Assembly: GCA_937934595.1 (NCBI GenBank)
Contig: CALGZA010000084.1
Location: 1-51,124, forward strand
DNA length: 51,124 bases
From: an uncultured Verrucomicrobiales bacterium
Lineage (GTDB): Bacteria > Verrucomicrobiota > Verrucomicrobiia > Verrucomicrobiales > Akkermansiaceae
Direction: 5' to 3'
The notes beneath the pieces were generated by a model, which had not been told where the DNA came from, did not search any database, and saw only the letters and a list, made by a program, of their open reading frames with translations. This document shows positions 1-51,124 of the stretch, piece after piece (positions within the stretch are counted from its first letter, which is position 1; each line of letters begins with the position of its first letter). A program made the position numbers and the translations under genes.

Positions 1-120
1 TACCTGAAACAAGTCCTGACGCACTTGCCCGCAAACCCGACCCAAGCTGAAGCCGCCAGCCTAACACCCAGAGCTATCGCCAAAACCCAAAAACGGCACC
101 CAAAAGCATCCAGTCAATAA
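1..120 (+). CDS. IS66-family transposase, C-terminal fragment
   Basis: An open frame from the window edge to TAA at 118-120 encodes the last 39 residues of a protein, with the stretch YLKQVLTHLP followed by LTPRAIAKTQ. This resembles the C-terminal domain of IS66 transposases (pattern YL..VLt.LP....), which follows the DDE catalytic core. The core would lie upstream, outside the window. Only the tail is visible, so intactness and activity cannot be judged. The IS66-like tip 13 bases further on supports the call. Confidence 0.55.
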   Translation, partial: YLKQVLTHLPANPTQAEAASLTPRAIAKTQKRHPKASSQ

Positions 121-141
121 GGAGAAATATGTGACGCTTAC
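1..141 (+). mobile_element. IS66-family insertion sequence, right end
   Basis: The segment ends in GACGCTTAC (133-141), the reverse complement of the GTAAGCGTC-type tip typical of IS66-family inverted repeats. The transposase C-terminus lies just upstream. IS66 elements normally duplicate 8 bp of target, so 142-149 would be the right-hand copy; the left copy lies outside the window. The plus strand here is rich in A and C and switches to the G/T-rich composition of the rest of the window right after 141. That fits a recent arrival. Tip and protein are read directly; family assignment rests on known IS66 features. Confidence 0.65.
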
Positions 142-170
142 TGTATTCGGTTGGTTTATTTTGATGAATG

Positions 171-380
171 TTATACCATTTTACAGTTATTCTGGGCTGA
201 TAGTAGTTTCAATATATTTGGAAGCAGCAGCAGAGCTGATTTTTTGAAGTGCAAAACAATAAATCAAGATTAGCTTCGTTATTCGTCAGATGCATAGTCC
301 ACTATACGCTTTCCTCTTGCCTTGCTACTCTTGCTATTTTGTTGTGCTATCAATCCATTCTAACAATTCAAATGGTATTA
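171..380. repeat. MITE-like repeat, copy 1
   Basis: A 210-bp sequence recurs in closely similar form at 18541-18751. Both ends carry imperfect terminal inverted repeats of about 36 bp: the left end starts TTATACCATTTT and the right end, reverse-complemented, starts TAATACCATTTG. Both then run into TGATAG. No long coding frame is conserved between copies, so it looks like a non-autonomous element. No target-site duplication is obvious. The right end overlaps the 3' end of the neighbouring minus-strand gene and provides its stop codon. Confidence 0.8.
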
Positions 381-844
381 CCTGAAATCTTTATCGTTGG
401 GAGGGCGTTCTGGATGGCTGTTAGTAATGAGGCACGACTCTTGTGAGAGACAATGGTCTCGATGTATGGGAATCTGATTAGGTCGCCGTTGGTTTTGTTT
501 ACGTTTAGTGTGAGGCCATCGGTTTCGTTCCAGTAGATGGCTGCTATATCAGTTAATAGGATTTGTTTTTCTTTACCGAGGAATCCCCATTCGATGTGGG
601 TTTCATTGATGCTGAATATGTGTGTTGTGGCGCCCGCTGTGGCCATCCAGCTTCCGCGGAGAAATATGACAAATATGCAAATGCCGACGATGCCGATGAT
701 GGTGGGGAAGAGCGTAGCTCCTTGTTCTGATTCACTGCCTATGAATCCGATGAGCATGAATATGAGAGAGATGGTTAGAGCTAGGGTGAGGCCAATAAAT
801 CCTAGGATGCGTGAATCACGTTTTACTCTGTGGAAGTAATTCAT
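368..844 (-). CDS. Hypothetical two-helix membrane protein with a soluble C-terminal domain
   Basis: This 158-residue protein has two hydrophobic segments (about residues 14-36 and 44-62) and then a roughly 95-residue polar, beta-rich domain, the arrangement seen in small bacterial PH-like or DUF membrane proteins. I do not recognise the family. It lies 24 bp downstream of the M16 peptidase gene on the same strand, so the two are probably cotranscribed. The last residues (NTI) and the TGA stop are encoded inside the end of MITE copy 1, so the native C-terminus was probably replaced when the element inserted. The ATG has no Shine-Dalgarno sequence. Confidence 0.75.
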   Translation of the reverse strand: MNYFHRVKRDSRILGFIGLTLALTISLIFMLIGFIGSESEQGATLFPTIIGIVGICIFVIFLRGSWMATAGATTHIFSINETHIEWGFLGKEKQILLTDIAAIYWNETDGLTLNVNKTNGDLIRFPYIETIVSHKSRASLLTAIQNALPTIKISGNTI

Positions 845-868
845 GGTTGTTGGAGTGGTTGTTGTTTA

Positions 869-2155
869 TTAGCAGGTGATGGTGTTGGTGATGATTTGGT
901 ATACTTCTTCTGTGGTTTGGGGGCCGATGGTGGCTATGGCTAGGTTGTCTGTGGAGAATAGTTGCTGGGCTAGGTTGTTTAACTGTTGAAGGGTGGTGCT
1001 TTTTAGGGTGGATTCGGAGTCTTTGGGGTCTATTATTTTGTTGAAGCAGAGTAGTGAGTCGCCCATCCAGCTCATTCTGGAGTGTGTGCTTTCTAGGGCG
1101 ATTTGGCTTTGACCTGTGGCGTAGGAGAGGGTTTGTTCTAGCTCTGCTTTGGTGAAGCCGTTTTTTAGAATTTCTTGGATGAGTTGGTTGATGATTTGGA
1201 GGCTGTCTTTTAGGCGTGTGGCATCTAGTCCGGCGTGGATTTCGAATGTTCCGGTGTCGTGGTAGAGGCTGTAGTCTGATGCGACGTGGTAGCAGAGTCC
1301 TCGTTTTTCGCGAAGTTCTTGGAAGAGTCTTGAGCTCATGGTTTCACCTAGGATGAGGCTCATTAGGCGGAGGACGTGGCGGTTTTCTGAGTGTCTGCCG
1401 TCTGTGTGGAATGCTATGGCGAGGTGGATTTGGTCGATGTCACGTTGCTCGTGGATGTGGGATGTGTTTAGTGGGATGGATGATGGGTTAGGGTATGGCT
1501 CGAATTGGTTTGTTGTGTTTGTTTTGATGTTGGTTTTAGGGAGGTGTATTTCTGCGATTTTGCAGACGTCTTGGTGAGATATTTTACCAGCGACTGCGAG
1601 GGTTAGACCTTTTGTAAGGTATTGTTGTTCTGTGAAATTTTGGAGTTCTTTGGCGGTGATTTTTTGGATAGATTTTTCTGTTCCGGTAATGGGTCTGCCA
1701 AGTGGGTGGTTTGTCCAGAGGGCTTCTGATAGGAGGTCGTGGATGTGGTCGCTCGGGTTTTCTTGGTACATGACGATTTCTTCTGCGATGACTTCTCTTT
1801 CGCGTTCGATTTCTTCTGAGTCGAATACTGAGTTCCAGATCATTTCGCTCATGATTTCGATGTAACGTGGGAGTTGATTAGCGGGGCCTCTGGTTTCGAT
1901 ACAGGTTTGGTCTTCTGTTGTGAATGCGTTGATGGTGCCTCCTGCTCCTTCGATTTGAATTGCTAGGTCTAGTGCTGAGTGGTTATTTGTTCCTTTGAAT
2001 ATCATGTGTTCAGCGAAGTGAGCGATGCCGTTGAGTTCTTCTGTTTCGTATCTGCTTCCGGTGGGTATGAAGATGCCTGCTGATACGGATTCCATGTGTG
2101 GCATTTCTGCAGTGGCGATATGTATTCCATTGATGTTGCTGTGCTGAAAATTCAT
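869..2155 (-). CDS. M16 family zinc metallopeptidase (insulinase/processing-peptidase type)
   Basis: At 428 residues this matches a single-chain bacterial M16B peptidase such as YmxG/PqqL-like processing proteases. The inverted zinc motif HFAEH is at residues 46-50, and the third ligand fits Glu126 in EVIAEE, giving the classic HxxEH-X76-E spacing. The C-terminal half is the inactive M16 domain, with an RLFQELREKRGLCY motif typical of the family. No signal peptide is evident, so it is likely cytoplasmic. Homologues degrade short peptides or process precursors; the substrate here is unknown. The gene is divergent from hisD across 115 bp and precedes the 158-residue membrane protein gene. Confidence 0.92.
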   Translation of the reverse strand: MNFQHSNINGIHIATAEMPHMESVSAGIFIPTGSRYETEELNGIAHFAEHMIFKGTNNHSALDLAIQIEGAGGTINAFTTEDQTCIETRGPANQLPRYIEIMSEMIWNSVFDSEEIEREREVIAEEIVMYQENPSDHIHDLLSEALWTNHPLGRPITGTEKSIQKITAKELQNFTEQQYLTKGLTLAVAGKISHQDVCKIAEIHLPKTNIKTNTTNQFEPYPNPSSIPLNTSHIHEQRDIDQIHLAIAFHTDGRHSENRHVLRLMSLILGETMSSRLFQELREKRGLCYHVASDYSLYHDTGTFEIHAGLDATRLKDSLQIINQLIQEILKNGFTKAELEQTLSYATGQSQIALESTHSRMSWMGDSLLCFNKIIDPKDSESTLKSTTLQQLNNLAQQLFSTDNLAIATIGPQTTEEVYQIITNTITC

Positions 2156-2270
2156 GTTTGATACATAGCTTAGATTAGTTGAGATGGAAGGTTTGTTCTT
2201 GATAATTTATTGATAAATTTGGGCTTAAACCATTGCTTTTCATGATGAGAAGGCTTACTAGAGTGCCGCT

Positions 2271-3566
2271 ATGAAATTACTTACCTATAAAGATGCTGGT
2301 TATGAGAGGTTCATCAAGAGTCTGAACCGGAATGCTGTGCCGACGGATGATCTTTATTCTGTGGTGGCGGATATAATAGCGAATGTGAAGAGGCGAGGTA
2401 ATAAGGCACTTTTTGAGTATACTGAGAAGTTTGATGGGGTGAAGCTTACTGCAAGGAGTTTGTATGTGAGTGATGCGGAGATGGCTGAGGCTGAGGGGCT
2501 GGTGGATGATGAAGTTAAGAAGGCGATAGCGGCAGCTAAGAAGAATATTCATGCGTTTGCAAAGCGTAGTATGCGTAAGGACTGGAAGTATAAGAATGTG
2601 CAGGGTGCTGAGGTTGGTGAGAGGTTTGTTCCTTATGATAGGGTGGGTGTGTATGTGCCTGGTGGTAAGGCGCCGTTGGTTTCTACGGCATTGATGACGG
2701 CGGCTTTTGCGCAGGCGGCTGGGGTTCCTGAGATACTGGCGGCGACGCCTGTGGGAGCTGATGGGAAGGTTAATCCTGCGTTGTTGTATGCGTTGAGGGA
2801 GTCTGGTGTGACTGAGGTTATGAAAGTGGGTGGAGCACAGGCAATAGCTGCGATGGCTTTGGGTACGAGTAAGGTGCGCTGTGTGGAGAAGATATTTGGT
2901 CCTGGGAATAGTTTTGTGGTGGAGGCGAAGCGGCAGTTGGTGGGGGCGGTTTCTATTGATTTGTTACCTGGGCCGAGTGAGGTTTTGGTGATAGCGGATA
3001 AGAGTGCGAATCCGGCATTTATTGCAGCTGATCTTTTGGCGCAGGCTGAGCATGGTGGTGATAGTGTAGTTGGTTTTATTACGGATTCGAAAGGACTGAT
3101 AACGCGAGTTCAGCAGCAAATTGATAAGCAGATGAAGAAGCTTAGTAGGGTGGATTATATTAAGGATGTACTGAAGCGTGGGACGTTTGTTTTGCAGGTT
3201 AAGAATTTAGATGATGCTGTGGAGATATGTAATGAGTTTGCTCCTGAGCATTTGTCTTTGATTGTGGATGGTGAGAGTGAGGATTTCTGGTTAGACAAGA
3301 TCCGAACTGCGGGTGCTGTTTATGTGGGTAATTATAGTGCGGTTGCTGTGGGAGATTTCTTGGCTGGCCCGAGTCATACATTACCTACTGGTGGTTCTGG
3401 TAAGTCATTTTCTGGGATTAGGGCGGATCAGTTTCAGCGACGGACTAGTATTGTGAGGATGGATAAGAAGGCGGTGGAGAAGTCATTGACTCATGTGCAG
3501 CAGTTTGCGCGAGTGGAGGGACTGGATGCGCATGGTGCATCTGTGGAGATACGTGCTAAGAGCTAG
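2271..3566 (+). CDS. hisD: Histidinol dehydrogenase
   Basis: HisD carries out the last two steps of histidine biosynthesis, oxidising L-histidinol to L-histidine with two NAD+ and a bound zinc. The 431-residue product is full length. Visible signatures are GPGN (210-213), GPSEVLV (234-240), AEHGGDS (259-265), the catalytic pair Glu326-His327 in EFAPEHLS, and GPSHTLPTGG (366-375). The catalytic residues fall at the same numbers as in the E. coli enzyme. It stands alone: the only other his gene seen is hisG at 35 kb, so the pathway is scattered. The start ATG lacks a Shine-Dalgarno sequence. It converges with the next gene with a 4-bp gap. Confidence 0.97.
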   Translation: MKLLTYKDAGYERFIKSLNRNAVPTDDLYSVVADIIANVKRRGNKALFEYTEKFDGVKLTARSLYVSDAEMAEAEGLVDDEVKKAIAAAKKNIHAFAKRSMRKDWKYKNVQGAEVGERFVPYDRVGVYVPGGKAPLVSTALMTAAFAQAAGVPEILAATPVGADGKVNPALLYALRESGVTEVMKVGGAQAIAAMALGTSKVRCVEKIFGPGNSFVVEAKRQLVGAVSIDLLPGPSEVLVIADKSANPAFIAADLLAQAEHGGDSVVGFITDSKGLITRVQQQIDKQMKKLSRVDYIKDVLKRGTFVLQVKNLDDAVEICNEFAPEHLSLIVDGESEDFWLDKIRTAGAVYVGNYSAVAVGDFLAGPSHTLPTGGSGKSFSGIRADQFQRRTSIVRMDKKAVEKSLTHVQQFARVEGLDAHGASVEIRAKS

Positions 3567-3570
3567 CTTG

Positions 3571-3891
3571 TTAGAGGCAGTCTTTGGCGTATTGGTCTGC
3601 CTGTTTGTAGGTGTCGAATGATAATTTGCTGCCATTGTGTTCTACAGTGGCGGTTCCGTCTTGTAGTCTGAAGACGATAAGGGATGGCCATTTTTTTGCT
3701 TCTGCGTATTTGAGCCAGATGTTTTTGAGGTTTGGTCTGCTATCGAAGCTGAGTGTCATAAATCGCTTTTTGATGGCGATGTTGAATTGTTTTTGTTCGT
3801 GTTGGTTAAGGCGGTGGGGGACTCCGCGTGAACCGATGTTAGCTCCGGATTTTTTACCTTTAGTGAGATTTTCTATGTGCTTTTCTTTCAT
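3571..3891 (-). CDS. Small basic hypothetical protein
   Basis: A 106-residue, Lys/Arg-rich protein with no signal peptide or membrane segment. The N-terminal third (Gly/Lys/Arg-rich, with NIGSRGVPHRL) looks disordered or nucleic-acid binding. The rest is a mixed alpha/beta segment ending in a helix (YKQADQYAKDC). I do not recognise a family. It lies 7 bp downstream of the four-Cys membrane protein gene on the same strand, so the two may be cotranscribed, and it converges on hisD. Its coding sequence follows the minus-strand composition of the window, which supports a real gene. Confidence 0.6.
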   Translation of the reverse strand: MKEKHIENLTKGKKSGANIGSRGVPHRLNQHEQKQFNIAIKKRFMTLSFDSRPNLKNIWLKYAEAKKWPSLIVFRLQDGTATVEHNGSKLSFDTYKQADQYAKDCL

Positions 3892-3898
3892 GGAATTA

Positions 3899-4747
3899 TT
3901 AGAAGTTTGTAAGCGATATATTATTACATTCGGTGCAACGATTGGTTTTGTCTGTGTAGAGTGTGTGGCAGCAGGGACAGTATTTTTTTTCTGTGGAGTC
4001 TTGTGGTTCTGGAGGGGAGGTAAACATGGATGGTGAGTATGATGAGCGAGAGAAAAAGGTTAAGAATTCTTCTGGTTTGAATAAGCTTTTTTTGAGGTAG
4101 ATTGAATTACGGTATTGCTGTGATAAGAATTTCACAGAAGATTTTGATTCTGCTATGCTGGCCAAGCTTAGTGGGTGAATTTTTTTTAAGTGTGGGTTGT
4201 CAAAGAGGTAGTCAGCGAGTCGCATAGCTTGCCAGGGCATGATGGCTGCGCATAGAGCTTGTTTCCACCGGGTGATTTTATCTAGTGGTGCGATCTTCTT
4301 ATGAATCATGAAGAAATATAATGACGAGATAAAAGGAAAGCAAATGGCAATAGCGATAACGATGTAAGTTTTTGGGGTATCTCCAAACTTTAAGTATGTA
4401 ATGGGGAGTATGATGAAATATGAGTAGAATACTAAGACTGTGAGGAGTCTGAGACGGCTTGCGGTGTGAGCAATGGTTTTGACAATACGTTTAGTTTGTC
4501 TAGGAGAAAGGATTTTTTTAGATGATTTGTTATCTAAGTTTACAATAATAGAGTATACTTTGAGGGGAGAAATGTGTGTGAAACATAAGGATTTATTGGC
4601 TCCACTAAAGAAGGTTAAAGGGTGACCTAGTGACCAGCCAGTAGTGATTTTTTTACGAATAATGAATGCATGTTTACGATCTGCTTTAAAGCTGGTGGAG
4701 ACGTAAAAAATGAATAATAGGAGGAAGAATGTCTGACCATCGGTCAT
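3899..4747 (-). CDS. Membrane protein with C-terminal zinc-ribbon-like four-Cys motif
   Basis: The 282-residue product has a hydrophobic N-terminal segment (about 6-20), two further membrane segments (about 100-121 and 127-147), a basic soluble stretch, and a C-terminal CPCC-x9-CTEC arrangement, which looks like a small zinc ribbon. Similar tails occur in bacterial membrane proteins of unknown role. I do not recognise the family. The N-terminal start is uncertain; the ATG used gives a plausible membrane segment but has no Shine-Dalgarno sequence. An inverted repeat lies just upstream, after the DUF2167 gene. Confidence 0.6.
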   Translation of the reverse strand: MTDGQTFFLLLFIFYVSTSFKADRKHAFIIRKKITTGWSLGHPLTFFSGANKSLCFTHISPLKVYSIIVNLDNKSSKKILSPRQTKRIVKTIAHTASRLRLLTVLVFYSYFIILPITYLKFGDTPKTYIVIAIAICFPFISSLYFFMIHKKIAPLDKITRWKQALCAAIMPWQAMRLADYLFDNPHLKKIHPLSLASIAESKSSVKFLSQQYRNSIYLKKSLFKPEEFLTFFSRSSYSPSMFTSPPEPQDSTEKKYCPCCHTLYTDKTNRCTECNNISLTNF

Positions 4748-4763
4748 TTATTATGTATTAGCG

Positions 4764-4810
4764 TGTCTGAAGATTCTACTTTGTATTTTTATGAGCGTAA
4801 TCTTCAGACA
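4764..4810. repeat. 12-bp perfect inverted repeat between two minus-strand genes
   Basis: TGTCTGAAGATT (4764-4775) pairs exactly with AATCTTCAGACA (4799-4810) across a 23-base spacer. It begins 5 bp past the stop of the DUF2167 gene in the direction of transcription. No T-run follows on the minus strand, so it is not a classical intrinsic terminator. It may stabilise the mRNA end or bind a dimeric protein. Confidence 0.5.
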
Positions 4811-4815
4811 ATCTA

Positions 4816-5691
4816 TTAACTTTTTTTTGATTTAAAGATTTTGTCTTTGAATTTCACTATGCCTACTCCCAGAGCAACTATGCCACCAATGATAGGTTTT
4901 AAGTATTTAGCAAGAAGCCCGAAAAGCCCTAATTTTCCAGCTGCTAGAAGTCCACCCCCGATGAGGAGACCTTTAAGTCCGTAATCCGCAATCTTATCGC
5001 CCTCTTGAAATTCGGAATATTTGTTACCTGGTTTGTATTCAAATCCAGCTAGGGTTTTATCCAGCATGGGGCGTAGGTTTTCAAGCTGACCAGGATCGCA
5101 TAGTAAGGTAGCATTCATGACGCCTTTTCTGCCAAGGATTTTTATGTTATGGTTCACAGTTTGAGATCCGTCACTAGATTGGTATATAACGGCCCATTCG
5201 AGGTTATTTGTGTTTTCGTTATAGTGCGGTTCGAATGCCCATCCGATTGTGGTCATGGAGTCTAGTCCTGCGGCGAGGCGTTGTTTGTTTCCTTCTTTAT
5301 CGGCAGCTTTAAATGCTTTTAACAGTTCGTCAGCATCTAGTTCTTCTTTTTCGTCATCTTTAACGTAGCCTTCGCTAGAGAAGTTGAATGTAATAGCGTA
5401 TGAGTCATCAAGCGCTACAATGGCTCCATCGTATCTACTTGGTGGATTGCCATACATTTGCATGAGTTTATTGGCATCACTGCCGTTGAGGTGGTATTGT
5501 CCTTCTTGGACTTTGATCATGGAGTTTGAACCAATGTCTCCTGATTCACCTGCTGGTTTGGCACTGCTGAAGTTTTGTTTAATTTCTTCAATGGTCAGAG
5601 GTGCAGGGGGTTCCTCTTTTAGTAATTCCTGTGTGAAAGCAGTTTGGCTGAGGGCGATTGATGCTAGTATGATTTTTGAAAAAGTTTTCAT
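4816..5691 (-). CDS. DUF2167 family membrane protein
   Basis: This 291-residue protein starts with a signal peptide (cleavage expected after about residue 20, TAFTQ). Its body matches my recollection of DUF2167: GWAFEPHYN, NNLEWAV, ILGRKGVM, a GNKY...GDKIADYGL stretch near residues 220-237, and a C-terminal Gly-rich membrane region (about 238-280) ending in a Lys-rich tail. Members are exported or inner-membrane proteins of unknown function, with the long domain expected outside the cytoplasm. It starts 15 bp after the purA stop on the same strand, so it is probably carried on the carA-purA transcript. Confidence 0.85.
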   Translation of the reverse strand: MKTFSKIILASIALSQTAFTQELLKEEPPAPLTIEEIKQNFSSAKPAGESGDIGSNSMIKVQEGQYHLNGSDANKLMQMYGNPPSRYDGAIVALDDSYAITFNFSSEGYVKDDEKEELDADELLKAFKAADKEGNKQRLAAGLDSMTTIGWAFEPHYNENTNNLEWAVIYQSSDGSQTVNHNIKILGRKGVMNATLLCDPGQLENLRPMLDKTLAGFEYKPGNKYSEFQEGDKIADYGLKGLLIGGGLLAAGKLGLFGLLAKYLKPIIGGIVALGVGIVKFKDKIFKSKKS

Positions 5692-5706
5692 TTGTTTATT
5701 TTGTTT

Positions 5707-6978
<1,272 letters not shown>

Positions 6979-7035
6979 CTAGTTAATTTTAGATTGGTTT
7001 GGGGTGGGTGAGCTTTTGGCTGCGGTGTTGATTGA

Positions 7036-8196
7036 TTATTTAGAAGCTTCGATGAGTGCGGCGAATTCTTCGAAGAAGTATTTGGCGTCATTTGGTCCTG
7101 GAGCTGCTTCTGGGTGGTATTGTACGGAGAATGCTGGGAATGTTTTGTGACGGATTCCTTCGATGGTTTTGTCGTTTAGGTTGATGTGGGTAATTTCTAC
7201 ATCGTCTGGGAGTGATTCTGGGTCAGTGGCGAATCCGTGGTTTTGAGCGGTGATGGAGACTTTGCCGCCGTAGTTGGGGCGAAGGTCTTTAACTGGTTGG
7301 TTACCACCGCGGTGGCCGAATTTGAGTTTGTATGTGGTTCCTCCGAATGCGTGAGTGAGGATTTGGTGGCCGAGGCAGATTCCGAATATGGGTTTTTTGC
7401 CGAGTAGTTTTTTGACTTCTGTGTGGATGTAGTCAAGTGCGGCTGGGTCACCTGGTCCGTTTGAGAGGAATATTCCGTCTGGGTTGAGGGCGAGGACTTC
7501 TTCTGCTGTTGTGCGAGAGTTGACTACTGTGATGTCGAATCCTTGCTGGCGCATGGATCTGAGGATGTTGTATTTGACGCCGAAGTCGTAGGCTACGATG
7601 TTGTATTTGACTGGTGGTAGTGTCTCGTAGTGTCCTGGGCGGTTTTGAGATGTGCTGGGGATGTTCCAGAGTCTGGATTCTTTGTTCCAGTGGTAGTTTT
7701 CTGTTGTGGATACTTCTTTTACGAAGTCTGAGCCAGCCATTGGAGGAGCGTCTTTAGCTTTTTGGACGGCTTCTTCGGCGGTGAGTTCAGTGGTGATGCA
7801 TGAGCGCATGGCACCTGCGGTGCGGAGGTGCTTGGTGAGTGCGCGTGTATCGATGTCTTCGATACCGATGATTTTATGATCAGCGAAGTAGTTTTCTAGT
7901 GATTGTTGTGACCTGAAGTTAGATGCGACGGGTGCTAGTTCTCCGATGACGAGTCCGCGTACCTGAGGGCCTGCGGATTCTGCGTCTTCTGGGTTAATTC
8001 CGTAATTACCGATGAGTGGGTATGTGAGAGTGACTATTTGTCCGCGGTATGAAGGGTCTGTGATGATTTCTTGGTATCCGGTCATGGAGGTGTTAAAGCA
8101 GATTTCTCCTGTGGTGGTTCCAGTGTGACCAAAAGCTAGCCCTATAAAGGTGCGGCCGTCTTCGAGTGCTAAGATAGCGTAGTTTGAATCCTTCAT
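7036..8196 (-). CDS. carA: Carbamoyl-phosphate synthase small (glutaminase) subunit
   Basis: CarA releases ammonia from glutamine and passes it to CarB for carbamoyl phosphate, feeding pyrimidine and arginine synthesis. The 386-residue product has the CPSase small-chain N-domain (FNTSMTGYQEI, ITDPSYRGQI) and a class I amidotransferase domain with nucleophile Cys274 in GICLGHQI and His361/Glu363 in HPEAAPGP. Length and motifs are complete. No carB is present in the window, so the large subunit is encoded elsewhere. It is divergent from the small lipoprotein gene across a 218-bp gap in which I see no other gene. Confidence 0.97.
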   Translation of the reverse strand: MKDSNYAILALEDGRTFIGLAFGHTGTTTGEICFNTSMTGYQEIITDPSYRGQIVTLTYPLIGNYGINPEDAESAGPQVRGLVIGELAPVASNFRSQQSLENYFADHKIIGIEDIDTRALTKHLRTAGAMRSCITTELTAEEAVQKAKDAPPMAGSDFVKEVSTTENYHWNKESRLWNIPSTSQNRPGHYETLPPVKYNIVAYDFGVKYNILRSMRQQGFDITVVNSRTTAEEVLALNPDGIFLSNGPGDPAALDYIHTEVKKLLGKKPIFGICLGHQILTHAFGGTTYKLKFGHRGGNQPVKDLRPNYGGKVSITAQNHGFATDPESLPDDVEITHINLNDKTIEGIRHKTFPAFSVQYHPEAAPGPNDAKYFFEEFAALIEASK

Positions 8197-8414
8197 GATA
8201 AGTGTGTTGTTAGCGTATCTGACTCTTCAAGTCAGCGTTGCGGGCGAAGACTAGGAGGCGGTAGCGAACTGTGCAAGTATTTAGCGATAGATTTGTTAAG
8301 TTTTTGGTTAGGAGGTTTTGCGGTCTGAGGGTGAGGGAGTTGTTTGGATGGTGGTTATTTTTTGGTAATTGTCTTCTTGATTTTTTTGTTAAATAGCTTA
8401 GATGTGGTGGTGCA

Positions 8415-8552
8415 ATGAAAAGGTTTATTTTATTATCGGCTGTTATTTCCGCTTTCGTAGTATTGAGTTCATGTGAGCAGCATGATTGGGATGAAACGAA
8501 GCTTCTTCATAAGGATAAGGCTAAGCCTAGTTCTGATGGTGGAGGACATTAA
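8415..8552 (+). CDS. Small lipoprotein, 45 residues
   Basis: A short frame with ATG at 8415 encodes a hydrophobic signal followed by a lipobox (VLSSC, Cys20) and then a short charged tail beginning EQHDWDETK and ending in DGGGH. This is a typical very small lipoprotein anchored by lipid at the modified Cys. I do not recognise the family. It has a GGTGG run a few bases before the ATG, one of the few starts here with any purine-rich upstream element. The UbiA-like membrane protein gene follows within 60 bp on the same strand, so the two could be linked. Confidence 0.6.
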   Translation: MKRFILLSAVISAFVVLSSCEQHDWDETKLLHKDKAKPSSDGGGH

Positions 8553-8609
8553 AATAGTGGATACTGAGGTTGATTTAGAGATGGATCGTTCTATATTTTT
8601 TTGGTTAGT

Positions 8610-9605
8610 ATGAACGATAAATCTACAACGAGGTCACCATTGTGGCTGGTGCCTAACTTACTGAGCTTGGATGCTCCGTTGGTAGCGGTGTGCTGGATGT
8701 GGGTAATCGCCAAGTCTATGAGGGTGGTTTATGTGGAAACTTATGCTTATTGGCTTTTAGCGGGGGCTGTGTGGAGTATTTATGTTCTGGATAGGGTTCT
8801 GGATGCGAAGCGTTATGGAGGTGATGTGTCTGAGATGAGTCCTAGGCATCAGTTTCATTGGAAGCATTGGAAGATTTTGATTTTTTTGGTAGCTGGTGTG
8901 GTTGTTTATTGTGGTTATTCTGCATTTAATGTTGCTTCTTCTGCACTTCTTACGGCTGGAGTTTCTGGTGTGGGGTTGGTTTTGTTATATATACTGACGC
9001 GGAAGTTTGATGGTGGTGATGTGGCTTATGCTAAGAATTTTGTGGCTGCGATGACTTTTTCTTTTGGTGTATCTGCGCCTATTGTTGTGGAGTCTATTCA
9101 GTTACAGATTGGTATATCTGATATTTGGTTTCATTTTAGTGAGCATTCTGATGCGGATTTCTTTTTGGCGTTACGGCATGGAGCTGCTAATTTTTTGGTG
9201 ATGACGGCTTCTACAGTGGCTTCGGTATTTGCAATTAGTTCGTTGCCGTTTTTGTTTGGGATGCTTTGTTTTTTAAATATAACGGCGATTGATTTGTGGG
9301 AGAAGTCAAGGCGGAGTAGTGAGGATGATGAGAAGGATGCTTGTGAGGCTATTTTGGGTGTAGGCTTGCTTGCTTTAGCGGCATTGGCGGTTTATTTGTT
9401 AGCTTTTAAGCTTTCGGAGGATGAGCGGCCGTTTTGTTATTTGGTGATGGTGGCTGCTGCTTTGTTGCAGTTGGTAAATAAGAATAGGGCGATGTTTTAT
9501 CTTGATGCTCAGCGAGTATTGGCTGATTTGGCGTTGATTTTGCCGTTGCCTTTGTTTTGGCTTTTGAGTGGTGAAGCGCTGTTTGCTTTGGTGGGGTTGT
9601 TTTAG
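8610..9605 (+). CDS. UbiA-like multi-pass membrane protein
   Basis: A roughly 331-residue protein with about eight or nine hydrophobic segments across its whole length. Near residue 60 a cytoplasmic-side motif YVLDRVLDAKR has the DxxxD form seen in the first Asp-rich motif of UbiA prenyltransferases, but the canonical NDxxDxxxD is not complete, and I see no clear second motif. It may be a divergent UbiA-superfamily enzyme working on a polyprenyl substrate, or a relative without that activity. ATG at 8610 is preferred; an in-frame TTG at 8601 would add three residues. Its TAG stop overlaps the stop of the converging gene. Confidence 0.65.
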   Translation: MNDKSTTRSPLWLVPNLLSLDAPLVAVCWMWVIAKSMRVVYVETYAYWLLAGAVWSIYVLDRVLDAKRYGGDVSEMSPRHQFHWKHWKILIFLVAGVVVYCGYSAFNVASSALLTAGVSGVGLVLLYILTRKFDGGDVAYAKNFVAAMTFSFGVSAPIVVESIQLQIGISDIWFHFSEHSDADFFLALRHGAANFLVMTASTVASVFAISSLPFLFGMLCFLNITAIDLWEKSRRSSEDDEKDACEAILGVGLLALAALAVYLLAFKLSEDERPFCYLVMVAAALLQLVNKNRAMFYLDAQRVLADLALILPLPLFWLLSGEALFALVGLF

Positions 9606-10039
9606 TTTAATGCTTTTTGGAGTAGGTTGTATGCTTTTGGGGTGTTTTGTTTGATTTTTTTCATGGTTTGGGTGATATTTTTTCCGAGTTGTTGTTTTTT
9701 AGCGCCGAATTTTTCTTTAATTTCTCTGGTTATTTGGTTGGTGGGTTTAGCGATTTTTTCTTTGTCGGTTTGAATCATTTTGAGTTTTCTTTTTATTGAT
9801 ATGAGTTTAGGGAGTGCTTTTTTTGCTGATTCGAGGTTGTTGATATTTGCTAGTGTGTTGTTCATTTCCTCAAGGGTGATGATTTGATCAGCTGTAATGG
9901 AGTGGTGTGTTTTATTGTTTTGGGCTTGTCTGGCTTTGGCTTTTTCTGGGTGTTCGGTGGCTTTTTTTTTACATGCTGGGAGAGTGGCTATGCATGGTGT
10001 GATGAGGAGTAGGGTGGTGATTTTTTGGATGGATTTCAT
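9602..10039 (-). CDS. Putative lipoprotein, helical and Lys-rich
   Basis: The 145-residue product has a signal with a lipobox ending TLPAC (Cys23), then a Lys/Gln/Thr-rich, predicted helical body without recognisable domain motifs. It is probably an anchored periplasmic helical protein of unknown function. It lies 27 bp downstream of acpH and may be the last gene of the ilvB-ilvN-acpH transcript. Its TAA stop (complement of 9602-9604) overlaps the TAG of the converging membrane protein gene (9603-9605), sharing two bases. Confidence 0.65.
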   Translation of the reverse strand: MKSIQKITTLLLITPCIATLPACKKKATEHPEKAKARQAQNNKTHHSITADQIITLEEMNNTLANINNLESAKKALPKLISIKRKLKMIQTDKEKIAKPTNQITREIKEKFGAKKQQLGKNITQTMKKIKQNTPKAYNLLQKALN

Positions 10040-10066
10040 TGTTGTGTGGTTTGTTTTTTTGGGGAT

Positions 10067-10669
10067 TTAGAATTTGTATTGATTTGTGAATGTGATGAGG
10101 TCTGCGTAGATGGTGTGGAAGTGTTTTTCGAATGTTTTGTAGTGTTTTTCGAAGTCGATGTGGGTGTTTGCGATGGGTGCTGTGAATTTTCCTCTTTTGG
10201 AGACTCTGCGGAATGTTGAGTTTATGCCTTCGATGGTGGTGTAGTTGGCGAGCCAATTTTGGGCATTCATGATGGGGAATGCTTGCTTTAGTGTGCCGAG
10301 TTGCCAGTCTTTATTTTGGTCAATGGTTTGATAAGTTTGTTTAATAAAGTGGTTTAGTTCTGATGTGTGGTAGGTGTTCCAGTGTATGGCGAGGAAGTGG
10401 TCATAGATGATGTCTACGACGATGCCGGCGAATCTTCTGCGTTCTGGAGCGAGGAGTTGTTTGGAGGCGAGGAAGGCTGGGTGTTTGTCAGTTAATTTGT
10501 CGATGGCACGGTGGAGGATGATGCCATCGACGAGGTCAGGCTGTATTTCTGAGCGTAGTTTACTTTCGGTTCCTTTGATGAAGTCACCTAGGAGGTTTCC
10601 TATTTTGAGTGCATCATGTTGGCCTTTGTAGTGATGGGGTGTGAGGGAGAGGTGAGCGAGGTAGTTCAT
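10067..10669 (-). CDS. acpH: Acyl-carrier-protein phosphodiesterase
   Basis: AcpH removes the 4'-phosphopantetheine arm from holo-ACP, an HD-like metal-dependent hydrolase. The 200-residue product matches the family in order: MNYLAHLSL at the N-terminus, GNLLGDFIKG (24-33), ILHRAIDKLTD (about 51-61), RRRFAGIVVDIIYDHFLA, and a helical remainder. Length is normal. It starts 11 bp after the ilvN stop on the same strand and is probably cotranscribed with ilvBN, although no metabolic link between them is obvious. No Shine-Dalgarno sequence is visible. Confidence 0.88.
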   Translation of the reverse strand: MNYLAHLSLTPHHYKGQHDALKIGNLLGDFIKGTESKLRSEIQPDLVDGIILHRAIDKLTDKHPAFLASKQLLAPERRRFAGIVVDIIYDHFLAIHWNTYHTSELNHFIKQTYQTIDQNKDWQLGTLKQAFPIMNAQNWLANYTTIEGINSTFRRVSKRGKFTAPIANTHIDFEKHYKTFEKHFHTIYADLITFTNQYKF

Positions 10670-10680
10670 CTGTGTGGTTG

Positions 10681-11220
10681 CTAGGTGGGTGCATCACCTC
10701 TGGCGATGACTACTTTTCCGGTGCGGACGGCTTCGATGATTTCGAATGCTGAGAGCATGTTGATGGCTGCGTCGATTTTTGCGGGGTCACCGGTGATGAT
10801 GGCTGTCATGGCGACTGGTGTGAGGTCTACTGATTTACCTCCGAAGTGGTCGATGATCTGGAGTGCTTCTGTTCGACTCGAGTTGTTGACGAGGAATTTG
10901 ATGAGGAGCATTTCTTTGACGATGGCGTCTTTGGTGGTGTGTTCTTGACACTGGATGACATCGATTAGTTTGTTTACTTGTTTGATGATTTGCTCGAGTC
11001 CGTTTGATGAACCTGTGATACCGATAGTCATGCGTGAGAATCTGGCGTCACGGGACTGGGATACGACGAGGGAGTCGATATTGAAACCACGTCTTGCGAA
11101 TACTTGGCTGATGCGCATGAGTGCGCCTGCTTTGTTGTTTACGAAGATGGATAGAGTGTGGAGTGTGCTGTCTTTGTTGTTATTTTCCTGCGGGGTGTCT
11201 GTGGTGATGATGTTAGCCAT
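10681..11220 (-). CDS. ilvN: Acetolactate synthase small (regulatory) subunit
   Basis: This 179-residue ACT-domain subunit activates the IlvB catalytic subunit and confers feedback inhibition by branched-chain amino acids. It has the N-terminal ACT domain (about 19-95: HTLSIFVNNKAGALMRIS, FARRGFNIDSL) and the C-terminal small-subunit domain (DPAKIDAAINML, FEIIEAVRTGKVVIARG). It follows ilvB by 63 bp on the same strand. The first 17 residues form a short polar extension before the ACT domain. Symbols ilvN and ilvH are both used for this subunit. Confidence 0.95.
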   Translation of the reverse strand: MANIITTDTPQENNNKDSTLHTLSIFVNNKAGALMRISQVFARRGFNIDSLVVSQSRDARFSRMTIGITGSSNGLEQIIKQVNKLIDVIQCQEHTTKDAIVKEMLLIKFLVNNSSRTEALQIIDHFGGKSVDLTPVAMTAIITGDPAKIDAAINMLSAFEIIEAVRTGKVVIARGDAPT

Positions 11221-11283
11221 GTGACTGAGTGGTTAAGAAATTTTAGTTTAGATTACTTGTTATGCGAGGTTGTTCGTTATGTG

Positions 11284-13017
11284 TTATGTGGAGCCGATGG
11301 GTTTATCCATTTTGTATTTTGGTGGTTCGGTGAGCATGTCCTCGAGTGCGGCTCCTGCTGGGATCATGGGGAAGACGTTGTCTGACTTGATACATTCAGC
11401 GTGGATGAGGACTGGGCCTTCATTGTATTCTAGTGCTTGTTTGACCATTCTGGAGACGTCAGCGGGGCGTTTGATGTAGATTCCTTTAATGCCGTATGAG
11501 GCAGCTAGTTTGACGAAGTCTGGGTTACCTTCCATGTCGACACCAGATTTACGGTCATCGAAGAATAGCTCTTGCCATTGTCTGACCATTCCGAGGTAGT
11601 GGTTGTTAAGGACGACTATTTTTATGGGTAGTTTATGAATGGCTGCGGTGGCTAGTTCGCAGAGGGTCATTTGGAATCCGCCGTCTCCGGAGAATGAGAT
11701 GACGGTGCGATCTGGGCATGCGAAAGCTGCTCCGATGGCTGCTGGGAATCCGAAGCCCATGGTGCCTGCGCCACCGGAGCTGAGCCAGGAGTGGGTTTTG
11801 GCGTTTTTGTAGAACTGAGCAGCCCACATTTGGTGTTGGCCGACATCTGTGGTGACGATGGCTTCTCCGTTGGTTTGTGTGCAGAATTCGTCAATTACTT
11901 GTTGCATTCTGAGGCCGCCTTGTTTTTTGAATGCTAGTGGGAATTTTTTTCTGTAAGTGTCTAGGTGGGTATTCCATTCTGGGAGTTTTTGTTTAGTGAT
12001 TTTGTTGTTTAGAAGCTTGAGTATGGTTTTGGCATCTCCGACTATTTCTATGTCTGGTTCGATCATTTTATTCATCTCTGATGGGTCGATGTCGATGTGG
12101 ATGATTTTGGCGTTGGCGCAGAATTTGTCTGCTTGGCCGATGATGCGGTCATCAAATCTTGAGCCGATGTTGATGAGGAGGTCGCATTCGCAGACGGCTT
12201 TATTTGCGTATGCTGTGCCGTGCATTCCAAGCATTCCGAGGTTTAGGGGGTGCATTTCGGAGATGATACCTTTACCTAAGAGGGTGTTAGTGAGTGGGCA
12301 GTCGAGGGTGGTGGAGAATTGGAGCATTTCTTCGTGAGCCTGAGATATCATAGCTCCTTGACCTGCTAGGATGAGGGGTTTTTTAGCGTTGGCAATGAGT
12401 TCGATAGCTTGGTCTACTTTGGTTAGGTCGATTTCGTAGGCTTTTTCGGGTTTGTAGCCAGGGAGGTCTAATTTGTCGTTTAGACTGAAGTCACCGGTGA
12501 ATGGTCCTTGGCTTATGTCTTTAGGGATGTCTATGAGGACGGGTCCTGGGCGGCCGGTGGTTGTGATATGGTATGCCTCGCGGGTAATTCTTGGGATGCT
12601 GTTAGTTTCTCTTACGAGGTAGTTATGTTTTACAACTGGGAGGGTGATGCCGAAGATGTCTGCTTCTTGGAATGCGTCTTTACCAAGCATCCATGTGACC
12701 TGTTGGCCGCTGATGAGGATCATTGGCACGGAGTCCATCTGAGCTGTCATGAGTCCTGTAACTGTATTTCCTGCGCCTGGTCCTGAGGTGACTAGTACGA
12801 CTGCGGGTTTCCCTGTTGCTCTGGCGTAGCCGTCTGCCATGTGGCAAGCGCCTTGCTCGTGACGGCTGAGGACAAATTTTATATTGGTTTTAACGGTTTC
12901 AAGGGCATCAAATATGGGTAGTACGGCTCCGCCTGAGTATCCGAATATGATTTCTATTCCGATATCGTCTAGAGTTTTTATGAGTGCTTGTGCTCCGTCT
13001 AATTGTTGTTCTTTCAT
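11284..13017 (-). CDS. ilvB: Acetolactate synthase large (catalytic) subunit
   Basis: This ThDP- and FAD-dependent enzyme joins two pyruvates, or pyruvate and 2-oxobutyrate, in the first common step of valine, leucine and isoleucine synthesis. The 577-residue product has the N-terminal ThDP domain with catalytic Glu54 in [17 protein letters not shown], a central FAD-binding domain, and a C-terminal ThDP domain with GDGGFQM and [13 protein letters not shown]. All are standard for biosynthetic acetohydroxyacid synthase. It heads the minus-strand group ilvB-ilvN-acpH-lipoprotein. Upstream is an unusually G-poor leader of about 230 nt, which may control it. Confidence 0.97.
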
Positions 13018-13257
13018 TTTGAAAATGGTTATTTATCATCTAAATGTGTATTTTTTTGATGTTATGTAAACATAAAAACGTTGTTTTTTCTTTAAGTTGT
13101 TGTTTTTTGGGTGTTGGTTAATTTGAAAATTGTTTTTTGGGAGTATTTTGTTGATGGGTGTGTGATGTTTGAGGTTGATGTTTCTAGCGTTATGATGGGT
13201 GTTGTGTTTTTGTGGTTGTATTTTGATAGTTTTGCTCAAAAGTATGAGTAAATTATA
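13018..13257 (-). promoter_or_regulatory. C-rich, G-poor leader upstream of ilvB with a TATAAT box
   Basis: Read on the minus strand, a TATAAT hexamer (complement of 13252-13257) is followed by a leader of about 230 nt before the ilvB ATG. By hand count, bases 13081-13260 hold 50 C and 5 G on the transcribed-RNA sense, so little secondary structure can form. No convincing -35 box, leader peptide or T-box is seen. The composition is like Rho-utilisation (rut) regions, which can attenuate biosynthetic operons. This is an inference; the box alone is weak evidence of a promoter. It is the only notable content of the 351-bp gap. Confidence 0.35.
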
Positions 13258-13345
13258 GTATGCCATGTAACAGAACTTTGGTTAATTGGGTGATTGTTAT
13301 TCATTCGATGATATTTTAGTTATTCCGTGGGAGCAATCTATGTGA

Positions 13346-13358
13346 GATTATCATTATC
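13346..13358. promoter_or_regulatory. Fur-box-like sequence just upstream of a start codon
   Basis: GATTATCATTATC reverse-complements to GATAATGATAATC, identical to the first 13 bases of the classical 19-bp Fur box; the remaining six bases do not match. It ends 10 bases before the ATG of the heme-binding fusion protein, where a repressor could block initiation. A 13-base A/T-rich match can arise by chance. Confidence 0.25.
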
Positions 13359-13368
13359 AATTTAAACT

Positions 13369-16300
13369 ATGAAATTAAGGAAAATCAGAATAGGAATAGG
13401 AGCAGCAGGGCTTGGGGCTTATGCTTGCGGGATGGGATTATCATCTGCGCAAAATGATCATTTAGTCTTGGCTGCTCAGGGTGAGGCGAATGGGAAGCAT
13501 GTGGTTTTATTAGCAGGGGATGAGGAGTACCGATCTGAGGAGGCGATGCCGATGATGGCTCAATTGCTGTCTAAGCAGGGATTCAAGTGCACAGTTTTGT
13601 TTTCGATGGATAAAGATAATAAGTTTGTGGATCCTAAGAACCAGAAGAGTTTGTCACATCCTGTGGCGTTAGATTCTGCTGATGCGATAGTGATGTCATT
13701 ACGTTTTAGGAACTGGGAGGATGTAGCGTTTTCGAAATTTGATGCTGCTTTTTCTCGAGGGGTTCCGATAGTGGCTTTACGAACTTCTACGCATGCTTTC
13801 AATACAAAGAGGGAGAGTAAGTGGGCTAAATATTCATTTAATGCCATGGCTGAGACTGGATGGCATAAGGGGTTTGGCCGTCAGGTTTTAGGTGAGACAT
13901 GGGTTAGTCATCATGGACGTCACCGTAAGGAGGGTACACGTACTCACATAGAGAAAGGTGCTGAGAAGCATCCTGTTTTGAATGGAGTGGGTGAGATATT
14001 TTGTACTTCTGATGTTTATGGAGCGAATCCTTTAAGTTCTGCGACTATTTTATTGAGGGGTGAGGTGACTGCATCATTTGATCCTAAATCACCTGGAGTG
14101 AAGGGTAAGAACAAGCCGATGCAGCCAGCGGCATGGACTTTGGAATATAAGCATGATTCTGGAAAGACGAATAGGATTATGACGACTACGATGGGAGCGG
14201 CATCGGATTTGGTAGATGAAGATCTGCGACGATTGGTGGTGAATGGAGTTTACTGGGGTCTAAATATGAAGGTTCCGGCTAAGGTTGATGTTACTATTGA
14301 TGGAGTTTATAAGCCTACATTTTATGGTTTTAATACGTTTAAGAAGAATATGACTCCTGCGGATTTGCTTCCTCAGAAGCCTAAGGGTATTAAGCCCGGG
14401 CCGAAGCATCCTGCAGTGAAGGCTGGGCAGCCGCCTGAGAAGCTTAATTTGTTAAAGCATGGGCGTATTGGTCTTATTGGTGGAGGACTGGTTTCACGGA
14501 TGAATTTGTTTAACCGTTTTGAAGCTGAATTACAGGTGCGTTTCCCGGAGAAGGATCTATATATCAGGAACTGGGGACGGGAGGGTGATACACCTGCATT
14601 TCGTCCACATCCTTCCAGAAAGTCTCACTGGGTGATACCTGATGGTAAGGAATTGGTTAAGAAGGAGTATAGGAGAGGTGGTGGTCGAGGTCATTATGAG
14701 ACGCCTGATCAGTGGTTGGGGCGTCATAAGATTGATACTGTGATTGGTTTTTTTGGTTATAGTGAGTCTTTTGATGGTTTGGAGCGTCTTGATGGTTATA
14801 AAGCGGAGTTAAGGTCATTTATAAAGCATACTTTGTCTCAGGAGTATTCTGGAAGTGCTCCGCAGTTGGCTATAGTTTCACCTGCTGCGTTTGAGGATTT
14901 GTCAGGTAAGCGAGATTTACCGGATGGGAAAGTGATTAATGAGCATTTGGCAGCTTATACGAAGGCTATGGCGGAGGTTTGTAAGGAGGAGGGAGTGCTG
15001 TTTGTAGATGCATATTCAGTTACTGAAGGATTTTATAAGTCTAGCAAGGATGATTTAACAAGTAATGGACATAATCTTAATGATGCAGGATATTCTAAAT
15101 TTGCTCCAGTATTAGCGGAGCGTTTATTTGGTAAGCAGGTTGTTAAGGCGAGTGCTGGGGTGAGGGCTCAGGTTCATGCGGCTGTGGCTGAGAAGAATAG
15201 GCTGTGGGTGATTGATTATAAGATACCGAATGGGGTGCATGTTCATGGAAGGCGCTATAAGCCATTTGGTAATGTGAATTACCCAGATGAGCTTAAGAAG
15301 ATACGTCAGATGACAGAGATAAGGGATAATGCGATTTGGGCATTGAATAAGGGTAAATCATATGATGTGTCAGCAGCTGATGCGAAGACGGTAAAGCTTA
15401 AGCCGATAGCGACTAACTCGAATAGGCCGAATACTTATATTTCTGGAAAGGAGATGGAGTCTAAGCTGACTTTACCGAAAGGATATGAGATGAAGCTGTT
15501 TGCGTGTGAGGAGAAGTTTCCTGATCTAGCTAATCCTTCACAGATGGCTTTTGATAATAAGGGTCGTTTGTGGGTGAGCTGCATGCCTAGTTATCCGCAT
15601 TATCGTATAGGAGATCCAGCGCCACAGGATAAGATTATTATTTTTGAAGATACTGATGGTGATGGTGTTGCAGATAAGCAGACTAATTTCTTGGAGGATA
15701 TTCATATTCCTATGGGTTTTGAGATAACGGAATATGGTGTATTTGTCTCATTAGGCAATGACTTGGTTTTATATAAGGATACGGATGGAGATGATAAGGC
15801 TGATAGTATGGAAGTGGTTTTAAGTGGTTTTGATGATCATGATACGCATCATGCCATTTCTAGTTTCTGTGCAGATCCTTCAGGTGCTATTTTTATGGCT
15901 GAGGGAACATTTTTGCATTCGAATGTGGAGACGCCGTATGGGCCTGTAAGGGGTACGAATGGTGGTTTTTACCGCTATAATCCGGCTAAGGGAAGGTTAG
16001 AGAGAACGGCTCAGTATAGGATACCAAATCCATGGGGTATAGCTGTGGATGACTGGGGGCAGAATTTCTTTTTGCATACATCTGGTGCGTCTTTTTCATG
16101 GATGCAGAGAGGGGCTATTAAGTCCAAGTATGGGGTGAATTTGAGTGCGCCTAATTTACTGTCTAGCAATAATGTTAGGCCTACATCTGGTGTAGAGTTT
16201 GTGAGTTCGAGGCATTTTCCTGATGAGGTTCAGGGAGATGCAATTATTTGTAACAACATTGGTTTCTTAGGAGCGATGCAGCACAAGGTAATACCTAATG

Positions 16301-17508
16301 ATGAGATTGGTTATAAGACTGAGTTTAGGCATAGGCTGTTTCAATCATCTGATCCTTATTTTAGGCCTGTAGATCTTGAGTTTGCACCAGATGGATCTTT
16401 GTATGTTATTGACTGGAGTAATGTGCTTATTGGGCATATGCAGCATAATGCACGTGATCCTAAGAGGGACAAGAAGCACGGAAGGATTTACCGTATTACG
16501 TATCCATCACGCCCTCTTGTGCCGGTGGCTAAGGTAGCAGGTGCTGGGATTCCCGAGTTGTTAGAGAATCTTAAACTGCCAGAGATACGAACACGCTACA
16601 GAACGCGCAGGGAATTACGAGGAAGGGATGTGAGTGAGGTTTCAAAGGCGTTAAGTAAGTGGGTAGCTGGATTAGATAAGAAGTCTCCGAGATATGCGCA
16701 TCATGTTACTGAGGCGATGTGGGTATCATGGGGTATTAATAAGTTAGACCGAGCTATTTTGGATTTATGTTTGCAGTCTAGTGATGCGAGATCTAGGGCG
16801 GCGGCTACTAGAGCGGTTCGGTATAATGCTGATGCTATCAGTGATGCTGTTGAGTTACTTAAGAAATCTGCTTTAGATCCCAATGCTCAGGTAAGACATG
16901 AAGCATTGATAGCTGCTTCTTGGATGGCTAGTGAGAAGGGGCTTACTGTGCTTAGTGCATTTGAGAAGAGTCCTATTCATAAATGGACTCAAGAGGCATA
17001 TAAACATGCTAAGGCTAATTTGACTGATGGAGTTGTTAAGTCTCCTGTTAAGGTAGTTAGCATACCTGATCATTTGAAGAATTCACCTAAGCATATGCAG
17101 GAGTCCTATAAGCGAGGCAAGAAGGCATATATGCATGCTGAGAATTGTATTATTTGTCACGGTGCTAAGGGAGAGGGGAATGCTGTTACTAAGATGCCTC
17201 CCCTTGATGGTAGTAGGTGGGTGACTAGCGATAAGGAGCTTTTGACTAAGATAGCTCTTCATGGACTCATGGGTAAGATAGAGGTGAAGGGAAAGCCATA
17301 TAATGGTGCTATGGCTGGCTACAATGGCAGGATAGATAATAAGGAAATAGCAGATATACTTACTTATGTTAGAAATTCATGGTCTAATAAGACTGGTGAT
17401 GCAGTGACAAAGAAGGAGGTAGATGCTATTCTTTTGAAGACAAAAGATCAGAGTAAAAAGGGGCCTTATAAGGCTAAGGAGTTATTAAAAAGTCATCCGC
17501 TGAAATAG
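13369..17508 (+). CDS. Secreted ThuA-like / SGNH-like / PVC-type membrane-bound dehydrogenase with terminal cytochrome c
   Basis: A 1379-residue fusion protein. A hydrophobic N-terminal export signal (about 1-28) is followed by a ThuA-like domain (about 43-300, HVVLLAGDEEYRSEE); an SGNH-like region (about 360-595) in which the nucleophile motif reads GGGL instead of GDSL; a beta-propeller of the PVC membrane-bound dehydrogenase type (about 695-1085, NPSQMAFDNKGRLWVSC); HEAT-like helices (about 1090-1220); and a cytochrome c domain with CIICH at 1260-1264 and a late Met-rich stretch. Such proteins are expected in the periplasm, oxidising sugars or related polymers and passing electrons through the heme. 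The substrate is unknown. It ends at a clear intrinsic terminator and has no Shine-Dalgarno sequence. Confidence 0.9.
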   Translation: MKLRKIRIGIGAAGLGAYACGMGLSSAQNDHLVLAAQGEANGKHVVLLAGDEEYRSEEAMPMMAQLLSKQGFKCTVLFSMDKDNKFVDPKNQKSLSHPVALDSADAIVMSLRFRNWEDVAFSKFDAAFSRGVPIVALRTSTHAFNTKRESKWAKYSFNAMAETGWHKGFGRQVLGETWVSHHGRHRKEGTRTHIEKGAEKHPVLNGVGEIFCTSDVYGANPLSSATILLRGEVTASFDPKSPGVKGKNKPMQPAAWTLEYKHDSGKTNRIMTTTMGAASDLVDEDLRRLVVNGVYWGLNMKVPAKVDVTIDGVYKPTFYGFNTFKKNMTPADLLPQKPKGIKPGPKHPAVKAGQPPEKLNLLKHGRIGLIGGGLVSRMNLFNRFEAELQVRFPEKDLYIRNWGREGDTPAFRPHPSRKSHWVIPDGKELVKKEYRRGGGRGHYETPDQWLGRHKIDTVIGFFGYSESFDGLERLDGYKAELRSFIKHTLSQEYSGSAPQLAIVSPAAFEDLSGKRDLPDGKVINEHLAAYTKAMAEVCKEEGVLFVDAYSVTEGFYKSSKDDLTSNGHNLNDAGYSKFAPVLAERLFGKQVVKASAGVRAQVHAAVAEKNRLWVIDYKIPNGVHVHGRRYKPFGNVNYPDELKKIRQMTEIRDNAIWALNKGKSYDVSAADAKTVKLKPIATNSNRPNTYISGKEMESKLTLPKGYEMKLFACEEKFPDLANPSQMAFDNKGRLWVSCMPSYPHYRIGDPAPQDKIIIFEDTDGDGVADKQTNFLEDIHIPMGFEITEYGVFVSLGNDLVLYKDTDGDDKADSMEVVLSGFDDHDTHHAISSFCADPSGAIFMAEGTFLHSNVETPYGPVRGTNGGFYRYNPAKGRLERTAQYRIPNPWGIAVDDWGQNFFLHTSGASFSWMQRGAIKSKYGVNLSAPNLLSSNNVRPTSGVEFVSSRHFPDEVQGDAIICNNIGFLGAMQHKVIPNDEIGYKTEFRHRLFQSSDPYFRPVDLEFAPDGSLYVIDWSNVLIGHMQHNARDPKRDKKHGRIYRITYPSRPLVPVAKVAGAGIPELLENLKLPEIRTRYRTRRELRGRDVSEVSKALSKWVAGLDKKSPRYAHHVTEAMWVSWGINKLDRAILDLCLQSSDARSRAAATRAVRYNADAISDAVELLKKSALDPNAQVRHEALIAASWMASEKGLTVLSAFEKSPIHKWTQEAYKHAKANLTDGVVKSPVKVVSIPDHLKNSPKHMQESYKRGKKAYMHAENCIICHGAKGEGNAVTKMPPLDGSRWVTSDKELLTKIALHGLMGKIEVKGKPYNGAMAGYNGRIDNKEIADILTYVRNSWSNKTGDAVTKKEVDAILLKTKDQSKKGPYKAKELLKSHPLK

Positions 17509-17536
17509 TCTTTTTTATAAATAGATTCATCTATAT

Positions 17537-17574
17537 ATCCTGCCTTGCATATTTTGTGAGGTGGGATTTTTTTT
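17537..17574 (+). terminator. Intrinsic terminator of the dehydrogenase gene
   Basis: Bases 17537-17567 fold into a 13-bp stem with four G-T wobble pairs and a 5-base loop, followed by an uninterrupted T run (17567-17574). It lies about 30 bases after the stop codon on the plus strand. Confidence 0.75.
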
Positions 17575-17601
17575 AGGCAGGAGAGGAGGATGAAGGGAAA
17601 G

Positions 17602-17649
17602 GTTGGAGTTGGAGTTGGAGTTGGAGTTGGAGGTGGAGTTGGAGTTGGA
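17602..17649. repeat. Hexamer tandem repeat GTTGGA, 8 units
   Basis: Eight consecutive 6-bp units of GTTGGA, one of them GGTGGA. They lie between two facing terminators, so the array is outside both transcription units. A purine-rich simple repeat likely to vary in copy number. Confidence 0.9.
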
Positions 17650-17661
17650 TATAGGGCTATT

Positions 17662-17705
17662 AAAAAGAGGGTTAATGTCTCTTGGGTTGTAAGAGACATT
17701 AACCC
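17662..17705 (-). terminator. Intrinsic terminator of the Lys-rich HhH protein gene
   Basis: GGGTTAATGTCTCTT (17669-17683) and AAGAGACATTAACCC (17691-17705) form a perfect 15-bp stem with a 7-base loop. On the minus strand it is followed by CTCTTTTT. It lies 46 bases past the stop of the minus-strand gene. Confidence 0.8.
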
Positions 17706-17751
17706 CCAGGTTGATATTTTCTCAGTTATTTTGGCTGAGATTTAAGTTTGA

Positions 17752-18411
17752 TTACTTCTTGGAGCTGAAATCTGTGAATAGATTTTCTAGAGTTTTAACT
17801 CCGAATCCGTTGACGTTTATAAGGCCGTCTATTGATTTGTATGGGCGACCTTTCATGAGATACTGAACTTTAGTTTCTCCGACTCCTTTGAGGCTTGAAA
17901 GCATGTCTGCTTTTGATCCTTTGTTGATTAGTTTTAATAGTGCTGCTCGTTTAGATGATGACATCTTAGCTGCTAGCTTTTTTGACTTTGCTTGATCGGC
18001 TTCAGTTGCTTTCACTTGCCAAGCGCCTTTTGCTTTTTTGGCTGTAGTAGTTTTAGCCGGAGTTGTTTTTTTCTCAGTTTTTGATTTGTCTGATTTAGCC
18101 GTTTTTATAGGCTCTGTTTTTTTTGTGGATTTTTTTACTGGCTTGGTAGCACTCTTTTTAGGTGTATCAGTTTTAGATTTGGGTGCTGTTTTTTTTGCTG
18201 TGGTAGCTTGCTTTTTGGTTGTTGTGGTTTTTTTAGTAGCTTCTTTTTTTGCCGTTGTGGTTTTTTTAGTAGCTTCTTTTTTAGTGGTTTTAGCTTTTGT
18301 TTTAGTGGTTTTAGTAGAAGTTGCTTTTTTCTTTTTACTCGTAGTTGTCTGGGCGGACAAGGGAGTAACCAACGTGCATAGTGCAAATGTAAATAAGGTT
18401 AATAATTTCAT
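17752..18411 (-). CDS. Exported Lys/Thr-rich protein with C-terminal helix-hairpin-helix domain
   Basis: This 219-residue protein has a signal peptide (about 1-20, ending TPLSAQ), then a low-complexity tail of about 120 residues built from KK-T-T and KKEATKK-type repeats, resembling histone H1-like or AlgP-like basic tails. The C-terminal 75 residues hold helix-hairpin-helix motifs, LSSLKGVGETKVQYL and GLINVNGFGVKTLENL, of the ComEA/Hhh type that binds DNA without sequence preference. It may bind DNA outside the cytoplasm, for example during uptake, or condense extracellular DNA. The domain order is unlike plain ComEA. It ends at a strong terminator. Confidence 0.8.
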   Translation of the reverse strand: MKLLTLFTFALCTLVTPLSAQTTTSKKKKATSTKTTKTKAKTTKKEATKKTTTAKKEATKKTTTTKKQATTAKKTAPKSKTDTPKKSATKPVKKSTKKTEPIKTAKSDKSKTEKKTTPAKTTTAKKAKGAWQVKATEADQAKSKKLAAKMSSSKRAALLKLINKGSKADMLSSLKGVGETKVQYLMKGRPYKSIDGLINVNGFGVKTLENLFTDFSSKK

Positions 18412-18540
18412 ATCGGTTTCACGCTACTACAAGAAAGCTCACTTTCAAACGATTTATTAATTTTAGGAGGTTTTGGTGTGTATTGTTCTATTTTTTAGAT
18501 GTTTATGGATCATGTGCATTCAGGAAGTTTTTTGTTGAGG

Positions 18541-18751
18541 TTATAGCATTTTCACAGTTATTCTGGGTTGATAGTAATTTTAATATATTTGGAAAAAGTA
18601 GCAGAGCTGATTTTTTGAAGTGCAAAACAATATATCAAGATTAGCTTCGTTATTCGTCAGTTGCATAATCTACTATGCGCTTTCCTCTTGCCTTACTACT
18701 CTAGCTATCTTGTTGTGCTATCAATCCATTCTAACAGTTAAAATGGTATTA
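18541..18751. repeat. MITE-like repeat, copy 2
   Basis: The second copy of the element at 171-380, 211 bp long and similar end to end. Its two ends align without gaps over 36 bases as inverted repeats with 27 matches: left TTATAGCATTTTCACAG, right (reverse-complemented) TAATACCATTTTAACTG. It occupies most of the 467-bp gap between the HhH gene and the next plus-strand gene; the rest of the gap shows nothing I can name. Confidence 0.8.
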
Positions 18752-18878
18752 GATATAAAGGGAGTTTAGCTGTGTTTAATGAAAATGATGATGTAATGGT
18801 GCTTGATGGGATGGAAAAATGTGGTTAGTCTTAGGTATTGTTACTTGGTAGTTGCGAGCTTTTATTTACTTAATTATT

Positions 18879-19400
18879 ATGGATATAGAGTGTATCATAG
18901 AGTTGCAGTTAGAAGCTGAATTTGGTGTTCGAATGCCGCTGATGGTTCAGCGGATGGTAGATTCAGAGCTTAATAGAGGAGTATGGAAGGATGGTTATGA
19001 TTTGGCTGTTAATCCTCCTTTTTCAAGGCAGGAGGAAGGGCAGGAGCTGTTAGATATAGTTCTCTCACATTATCCTGAATTTGTAATAGATCGAGCCCAG
19101 TTAAGGGAGCAACTTGAAAGAGAGTTAACACAGAGTAGCTTTGCTAATGTCTGTTGGCTGATCGACTCTAGAGACGGTTCATTCTGTATGACTGATAGTT
19201 TGCGGGTAGCTCGTTGGAAGCGCAATGAGATGCTGTGGAGATCTGCTAGAATATCATATGACGGTATCTCGTTAGAGAGTATCCAGAACGATAGATTAAA
19301 TGTATTTTCATTTAGTTTTGACTCTTATGATACTGATTTACCCTTTGTTCTGGATTGGGATACGGGTGTATTGAAAGAGGGTGAGATTATTGAACTATGA
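18879..19400 (+). CDS. Hypothetical protein
   Basis: With the ATG at 18879 the product is 173 residues, acidic and without signal peptide or membrane segments. An in-frame TTG at 18852 would add nine residues, but the ATG start MDIECIIELQLEAEFG is more natural. The N-terminal half looks helical (REQLERELTQSSF), the C-terminal half beta-rich and Asp-rich (FSFDSYDTDLPFVLDWDTG). I do not recognise a family. Base composition is less G-rich than in other plus-strand genes, and a MITE copy lies just upstream, both consistent with accessory DNA. Confidence 0.6.
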   Translation: MDIECIIELQLEAEFGVRMPLMVQRMVDSELNRGVWKDGYDLAVNPPFSRQEEGQELLDIVLSHYPEFVIDRAQLREQLERELTQSSFANVCWLIDSRDGSFCMTDSLRVARWKRNEMLWRSARISYDGISLESIQNDRLNVFSFSFDSYDTDLPFVLDWDTGVLKEGEIIEL

Positions 19401-19414
19401 GGCTGAATTGTTAA

Positions 19415-19933
19415 TTACTCGTCTTTGATTTCCATTTCTACGAAGTCATCGCCTTCTGATTTTCTTTTGTAGATGTTATAGGATAGTAGTAGGATGAAAC
19501 CGATGAAGAAGAAGCTGAGCTCCATGATGACGGGGGAGCTCATCATTCCTCCTATTTTTGCTGCGGTTTCTTGGACGAGGCCAGATGCGTAGTGTGCGGT
19601 CATACCGACTGCGGCTAGGAAGAAGAAGAATGCCATCATGATGGAGCATCCTGTGATGAGAGTTTTGACCCATGCTTTTTCCCATTCTGGTGAGGTTTTT
19701 GCTATTTTGATTAGCATGGTGATCCAGATGGCGATGAAGGCGAGGACTGAGGCAATTAGTAGGGTGCGATTGCTGGGATCGAATACAGCTGCGTCTATGC
19801 TGCGTGAGTAATCAACGAGTGGGCTTTCACCCCATGAGGCATTTTGGCCTAGAGCGATTACTTTTAGGGCGATTACGGCGATTAAGCCTATGAGTAGGAT
19901 GGCATAGCCTGCGATGAATGTGATGCGGAGCAT
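19415..19933 (-). CDS. Hypothetical four-helix membrane protein
   Basis: A 172-residue protein with four hydrophobic segments at about 6-27, 57-76, 89-110 and 133-152, followed by an acidic cytoplasmic-type tail ending FVEMEIKDE. No catalytic motif is visible and I do not recognise the family. It lies 41 bp downstream of ispD on the same strand and may be the last gene of that transcript. Its stop faces the preceding plus-strand gene with a 14-bp gap. Confidence 0.65.
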   Translation of the reverse strand: MLRITFIAGYAILLIGLIAVIALKVIALGQNASWGESPLVDYSRSIDAAVFDPSNRTLLIASVLAFIAIWITMLIKIAKTSPEWEKAWVKTLITGCSIMMAFFFFLAAVGMTAHYASGLVQETAAKIGGMMSSPVIMELSFFFIGFILLLSYNIYKRKSEGDDFVEMEIKDE

Positions 19934-19974
19934 GTGTGCAAGGTAGCAATGAACGGCTAAATGACAAGTCTAGC

Positions 19975-20610
19975 TTAGAGGATATTAAGGTCTTGAGGGA
20001 AGGTGATTTTTTGGTTTGGTGTGAGATTTTCTACGAGGTGTGTGTGGATGTTTATGAGTTCTAGTGCTGAGACTTCGTCTGTGACGAGTGCTGCTGTCTG
20101 GCTAATGTGTTTGTATGCTTTTATGAGGAGTTCAGCTTTGAATATCTGAGGGGTTTGCATTCCCCAGAGGTTTTCACGGGAGATGGATTCTGTGACCATT
20201 CCTTGTGAGTTTGAGCGTTTTACGGTGTCTGTAATTTTGGTTGCGGATGCTGCTGCTCCGTGTTTTCTGGCTGCTTCTAGTGTGCGTGAGATTTGCTCTT
20301 GGCTGATGAATGGGCGAGCGCCGTCGTGCACGGCTATGAATGAGGCATTTGGTGATACGGCTGCGATGCCATTTGAGACGGAGTCGTGTCTGTTTGCTCC
20401 GCCTGCTGTGAGTTTTAGTTTATCTGCAGTGAGAGCTATTTTTTTATAGCGTTCTGGGGTGGATACGAGGATGACTTCGGAGACGTCTGGGGACTGTAGG
20501 AAGGCGTTTACTGTGTGAGATAGAACTGGTTTGCCGTGGATGTGGGCCATGAGTTTGTCAAAGCCCATGCGCCGGCTGTTTCCTGCGGCTACGATGATGA
20601 CGGAGAGCAT
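19975..20610 (-). CDS. ispD: 2-C-methyl-D-erythritol 4-phosphate cytidylyltransferase
   Basis: IspD transfers CMP from CTP to methylerythritol phosphate in the MEP pathway to isoprenoid precursors. The 211-residue product has the nucleotide-binding start VIIVAAGNSRRMG (residues 4-16), RHDSVSNG, VHDGARPF, TDTVK and the TPQIF signature, all in order and at normal length. It lies 3 bp after the glycoside hydrolase stop on the same strand, so it depends on an upstream promoter, possibly ahead of ydeP. No ispF is adjacent. Confidence 0.95.
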   Translation of the reverse strand: MLSVIIVAAGNSRRMGFDKLMAHIHGKPVLSHTVNAFLQSPDVSEVILVSTPERYKKIALTADKLKLTAGGANRHDSVSNGIAAVSPNASFIAVHDGARPFISQEQISRTLEAARKHGAAASATKITDTVKRSNSQGMVTESISRENLWGMQTPQIFKAELLIKAYKHISQTAALVTDEVSALELINIHTHLVENLTPNQKITFPQDLNIL

Positions 20611-20613
20611 TTT

Positions 20614-23037
20614 TTAATTATTGATTTCTATTAGTCTGACTCCTTGGATGGGTAGTGCGATGGTGTTGGTAGTGATTTTTTCACGGTGAATGATGTCGAA
20701 TGCGTTTATGTTTGTGTTCTTGTGTTTGTTGATTTTTATTTTTATTTGTGTGGGTTTATTTGAGACGTTTACGAGTAGCAGGTAGTGTTTGCCGTTGAGT
20801 GTGGCTTGGCGCTGGATGATTCCGAATGAGTTTTGGGCATTGATGTGTGTTGCTGCGATGTGGAGATTAGATTTGATGGGTTTTAGAATTGGTTCTAGTT
20901 GTGATGATAGGGATTTAGCGTCTGAGTAGTTAAATGCTGTGACGTTATCTAGGAATTGAGTTAATGATCTGGGGTGGGGTGTTCCGTAAGGGTCACGTTG
21001 TGGTTTGATGGTTCCAAATCTTATGATTTTGATTCCTTTTTGGTGTGCTTTTTTTAGTGCGATGAGTGCTTTTTTGCTGATGAATTCTATATCTGGAAGG
21101 ATGATGATTTTGCAGTGTTTGTTGATTTTTCCAAGTGAGAGTGTGTTTTCTGTTAGGAACCCTACGGGGAAGCTATGAAAGCATGTTCCTTCATAGGTTC
21201 TGTGGAGGGCATCAATGTGTGATCTGTTGTGGATGTATGATGGCTTGGATACTAGTATTTGCAGTGGTTTTTCTTTTACGGTGGCGAGGGCTTCAACTTG
21301 TTTTGAGAATGTGTTTAGTCGGAGCATGGTGTGGAAGTATTCTGCTGCTATGAGTGGCTGTGTGGAGATGCTTCCGTAGAACCAGATGTTGAAGTTTTTT
21401 GAGAATGGGTGTGGGCCGAATCGCTTGTGCCAGTACCAGACCATGTTTCCAACCATTCCGTGCATGTGGGCAAGCCAGAGTGAGGAGCTGGCGTGTTTTT
21501 GGCTGATGTCTGGGATGCGAATGGGGTTAATAGAGAATGCGTGGTATTCAAAGTCTACGATGGGTCTATGAGGAGCGAGTGATGTGAGGTAGTCATAGAG
21601 GAATGACTGGCCAAGCCAGTGGAAGCTGTAGTGCGAGTTATCGTAGTGTAATATTTTGTTAGGGTTTTTTCCTTTGTTTCCGGCTGCCATTCTTTTTTCG
21701 GTAACGGGTAGTGGTCTGGTGTCTAGCCCGTGCATGGTGGCCATGGGGGTGAGCATTTCTCGATCGATTCCGTCTGTTGTGGCGTTGTCTAGTGGTCCTA
21801 GGCTATTATTGTCTTGTCCTTTGAGGTGGATGATAGCGTTTGGTAGGTGTTTTTTTATGTGGCGCTGTATGAGCTCGAAGAAGTTAGTGACTCTGGTGTT
21901 ATGGAATGTGATTCTGTCATATTTTTGTCCGGGGAGGCATTTGTCTGCCTTAGAGTTTGACGGGAGTGGGATGTCTGAAAATTTTGTGAATTTTGTTCCC
22001 CAGAGTGTGTTTAGGGTATTGATGTTAGAGTGTTTTTTTTCTAGCCATTGGTGGTATTTTTTCAGTGTATGTTTACTCCACATTTTCATGCTGAAGAATG
22101 GTTCATTGGCAAGATCCCAGCTGGCAATGGCTTTTATAGCGTTGGTTTTTTTTAGGATAGGCATGAGCTGGTCCATGACTTTTCCAATGATTTCGTCAAG
22201 GCCGGGGTGGTCGATGTCTATGGCTACTCCGTTTGCGTGGTATTTGGTGATTTCTGGCCATGATTTTTCAAGTGTTTCTTTGTCTCCGGAGTATCCTAGT
22301 AGGATGTCTACTAGGAATCCTTTTTTGTGATTTTTTAATATATTTTGAGCTAGGGCGTTGATTTTTTTAGTGTTTATTGATCCGTCTTTTTGGATGAGTG
22401 CTGGCAGGTTGATTCCTTTTCCTACGAGTGAGACGTCTAATTGGTGCATTTTTGTTAGAAATGTGTTTAGGTATTCTGTGTGAGGTTGTTTCCATTCAGT
22501 GGAATCGGAATTGTATTTTGAGGTGTTAGAGAGGAGCATGTTGAAGCCGCTGAGGAAGACTGGGTCGTCCTTGTATCTGAAGAAGCCGTTTTCGTATTTT
22601 ACTTTATTCCATTGTATTTTTTTAGGAGTGGGCCATTTTTTGTTAGATGAGATACGGTTGAGGGCTTGATCAAGGATCTGTATGGAGCTGGTTAGTTGGT
22701 GGTTAATGTGGAATCTGTATCGGTTCCATTTTTCAGCTTTACTTAGTTTGATGTTTTTGAAGTATTCACTTTCTCCGAGTGCGTGGGCTGTGAATTCTGG
22801 GTGTTGGAGTTCCCATTTGATGTATTGTGAGAAGAAGCGTGCTACTTCGATGTCTATGGTTACTGATTTGTGGAGGAAGTTTTTTGTTTTTGGTAGTGTT
22901 TTGGTGACTGCTTCGATTTTGGTGTTGAGTTGTTCTAATTTGGATTCAAATTGTTGTTTTTCTGTTGGTGAGATTTGTCCTTTGACTGTGATGAGAGTGA
23001 GAAAGCATTTAATTATGATGATGTATAAGTATTTCAT
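20614..23037 (-). CDS. Secreted clan GH-A glycoside hydrolase (GH42-like)
   Basis: An 807-residue protein with a signal-like N-terminus (1-20) and an N-terminal helical region. The TIM-barrel part has the clan GH-A acid/base motif NEP (Glu312, in ASWDLANEPFF) and a candidate nucleophile Glu497 in VDFEYHAFS. A Rossmann-like trimerisation-type domain follows (IIILPDIEF, KIIRFGT), then a C-terminal beta domain. This order resembles GH42 beta-galactosidases and related agar- or galactan-acting enzymes. The sugar specificity cannot be read from sequence. It is unusually rich in Lys, Asn, His, Ile and Thr, as expected for a lagging-strand gene in this window. Confidence 0.75.
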   Translation of the reverse strand: MKYLYIIIIKCFLTLITVKGQISPTEKQQFESKLEQLNTKIEAVTKTLPKTKNFLHKSVTIDIEVARFFSQYIKWELQHPEFTAHALGESEYFKNIKLSKAEKWNRYRFHINHQLTSSIQILDQALNRISSNKKWPTPKKIQWNKVKYENGFFRYKDDPVFLSGFNMLLSNTSKYNSDSTEWKQPHTEYLNTFLTKMHQLDVSLVGKGINLPALIQKDGSINTKKINALAQNILKNHKKGFLVDILLGYSGDKETLEKSWPEITKYHANGVAIDIDHPGLDEIIGKVMDQLMPILKKTNAIKAIASWDLANEPFFSMKMWSKHTLKKYHQWLEKKHSNINTLNTLWGTKFTKFSDIPLPSNSKADKCLPGQKYDRITFHNTRVTNFFELIQRHIKKHLPNAIIHLKGQDNNSLGPLDNATTDGIDREMLTPMATMHGLDTRPLPVTEKRMAAGNKGKNPNKILHYDNSHYSFHWLGQSFLYDYLTSLAPHRPIVDFEYHAFSINPIRIPDISQKHASSSLWLAHMHGMVGNMVWYWHKRFGPHPFSKNFNIWFYGSISTQPLIAAEYFHTMLRLNTFSKQVEALATVKEKPLQILVSKPSYIHNRSHIDALHRTYEGTCFHSFPVGFLTENTLSLGKINKHCKIIILPDIEFISKKALIALKKAHQKGIKIIRFGTIKPQRDPYGTPHPRSLTQFLDNVTAFNYSDAKSLSSQLEPILKPIKSNLHIAATHINAQNSFGIIQRQATLNGKHYLLLVNVSNKPTQIKIKINKHKNTNINAFDIIHREKITTNTIALPIQGVRLIEINN

Positions 23038-23065
23038 AGGTTTGATATTATGCTTAGGTATTTGA

Positions 23066-25342
23066 TTATTTCATTGCTTGTATGGATATTTCGATACTTT
23101 TACTGGTGGGGGTGTTTGATATGTCAGCGGTGCTATCGATAGGGACTAGTGAGTTTGCTTCTGGGAAGTATGCTGCCGCTGAGCCTGCTGGCATGTCGTA
23201 TGGGATGGCTTTAAAGCCTTCTGCGTGGCGCAACTCGTCTTTCCAGTAGCTGGTGATGCGTAGTTCTTGAAGTGGCTTGATGCCGCGTTCTTTCATGTCA
23301 TCAGGGTTGAGAAAAACGATCATGCGGTTGTTGCTGATGCCGCGGTAGCGGTCGTCTAATCCGTAGATGGTAGTGTTGTATTGATCATGGCTACGGAGTG
23401 TTTGGAGAGTGAGTCTACCTGTGGCGACAGTGAACTGGCTGAGTGGGTTAGCATTAAAGTTTGCTTTTTTGTTAGGTGTGTTCCAGATGCGGTTTTTTGG
23501 AGGATTAGGGAGGTAGAAACCGCCGGGGTTTCTGACGCGTATGTTATAGTCTTCAAATCCTGGGACTACGGCGGCTATGTGATTTCTGATGCGGTCGTAG
23601 TCTTCAGTCATCCAGCGCCATTTTACTGTGTGAGAGTCACCGACAGTGGCTTCAGCGATACGAGCGACGATCATAGGCTCTGATAGCATGAGTTTGGAGT
23701 TTGGCGTGAGGCTGCCTTTTGAGCTGTGGACGACTCCCATGGAGTTTTCGCAGGTGATGAATTGATCACCATTTTCTTGGGAGTCACGGTCTGAGCGTCC
23801 GAGGCAGGGTAGGATGAGTCCTGTCTTGCCTGTGACGAGGTGTGAGCGGTTGAGTTTGGTGGCGATGTGGCAGGTGAGGTTGGTTTTTCTAAGTGCTTCT
23901 TCTGTGTAGTGAGTGTCTGGTGCGGCTTGGAGGAAATTACCACCGAGTGCGATGAAGACTTTGAGCTTGTCTTGGTGCATGGCGTGGATGGCTTCTACGA
24001 CATCGTATCCGTGTTTTCTTGGTGAGGTGAATTTAAAGTGGCTTTCGAGGGCGAGGTGGAACCATTCTGGTAGTTTTTCGAAGATTCCCATGGTGCGGTC
24101 TCCTTGGACATTTGAGTGGCCACGTACTGGGCAGAGGCCAGCTCCTGGACGGCCGATGGCTCCGATGAGGAGGTGGACGTTTACAATTTCGCGGATGATA
24201 TCTACTGCATTTTTTTGCTGGGTGATTCCCATGGCCCAGCAGGTGATGAGTTTTTTGTCTTTGTCTAGGACGGTGTCTGTTAGAGTTTCGATATCAAGGC
24301 GGGTGAGGCCAGAGTCATTGAGGATACGTTCCCATGATGTGGTGCTGACGGCTGACTTGTAGTCTGAGAATCCTTCTGTGTGCTGAGTTATAAAGTCTTT
24401 GTCAATGATGGAGCCTGGATGATTTTCTTCGCGGGCGAAGATGGATTTGGCTATGCCTCTGAAGATAGCCATGTCTCCGTTGATTTTTACTTGGAGGTAT
24501 TGTGATGCTAGGGGAGTGGCACGATTTAACATGCCGGAGATTTTTTGAGGGTGAGCGAAGGCAAGGAGACCAGCTTCTATGAGTGGGTTGATGGCTACGA
24601 TTTTCCCGCCATTTTCTACGCATTTTTCTAGTGATGCGAGCATTCTGGGGTGGTTAGTGCCTGGGTTTTGGCCAGCGATGATGATGGTGTCTGCCTCGTG
24701 AAGGTCATCAAGCGAGACTGTGCCTTTACCAATTCCGATGGATGCTCCGAGTCCTGCGCCGCTGGATTCGTGGCACATGTTAGAGCAGTCAGGGAGATTA
24801 TTAGTTCCGTAGAGGCGGGCGAAGAGCTGGTATAGGAAAGCGGCTTCGTTACTGGCTCTTCCTGAGGTGTAGAAGGCTGCTTTGTCTGGGTGGTCTAGGG
24901 CGTTTAGTTCATTTGCGATGAGGGTGAAGGCGTCTTCCCATGAGATGGGCTGGTAGTGGGTTTCTCCTTCTGATGAGCGCAGAATCATGGGTGCGGTAAG
25001 GCGACCTTGTTGGTCATGCCAGTAGTCACTTTGTTGTTGTAGTTGGTCGATGGAGTGAGTTCTGAAGAAGCGGTCGTCAATGATTTCTGAGGTTGCTTCT
25101 GATGCGACTGATTTGGCACCGTTTTCGCAGAACTCTGAGGTTGCACGGTGGTCATCAGGGTCTGGCCATGCGCAACTTGGGCAGTCGAAGCCGTCGGTTT
25201 GATTAAGCTTTAGTAGTGCTTTGGTTCCTCTGATGGGGCCGGCTGTGTTGAGGATTTGTTTTAGAGATGAAACGACAGCGGGGCTTCCTGCGGCCCATTT
25301 TTTTGCTTTGCTGATTTTTATCGGTTTGTCCTCATTCTGCAT
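23066..25342 (-). CDS. ydeP: FdhF/YdeP family molybdopterin oxidoreductase
   Basis: The 758-residue product belongs to the YdeP branch of formate-dehydrogenase-like molybdopterin proteins. Visible features are the DGFDCPSCAWPDP segment near residue 52, which replaces the usual iron-sulfur Cys cluster motif; FYTSGRASNEAAFLYQLFAR; SNMCHESSGAGL near residue 190; and a C-terminal molybdopterin dinucleotide-binding region. YdeP is linked to acid resistance in E. coli, but the reaction is uncertain. No fdhD partner is in view. It leads the minus-strand run ydeP, glycosidase (28-bp gap), ispD (3-bp gap). Confidence 0.9.
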   Translation of the reverse strand: MQNEDKPIKISKAKKWAAGSPAVVSSLKQILNTAGPIRGTKALLKLNQTDGFDCPSCAWPDPDDHRATSEFCENGAKSVASEATSEIIDDRFFRTHSIDQLQQQSDYWHDQQGRLTAPMILRSSEGETHYQPISWEDAFTLIANELNALDHPDKAAFYTSGRASNEAAFLYQLFARLYGTNNLPDCSNMCHESSGAGLGASIGIGKGTVSLDDLHEADTIIIAGQNPGTNHPRMLASLEKCVENGGKIVAINPLIEAGLLAFAHPQKISGMLNRATPLASQYLQVKINGDMAIFRGIAKSIFAREENHPGSIIDKDFITQHTEGFSDYKSAVSTTSWERILNDSGLTRLDIETLTDTVLDKDKKLITCWAMGITQQKNAVDIIREIVNVHLLIGAIGRPGAGLCPVRGHSNVQGDRTMGIFEKLPEWFHLALESHFKFTSPRKHGYDVVEAIHAMHQDKLKVFIALGGNFLQAAPDTHYTEEALRKTNLTCHIATKLNRSHLVTGKTGLILPCLGRSDRDSQENGDQFITCENSMGVVHSSKGSLTPNSKLMLSEPMIVARIAEATVGDSHTVKWRWMTEDYDRIRNHIAAVVPGFEDYNIRVRNPGGFYLPNPPKNRIWNTPNKKANFNANPLSQFTVATGRLTLQTLRSHDQYNTTIYGLDDRYRGISNNRMIVFLNPDDMKERGIKPLQELRITSYWKDELRHAEGFKAIPYDMPAGSAAAYFPEANSLVPIDSTADISNTPTSKSIEISIQAMK

Positions 25343-25425
25343 GTTTTCTAGGATGCACTGGGATGAGGTTTCTGTGAAGAGAAATTTTTGGGTTGTAGGC
25401 TATGGTGGAGGTGGTTTGTTCTTGT

Positions 25426-25740
25426 TTATTGTTTATTGGTTATGAAGCCGAAACGCTTTAGTGTGGTGTAGCTTTCTTTATCGATAGTGGAACTGAAGAC
25501 TCGGCCGTCGAATAATATTGTGATTTTGGCTTCATCGCAGACGAGGTGAACAGGGTAGGGTTTGGGGAATAGCTTCTGAGAGGCTCTGATAGCGAGAATG
25601 GTATTAGCGGGGTATCGATCGCAAACTGTATTTATTTGTGAGATATCGCCATCATATCGATTTAATATGAAGTTAGCAAACTCTGGATTTTTTAGTTTTT
25701 TATGACTTACGATTAAATAGTTGGTCAGTTATGCTACGTA
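25426..25740 (-). pseudogene. Decayed copy of the 150-residue hypothetical gene at 30168-30620
   Basis: On the minus strand the region ending at TAA (complement of 25426-25428) encodes about 90 residues closely matching the C-terminal part of the intact gene (FPKPYPVHLVCDEAKITIL). Further upstream the match jumps to the intact protein's N-terminus (ITDQLFNRKS), followed by an in-frame TAA. About 40 central codons are missing and the two parts are in different frames. The start codon is also not recognisable. A broken paralogue, occupying most of the 440-bp gap between ydeP and the lyase gene. Confidence 0.8.
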
Positions 25741-25787
25741 ATTGATGTTGTTAGGCGTTTAACTATTAATGATGACTCTGTCTAGAT

Positions 25788-26543
25788 CTATTCGATACCT
25801 TGTATTACTTTGAAGTTATCAAAATATGCGTATACGTTAGCGTATCCTTTACCATTTTTTGCTTTAGGAGCCCATTCTGGCATGTGGCCTCCATGGAATG
25901 TACTGAATGAGAATCTGCTGATTAGTGTAGCTGGGCCATCAACTGATCGGAACTTTATATTTTTGGCTGAGATGACTCTTTTTCCATCAATGGCCACATA
26001 AACGTAGCCATTTTTCTTCTTAGGGTCGTTCAATTTTATTTTGTAAGTTACAGTATGCCAGACATTTTTTTTGAATCTTATAGAACCGTATTTTTCTACT
26101 CCGTATTTGAGTTTTGGGTTTTGGTCGTAGATGTAATAGCCTAGCTTTCCTCTGGTTTTAAACATCATTCTTGCGCTCCACCCATCTTTTCTTCTTTTTT
26201 TTCCACCTCCGATAGCATTTTGAGGAGCTAAACCATGCAATTTACCTCCTTTAACCCACTGGAAATCTTTATCGAATTTAACATCGAATGTTAGTGTTGC
26301 TTCTGTAACTCCTTTGCTGAGGGGGTATGTTCCTCCTACTCTGTGGCTTCCTCTATGGTAACCTTCATAGGTTACTTTAATAGCATCTGAACCATCAGGT
26401 CCTGCGTTTTTAGCTAGTGTGATGTGTTTTCTTTTTAGGTAGGGCTTGGCAGGGCCGTTGAAGTTCTGTTCGTATAAGACTTCATTAGCATATAGAGAGG
26501 AGGCTGTGATCATTAATAACGTGAAGAAGATGAGTTGTTTCAT
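25788..26543 (-). CDS. Secreted polysaccharide lyase, PL14-like
   Basis: With the ATG at 26543 the product is 251 residues with a signal peptide (MKQLIFFTLLMITASSLYA). A TTG further up gives an unlikely 13-residue extension. The mature part looks like a beta-jelly-roll lyase: GGKLHGL, GWSARMMFKTRGKLGYYIY, KNVWHTVTYKIKLNDP and a DGK motif follow the order seen in alginate-lyase-type PL14 proteins. It would act outside the cytoplasm on a uronate-containing polysaccharide; which one is not readable. Base composition is less skewed than that of neighbours, which may point to later acquisition. Confidence 0.7.
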   Translation of the reverse strand: MKQLIFFTLLMITASSLYANEVLYEQNFNGPAKPYLKRKHITLAKNAGPDGSDAIKVTYEGYHRGSHRVGGTYPLSKGVTEATLTFDVKFDKDFQWVKGGKLHGLAPQNAIGGGKKRRKDGWSARMMFKTRGKLGYYIYDQNPKLKYGVEKYGSIRFKKNVWHTVTYKIKLNDPKKKNGYVYVAIDGKRVISAKNIKFRSVDGPATLISRFSFSTFHGGHMPEWAPKAKNGKGYANVYAYFDNFKVIQGIE

Positions 26544-26617
26544 AGTATTTTTTAAGCTACTAAGATTTTTAAGTGAATGCAAGGAATAGCTTTAGTGGTG
26601 ATGTAGTTGAAGGTGAT

Positions 26618-26820
26618 GTGTTGGTGTGTTGGTGTGTTGATGTGCTGATGTGTTGATGTGTTGGTGTGTTGGTGTGTTGGTGTGTTGGTGTGTTGGTGTG
26701 TTGATGTGTTGATGTGTTGGTGTGTTGATGTGTTGATGTGTTGATGTGCTGATGTGTTGATGTGTTGATGTGCTGATGTGTTGATGTGCTGATGTGCTGA
26801 TGTGTTGGTGTGTTGATGTG
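26618..26820. repeat. Octamer tandem repeat array, about 25 units
   Basis: A strictly 8-bp-periodic array of GTGTTGGT, GTGTTGAT and GTGCTGAT units with no break in phase over 203 bases. Variation is limited to two transition positions. It fills half of the 457-bp gap between two divergently transcribed genes (lyase and S9 peptidase). The rest of the gap holds no gene I can see. There are no spacers, so it is not a CRISPR array. Confidence 0.95.
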
Positions 26821-27001
26821 GCGTTTAGAGCGATGTTTTCTTGATTTGTTATTTGTAGGCTTGAATATGTTAGCGAATGGCTTAGCGCCGTATTTGATTA
26901 GGTGTAAATGATAGGATCTTAGTTTTTTGAGAGTTTTTGATGTCTAGTTGTTATTTTTCTGGCGGCTTGCATTGAGGTTTTGGGGTTGATAGTTTATTTT
27001 A

Positions 27002-29224
27002 ATGATTTTGATGAGAGTATTTTTTATTTTTGGGTGGCTGTCTGGCTTGGTTAGAGTTTTTGCTATTGAGGTGGCAGGGACTGAGAGCTTGGATGATTAT
27101 TTAGGTAGTTCTACGGCATTGTATGAGAAGTTTAGGAAAGAGGTTAGGAATGAGAGATTAAGGGGAGCTTGGGTGGGAGATTCGTTTGTGTATCGCTGGG
27201 ATGAGGGAGGCAAGAGGGTTTATTATTCTGTGAATGTGAAGGGGGTGAAGGAGTTAGCGTTTGATCATGAGGTTATGGCGCGGTTGATTTCTGAGATTAC
27301 GGGTAATGAGGTGAAGGCTGATAGGTTGCCTATTCGTAGGATGAGGGGAAAAGATGGTGGGTTACAAATCTGGGTTTCTAAGAAGTGGTATGCATGGGAT
27401 GAGGGTGGGGGGAAGCTGGTCAGGGTGAAGCGAAAAGTGAGGGGTGGCGAGGGTGGCGAGGTAGTGTCTCCTGATGGGAAGTGGAGTGTTAGATTGTTAG
27501 GTGCAGGTGTTTTTCTGCGTGCTGTGGGTGATGATGGTGGAGGAGAGAGGGTATTATTTCAGGGTGATGCTGCTGAGTTTGTTTTTGGTGGTGTGACATG
27601 GTCTCCTGATTCTAAGAAGTTTATAGTGGGACGCAGGGCAGTGGTGGAGGGGCGGAAGGTGAGCTTTGTGGAGTCATCTCCTGAGGGGCAGTTGCAGCCT
27701 AAGTTGCATGAGTTTTCTTACGATAAGCCGGGTGATAAGATTTCTGTGACGGTTCCATGGGTTTATTTTGTGGATGGAGGCGAGGTATTTGCTCCTGATA
27801 TGGAGTTGTTAGAGAATCCGTATCAGATTAGGCGTTTTGGCTGGCGAGATGATGATAGGTTTACTTATGAGTTTATTGAGCGAGGGTTTGGAAAGCATCA
27901 TGTTATTTTAGGGGATGTTGTGGCTAGGAAGCACGTTGTGCTTATCCGTGAGGATAGTGAGACGTATGTGCATGCTTATGGTGGTTATAGGTATGATGTT
28001 TCTGGAGGGAAGGAGATTATCTGGAGTTCAGAGCGAGATGGGTGGAGGCATTTGTATTTGTATGATGGGGTGACGGGGAGAGTGAAGAACCAGATTACTA
28101 AGGGGGAGATGACGTTGCATGAGGTGGTGCATGTGGATGAGGTTAGGCGGCGTATTTTGTTTAGTGCTGGTGGTGAGGTGAGGGGGCGTGATCCATACTA
28201 TAAGCATTATTACTGGGTGAACTTCGATGGTGGTGGGTTGGTTAGGGTTACGCGTGGGCAGGATAATCATGAATTATTGTTTTCTGATGATTATCGTTAT
28301 GCTGTGGATACTGTTTGTGGTGTTAATAGGGCGCCGGGTTATAGGGTGATAGATGTTGATACTGGTGAGGTGATGGTTGAGTTAGGAGATTGTGACTTGG
28401 GGAGGATACGGGATATGGGTTGGCAGATGCCTGAGCCATTTATGGCGAAAGATCGTGATGGTAGGTTTGAAGTATGGGGGGCTATTTATCGTCCAGTTGG
28501 TTTTGATCCGAAGAAGAAGTATCCGGTGATAGAGTATATTTATGCGGGTCCCCATGATTTTCATGTTCCTAAGGTGTTACGTTTTTGGAATAGGGGAATT
28601 CATGAGTTGACGATGCGGGGTTTTTTGGTGGTGAGGATAGATGGTAAAGGTACGAATAAGCGGTGTAGGGAGTTTAGTCATTTTTGTTATAAGAATATTG
28701 TGGATGCGGGTTTTCCGGATCGGATAAAGTGGATACGAGAGGCTGGTAAGAGGTATCCTGAGATGGATTTATCACGTGTGGGTATATTTGGTGGGTCTGC
28801 TGGTGGGCAGAATTCTACTGGTGCGTTATTGCATCATGGGGATTTTTATAAGGCGGCTTTTTCAGATTGTGGTTGTCATGATAATAGGATGGATAAGATA
28901 TGGTGGAATGAGCAGTGGATGGATTGGCCAGTGGGGCCGCATTATGCGGAGCAGTCGAATGTGACGAATGCGGGTAAACTGCAGGGGAAGTTATTTTTGA
29001 CTGTGGGTGAGCTGGATAGGAATGTGGATCCGGCATCGACGATGCAGTTGGTGGATGCTCTGGTAAAGGCTGGGAAAGATTTCGATTTTTTGGTGATGCC
29101 TGGGATGGGGCATGGGTGTGCGGAGTCTGGTTATGGGAGATGGAGGAGGGCGAGGTTTTTTAGTGAGCATTTGGTGGAGGGAGGGAGAAAGAAGGTTATT
29201 AGTGGTGAAGCCGAAACGCTTTAA
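27002..29224 (+). CDS. S9 family serine peptidase (dipeptidyl-peptidase IV type), secreted
   Basis: The 740-residue product has a signal-like N-terminus (to about residue 22), a seven- or eight-bladed beta-propeller (about 60-470) and an alpha/beta-hydrolase domain. The triad is visible: Ser599 in GGSAGG, Asp672 in ELDRNVD and His704 in GMGHG. Spacings of 73 and 32 residues match DPP IV (78 and 32). It removes dipeptides from polypeptide N-termini, probably in the periplasm. A second ATG at 27011 is equally possible. The C-terminal residues EAETL and the stop fall in a sequence related to the paralogue at 30 kb, so the native tail may have been lost. Confidence 0.93.
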   Translation: MILMRVFFIFGWLSGLVRVFAIEVAGTESLDDYLGSSTALYEKFRKEVRNERLRGAWVGDSFVYRWDEGGKRVYYSVNVKGVKELAFDHEVMARLISEITGNEVKADRLPIRRMRGKDGGLQIWVSKKWYAWDEGGGKLVRVKRKVRGGEGGEVVSPDGKWSVRLLGAGVFLRAVGDDGGGERVLFQGDAAEFVFGGVTWSPDSKKFIVGRRAVVEGRKVSFVESSPEGQLQPKLHEFSYDKPGDKISVTVPWVYFVDGGEVFAPDMELLENPYQIRRFGWRDDDRFTYEFIERGFGKHHVILGDVVARKHVVLIREDSETYVHAYGGYRYDVSGGKEIIWSSERDGWRHLYLYDGVTGRVKNQITKGEMTLHEVVHVDEVRRRILFSAGGEVRGRDPYYKHYYWVNFDGGGLVRVTRGQDNHELLFSDDYRYAVDTVCGVNRAPGYRVIDVDTGEVMVELGDCDLGRIRDMGWQMPEPFMAKDRDGRFEVWGAIYRPVGFDPKKKYPVIEYIYAGPHDFHVPKVLRFWNRGIHELTMRGFLVVRIDGKGTNKRCREFSHFCYKNIVDAGFPDRIKWIREAGKRYPEMDLSRVGIFGGSAGGQNSTGALLHHGDFYKAAFSDCGCHDNRMDKIWWNEQWMDWPVGPHYAEQSNVTNAGKLQGKLFLTVGELDRNVDPASTMQLVDALVKAGKDFDFLVMPGMGHGCAESGYGRWRRARFFSEHLVEGGRKKVISGEAETL

Positions 29225-29244
29225 TATTGTGATTTCGGCTTCAC
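29205..29244. repeat. 12-bp inverted repeat, remnant of the paralogue family's 3' end
   Basis: GTGAAGCCGAAA (29205-29216) pairs perfectly with TTTCGGCTTCAC (29233-29244). Both arms and the spacer occur at the 3' end of the genes at 25426 and 30168, where the arms are separated by about 60 more bases. The element therefore looks like a third copy with an internal deletion. It lies at the junction of two convergent genes and could act as a bidirectional hairpin, though no T-run follows. Confidence 0.65.
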
Positions 29245-29262
29245 AGCGTAAAGTTTAGTTTT

Positions 29263-30069
29263 TTATAGATTATTCCGTTGTCTCTCTTGTTCGACCCAGC
29301 AATTCACTAGACGTTCTGCACTCCAACCGACGATATCGGACACTTGGCCATCTCCAACTTCAACGATTCGATCTTTCCCTTCGACGGTTTTAATGACGTC
29401 TACAGAATAAAAATTACTTTCTATTTTCCCTGAGATATTTCTCACGATATCGGGTATAAATCCATTGGGATCGGATGCATAAGGTTTACCATTAATAACA
29501 AAATACCTAAGTTCTGAATCATCTATAAAGTTTTCTACTTCTCTGATGCAAAATCCACCTTCAATTTCCCCTCTGAATTTATTCATGTCGCTGACTAGTT
29601 CATCTACCCCTTCAGAAGAAGAAATGATTGCTCCTGAATTTGTTTTCAATGATTTAACGTAGTCTTTGATGAAGTATGACTCCCATGATAATTCATCTAA
29701 AGTTTGTTTCAGATTTTCATTTTTATCTAAAACTATGGTTTTAGGTGTGTATTCTGAAATAAGTTCCAGCCAATTGGGCAAGTGGTGGCATGATAAATAT
29801 GTCTTCAAATCGGTGAAAGGTATCGCTCCGACCTGTAGCAGTGCCTTTGTGTATAGTTCATAATCCGGTTGATTCATCATCCAACCGCGAAATACGATTG
29901 TGTCTCCTTTGAATATGTCACCCCATATAGCTTTTTTACCAATCTGAGCATTTTCGATCGAAAAAAGGCCCGTATTAAATCCAGCTTCCTTAAATGCCTG
30001 GATCTGAAGAGAGAATGATTCATCTGCTATCTTGTAATCAAGAACGTCGCTTGGAAAAAGAAATGTCAT
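29263..30069 (-). CDS. ATP-grasp domain protein (DUF4343/R2K-like)
   Basis: A 268-residue cytoplasmic-type protein whose second half resembles the compact ATP-grasp fold. It has FIKDYVKS (Lys135/138), GGFCIREVE (Arg176), SELRYFVINGKPYA (Arg189) and the metal-binding end motif IVEVGDGQVSDIVG (235-248). These fit DUF4343/R2K-clade ATP-grasp proteins, predicted to ligate or phosphorylate unknown peptide or nucleotide substrates, and often found in phage or conflict contexts. Unlike the surrounding DNA, the plus strand here has more C than G (hand count 20 to 10 in 29281-29340). That suggests recent acquisition. Confidence 0.7.
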   Translation of the reverse strand: MTFLFPSDVLDYKIADESFSLQIQAFKEAGFNTGLFSIENAQIGKKAIWGDIFKGDTIVFRGWMMNQPDYELYTKALLQVGAIPFTDLKTYLSCHHLPNWLELISEYTPKTIVLDKNENLKQTLDELSWESYFIKDYVKSLKTNSGAIISSSEGVDELVSDMNKFRGEIEGGFCIREVENFIDDSELRYFVINGKPYASDPNGFIPDIVRNISGKIESNFYSVDVIKTVEGKDRIVEVGDGQVSDIVGWSAERLVNCWVEQERQRNNL

Positions 30070-30167
30070 TAGTCTGGATTAATTAGTTTGTGGTTAGTTA
30101 GCAAAGTTTTATTTATCCTTATTCTTGTGTCTTGCATTGACGGTGGTTGTTTGTGATTGTTGATCTG

Positions 30168-30620
30168 TTAGTGGTTATTGGTTGTGAAGCCGAAATGTTT
30201 TAGTATGGTGGTGTCTTCTTTGTCGACTGTGGAACCGAAGACTCTGCCGTCGTTTAATATTGTGATTTCGGCTTCATCGCAGTCAAGGTGAACAGGGTAG
30301 GGTTTAGGGAATTGCTGCTGAGAGGATCTGACAGCGAGAATGATTTTAGCGGAGTAGCGATCGCAAACTATACTTATGCGTGACATATCGCCTTCATATC
30401 GATTCAATATGAAGTCAGCATACTCTGGCTCTTCCGTTGTACTACCTATTTTTGAAAGCTTCTGAATTATGATGTCATGAGCTGTTGAAAAGTCTTCATC
30501 AGAGCCCAGAGGGGGGAGCTCCAACTCGCATTCCTGATGAAGTAATTGACAGCTCTTTCTTAAATCCTTTTTTGCCTTACGATCAAAAAGCTGGTCGGTT
30601 ATTTTACGTATGGTTTTCAT
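30168..30620 (-). CDS. Hypothetical protein, intact member of a locally duplicated family
   Basis: A 150-residue protein with no signal or membrane segment. A basic helical N-terminus (residues 1-27, ending in a DRKAKKDLRKS stretch) is followed by a mixed region and a beta-rich C-terminal part (PVHLDCDEAEITILNDGRVFGS) ending FGFTTNNH. I do not recognise the family. A decayed copy lies at 25426-25740 and a 40-bp remnant at 29205-29244, so the gene has been duplicated and lost locally. It may belong with the ATP-grasp gene 98 bp downstream. Confidence 0.65.
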   Translation of the reverse strand: MKTIRKITDQLFDRKAKKDLRKSCQLLHQECELELPPLGSDEDFSTAHDIIIQKLSKIGSTTEEPEYADFILNRYEGDMSRISIVCDRYSAKIILAVRSSQQQFPKPYPVHLDCDEAEITILNDGRVFGSTVDKEDTTILKHFGFTTNNH

Positions 30621-30759
30621 TTGATGTGTAGGAGTCGGTTCTGGTATAGAAAGAGGATCTGTGTGTGTGCTTTTTTACTATTGATCTTTTGAAGAAGGGT
30701 TGGGTGGCTCTTTGTGGATTTAATTCTTTGTTGTTCTCGTTGGCATTTAGCTTACTCTT

Positions 30760-31038
30760 TTATGATAGGGCTCGACTGAGGGATATGACGAGCAGGTATC
30801 CACCTGAGATGAAACATATAGGAAATATTGTTTTGTAGAAATTTGTCAGCTCGGTCTTTTTATTGATCAAAGATTTCATATTGAGTAGGCCGTAGCAGCC
30901 GATTATTAGCTGACATAAGCCTCCAGCCATTCCTAGGTATAGAAATGTGAGCGTTAAGCTGTTGTGTTCATAGTATCTCGTAATTATGCCAGCAACGAGC
31001 AACAAGATGATGCATAGAATTAGTAAGGTTTTCTTCAT
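30760..31038 (-). CDS. Small hypothetical membrane protein
   Basis: With the ATG at 31038 the product is 92 residues with three hydrophobic segments (about 3-20, 31-53 and 68-86) and short polar loops. An ATG at 31047 would add three residues. No motif is recognised. It sits alone among small unknown genes of the 29-33 kb block with loose spacing, so cotranscription is uncertain. Confidence 0.5.
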   Translation of the reverse strand: MKKTLLILCIILLLVAGIITRYYEHNSLTLTFLYLGMAGGLCQLIIGCYGLLNMKSLINKKTELTNFYKTIFPICFISGGYLLVISLSRALS

Positions 31039-31160
31039 GTGCATCATGTTAGTTGTGTTTGTTCCCTATAGCGAGATAGATCTTTAGGGGGATAAGGACT
31101 AATACGATACGTGTTCTTTATAACTGTGTTCTCTTAAATCAGGCCCATCGCAGAGCTTAA

Positions 31161-31496
31161 CTATTTGTAAAGATTCGACGTCGAGGATCCATGTGGCATT
31201 TTGATCTGACTAGGGTCAACTAGTATTCGAATGCTTGTTGAAGATTCTAATCGCATATCATGGATATTAGTGCCTGCTATATATTCTCGGCTGACTGCAG
31301 TTTCAATACAGAGTAACTTTATGCCTTGTTCTCCACATACTACCCAATTTTGATTTGGTGAAATGACTCCAGATGTTGGGTCGCCATAGTGCTGGCTAAG
31401 CATGCGCTTCTCACCATTTATCTTGTTGATGAGAAACGTAGTTTCATATTCACAAATTAGACGGTAATGAGATGATTCATCTATAGTTTTTGCCAT
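31161..31496 (-). CDS. Small hypothetical protein, immunity-like in character
   Basis: This 111-residue, beta-rich cytoplasmic protein has a central ISPNQNWVVCGEQGIKLL segment. It resembles short beta proteins often found beside toxin genes, but I cannot name a family and no toxin gene is visible nearby. The reading frame is closed cleanly by ATG and TAA. The gene lies between two others of unknown function on the same strand, with gaps of about 70-110 bp. Confidence 0.45.
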   Translation of the reverse strand: MAKTIDESSHYRLICEYETTFLINKINGEKRMLSQHYGDPTSGVISPNQNWVVCGEQGIKLLCIETAVSREYIAGTNIHDMRLESSTSIRILVDPSQIKMPHGSSTSNLYK

Positions 31497-31567
31497 ATAA
31501 TCTGGGGGGTATAGGTGACTTTGCTATTAGATGTATTTTAGGTTCAGGGTTCTTGCTGTTTATGTTT

Positions 31568-32266
31568 TTATCGTTCTTCACTTGGTACTGGACTGACTTT
31601 CTTTTTGAATTTCTCTCCATCCCATGTAGCTGCAATGATGTTGACCTTTTTCTTGTTTATTAAGGCGGGCTCCATCCATGTGGAGAGATCATAGGTTAGG
31701 GTGCCATTCTTGTCGATGCTGGTGGTCACATTACTGATGTATTTTTGCGGTTCCGCGACTTTGTCTGATTTTGCATAGAAGTCATTGATTGAGACTACGG
31801 GAAGAAACTGTTTTTTGGAAACCGTTCTGCTGGCTGAATCGTATAGCCATGTCTCCATTGAGGAGGCTCTTTCGTTGATGGTGTGGCAAACTACGACGGC
31901 ATTCGCTCCGATTGAATAGGAATGCATACTAATCTGTGCGCTTGGCTGCTTAGCTTCGATGGAGAGATGATTTTCTCCGCCTAGAATGACCTTCCAGTTT
32001 GGTGATTCTAGTTTATGTGTTAGCATTTTTAGTTCCTCGTGGGTGATGCCGTCTGAGGTAAACTCGAAGGCTTTTACTGGGATGACTTTTAGGATTGATC
32101 TTATTGAAACTGAGGGAACTTTATCATTGTTACTTGTGAGTGGGTAGATTTTTGCTTGGTTTTGTGGGCTTGGTTTGTGGGCTGTTCCAGTTGAGTCTTT
32201 TGGCTTGCATGATGAGATGTATAATGAGGCAGTGAGACAGAGACAATAGGTTGTTTGATTTTTCAT
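31568..32266 (-). CDS. Putative lipoprotein
   Basis: The 232-residue product has a short N-terminal signal with lipobox YISSC (Cys20), a Pro/Lys-rich linker (about 21-45) and a soluble domain of about 180 residues with alternating beta strands and several WDGEKF/TWMEPAL-like turns. It is expected to be lipid-anchored facing the periplasm. I do not recognise a domain. Length and composition are consistent with a real gene. Confidence 0.6.
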   Translation of the reverse strand: MKNQTTYCLCLTASLYISSCKPKDSTGTAHKPSPQNQAKIYPLTSNNDKVPSVSIRSILKVIPVKAFEFTSDGITHEELKMLTHKLESPNWKVILGGENHLSIEAKQPSAQISMHSYSIGANAVVVCHTINERASSMETWLYDSASRTVSKKQFLPVVSINDFYAKSDKVAEPQKYISNVTTSIDKNGTLTYDLSTWMEPALINKKKVNIIAATWDGEKFKKKVSPVPSEER

Positions 32267-32428
32267 AATATACGGTTAAATTTTAGGGTTTCTTATAAGG
32301 GAGGTATACAGGTTAGGATGGTTCAGTCTTACATTGACCCTAAATTTAATAGTATTTTATTTCTCATTATTTTTGGGTTAGTTTTTTGATCATGGAGTGA
32401 ATGGTGATGGGTGGATAGTTAGGGTTAT

Positions 32429-32977
32429 TTAGTGTTTTTTTTGAAATGTAGCTTGGTGACTTTGGTTGCTGGAGATTGGTAGCTTTAAAGTATTTTTTTT
32501 ACATATGATTAGGAAATAATCATTGATGACGATGGACCAGTTTCCAGATGGCGTAGCGTTTGGTTCATTGAGAGACCAAGTTGTTGAAAAACTTTCTAAT
32601 CTGGAACCTGGGCTTGTTGGGAAGTTAACCGCTTCCGCAGTTCCGTTTTCGAAAAGAACTAATTTTGAGTCTAGGGTGTTTTCTGGGTTGTTCGCATTGC
32701 TTGTGAATCCATTAGGTAGGCTGCGGCATACCCAAGTGCCTTCGAGATTCTTCTTGTTAGGTCGTTCTTGAACTGGTCCAGTAGAATATTGGAAATATGT
32801 TAAGAAACCAAAACTGAGGATGGGTAAAAGAGCTATTCCTGCGCAGCCAAATTGATGATTATTTATCTTTTTACGGCGTGCCAAGAGGATGATGATATAG
32901 AGGATTTTAACGATGCATATGGCTAGTATAACAACGCAGATTATTTCAAAGATAAGTCCGTCGAAGGCTAGTGTCAT
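32429..32977 (-). CDS. Hypothetical membrane protein with a soluble C-terminal domain
   Basis: The 182-residue product has two hydrophobic segments (about 8-33 and 45-62) followed by a soluble, probably extracytoplasmic beta domain beginning LEGTWVCRSLPNGF and containing TTWSLNEP and GNWSIVIND. The LEGTW opening and strand spacing are reminiscent of small lipocalin-like beta-barrels in bacterial proteins. This is a weak resemblance. Gaps of about 160 and 110 bp separate it from its neighbours. Confidence 0.55.
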   Translation of the reverse strand: MTLAFDGLIFEIICVVILAICIVKILYIIILLARRKKINNHQFGCAGIALLPILSFGFLTYFQYSTGPVQERPNKKNLEGTWVCRSLPNGFTSNANNPENTLDSKLVLFENGTAEAVNFPTSPGSRLESFSTTWSLNEPNATPSGNWSIVINDYFLIICKKNTLKLPISSNQSHQATFQKKH

Positions 32978-33032
32978 TTTAATAGTGAAGTTTGTTTGGG
33001 ATGGTATTTATGGGTGGCGTTTTAGTGGGGGA

Positions 33033-33081
33033 TTTAGAGTTTAGAATTTAGAATTTAGAGTTTAGAATTTAGAATTTAGGG
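33033..33081. repeat. Heptamer tandem repeat TTTAGAR, 7 units
   Basis: Seven consecutive 7-bp units, TTTAGAG or TTTAGAA with a final TTTAGGG, arranged in the order GAG-GAA-GAA twice, giving a 21-bp higher period. It lies 7 bp beyond the end of miaA in the direction of transcription. Confidence 0.9.
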
Positions 33082-33088
33082 TGGGTGG

Positions 33089-34036
33089 TTAGTTTTTTTT
33101 GGTGATGGCATTTAGGGCTTGGGTTATGATGTTTTTTTGTGGGGTGGTGGATGTGATGTTTATGGGGGTGAGCCATTGCTCTTTGTTGAACCAGGTTCGC
33201 TGCCTTTTGGCGTATTGGCAGGTGGCGAAGTAGATGAGCTCTTGGCAGCGGTCTTGGGTTATTTCGTTGTTGAGGTGGGATAGGATGTCTCGGATGCCGA
33301 TGGCTTTTTCGCAGGTTTTAGAGAGGTTCTTGTGTGAGGCTACTTCTGGGATGGCGCCTGATTTGATGATTTGTTCGGTGCGGGTTTTGATGCGCTGCCG
33401 GAGTTCTTCTCGTTCCCAGTCTAGGAGGATGCCGCGGAGGTGTTTTTCTGTTTGTGTGTTGCTGTTTGCCCAGTCGGTTTTGAGTTTTGACATGGGTTGT
33501 TCTGCGAGGATGCAGATTTCTAGGGCGCGGGTGACGTAGCGGCGGTTTTTTAGGTTGGTCTGGGTTGCTCCTTGTGGGTCTAGTTGTTGGAGTTGTGCGA
33601 TGAGTTGTTGATCGGTTAGTTTATCTAGTTTTGTTCTGAGTGTTTTATCGCCTGGTGGGAGTGGTGATGGGCCGTGGGTGAGGAACTTTAGGTACATGCC
33701 TGATCCGCCGACGATGATGGGGGTTTTGTTTCTGGATTGGATGTCGGTTATGACGGGTTTGGCGAGTTTGAGGTATTGTTGTGCGTCGAATTCTTCTGTG
33801 GGGTTGAGTATGCCGAATAGGTGGTGTGGTGCTTGTGCTTGTTCTTGTGGTGAGGGTGCGGCGGTGATGGTGTCTAGTCCGCGGTAGACTTGGTATGCGT
33901 CTGCGTTTACGATTTCGCCATTGAGTTGATTAGCGAGGGCTATGGATATGGCGGTTTTTCCTGTGGCTGTGGATCCGCAGATGTAGATGGGGTTTAGGTT
34001 TGTGGTTGTGTTGGTTGTTGTGGGGTTGTTTGGCAC
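33089..34036 (-). CDS. miaA: tRNA dimethylallyltransferase
   Basis: MiaA transfers the dimethylallyl group to A37 of tRNAs reading UNN codons. The 315-residue product has the P-loop GSTATGKT (21-28), the DAYQVYRGLDTITAAPS substrate motif, HHLFGI, and GGSGMYLKFL. The C-terminal insertion and basic tail (YAKRQRTWFNKEQW) are typical. It begins with GTG and a Thr/Asn-rich 14-residue extension. It lies 9 bp after the TatD-like gene on the same strand. Its amino-acid makeup (Gln, Thr, Asn, Pro-rich) reflects the lagging-strand bias. Confidence 0.96.
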   Translation of the reverse strand: MPNNPTTTNTTTNLNPIYICGSTATGKTAISIALANQLNGEIVNADAYQVYRGLDTITAAPSPQEQAQAPHHLFGILNPTEEFDAQQYLKLAKPVITDIQSRNKTPIIVGGSGMYLKFLTHGPSPLPPGDKTLRTKLDKLTDQQLIAQLQQLDPQGATQTNLKNRRYVTRALEICILAEQPMSKLKTDWANSNTQTEKHLRGILLDWEREELRQRIKTRTEQIIKSGAIPEVASHKNLSKTCEKAIGIRDILSHLNNEITQDRCQELIYFATCQYAKRQRTWFNKEQWLTPINITSTTPQKNIITQALNAITKKN

Positions 34037-34045
34037 GGCGTGAGG

Positions 34046-34870
34046 TTAGTGATTAGGGTGTTGGTTTTCTAGGAAAAAACGTGAGAAGTTTTTGGTGATT
34101 TGTTTGTTTAGTTCTTGTGTGGATAGGTTGAGCTGGGTGGCGATTTGTGTTGAGATGGCTATGAGGTTAGCTGGGTGGTTGATGGGTGTGTTTTGGTGGC
34201 TGTTGAGTGGGTGTGTGATGAGTTCTTTGGGTGGTAGTAGGTTTGGTGCGTCTGATTCGATGAGGATTCTGTTTATGGGGATGTGAGGGATGTTGTGGAG
34301 TTTGTTTTTGTTCAGAGTGTTGGCTGCGAGGGAGAAGTAGGCGCCTGCTTTGGTGAGTTCTGGGATGATGTCTGGTGGGCCGTTGTAGGCGTGGAGGAGG
34401 AATCCTCGTTTTGGGAGGTCTGGGTGTGGTTGGGTTGAGGATGCTTTTCTGGCTCTGAGGATATCGAGGAGCGATCCCCAGGCTTTGACGATGTGGATGG
34501 ATAGGGGGTAATTTTTTTGGGTGGCGAGGTTTAGCTGGTAGAGGAAGGTTTGTTCTTGGGTGTTGGTGTCTAGGTTATGGATGCTGCGGTCTAGTCCGCA
34601 TTCGCCAATGCAGGGTGTTTTTTCTTGTTTGAGTTGGTTGATGAGTAGTTTTTTCCAGTTGTTGTTGTCCGGGGTGTTCCAAGGGTGGAATCCGTAGGAT
34701 GGTATGATGAGGTCTGGGTGGGTGCGTGCGAGTTCTTTTACGCGGGGCCAGTCATGAGGTGATGTTCCGTTGACGACGCATTTTTGGATACCGGCGGTGC
34801 GCATGTCTTGGATGATGTTGTTGATGTTTTGGAATTTGGGGTCTTGGAGGTGGAGGTGGGCGTCTTGCAT
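34046..34870 (-). CDS. TatD family metal-dependent hydrolase
   Basis: A 274-residue TIM-barrel hydrolase. The N-terminal metal motif is DAHLHL (His5/His7), the bridging acid Glu90 is in IGECGLD, SIHIVKAW gives another ligand His, and ILIESDAPNLLPP carries the final Asp. This is the normal order for TatD/YcfH/YjjV enzymes, which act as DNases or hydrolases of unknown substrates. It is divergent from TatD proper, so no gene symbol is given. It precedes miaA by 9 bp. Confidence 0.85.
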   Translation of the reverse strand: MQDAHLHLQDPKFQNINNIIQDMRTAGIQKCVVNGTSPHDWPRVKELARTHPDLIIPSYGFHPWNTPDNNNWKKLLINQLKQEKTPCIGECGLDRSIHNLDTNTQEQTFLYQLNLATQKNYPLSIHIVKAWGSLLDILRARKASSTQPHPDLPKRGFLLHAYNGPPDIIPELTKAGAYFSLAANTLNKNKLHNIPHIPINRILIESDAPNLLPPKELITHPLNSHQNTPINHPANLIAISTQIATQLNLSTQELNKQITKNFSRFFLENQHPNH

Positions 34871-34907
34871 TTTATGTGGTTTGTGAGTTGTGGTGTGGTG
34901 GATACAG

Positions 34908-34941
34908 AAAAAGGGACGTAGAAATGAATCTACGTCCCTTT
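34908..34941 (-). terminator. Intrinsic terminator after the mS38-like gene
   Basis: AAAGGGACGTAGA (34910-34922) and TCTACGTCCCTTT (34929-34941) form a perfect 13-bp stem with a 6-base loop. Read on the minus strand it is followed by further T residues (TTTTTC). It lies 33 bp past the stop of the 34-residue gene. Confidence 0.8.
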
Positions 34942-34974
34942 AAGGTTAAATATGATTGTTAATGGGTCAAATAA

Positions 34975-35079
34975 TTATGACTTATAACGAAGACGCTTTT
35001 TATGGCGGTTAGCCTTTTGGCGTTTTTTGCGCTTATGCTTGTTGATTTTAGTTTTGCGCTTTTTCTTTAAGTTTCCCAT
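34975..35079 (-). CDS. AURKAIP1/COX24-domain (mS38-like) small basic ribosomal-type protein
   Basis: A 34-residue, extremely basic protein starting MGNLKKKRKTKINKHKR and ending RHKKRLRYKS. The Lys/Arg/His pattern and the MG-x-LKKKR start match the AURKAIP1/COX24 domain seen in mitochondrial mS38 and tiny bacterial proteins such as bS22 that bind the small ribosomal subunit. It lies 46 bp downstream of hisG and ends before a strong terminator. Homologues are often missed in annotation because of size. Ribosomal association is inferred from the family. Confidence 0.8.
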   Translation of the reverse strand: MGNLKKKRKTKINKHKRKKRQKANRHKKRLRYKS

Positions 35080-35125
35080 GATGGTTTGCTTGCTTTATTA
35101 CTGTTTCTTGTTAGATTGTTTGATT

Positions 35126-36001
35126 TTAGTAGACGAGTTTATTGAGTGGGTACTCAATGATTCCTTCTGCGCCTAGTTCCTTTAGTGTAGGGATGATTTG
35201 GCGTGCGATGGATTCCTCAATCACTGTCTCAACTGCTACCCAGCCTTCTTCAGCGAGCTGAGAAATAGTGGGTCTGCGGAGGGAAGGTAGTGATTCTAGG
35301 ACTTTTGGCAAGGAATTTTCTGGTAAGTTCATTTTTAGGCCTACTTTGTCACGTGCTTCTAGTGCTGCTTTGAGCATTAGGACGATGTTTGCCATTTTGT
35401 TTTTCTTGAATTCGTCTTCTTGAGCATCTGGGCTTGCGAAGAAGTGTGGGAATGAGGTGAGGAGGGTGTCTACGATGCGGAGTTTGTTGGCTCTGATGGA
35501 GTTGCCTGTTTCTGTGACGTCTACGATGGCGTCTACAAGGTCAGGGACTTTGACTTCTGTGGCACCCCAGGAGAATTCGACTTCTGCGTTTACTCCGTGC
35601 TTTTCAAGGTATCTTTCTGTTATTCCTACACCTTCTGTGGCTATTCTTTTGCCTTCGAGGTCTTTGACTGACTGGATGGGTGAGTCTTGAGGGACGACGA
35701 GGACCCATTTGGTGGGTCGGGTGGTGGCTCTGGAGTAGGGTAGCTCAGCGAGGTCTAAGAGGTTGGCGCGGTTTTCGTATGCCCAGTCTAGTCCTGTGAT
35801 TCCGCAGTCGATGAATCCGGAGTCGATGTATCTGGCTATTTCTTGAGCTCTGATGAGGTAGATGTCTAGCTCTGAGTCGTTGGATGCAGGACGGAGTCCG
35901 CGATCTGATAGGTAGACATTGTAACCGGCTTTCTCTAGGAGAGCGATGGTTGGAGCTTGGAGTGAGCCTTTAGGTAGTGCTATTTTAAGTTTGTTAGCCA
36001 T
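35126..36001 (-). CDS. hisG: ATP phosphoribosyltransferase, long form
   Basis: HisG condenses ATP and PRPP, the first and feedback-controlled step of histidine synthesis. The 291-residue product is the long form: a catalytic periplasmic-binding-protein-like pair of domains (KIALPKGSL at 5-13, FIDCGITGLDW, and the PRPP-site stretch DAIVDVTETGNSIRAN) and a C-terminal ACT-like regulatory domain (about 215-291) that binds histidine. No HisZ partner is needed for this form. It is followed by the mS38-like gene and a terminator, and is divergent from obg. Confidence 0.96.
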   Translation of the reverse strand: MANKLKIALPKGSLQAPTIALLEKAGYNVYLSDRGLRPASNDSELDIYLIRAQEIARYIDSGFIDCGITGLDWAYENRANLLDLAELPYSRATTRPTKWVLVVPQDSPIQSVKDLEGKRIATEGVGITERYLEKHGVNAEVEFSWGATEVKVPDLVDAIVDVTETGNSIRANKLRIVDTLLTSFPHFFASPDAQEDEFKKNKMANIVLMLKAALEARDKVGLKMNLPENSLPKVLESLPSLRRPTISQLAEEGWVAVETVIEESIARQIIPTLKELGAEGIIEYPLNKLVY

Positions 36002-36155
36002 GTTTGGATTGCTAAGGTTGCTTGTGCTTTAAGTTGGAAATAGGGTTGGCTTATGGGGTTAGAAGTATGGTTTATCAAGGTAATTATGTATGATTTGGCA
36101 TTTTTTGTTTTGAATAGGCATTGCTTAGGTGAGATTTTCTGTTAAACGATGCTGG

Positions 36156-36184
36156 TTGACATGTATTGATTGTTGAATTTTAAC
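36156..36184 (+). promoter_or_regulatory. Possible sigma-70 promoter of obg
   Basis: TTGACA (36156-36161) is followed after 17 bases by TTTAAC (36179-36184), four of six matches to TATAAT. Transcription would start about 8 bases before the obg ATG, giving a nearly leaderless mRNA. The -35 is perfect, the -10 weak. Confidence 0.35.
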
Positions 36185-36198
36185 CATATTTTAGAGCG

Positions 36199-37260
36199 AT
36201 GTTTGTAGATAATATAAGAGTTTATTGTAAGGCGGGGGACGGCGGAAACGGTGTGGTTCATTTCCGCAGGGAGAAGTTTAGGCCGAAGGGTGGTCCTGAT
36301 GGTGGAGATGGAGGAAATGGTGGGGATATTGTGATACAGGTTAGTCCTCATACGGATAATTTGAAGGAGTTTTTTTATGATCCTAAGTTGGTGGCGAAGA
36401 GTGGAGCTCATGGTGCTGGTGCGAGGAAGCATGGGAAGAGTGGTAAGACTAGGGTGGCTAAGGTGCCTCCTGGAACGGTTATTTATAGGAGTCCTGCGCT
36501 GACGATTAAGGATGCTGTGGAGATGGAGCGGGGTGAGGGGATTGATCTGGATCCTATTGCGGATTTGACTAAATATGGTGAGGAGTTTTTGCTGTGTAGT
36601 GGAGGCAAGGGGGGGAAGGGAAATTTCCATTATAAGTCTTCTGTGAATCGTTCTCCGGAGGAGCATACGTTAGGGACTGAGGGGGATGAGGGGGTTTATT
36701 ATTTTGAGTTACGAAGGATAGCTGATGCTGGGATGGTTGGTTTTCCGAATGCTGGGAAGTCTACTTTGGTGAGTAAGTTGTCTGCTGCTGAGCCGAAGAT
36801 TGGTTCTTATCCGTTTACGACGCTGAAGCCGATGGTTGGTGTGGTTGAGTTTCCGGGATTTAGGCGTTGTACTGTGGCTGATATACCGGGCTTGATAGAG
36901 GGGGCGCATCAGAATAGGGGGCTAGGTCATGAGTTTTTGCGTCATATAACGCGCTGTCATGTGTTGCTTTTTGTGATTGATATGGCTGGGGTTGATGGAC
37001 GTGATCCGATTGAGGATTTGGAGATTTTGCGGACTGAGATTAGTATGTATGATGAGGATTTAGCGAAGTTTGAGTGGATCATTGTTGCTAATAAGATGGA
37101 TGTGGATGGGGCTGCTGAGAATTTGGAGATTTTCAAGAAGCGTTTTCCTAAGCAGCGCATTATTCCTATATCTGCAGCTAATGAGGATAACTTGGATGAG
37201 CTGAGGCAGTATTTGGAGGAGACTGTATCTTATAGGCCGAAGGATGATGAGCAGGGGTAG
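36199..37260 (+). CDS. obg: Obg family GTPase
   Basis: Obg/CgtA is an essential GTPase in late large-subunit ribosome assembly and stress control. The 353-residue product has the glycine-rich Obg fold (1-158; DGGNGVVHFRREKF, GGPDGGDGGNGGD) and a G domain with P-loop GFPNAGKST (181-189), DIPGLIEGAH (switch II), NKMD and SAA. It ends shortly after the G domain, lacking the variable C-terminal extension of E. coli ObgE. It is divergent from hisG and followed by the large TPR gene on the same strand. Confidence 0.95.
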   Translation: MFVDNIRVYCKAGDGGNGVVHFRREKFRPKGGPDGGDGGNGGDIVIQVSPHTDNLKEFFYDPKLVAKSGAHGAGARKHGKSGKTRVAKVPPGTVIYRSPALTIKDAVEMERGEGIDLDPIADLTKYGEEFLLCSGGKGGKGNFHYKSSVNRSPEEHTLGTEGDEGVYYFELRRIADAGMVGFPNAGKSTLVSKLSAAEPKIGSYPFTTLKPMVGVVEFPGFRRCTVADIPGLIEGAHQNRGLGHEFLRHITRCHVLLFVIDMAGVDGRDPIEDLEILRTEISMYDEDLAKFEWIIVANKMDVDGAAENLEIFKKRFPKQRIIPISAANEDNLDELRQYLEETVSYRPKDDEQG

Positions 37261-37352
37261 TTAGAGGGGCGGGGGCTTAGTTTTTTGATAGGATTTTTTA
37301 GGTGGTGCATTTTGCTGTTGCTAAATGTGGTTATGTGCATTTTGCTTATGAT

Positions 37353-40300
37353 ATGTTGAATGTTGTTTATGATTTGCCGTTCCCTGATGGGAAGCTTTAT
37401 GAGGAGTTAGAAGAGCTGATCAAGGAGGATCAGATGCTGACTATTTGGAACAAGATAGAGGGGTATAGGCCATTGGCTGAGTGGCCAGCAGGTGAGCCAA
37501 GGAGGATGGCTGCTTTGATAGCTAGCAGGCTGGGTGATAGGAGATTATCAGTAGTATTGGATTATTTGAATTATAGGACGCATCGTAATCATCCGAAGTT
37601 TGCTTTGTATTATCACTATAGTAGATTAGTTATGGCAACTCAGCCGGTTGTTATAAAGGCGATTGATGTGATTTTAGGGCAGTCACGGAGTGAGATGGAG
37701 CCTGAGTTGCTGGCTGATTATTTGGTTTATAAGGCGTGGTTGTTAGCTACTGTGAAGGATTTTGGTAGAGCGAATATTTTAGTTGAGGAGGCTAAGGATG
37801 TGGCTCCTGAGTATGCATGGGTTTACGTTCAAGAGTCTGATATTTTAGAGAAGCAGGATAGGTATGAAGAGGCAAATAGGGCTGTAGATTATGCTTTGCG
37901 GTTACGGCCTTTGTATCATGCTGCGATTTTACGTAAGGAGACGGCTTTGATTCAGTTAAACCGGGATGATGAGGCAATGGAGTTACTGATGCGAGCGAAT
38001 GCGCGAGCTGAGCATGGGGTGTATGGTCTTCGGTTACAGCATTTGTATTCTGAGAGGGAAGATCATGAAAAGATGTTATGGGCGCTGGGGGAGTATGAGC
38101 GTTTTTCACCTATGTTACCTGATAAGAGTAAAGAGTGGTTATCAGGGCGAAGGGGTGATTGTTATTATTTGGCGGGAAATTACGAGAGTGCACTTGAGTG
38201 TTATTCGAAGTTTGAGAAAGGTTTCTATAAGACGGTTCATGGTCATTTGAAGAAGAATATTGAAGGTGCACATAGACGTATTAAGCTGGATGTTCCTTTT
38301 GTGAGGCAGCATGATATGACCTGTGCTCCTGCTACGCTTGCTTCATTGTCTAAGTATTATGGTAAGGAGCACGATCATCTCGAGATAGCGGAGGCGATTT
38401 GTTATGATGGGACTCCTTGGCATAAGGAGAGGACATGGGCAGAGTCTAATGGTTTTAGTGTATTTGAGTTTAGGTTTACTGAGGAGGTGACTAAGGTTTT
38501 GATCGACCGTGAGTTACCATTTACTCTGAGTACACATGCTGTAACTTCGGCCCATTTGCAGGCTTGTATTGGTTATGATAGTAGGTTGGGATTGGCTATA
38601 ATCAGAGATCCTACGAATAGGCATTATGGTGAGATGTTATTTGAGGATTTGGTGAGAGAGCATCCTGTTTTTGGCCCACGCGGCATGCTTTTTGTGCCGG
38701 AAGAGGAGTTAGATAAGGTTGAGGGTATAGATTTTCCTGATCAAACAATTTATGATGAGCGACATGCTTTGATGTTGGCATTGGATGCACATGATGAATT
38801 CAAGATGATGGAGGCGATATCGACATTGCGAGCGATAGGAGGCGAGCATGCTTTGGTGATTGATTCTGAGATGAGGTTAGAGCGTTACCGTAGTAATCAT
38901 GTCAGGGTTCATGAGCTTTGTATGATGCTGCATGAAAGGTTTCCTGATTCTGAGGGGATTGCTCTGGATTATTTCTATTCATCAAAGTGGCGGTATGGGC
39001 GAGGTAAGCAACTGGAGATAGGATTGAATACGGTAGCGAAAGAGGGTGCAGATCCGATATTCTATGCAGAGCTTGGAGATTTGTATTTAGAGGACTTGAG
39101 GGATATAGAAATAGCTGAGTTTTATTTAAAAAAGTCTGCTAAGTGTACGTTTTCTAATGCAAGATCAATGGCAGGCTTGGCTTTATGTTCTTACCGTAAG
39201 GGGGAACTTGATGATGCGCTTGATTTTAAGCGCTATGCGTCATGTCAGAGTCCTAGCTGGGAGGCTTATGCTTATCAGTATTTTATGATGGCTTTAGAGG
39301 TTTCACGAGAGGGAGAAGCGCTTGCTTTTTTAGAGGCTAGAACAAGAGACCTGGGTAAATCAAGTAGTGCACCTTGGGTGACATTGTCACGAGCGTATGA
39401 GGAGATTCATGATGATGAGTCATCTCGGAGGGTGGCTAAGAGGGCTTTAGAGCTTTTTCCGGAAGATGGCGATTTGATGGTTCATTTGGCGATGAGTAGT
39501 CATTCATGGGGTGAGGGTGAGCAGGCCGAGGCCTATATATCTAAAGCTAAAGTTCATCTTTCTGATGAAGATTGGCATTTTGCTTGTGGGAATTTAGAGA
39601 GGATATTAGGCGACAGGTTGAAAGCGTTGAGGCATTTCAAGAGGGTGACTGAGCTTAATGTGATGCATTACAGTGGGCAACGCAGATATTGTGATTTGTT
39701 GGAGGAGGAGTATGGTTCTGGATATGTATTGAATTATCTTAAATCTCTTATATCTGAGCATGGTGAGTCGTTGATCTTACTTGAGATTTATGCGGTGAAG
39801 TTATCTGAGCTAAATGATGAGCGGTTGGAGGTAGTTCTGAGGAAAATATTGAATTTAGATCCTCACAATTTGTGGGCTATGCGCGAATTAGCGCTTAGAC
39901 GTGAAGAATCTGGTGATCTTGATGAGGCAATACGTCTGGCGAGACTGTGTGTAGAGAAGCAGCCAAATAAATGTGAGAGTCATGGAGTGTTAGGGGGAGT
40001 ATATATCAGGAACGGGATGCTTGAGGAGGGAAAGGAGTCATTTAAGGAAGCTATTCTGATCGATGCGGATTATACGTTTGCACTTACTGAGTGGTTGGAT
40101 TCACTGGAATACGGTGATGACAAGTTGGAGGTATTGGAGTTTTACCGAGAGCAGCTTGAGGTCCAGTCTGTCCAGGGAGAGGCTCTATGTGAATATAGGA
40201 AACTAGCATATAAGTATGTGCAGCCAGACTTATTGTTAGATCATGTTAGGGGCTTCCGGAGGAGAAGGGGATGCGAGTGGTCTGCATGGGTGGCTGAAAA

Positions 40301-42386
40301 AGATCAACTTTTGGACATGGATCGGCTGGATGAAGCTGAGCAACTAATTGATGAGGCTGTGGTTAAGTTTCCCCACATTCCTAGGATGTATGTAGAAAAA
40401 GCGTCTGTTCACAAGGCTATGGGGGATAATAAGGGGAATATTGAGAGTTTAGAAAAAGCTCTTGAGTATTCACCTTCGTGGGATTGGGTGGGTAGAGCGC
40501 TTGCAGATGCTTATGAGTTAGATGGTGATTTAGTAAGTGCTGAAAAAGTACTTAGGAAGACGATGCAGTGGGCTCCTTTAAACCCTGCTAATGGAGGCTC
40601 CTTGTCGAAATTACTAGATAATTCAGGACGGAAAGAAGAGGCGTTTTCGCTATTGGCTGAGGTTTTGGAGAGGTCACCGATGTATGACTGGGGATGGAGA
40701 GAGTTAAGTTCGTGGGCAGTTGATATGAAGCGTGAGGGTGAGGTTTTAGATTTATTAGACTGCCATATAGATAAGCGCAGTGAGTTGAGTGGTTGGTGGG
40801 AGGTATGCTTTGATGTTTATGATATTTTAAATAAATATGATAGTGCTCTGGAGTATTGTGAATCGTTTTTGCAGAAGGATTCTAGGAATATTGAGGTGCA
40901 TGATTCTAAGGCTTATATGTTGAGTAAGTTGGGTCGTGTAGAGGAGGCGATAGCAGCTGCATTACCTGAGGTTTTTGGTGATGCTGTTCCTCCGAGGTTG
41001 CTTTCAAGACGTGCATTAATAGTTTATCATTATGTTGGGCCGAGGCAGGGTTTAGAGCTGATGGAGAAATTAGTTAAGACGTTTCCGGATTTTGTGCCAG
41101 CGTATCGAAACTTGAGCGAATGGTATTATCTTTTGGGTGATCATTCAGCATCTGAGAAATATACGAAGCAATGGTTGAGGCTAGAGCCTCAATCTTTCAT
41201 GGCTTATGGTCATTTAGGTCTTCTTTCTGAGATAAGGAAGCGGTCTGATGTGGCTGCTTCTTATTATGAGAAAGCATTTCAGATAAATCCTGAATATGCT
41301 CATGCAGGTTATAGGGCGTTTGAGCTGAATTTAGAGAGTAAAAGGCTGGAGGTGCTGCCGAAGGTGATACAGTTGACTAGTCATTATGGTAGGTATACTG
41401 AGTCATTGGAGATGAGTGTTCGCTATGAGCATGCATTAGGTGATGAGCCGGAAGCTTTCCGTTATTTTACTGAATTGATTGAAAGGGATGATTTGCTAGT
41501 AGAGGAGATAGGGAAGACGATAGACTTATTTCCTAATAAGGGTAGGAAGCATGTTTTAGAGATAGTTGAAAGTGGTAGAGCTCAATCTGCTGGATTACTA
41601 CAGGCTTGGCTGTGGGGTAGGTCAAGCGTAGTGCATACGGCTAAGGTTGCTGTGGACTTGCCTTATCCAAGAGAGGTGAAGTATCCTTTGTGGAAAGATT
41701 TATTAGAATGGCTGAGTTCTACAGAGATTTATGAATCTGACATAAAGCTATTTAAGGATGATTTTTATACAGAATTTGCTGAAAACAAAGAGTGTTTGGC
41801 TGTGTTTTTACGAGCATGTGTAATTTTTGATCAGTATGCAATTGGGTGTGATGTTGCGGATGATTTGAAGCGAATGGATGGTGTAGAGGACTGGATGTTA
41901 GCGAATGCAGCCTATTGTGAGATAGCTGAGCGAGGTGTGGCTTCAAGTCAGGCAACTATTGAACGTGGAATCCAACTGCGTAGTGGAAATGGTATGAACC
42001 ATTTGCTAGCAATGTCAGCGATACTTGCTGCTGGAGGTGGGGATATAGAGGGTGCTGAGGAAGCGCTTGCTCAGCGAGATGAGGATATGGATCAAGGGGC
42101 AAAGAGTCTGGGGCATTTGGCTAAAATGTTTATTACTTGCATGCAGGGCGATCAAGATACTCAGAAGGTTTACTGGTATCAATTCAAGAATGTAACAGAG
42201 GGGTGGCAGCAGGATAAGTATTACAAATCTGTAATGAGTTTTTGTAGTGAGGTGGCTGCTAAGAATGGCAAGAAGTGGTTAGGGAAATTGAGTTTGCTGA
42301 AATCTATTGGATTGAATAGATTGAGTTGGTGGCATTTGGCAGTGGTTTATTTGCTAATTAAGCTGCTTGTTGCTCTATTAGATTAG
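37353..42386 (+). CDS. Giant TPR protein with embedded C39-like cysteine peptidase and C-terminal membrane anchor
   Basis: From the ATG at 37353 the product has 1677 residues; an in-frame GTG at 37302 would add 17 (numbering here uses that longer frame, 1694). Repeated helical pairs with TPR spacing fill most of the protein on both sides of a papain-like domain (about 328-465) resembling the peptidase C39-like/PA2778 type: Cys341 in MTCAPATLAS, His418 in SAHLQACIGYD, Asp436 in IIRDPT. The last 20 residues (about 1674-1694) form one hydrophobic anchor. No N-terminal signal is seen, so it is probably tail-anchored facing the cytoplasm. The substrate and partners are unknown. Confidence 0.8.
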   Translation: MLNVVYDLPFPDGKLYEELEELIKEDQMLTIWNKIEGYRPLAEWPAGEPRRMAALIASRLGDRRLSVVLDYLNYRTHRNHPKFALYYHYSRLVMATQPVVIKAIDVILGQSRSEMEPELLADYLVYKAWLLATVKDFGRANILVEEAKDVAPEYAWVYVQESDILEKQDRYEEANRAVDYALRLRPLYHAAILRKETALIQLNRDDEAMELLMRANARAEHGVYGLRLQHLYSEREDHEKMLWALGEYERFSPMLPDKSKEWLSGRRGDCYYLAGNYESALECYSKFEKGFYKTVHGHLKKNIEGAHRRIKLDVPFVRQHDMTCAPATLASLSKYYGKEHDHLEIAEAICYDGTPWHKERTWAESNGFSVFEFRFTEEVTKVLIDRELPFTLSTHAVTSAHLQACIGYDSRLGLAIIRDPTNRHYGEMLFEDLVREHPVFGPRGMLFVPEEELDKVEGIDFPDQTIYDERHALMLALDAHDEFKMMEAISTLRAIGGEHALVIDSEMRLERYRSNHVRVHELCMMLHERFPDSEGIALDYFYSSKWRYGRGKQLEIGLNTVAKEGADPIFYAELGDLYLEDLRDIEIAEFYLKKSAKCTFSNARSMAGLALCSYRKGELDDALDFKRYASCQSPSWEAYAYQYFMMALEVSREGEALAFLEARTRDLGKSSSAPWVTLSRAYEEIHDDESSRRVAKRALELFPEDGDLMVHLAMSSHSWGEGEQAEAYISKAKVHLSDEDWHFACGNLERILGDRLKALRHFKRVTELNVMHYSGQRRYCDLLEEEYGSGYVLNYLKSLISEHGESLILLEIYAVKLSELNDERLEVVLRKILNLDPHNLWAMRELALRREESGDLDEAIRLARLCVEKQPNKCESHGVLGGVYIRNGMLEEGKESFKEAILIDADYTFALTEWLDSLEYGDDKLEVLEFYREQLEVQSVQGEALCEYRKLAYKYVQPDLLLDHVRGFRRRRGCEWSAWVAEKDQLLDMDRLDEAEQLIDEAVVKFPHIPRMYVEKASVHKAMGDNKGNIESLEKALEYSPSWDWVGRALADAYELDGDLVSAEKVLRKTMQWAPLNPANGGSLSKLLDNSGRKEEAFSLLAEVLERSPMYDWGWRELSSWAVDMKREGEVLDLLDCHIDKRSELSGWWEVCFDVYDILNKYDSALEYCESFLQKDSRNIEVHDSKAYMLSKLGRVEEAIAAALPEVFGDAVPPRLLSRRALIVYHYVGPRQGLELMEKLVKTFPDFVPAYRNLSEWYYLLGDHSASEKYTKQWLRLEPQSFMAYGHLGLLSEIRKRSDVAASYYEKAFQINPEYAHAGYRAFELNLESKRLEVLPKVIQLTSHYGRYTESLEMSVRYEHALGDEPEAFRYFTELIERDDLLVEEIGKTIDLFPNKGRKHVLEIVESGRAQSAGLLQAWLWGRSSVVHTAKVAVDLPYPREVKYPLWKDLLEWLSSTEIYESDIKLFKDDFYTEFAENKECLAVFLRACVIFDQYAIGCDVADDLKRMDGVEDWMLANAAYCEIAERGVASSQATIERGIQLRSGNGMNHLLAMSAILAAGGGDIEGAEEALAQRDEDMDQGAKSLGHLAKMFITCMQGDQDTQKVYWYQFKNVTEGWQQDKYYKSVMSFCSEVAAKNGKKWLGKLSLLKSIGLNRLSWWHLAVVYLLIKLLVALLD

Positions 42387-42434
42387 TGTTTTTCGTAATG
42401 CTGAAGTTGTTTAGGATTGTGGTGTTTTTTTTGG

Positions 42435-43181
42435 TCACGGTGTTCTGCATGAGATCTCATCTATTACTAGCTTATTGTTAACTATTTTGGCAGTTAGGCT
42501 TAAGTCTTCGTGTTCGTTGATTCCTTTGAAGGATGCGTAGATTTTTGTGGGGGTCTTATGGAGTGATGTTGGTTTTTGCCAATTTATTATGTCTAGGTGG
42601 TTTATATTCGTTGCTGAGTTTGAATTGAAATTTCCGAGTTGAAGTTGTTTGAGTAGGGATTCTGCTTTTTTGATTTCGAGGCCTTTGACTAGGTTTAGGC
42701 GGTATTCTTTTTTATCTACGATGAGGATCGTGGTTTTACGGTTTATGACTTTACCGGCTCGGAATTCTTCTGTTTTGATGGTTTCTTTTTTTTGAGCATT
42801 AGCGAGTTTGTTCTTGCCTGCAAAGTTGATGTGCAAGATGGGCTGAGTGACATGACGTCCTGTGATGCTTTCTTTGCCGAAGATGGTAATAATGTGATTA
42901 GTAGAAGGTGGAAGTGGTCTGGTGGATATTTGAGAGATATTTTTTATGCCGTTTTTTTTGGCGAGGCTGATGACGATTTGTTCCTGTTTTTTGTTAAGGA
43001 CGGCGTTTGGCGCGTATTTGTAGGTGATGGTGTGAGGTGTTTTTTGAATGGAGTTGTCAGTATTTTCAGAGGATTCTAGGGAGGTTGCTAGTATGAATAG
43101 GGTGGAAATGCTGAGTAATAAGTGAGAGAATGGGAGATGATTTGCTTTGGTTGAAGAGGTGAGTCGTGTATTTGATTGCAT
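42435..43181 (-). CDS. Hypothetical exported protein
   Basis: With the ATG at 43181 the product is 248 residues; an upstream start at 43238 adds 19 unlikely residues. A hydrophobic stretch (about 16-33, FSHLLLSISTLFILATSL) is a signal peptide or anchor, followed by a Lys/Asn/Thr-rich soluble domain without motifs I recognise. Two similar sub-blocks with IVDKKEYRLNL and ASFKGINEHEDLSL may be beta domains. It converges with the giant TPR gene across 48 bp. Confidence 0.55.
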   Translation of the reverse strand: MQSNTRLTSSTKANHLPFSHLLLSISTLFILATSLESSENTDNSIQKTPHTITYKYAPNAVLNKKQEQIVISLAKKNGIKNISQISTRPLPPSTNHIITIFGKESITGRHVTQPILHINFAGKNKLANAQKKETIKTEEFRAGKVINRKTTILIVDKKEYRLNLVKGLEIKKAESLLKQLQLGNFNSNSATNINHLDIINWQKPTSLHKTPTKIYASFKGINEHEDLSLTAKIVNNKLVIDEISCRTP

Positions 43182-43323
43182 CTTAGTGTGTGTGGTTATC
43201 TTGAGTGTTATTGCTTTATTGGTGTGATTTTGTGTCAATCAAATTTGTTTTTATCTAGAATTTCATTATTGTGGGCTTCTTTTGTCAGTTGTGATGGTTG
43301 TAGGTTGGGATGGGATGAAGTGA

Positions 43324-44055
43324 TTAAAAGCCAATGATGATTGGGGGCATGACTTCACTGATAGAGGTGTTGCCGCTGTTTTCAGTAGTGGATATGGCTG
43401 TGATAACGTTGTTTGTGAATTCTACGGTGACGTTTGATTTTTCCTCATTTGTGACGTGAGAGAGTTTTTTGTAGGTAAAGCCTGTTTGGTGATTGGTGAT
43501 GTAGCGGTAGTGTTTTACTTTTTCGAATTCGATGAATTCGTATTTACCTGATTTACCGTCTTTGGTGATTCGTTGTTGTTTTTTTGTGGGCTGGCCGAGG
43601 GACTGGATAGTTTCGTCTACTGTCATTCCGATGGCGACTCGGTTATTTGCTATGAGGTTCTGGACTTTTATTTGGCGGGTGTAGAGTTTTTGGAGGTTTT
43701 CGATAAATTTAGGGTCTTTGCTGGCGAGGTTTTTTGGGTTTACCCAGCCTTTTACTTTTCCGTATTTTCCTTTGGCTGAGATTCTGTAGGCTGATTTGTT
43801 CATGGCGATCAGTTGGACGACTTTGCCGGGTTTGATGGTGCCTATTTTGGGGCTGATTTTGCCCTTTTTAGTGGAGTAGATCTTTGTTGTTTTTGTGGTT
43901 AGGAGTTTTATTGGGATGCTGGTGTAGTTTTCGAAGTAAAAGACAGTAGGGTCATTATTTAGGCCTGATTTGGTTTTGCTAGGTTTTGCTGATACGTATG
44001 AGAGAAGGCTTAATGAGAGGAAAAAGACAGATAGAATGGATAAGGATTTTTTCAT
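43324..44055 (-). CDS. Secreted protein with SH3-like and SmpA/OmlA-like segments
   Basis: The 243-residue product has a signal peptide (about 1-23, ending YVSAK). A bacterial SH3-like stretch follows (about 62-110, GTIKPGKVVQLIAMN ... GWVNPKNL), then a segment GMTVDETIQSLGQPTKKQQ typical of the SmpA/OmlA-type fold, and a C-terminal beta region ending PPIIIGF. It may bind cell-wall or outer-membrane partners. The combination is recognisable; its function is not. It is divergent from the cytochrome cluster. Confidence 0.7.
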   Translation of the reverse strand: MKKSLSILSVFFLSLSLLSYVSAKPSKTKSGLNNDPTVFYFENYTSIPIKLLTTKTTKIYSTKKGKISPKIGTIKPGKVVQLIAMNKSAYRISAKGKYGKVKGWVNPKNLASKDPKFIENLQKLYTRQIKVQNLIANNRVAIGMTVDETIQSLGQPTKKQQRITKDGKSGKYEFIEFEKVKHYRYITNHQTGFTYKKLSHVTNEEKSNVTVEFTNNVITAISTTENSGNTSISEVMPPIIIGF

Positions 44056-44239
44056 TATTGGGGTCGTTAAGTGGTTTGGTATATAGTTATTAGACTAGAT
44101 TAATTGTGGGATTATTCAATTAAAGTTATGAAAAGTTGTGGTTGTTGGATATGGTGGTGTTGATGGTGTTTTGAAAAAAGGTGATTTTAATGTATTTTTT
44201 TCTGTAATACCATTGATTTTTCATCAGTATATACGCACA

Positions 44240-45826
44240 ATGGATACGCCAACAAACGAGAATAAATGGTATGGAGTGGTCTTCGTAATCTGCATTTTAG
44301 TAGCAGCAGCTGTAGCGGTGATGCCCTGGTTAGGGACTGTGGGGATGGCTGATCCTAAGACAGCGGATACTCAGGGGTTGTGGATAAATTTTCTGGGTAA
44401 GTTTCACTTTGTTGTTTTGCATTTACCGATAGGTGCGACTGCTGTGGTTCTGTGTATGGAGTCACTGGGTATTATTTCGTTTGGTAGGTATAAGCCTAGG
44501 ACGACTATGGCGCTTGCTTTTGCTGCGGGGACTGCGGTAGTAGCGGTAGTGTTTGGATATTTTCTTTATTTGACGGGTAAGTATAATGTGGATGAGCTTG
44601 ATGATCATAAGCGATTTGGAGTTATTTTCACTGTTGTTTTGATTCTTACTTTTTTGATTAAGTTTAGTTATGATGTTAAGAAGCTGGGCTGGTTAAAGCC
44701 GGGGTATATTTTGGCTTTATTAGGTACTGGTGGGATGATGTATGTGGCTGGTCATGAGGGTGGTGAGCAAACTCATGGTGATCCATTGAATCACTTGCCT
44801 AGTAAGATAGCGGCTAAGCGAGAAGAGAAGAGGGCTGCGGATTTAGTAGCGGCGGCGGATCCTGTGATATACAGCAATATTGTTCATAATATTCTGCAGA
44901 ATAAGTGTATAAGCTGTCATGGTGAGGATAAGGTTAAGGGTGGTTTGAGGCTTGATTCTCTGGCTGCTATGTTTAAGGGTGGAGACGAGGAGGAGGCTTT
45001 GGTGGCTGGTGATGTGGAGGGTAGTTATATGCTTACTACAATTTCTTTGCCTATGGAGGATGACATGCATATGCCACCTAAGGCTAAGCCACAGGTAACA
45101 GCTGAGGAGTTAAAGGTGCTTAAGTGGTGGGTAGCAATGGGTGCTCCTGAGAAGACTAAGCTTAGTGAGGTGAAGGATATACCGGAGGAGATAACGTTAG
45201 CTATTGCGACTTTAAAGACTCCTGAGGAGCTTGCTGAACAGAAGGAGAAGATGAGGTTAGCTGAAGAGAAATCCAAGAAGGCGTTCAGCGAGAAGCGAGC
45301 GAAGCTTAAGTCTGCTCTTGATTCTGTGAATAAGGCATTTCCTGGTTCTTTGCGCTATAGTTCACAGGCGGATACTGATTTGGTGTTTAATACAGTGAGT
45401 TACAGAAAGCAATTTAAGGCAACTGATTTAGAGGCACTTGGGGGTGTTGCGGCTGATGTTAAAGAGCTTGATTTGTCCTCTACTTTGATTGGTGATGAGG
45501 TTACGGACCAGCTTGGAATGTTTGTTAATTTGAGGAACTTGAAGCTGAGTGGAACCAAGGTTACTGATGAGACGCTCAAGGTGCTGGGTACTTTAGAGAA
45601 TTTGCGTTCTTTGAATCTTTATGGCACTGAAGTTAGTGATGAAGGGATCATGGAGTTAGCGAAGTTGAAGCATATAGAGAAGATTTATTTATGGAATACT
45701 AGGGTGACTTTTGAGGGGGCTGAGAAGCTGAAGGAGTCATTAATCAGTGTGATGCATCAAGATTCTGAGGAGGACAAGCGTCCTGATCCGGTTGTTGATC
45801 TGGGGCTGAAGAGTGCTAAGTTATAG
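44240..45826 (+). CDS. Membrane protein with PVC-type cytochrome c domain and leucine-rich repeats
   Basis: ATG at 44240 gives 528 residues; an upstream frame to 44138 is rejected because it adds a 34-residue leader before the natural MDTPTNENKW start. Several membrane segments (about 10-170) of DUF2231-like type are followed by a Planctomycete-type cytochrome c domain with CISCH (223-227) and MHMPP, a coiled-coil Lys/Glu region (about 315-370), and leucine-rich repeats (NLRNLKLSGTKVTDETL). It would carry heme on the periplasmic side and likely passes electrons to or from the next gene product. Its stop lies 2 bases before the next ATG. Confidence 0.88.
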   Translation: MDTPTNENKWYGVVFVICILVAAAVAVMPWLGTVGMADPKTADTQGLWINFLGKFHFVVLHLPIGATAVVLCMESLGIISFGRYKPRTTMALAFAAGTAVVAVVFGYFLYLTGKYNVDELDDHKRFGVIFTVVLILTFLIKFSYDVKKLGWLKPGYILALLGTGGMMYVAGHEGGEQTHGDPLNHLPSKIAAKREEKRAADLVAAADPVIYSNIVHNILQNKCISCHGEDKVKGGLRLDSLAAMFKGGDEEEALVAGDVEGSYMLTTISLPMEDDMHMPPKAKPQVTAEELKVLKWWVAMGAPEKTKLSEVKDIPEEITLAIATLKTPEELAEQKEKMRLAEEKSKKAFSEKRAKLKSALDSVNKAFPGSLRYSSQADTDLVFNTVSYRKQFKATDLEALGGVAADVKELDLSSTLIGDEVTDQLGMFVNLRNLKLSGTKVTDETLKVLGTLENLRSLNLYGTEVSDEGIMELAKLKHIEKIYLWNTRVTFEGAEKLKESLISVMHQDSEEDKRPDPVVDLGLKSAKL

Positions 45827-45828
45827 TA

Positions 45829-48723
45829 ATGAAATTTTTTATCCTGATTACGTTTTTCTTTTCTGCACTTACTATTCTGGTTCAAGCGGAAGAGAAGCGT
45901 GTTGTTGGTGGGGAGAGAATTTCTTTTAATGATAAGATAAGGCCGATACTTAATAGGTCTTGTGTGGGGTGTCACGGCGGGGTGAAGAAGGCTGGTGGGG
46001 TTTCTCTTATTTATCGTTCTGAGGCACTGGGTAAGGGTGAGAGTGGTAAGACTGTTATAGTTCCTGGTAAGCCTGAGGAGTCTGACTTGTATCGTAGGAT
46101 CATATCTGATGATCCTAAGATTATGATGCCGCTGGTTGAGGAGGGTGGTCATAGTAAGCCCTTGAGTAAGGAGGAGAAGGATCTGATTAAGACTTGGATC
46201 GAAGAGGGGGCGCATTGGGAGGAGCACTGGGCTTACATTAAGCCCAAGCTTGTAGATAGGAGTGGGGAGTTGAAACGAGGTGCTTGGGTGAAAAAGCCGA
46301 TGGATGCTTATGTTCTTCACCGTTTGGAATCTCTGAATTTAGAGCCTAGTAAGTCTGCAGATAAGGCTCAGTGGTTGAGGCGTGCTTCTTTGGATCTTAT
46401 AGGTTTGCCTCCATCGCCTGCTGAGCTGGATATTTTTCTAAGTAATACGGCTCCGGATGCTTATGAGAAAGAGGTTAAGCGCTTGTTAGATTCTCCTCGG
46501 TATGGTGAGCGCTGGGCTTCACTGTGGATGGATTTGGCAAGGTATTCTGATACGATGGGATATGAGAAGGATCCGCACAGGGATATTTGGCAATATAGAG
46601 AGTGGTTGATAAAGGCGTTTAATAAGGATATGCCTTACGATGAATTTTTACGTGATCAGCTGGCGGGAGATCTTTTGGAGAAGCCTACTACTGATCAGAT
46701 GATAGCGACTGCGTTTCTTAGGAATTCTCAGACTAATACTGAGGGTGGGACTGATGATGAGGAGTATAGGGTTATGGCTCTTATTGATAGGGTGAATACG
46801 ACTTGGTCTTCACTGCAGGGTATTACATTTGGTTGTGTTCAGTGTCATTCACATCCTTATGAGCCGATTCCGCATGAGGATTATTACAAGTTTGCAGCAT
46901 TTTTTAATAATACGGAAGATTGTGATTTGGGAAATGAGTTTCCCAAGTTAATGGTAGCCAATGATCCAGCAAGGCGTGATGAGGCTACGACTTTGCAGTT
47001 GGAGATAGATTCGTTAGAGCAGCGAGTGAATGGATTTGGGGGTTCTAAGATACAGACTGATGGTTCATGGAAGTCATTGGTTTATAGTGATCTGAAAGCT
47101 TCATCTGGCGGGATACGTGAGGGTGGTGGTGTTATAGATACATCTGGGACTCATTCTGTTAAGACTCATTATGTTTTGCATGCTAAGCCTGCGCAGACTG
47201 GTGAGATTACGGCGATTAGGTTTAGTATTATTCCTCAGGAGTCAGATCCTTTAAAGTTACCTGAGCGTGCTTCAATACTTTCGAAGTTTGTGATGCAGAG
47301 GGTGACTGGTGGTGGTGAGAAGCTGCCTATTTCTTTTAAGAAGGTGTTTGCGGATGCTGTGGTGGGTCAGTTTAGTGCACAGCAGTCATTGAGTGATAGT
47401 GCGGCGGGGTTTGGAGGTTATCCGAAGTTATTTAAGCGGAGGGAGGCTGTGTTTGTTCCTGAGGTGCCGATTGTTTTGGCTGATGGTGAGTCATTGGAAA
47501 TTACTGTGTTTAGTAAGATTTCTACAACTGGAAGTCAGGCTTGTACGGTTAGAAAATTTGAGATAGCAACTTCTGTAGATAAAAGTTGGTCAGCTATTTT
47601 GGTTGATAAAGAGTATCTGGCTGCTGAGGCCTTGTTAGCTTCTAAGAAGGATGCTTTGAAGCAAATAAAGGGTAGTTATATACCTGTGCTGAAGGAGCGT
47701 GCGAAGGAGAATCTGAGGGAGACTCGTTTATTTATTGGTGGTTTGTGGCTTAATAAGGGCGAGGAACAAAGTTATGGGGTTCCAGCTGTTCTAAATGAAT
47801 ATGAGTCCGAGACGAAGAATAGAATGGAGATGGTGCAGTGGATGACGCACCGTGATAATCCTTTGACATCAAGGGTTATGGTGAATCGTGTATTTGCTGA
47901 GTTGTTTGGGCGTGGGATTGTTGAAACCTTAGGGGATCTTGGTTCTTCTGGGGTGAAGCCTAGTAATCTTGAGTTGTTAGATTACTTGGCGATATCTTTT
48001 CAGGATGAGCACCGATGGAGTTTGAAAAAATTGTTAGGTGAGATGGTTTTATCTGCTACTTACCGACAAGATAACCGGGCGAGTAGGTCGCTAGCATCAC
48101 GAGATCCAAAGAATTTGTGGCTGGCGCGTGGTCCTAGGACGAGGCTTACGGCTGAGATGGTAAGGGATAATGCCTTGGTGGTATCTGGTTTAGCTACTCA
48201 TAAGATAGGAGGTAGATCAGTGATGCCACCACAGCCAGATGGAACTTGGCAGAGTGTTTATAGTGGTGCAAAGTGGAAGGATGCTGTAGGGCCTGATAGG
48301 TATAGAAGGTCTGTATATACATATTGGAAGCGGACTAGTCCTTATCCTAGTATGTTGACATTTGATGCGCCCTCGAGGGATGTGTGTGTGCCTCAGCGGA
48401 TTTCAACGAATACTCCCTTGCAGGCATTGGTGACCCTTAATGATCCTGTTTTCTTGGAGTGTTCTCAGAGTTTGGCGAGGAGGATAGCTGCTGAGTCAGG
48501 TGAGGGAGGATCTTTGAAGAAGCAGATATTTTATGGTTATCGGTTAGCTACGCAGCAAGAGGCTTCAGAGAATACGATTAAGGTTTTGGCTGATCTTTAT
48601 GAAAAGCTTGTTGCTGATTATAGTGAGCAAGATTATAGTAAACTAGGAACTACGAAGGAGGAAGCTGCGATGGTGATTATAGCCAATGCACTTCTTAATA
48701 TTGATGCCGCTATTACTAAATAA
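45829..48723 (+). CDS. PSD1 and Planctomycete cytochrome c domain protein (DUF1549/DUF1553)
   Basis: A 964-residue exported protein: signal peptide (1-20), cytochrome c domain with CVGCH (45-49) and a late MMPL stretch, the DUF1549 domain (about 150-370, with the family's RRASLDLIGLPPSP and a second CVQCH motif near residue 340), a central carbohydrate-binding-like beta region (about 420-600), and the C-terminal DUF1553 (about 670-940, NRVFAELFGRGIV). In PVC bacteria this protein is nearly always paired with a DUF1501 protein, as here. The pair is thought to act on polysaccharides in the periplasm. The reaction is not established. Confidence 0.93.
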   Translation: MKFFILITFFFSALTILVQAEEKRVVGGERISFNDKIRPILNRSCVGCHGGVKKAGGVSLIYRSEALGKGESGKTVIVPGKPEESDLYRRIISDDPKIMMPLVEEGGHSKPLSKEEKDLIKTWIEEGAHWEEHWAYIKPKLVDRSGELKRGAWVKKPMDAYVLHRLESLNLEPSKSADKAQWLRRASLDLIGLPPSPAELDIFLSNTAPDAYEKEVKRLLDSPRYGERWASLWMDLARYSDTMGYEKDPHRDIWQYREWLIKAFNKDMPYDEFLRDQLAGDLLEKPTTDQMIATAFLRNSQTNTEGGTDDEEYRVMALIDRVNTTWSSLQGITFGCVQCHSHPYEPIPHEDYYKFAAFFNNTEDCDLGNEFPKLMVANDPARRDEATTLQLEIDSLEQRVNGFGGSKIQTDGSWKSLVYSDLKASSGGIREGGGVIDTSGTHSVKTHYVLHAKPAQTGEITAIRFSIIPQESDPLKLPERASILSKFVMQRVTGGGEKLPISFKKVFADAVVGQFSAQQSLSDSAAGFGGYPKLFKRREAVFVPEVPIVLADGESLEITVFSKISTTGSQACTVRKFEIATSVDKSWSAILVDKEYLAAEALLASKKDALKQIKGSYIPVLKERAKENLRETRLFIGGLWLNKGEEQSYGVPAVLNEYESETKNRMEMVQWMTHRDNPLTSRVMVNRVFAELFGRGIVETLGDLGSSGVKPSNLELLDYLAISFQDEHRWSLKKLLGEMVLSATYRQDNRASRSLASRDPKNLWLARGPRTRLTAEMVRDNALVVSGLATHKIGGRSVMPPQPDGTWQSVYSGAKWKDAVGPDRYRRSVYTYWKRTSPYPSMLTFDAPSRDVCVPQRISTNTPLQALVTLNDPVFLECSQSLARRIAAESGEGGSLKKQIFYGYRLATQQEASENTIKVLADLYEKLVADYSEQDYSKLGTTKEEAAMVIIANALLNIDAAITK

Positions 48724-48727
48724 CCCT

Positions 48728-50182
48728 ATGAATATATTTCAACAATTAGCACATGACTCGGCTTTGCATGATACGAGGCGACAGTTTCTTAAGCAATGTG
48801 TGGCTGGGGTTGGGACTTCATGGCTGACTAGTATGGGTCTTAATGCAGCAAGTTCCTTGTCTACTGATGATGAGGGTTTGAGTCATTTTGCTCCTAAGGC
48901 GAAGCGGGTTATATTTCTGCATATGGCTGGGGCACCTAGTCAGCTAGAGTTGTTTGATTACAAGCCTGAACTTACTGCGCTTAATGGGAAAGACTGTCCG
49001 AAAGAGTTTCTTGAGGGGCAGAGGTTTGCGTTTATACAGGGTGTGCCGAAGATGTTAGGGTCTATTTTTCCTTTTCATCAGGCGGGTGAGACAAAGCAGT
49101 GGATTTCTGATAGGTTGCCACATACTGAGAAGGTTATTGACGAACTGTGTATCATTAAGTCTCTGCATACGGACCAGTTTAACCATGCTCCAGCTCAGTT
49201 GCTTATGCATACGGGGAATATAAATTTAGGCAGTCCTTCCATAGGCTCTTGGGTTACCTATGGTTTGGGTAATGAGAACCAGAATCTACCTGGATATATT
49301 GTATTGGCATCTGGTGGTAAGGCGCCATCTGCTGGGAAGTCTGTATGGGGAAGTGGTTTTTTACCTTCAGTGTATCAGGGTGTTCAGTGTAGGTCGAAGG
49401 GTGACCCTGTGATGTATTTATCGAGTCCGGAGGGTGTTTCGCGTGAGATACGGCGTAAGACGATGGATGCGATTACGAAGGTGAATCAGGAGGCGTATGA
49501 GGAGGCGCGGGATCCGGAGACATTGACACGGATTTCTCAATATGAGATGGCGTTCAGGATGCAGATCCATGCGAATGAGGCTTTTGATTTGAAGAAGGAG
49601 CCTGACTATATTCATGAGATGTATGGAACTGAGCCGGGTAAAGAGTCATTTGCCAATAATTGTCTTTTGGCGAGGAGGTTAGCTGAGCGTGGGACACGAT
49701 ATATTCAGTTATTTCATTGGGGCTGGGATGCTCACGGTGCTGGAAAGAATGAGGCGCTGAATGGTGGTTTTAAAAAGCAGTGTAAGGATACGGATAAGGC
49801 GATTTATGCTTTGATTACTGATCTTAAGCAACGAGGTCTTTTGGATGATACATTGATTGTTTGGGGTGGGGAGTTTGGTAGGACGCCGATGCGTGAGAAC
49901 CGAGGAGGCAAGGAGATGAGGTTGATAGGTAGGGATCATAATCCTGGAGCGTTTACGATGTGGATGGCTGGAGCAGGTGTAAAGCCTGGTTCTTATGGTG
50001 AGACTGATCCTATTGGTTATCGTGCGCTGAAGGATAAGGTTAGTGTTCAGGATTTACAGGCTACTATTTTAAATAGGTTAGGGCTTAATCATAAGCAGCT
50101 GGTCTATCCATTTAATGGTTTGGACCAGACGCTGACTGGTGTGACTAAGCCATCGAGGGTGGTTAAGGATTTATTTTTGTAG
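48728..50182 (+). CDS. DUF1501 family protein
   Basis: ATG at 48728 gives 484 residues; a start at 48686 would overlap the previous gene. The N-terminus carries a twin-arginine export motif (TRRQFLKQ), then the DUF1501 domain with its alkaline-phosphatase/sulfatase-like core: FLHMAGAPSQLELFD, a HFGW-like FHWGWDAHG, and IVWGGEFGRTPM near the C-terminal third. It is the usual partner of DUF1549/DUF1553 proteins and begins 4 bases after the previous stop. It is probably folded before Tat export and acts on a sulfated or phosphorylated polymer; this is inferred from the fold only. Confidence 0.92.
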   Translation: MNIFQQLAHDSALHDTRRQFLKQCVAGVGTSWLTSMGLNAASSLSTDDEGLSHFAPKAKRVIFLHMAGAPSQLELFDYKPELTALNGKDCPKEFLEGQRFAFIQGVPKMLGSIFPFHQAGETKQWISDRLPHTEKVIDELCIIKSLHTDQFNHAPAQLLMHTGNINLGSPSIGSWVTYGLGNENQNLPGYIVLASGGKAPSAGKSVWGSGFLPSVYQGVQCRSKGDPVMYLSSPEGVSREIRRKTMDAITKVNQEAYEEARDPETLTRISQYEMAFRMQIHANEAFDLKKEPDYIHEMYGTEPGKESFANNCLLARRLAERGTRYIQLFHWGWDAHGAGKNEALNGGFKKQCKDTDKAIYALITDLKQRGLLDDTLIVWGGEFGRTPMRENRGGKEMRLIGRDHNPGAFTMWMAGAGVKPGSYGETDPIGYRALKDKVSVQDLQATILNRLGLNHKQLVYPFNGLDQTLTGVTKPSRVVKDLFL

Positions 50183-50188
50183 ATTTCT

Positions 50189-50812
50189 TTAGTTTGCGTG
50201 TTTTTTTTTCTTAAATGGATGGAATTCTACGAGGAGTTTTGAGTTGAAGATATCTGATGGTGCTACGATTTTTTCTTCTAGGTTAAGGAGACTGATGGAT
50301 CCAAAACGTTCTTTTATCATTTGTTTTACTTTTGGGTGATTTAAGTTGTAGTCCTTCACCTTTTTGATTTTGCATAGTTCTATGTCTGCGCATTGGTGGA
50401 ATATTTTCCATACGAGTTCTGAGCAGTAGAGGGTTTTGTCTGACCATTGGAATTTGCCGTCGTAGTTTTTTCCTACATGTTTCTTTGCCCATTTGGCTGC
50501 TTTTTTTATGGCTTCTGGTGTGAATTTAGAGGTGTTTTTTAGTCTTTTGAAGCAGTGTTTAAACTTGGATCCGCTACGGTTGATGTATTTCTCTAGGGAA
50601 ATTATTTGAACTGGTTGCACAGCTTCTAGAACCATGGGTTTGTTTTTTTTCATGAATATGACAGCTGTGTGAGTCCAGGGTGATTCTGTAGCTGCGAGAA
50701 CTGCGATGGCTTGGCGACCGCTCGTTTTACTAAAAATTATGTCACCATCTTGCCATTGTGCAGATAGTGTAGAGAATAGAGAAAATAGACACAGAGTAAT
50801 TAATTTAATCAT
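50189..50812 (-). CDS. YiiX-like permuted papain-fold protein
   Basis: ATG at 50812 gives 207 residues with a signal peptide (MIKLITLCLFSLFSTLSAQ). A frame reaching 50932 is rejected because it runs into decayed IS3 sequence. The body matches the YiiX/YebB-like permuted NlpC/P60 group: WQDGDIIFSKTSG, the His motif SPWTHTAVIF, and the Cys motif YCSELVWKIF with the order His then Cys, the reverse of papain. Such enzymes are predicted amidases or acyl hydrolases at the cell envelope. It converges with the DUF1501 gene 6 bp away. Confidence 0.85.
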   Translation of the reverse strand: MIKLITLCLFSLFSTLSAQWQDGDIIFSKTSGRQAIAVLAATESPWTHTAVIFMKKNKPMVLEAVQPVQIISLEKYINRSGSKFKHCFKRLKNTSKFTPEAIKKAAKWAKKHVGKNYDGKFQWSDKTLYCSELVWKIFHQCADIELCKIKKVKDYNLNHPKVKQMIKERFGSISLLNLEEKIVAPSDIFNSKLLVEFHPFKKKKHAN

Positions 50813-50857
50813 TTTAAGACTGTAGTTGATCTGGTTTATAAATACAAATGAATAAGT

Positions 50858-51124
50858 GAAGCTCTCAAAGGAGTGTGTGGTGTGAATGATATTGCGCAGC
50901 AATATGAAGTGGCTCCTTCTAAGGTGAGTCAATGGAAAAAGGAACTAGAAACTAGGATGGTAGAGCTTTTTGAAGGCTCTAATCAGGTTAAAAAGGAGTT
51001 GAAAAAAACTGGAGCTTAATGAGGCTTAGATGGGACGCAAAGTAGATTAACTTGTGTTAGAGAAAGACTTTTTGCTAAAAAAGTGTTAACAGTTGGGGAT
51101 CTACGTGAACGTAAAGCCATGATC
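50858..51124 (+). pseudogene. IS3-family transposase, decayed
   Basis: Bases 50858-51019 encode an OrfA helix-turn-helix remnant (EALKG, IAQQYEVAPSKVSQWKKEL, LFEGSN) without a start codon and with an upstream stop or frameshift. After it, a coiled-coil-like segment is readable only through two in-frame stops and a frameshift (GRKVD, LVLEKDFLLKK). A third fragment (DLRERKAMI, running off the edge) matches the start of OrfB. This is typical of a degraded IS3-group element. The element ends cannot be placed, and it continues past the window. Confidence 0.8.

Follow-up and report, generated by a model that had tools for sequence, protein, structure and literature searches.

A giant bacterial TPR protein with an inserted C39_2 domain belongs to a family spread over at least six phyla

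The window, a 51,124-nucleotide stretch of DNA from an uncultured Verrucomicrobiales bacterium that by length makes up an entire contig, encodes a giant protein in which a papain-like domain of the Peptidase_C39_2 family is set between two TPR arms. The giant is one member of a broad family and no isolated oddity, and it combines known parts into a widely conserved architecture that is apparently undescribed. The chain, mostly of 1640–1780 residues, keeps an intact catalytic set in at least six phyla, yet no family-specific model was found in Pfam, searched with the window protein, or in NCBIfam, searched with the window protein and three relatives.

The open reading frame is uninterrupted, ends at position 42386 of the + strand and codes for 1677 aa from an ATG at 37353 or for 1694 aa from a GTG at 37302. 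In a relative with 59% identity from genome G002 the start lies within a few residues of the window's ATG; residues are numbered here from this codon. An earlier note, made from the letters of the window, had listed a complete papain-like triad of Cys341, His418 and Asp436. The triad is complete, but those numbers are right only from the GTG, and from the ATG the residues become Cys324, His401 and Asp419. Inspection by eye reveals no export signal with either start codon. The chain runs from a TPR arm through the C39_2 domain (residues 309–450) into about 1200 residues of TPR and a single C-terminal hydrophobic helix (Table 1). The note's picture of TPR arms with a buried C39-like peptidase is borne out by the intact frame, Pfam matches above cut-off and confident models, as is its count of more than a thousand residues of TPR helices, on which the Pfam TPR families and the predicted structure agree. 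Chance resemblance is excluded because relatives display the same architecture (11 of 58 close genomes; 64 of 80 loci complete).

Table 1 Features of the giant and their positions in the window, with residues numbered from the ATG at 37353
Feature	Residues	Position	Strand	Basis
TPR–C39_2–TPR protein CDS		37353..42386	+	open frame; two candidate starts, ATG 37353 / GTG 37302
N-terminal TPR arm, 17 helices	13–301	37389..38255	+	AlphaFold2 model, Pfam TPR
Papain-like C39_2 domain	309–450	38277..38702	+	PF13529, model, structural matches
Presumed oxyanion-hole residue	Gln319	38307..38309	+	67/67 members
Presumed nucleophile	Cys324 (Cys341 from GTG)	38322..38324	+	67/67 members
Triad histidine	His401 (His418 from GTG)	38553..38555	+	67/67 members
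Triad aspartate	Asp419 (Asp436 from GTG)	38607..38609	+	66/67 members; Glu in L064
C-terminal TPR arm, ~70 helices	464–1651	38742..42305	+	models, Foldseek, conservation
C-terminal hydrophobic (transmembrane-like) helix	1659–1676	42327..42380	+	hydropathy, model

Pfam locates Peptidase_C39_2 (PF13529) at residues 312–420 with 37.8 bits against a gathering cut-off of 24, and the match reaches 41.8 bits in a search of the whole genome from which the window comes. Among PDB sequences the single protein as query found ComA at E 0.58. A profile query returned marginal matches to ComA (E 0.0099) and to the peptidase of an ABC-type bacteriocin transporter (E 0.08), with an unrelated ankyrin protein between these two C39 matches at E 0.036. 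The predicted structure displays a papain-like alpha/beta fold whose Z scores lie at 15–16 to PeiR endoisopeptidase (Z 16.0, 135 residues, rmsd 2.1), the ComA peptidase (Z 15.6, 132 residues, rmsd 2.5) and staphopain 1cv8 (Z 15.1, 141 residues, rmsd 3.0). By score, catalytic residues and modelled fold the domain of the giant is a C39_2 member, with proteolysis as its putative activity. Gln319 we take to be the oxyanion-hole residue by analogy with papain-like enzymes. The same genome holds two other C39_2 proteins of a different, short architecture with hydrophobic N-termini (L138 1417–2907, − strand, 496 aa; L139 1414–2787, − strand, 457 aa).

AlphaFold2 models built from alignments of the window and locus sequences cover the giant in two overlapping parts, residues 1–640 with a mean pLDDT of 94.5 and a pTM of 0.91 and residues 480–1677 with a pLDDT of 90.1 and a pTM of 0.78. 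Structure prediction, a check that the note had proposed, thereby gave TPR arms around an alpha/beta domain. The helices of the C-terminal arm are mostly paired with TPR-like spacing in the model, and neither inspection of these helices nor a Foldseek search revealed a second enzymatic domain in this arm. In Pfam, TPR_2 scores 94.5 bits against a cut-off of 27 and other TPR families also exceed their cut-offs. Structural matches of the arms comprise OGT, APC/C subunits, Tom70 and PilF and, by Foldseek, also the SKI complex, CTR9 and LbcA of the CtpA–LbcA complex (8sxf, 7rqf); such matches between a predicted model and TPR structures show fold only.

A search of genome contigs with the single protein found no relative, and tblastn against plasmids found none either. 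A profile of the peptidase domain, run against species genomes, detected 97 relatives, 80 of which were kept. According to their record titles these loci come from Verrucomicrobia, Planctomycetes, Proteobacteria, Acidobacteria, Myxococcota, Gemmatimonadota, Latescibacterota and one cyanobacterium, so the search for the same architecture in other genomes that the note had called for yielded 80 loci in at least six phyla. Many of the kept loci derive from bins, and carriers include isolates of Pseudomonas, Cupriavidus, Myxococcus, Haloferula and Chthoniobacter. L076 is titled as a Bordetella species with an isolate name that resembles an environmental bin, and the title is perhaps mislabelled. 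A single complete open reading frame of more than 1500 aa is present in 64 of the 80 loci. Nine loci are cut by a contig end (L050, L066, L077, L079, L085, L087, L095, L103 and L116), two contain runs of unknown bases (L063 and L081) and five are short or split (L047, L052, L059, L100 and L117). In L059 and L100 the family protein appears divided over two adjacent frames of 812 + 902 aa and 899 + 766 aa, respectively. L052 holds a 329-aa frame (5796–6785, + strand) that combines the peptidase region with a TM-like stretch at its C-terminus and may be a natural mini-form, a broken gene or an assembly error.

The 67 members aligned at full length (64 complete loci, the window and two from the search of close genomes) are uniform in layout. 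Measured from stop to stop, 58 of 67 have 1640–1780 residues (median 1682, range 1523–1994). The start of the peptidase falls at segment position 300–345 in 52 of 64. One peptidase-profile match per genome was found in each of seven further genomes, reached through the loci, and in the window's own. On the − strand the latter also carries a second giant frame (L002, G000:C109), open over 1634 residues with 869 aa inside the locus, which is TPR-like by eye and matches weakly through repeats only.

Occurrence among related genomes is patchy. Strong, long matches occur in 11 of 58 close genomes, the window's own included. Counting every match at E 0.001 raises the number to 23 of 58, with short repeat matches only in the additional 12. 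Within the window's genus 3 of 12 genomes carry the giant, some of the remaining ones being incomplete, and in a sample of the phylum 9 of 387 genomes match at E up to 1e-10. Similarly, a single genome among 25 of the genus group of P. nitroreducens matches, namely the starting genome itself; the profile search found a family member in other Pseudomonas-named genomes as well. A FastTree tree, which gave long-branch warnings and was used for phylum clustering only, groups the members by phylum with 9 label changes, where 5 is the minimum and shuffled labels average 33.1. This clustering suggests that the gene is old and has been lost often and transferred sometimes.

Conservation is concentrated in and around the catalytic domain. 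Gln319, Cys324 and His401 are invariant in all 67 members and Asp419 is kept in 66. Apart from the Glu at this position in L064, replacement of the triad in homologues, which the note had named as fatal to its proposal, was not found, and the repeats, whose identity it had left open to challenge, are confirmed as TPR by Pfam and the models. Columns with at least 85% identity make up 51 of 139 in the peptidase, 20 of 308 in the N-terminal arm, 49 of 530 in residues 451–980, 20 of 422 in residues 981–1400 and 3 of 251 in residues 1401–1677. Identity to the window protein is 41–83% over the peptidase and 19–33% over the repeats in all but the closest relative. Conserved polar positions number 7 in residues 1–311, 15 in residues 451–980 and 0 in residues 981–1677; the window protein differs at 4 of these 22 arm positions (135, 189, 482 and 513). 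As the conserved polar positions of the arms lie only near the peptidase, constraint on the arms centres there and the distal half looks structural. This pattern of residues suggests that clients may be held in the repeats adjoining the peptidase. In residues ~1480–1507, Trp positions and a DW-like motif common in relatives are absent from the window protein and partly absent from the closest relative, L041.

The note had described the protein as tail-anchored. Its single C-terminal hydrophobic helix is real in the window protein, where hydropathy places the start of the segment at residue 1657 and basic residues lie on the N side, but it does not define the family. The hydropathy rule assigns a TM-like segment near the C-terminus to only 13 of the 67. 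Twelve of these are Verrucomicrobia, the window among them, and one is an Acaryochloris; none of 22 Pseudomonadota or 19 Planctomycetota qualifies. In three of the 13, L036, L037 and L073, the segment lies 86–138 residues before the end, and the same rule finds single segments elsewhere in L060, L109 and L036. The closest relative, L041, as well as L048 and L068, falls below the rule yet is fairly hydrophobic, L041 being borderline.

Most members that lack the hydrophobic segment end in a basic, Trp-containing tail. A charge of +4 or more together with one or more Trp occurs in 48 of 54 such members versus 14 of 230 neighbour proteins, a control from which neighbour frames below 300 or above 2500 aa and those with a net charge above 3% (probably spurious) were left out; on charge alone (at least +4) 33 of the 230 control proteins qualify. 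The last 35 residues of the 54 members have a mean net charge of +6.0 and 2.5 Trp. Per 35 residues, the remainder of these chains, most of them acidic as a whole, averages a charge of −0.8 and 0.9 Trp. Since the 54 members are related, they do not count as 54 independent cases. Conservation in the last alignment columns is close to zero and the amphipathic moment of the tail is not consistently high. A composition kept without conserved sequence fits a membrane-docking tail, and basic Trp tails in 48 of 54 members suggest that membrane docking may be general; such a tail could instead bind nucleic acid or protein and not lipid.

In the window the giant's gene lies 3' of obg on the same strand, followed by two oppositely oriented frames without a Pfam match and then a PSCyt1/LRR gene; a DUF1501 gene lies farther along. 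The absence of an obvious partner gene, remarked upon in the note, extends to the family: across 79 loci, 77 of them with any neighbour, no neighbour family recurs in more than 5. Likewise, among 101 nearest neighbours no Pfam family is represented in more than 2. This tally covers 101 of the 103 eligible neighbours of 120–900 aa, from a list that left out six loci, two without a called neighbour and four as close relatives of kept loci. The idea of a partner operon was dropped because these searches found no recurrent neighbour, and for the same reason the giant's gene looks like an orphan; it may be co-transcribed with a neighbour in single genomes. In L042 the gene directly upstream of the family member (7774–8895, + strand) has a Tle1-like T6SS phospholipase effector domain, which is not recurrent among the 101 nearest neighbours.

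An association of the giant with obg was considered and rejected, as G002 and G007 have obg and the giant on different contigs. G004 has an obg gene 94% identical to that of the window and keeps the order miaA–tatD–hisG–obg, followed by a different gene that we take for a GMP synthase; its assembly (94% complete) holds no match to the giant. G009 has no giant match either, and at the giant's place, near a contig end, carries after obg a 100-aa frame (L165 8654–8956, + strand) that by eye looks like the start of a transposase. Over positions 1–50000 of the window every one of the 25 blocks, each of 2 kb, has a strongly positive GC skew (0.17–0.48) and a negative AT skew, a strong strand bias despite genes on both strands. 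By eye this bias seems to colour protein composition, for example in the Thr/Pro/Asn-rich products of the − strand.

The function that we propose, with the probabilities for and against it evenly balanced, is that of a self-contained, membrane-docked TPR scaffold in which clients would be presented to the chain's own cysteine protease and cleaved to a limited extent. A cytoplasmic single chain would bind client proteins or peptides through a TPR superhelix of about 40 helical hairpins, and the papain-like cysteine peptidase, inserted after approximately the first eight repeats, would cut the bound clients. Since neither an ATPase nor an unfoldase domain is visible in the chain, we expect limited cleavage at specific sites, leading to the processing or inactivation of an exposed segment and not to degradation. 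At its C-terminus the protein would dock on the inside of the cytoplasmic membrane, through the TM helix in the window's lineage and, in most other members, through the tail that is basic and contains Trp. Catalysis, a proteolytic reaction and not some other acyl transfer, binding in the TPR groove, cytoplasmic location and tail docking are what we infer. Slightly less probable than its opposite is the wider proposal of a phylum-crossing family of membrane-docked proteolytic scaffolds, in which one gene would serve client binding, cutting and anchoring with no need of an ATPase or a separate adaptor, and in which a TM helix and a basic aromatic tail would have replaced each other as the anchor in evolution. 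If the giant is a self-contained scaffolded protease, its clients and a new form of regulated proteolysis could come to light in a tractable host.

Related folds with other chemistry, namely acyl transfer by BtrH and isopeptide cleavage by PeiR, count against a protease. The domain might instead be a transferase, amidase or isopeptidase acting on a small molecule, a cell-wall peptide or a protein side chain, with the TPR arms recruiting the acceptor, which we consider unlikely yet deserving of real weight. PeiR heads the structural matches, within one Z unit of ComA and staphopain, and the closely related BtrH_N domain is part of an acyltransferase in the available text of PMC10318531, while the marginal profile matches favour C39 peptidases and Pfam assigns the domain to C39_2. 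A conflict or defence effector, whose arms would sense an invader protein before the protease cuts a host or phage target, is rather improbable: patchy occurrence in the genus, the phylum sample and the P. nitroreducens group, a self-contained single gene and wide phyletic spread would suit such a role, but no PADLOC model fits, the commonest neighbour Pfam families (best 25 of 134) are non-defence and the phylum-clustered tree is unlike that of a rapidly shuffled gene. There is little chance that the giant is a leader peptidase for secreted peptides of the RiPP or bacteriocin type, a role to which the likeness of fold and triad to transporter C39 domains would point, given that the chain lacks an ABC domain and that no Pfam family, transporters included, exceeds 2 of 101 immediate neighbours. 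Dead papain-like domains exist in other repeat proteins, for example in armadillo repeat-containing protein 3 according to the part of PMC10318531 at hand, but a catalytically dead scaffold with a vestigial domain is very hard to believe where, across phyla, Gln, Cys and His are invariant and Asp is kept in 66 of 67 members, and where no other region is as constrained as the domain. Separase-like and TPR-CHAT-like readings were considered as well and set aside.

The reading as a scaffolded protease can be set against known systems. The inserted domain exceeds the C39_2 (PF13529) cut-off and keeps the catalytic set. As far as the accessible text of PMC10318531 goes, C39_2 proteins are single-domain peptidases; the giant differs in carrying its domain within a protein of ~1680 residues, the rest of which is TPR. 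The giant is larger than PA2778-type proteins, as had been supposed: the PA2778 model (NF033920) has 255 positions, and its equivalog cut-off of 150 bits lies above the window protein (42.7 bits) and three relatives (58.1, 35.3 and 87.7 bits). A likeness to PA2778 is visible in the Burkholderia member, which covers model positions 3–255 with its peptidase and following repeats at 87.7 bits. The C39 domains of ABC transporters such as ComA are alike in fold and catalytic residues, while the giant has no ABC domain, no PF03412 match and no recurrent transporter neighbour.

Long TPR scaffolds (OGT, the SKI complex, CTR9, APC/C subunits and Tom70) share the superhelical TPR fold of the arms. We know of no papain-like insert in any of them. 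Calpain-like (C2) peptidases of Naegleria likewise join a papain-like peptidase to TPR, but in the available portion of PMC4631099 they belong to another peptidase family, are eukaryotic and have few TPR domains, located only before the peptidase. No defence model of PADLOC fits: the window protein has two weak repeat matches (E 9e-6 and 0.004) that cover 55–62 positions of models with 490 and 515 positions, and two relatives have none. A literature search, subscription papers and preprints lying outside its scope, found no description of a TPR–C39_2–TPR architecture, and the portions at hand of PMC10318531, PMC10352776 and PMC4631099 do not describe it. With the domain assigned to C39_2 by score, residues and fold, no fit to PA2778, ABC or PADLOC models and no description found, the giant thus consists of known domains in an apparently undescribed architecture.

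The LbcA–CtpA system of Pseudomonas aeruginosa is alike in that, as far as the source text available describes it, a TPR spiral partners and activates a protease. In that account the system consists of two chains, the outer-membrane lipoprotein LbcA and the carboxyl-terminal processing protease CtpA, whereas the giant is one chain, apparently cytoplasmic and of the cysteine type. Because the match to this complex is one of many TPR matches, the similarity is one of TPR in general. LbcA–CtpA may nevertheless serve, as an analogy of working only, as a precedent for an adaptor–protease mechanism of the kind proposed for the giant.
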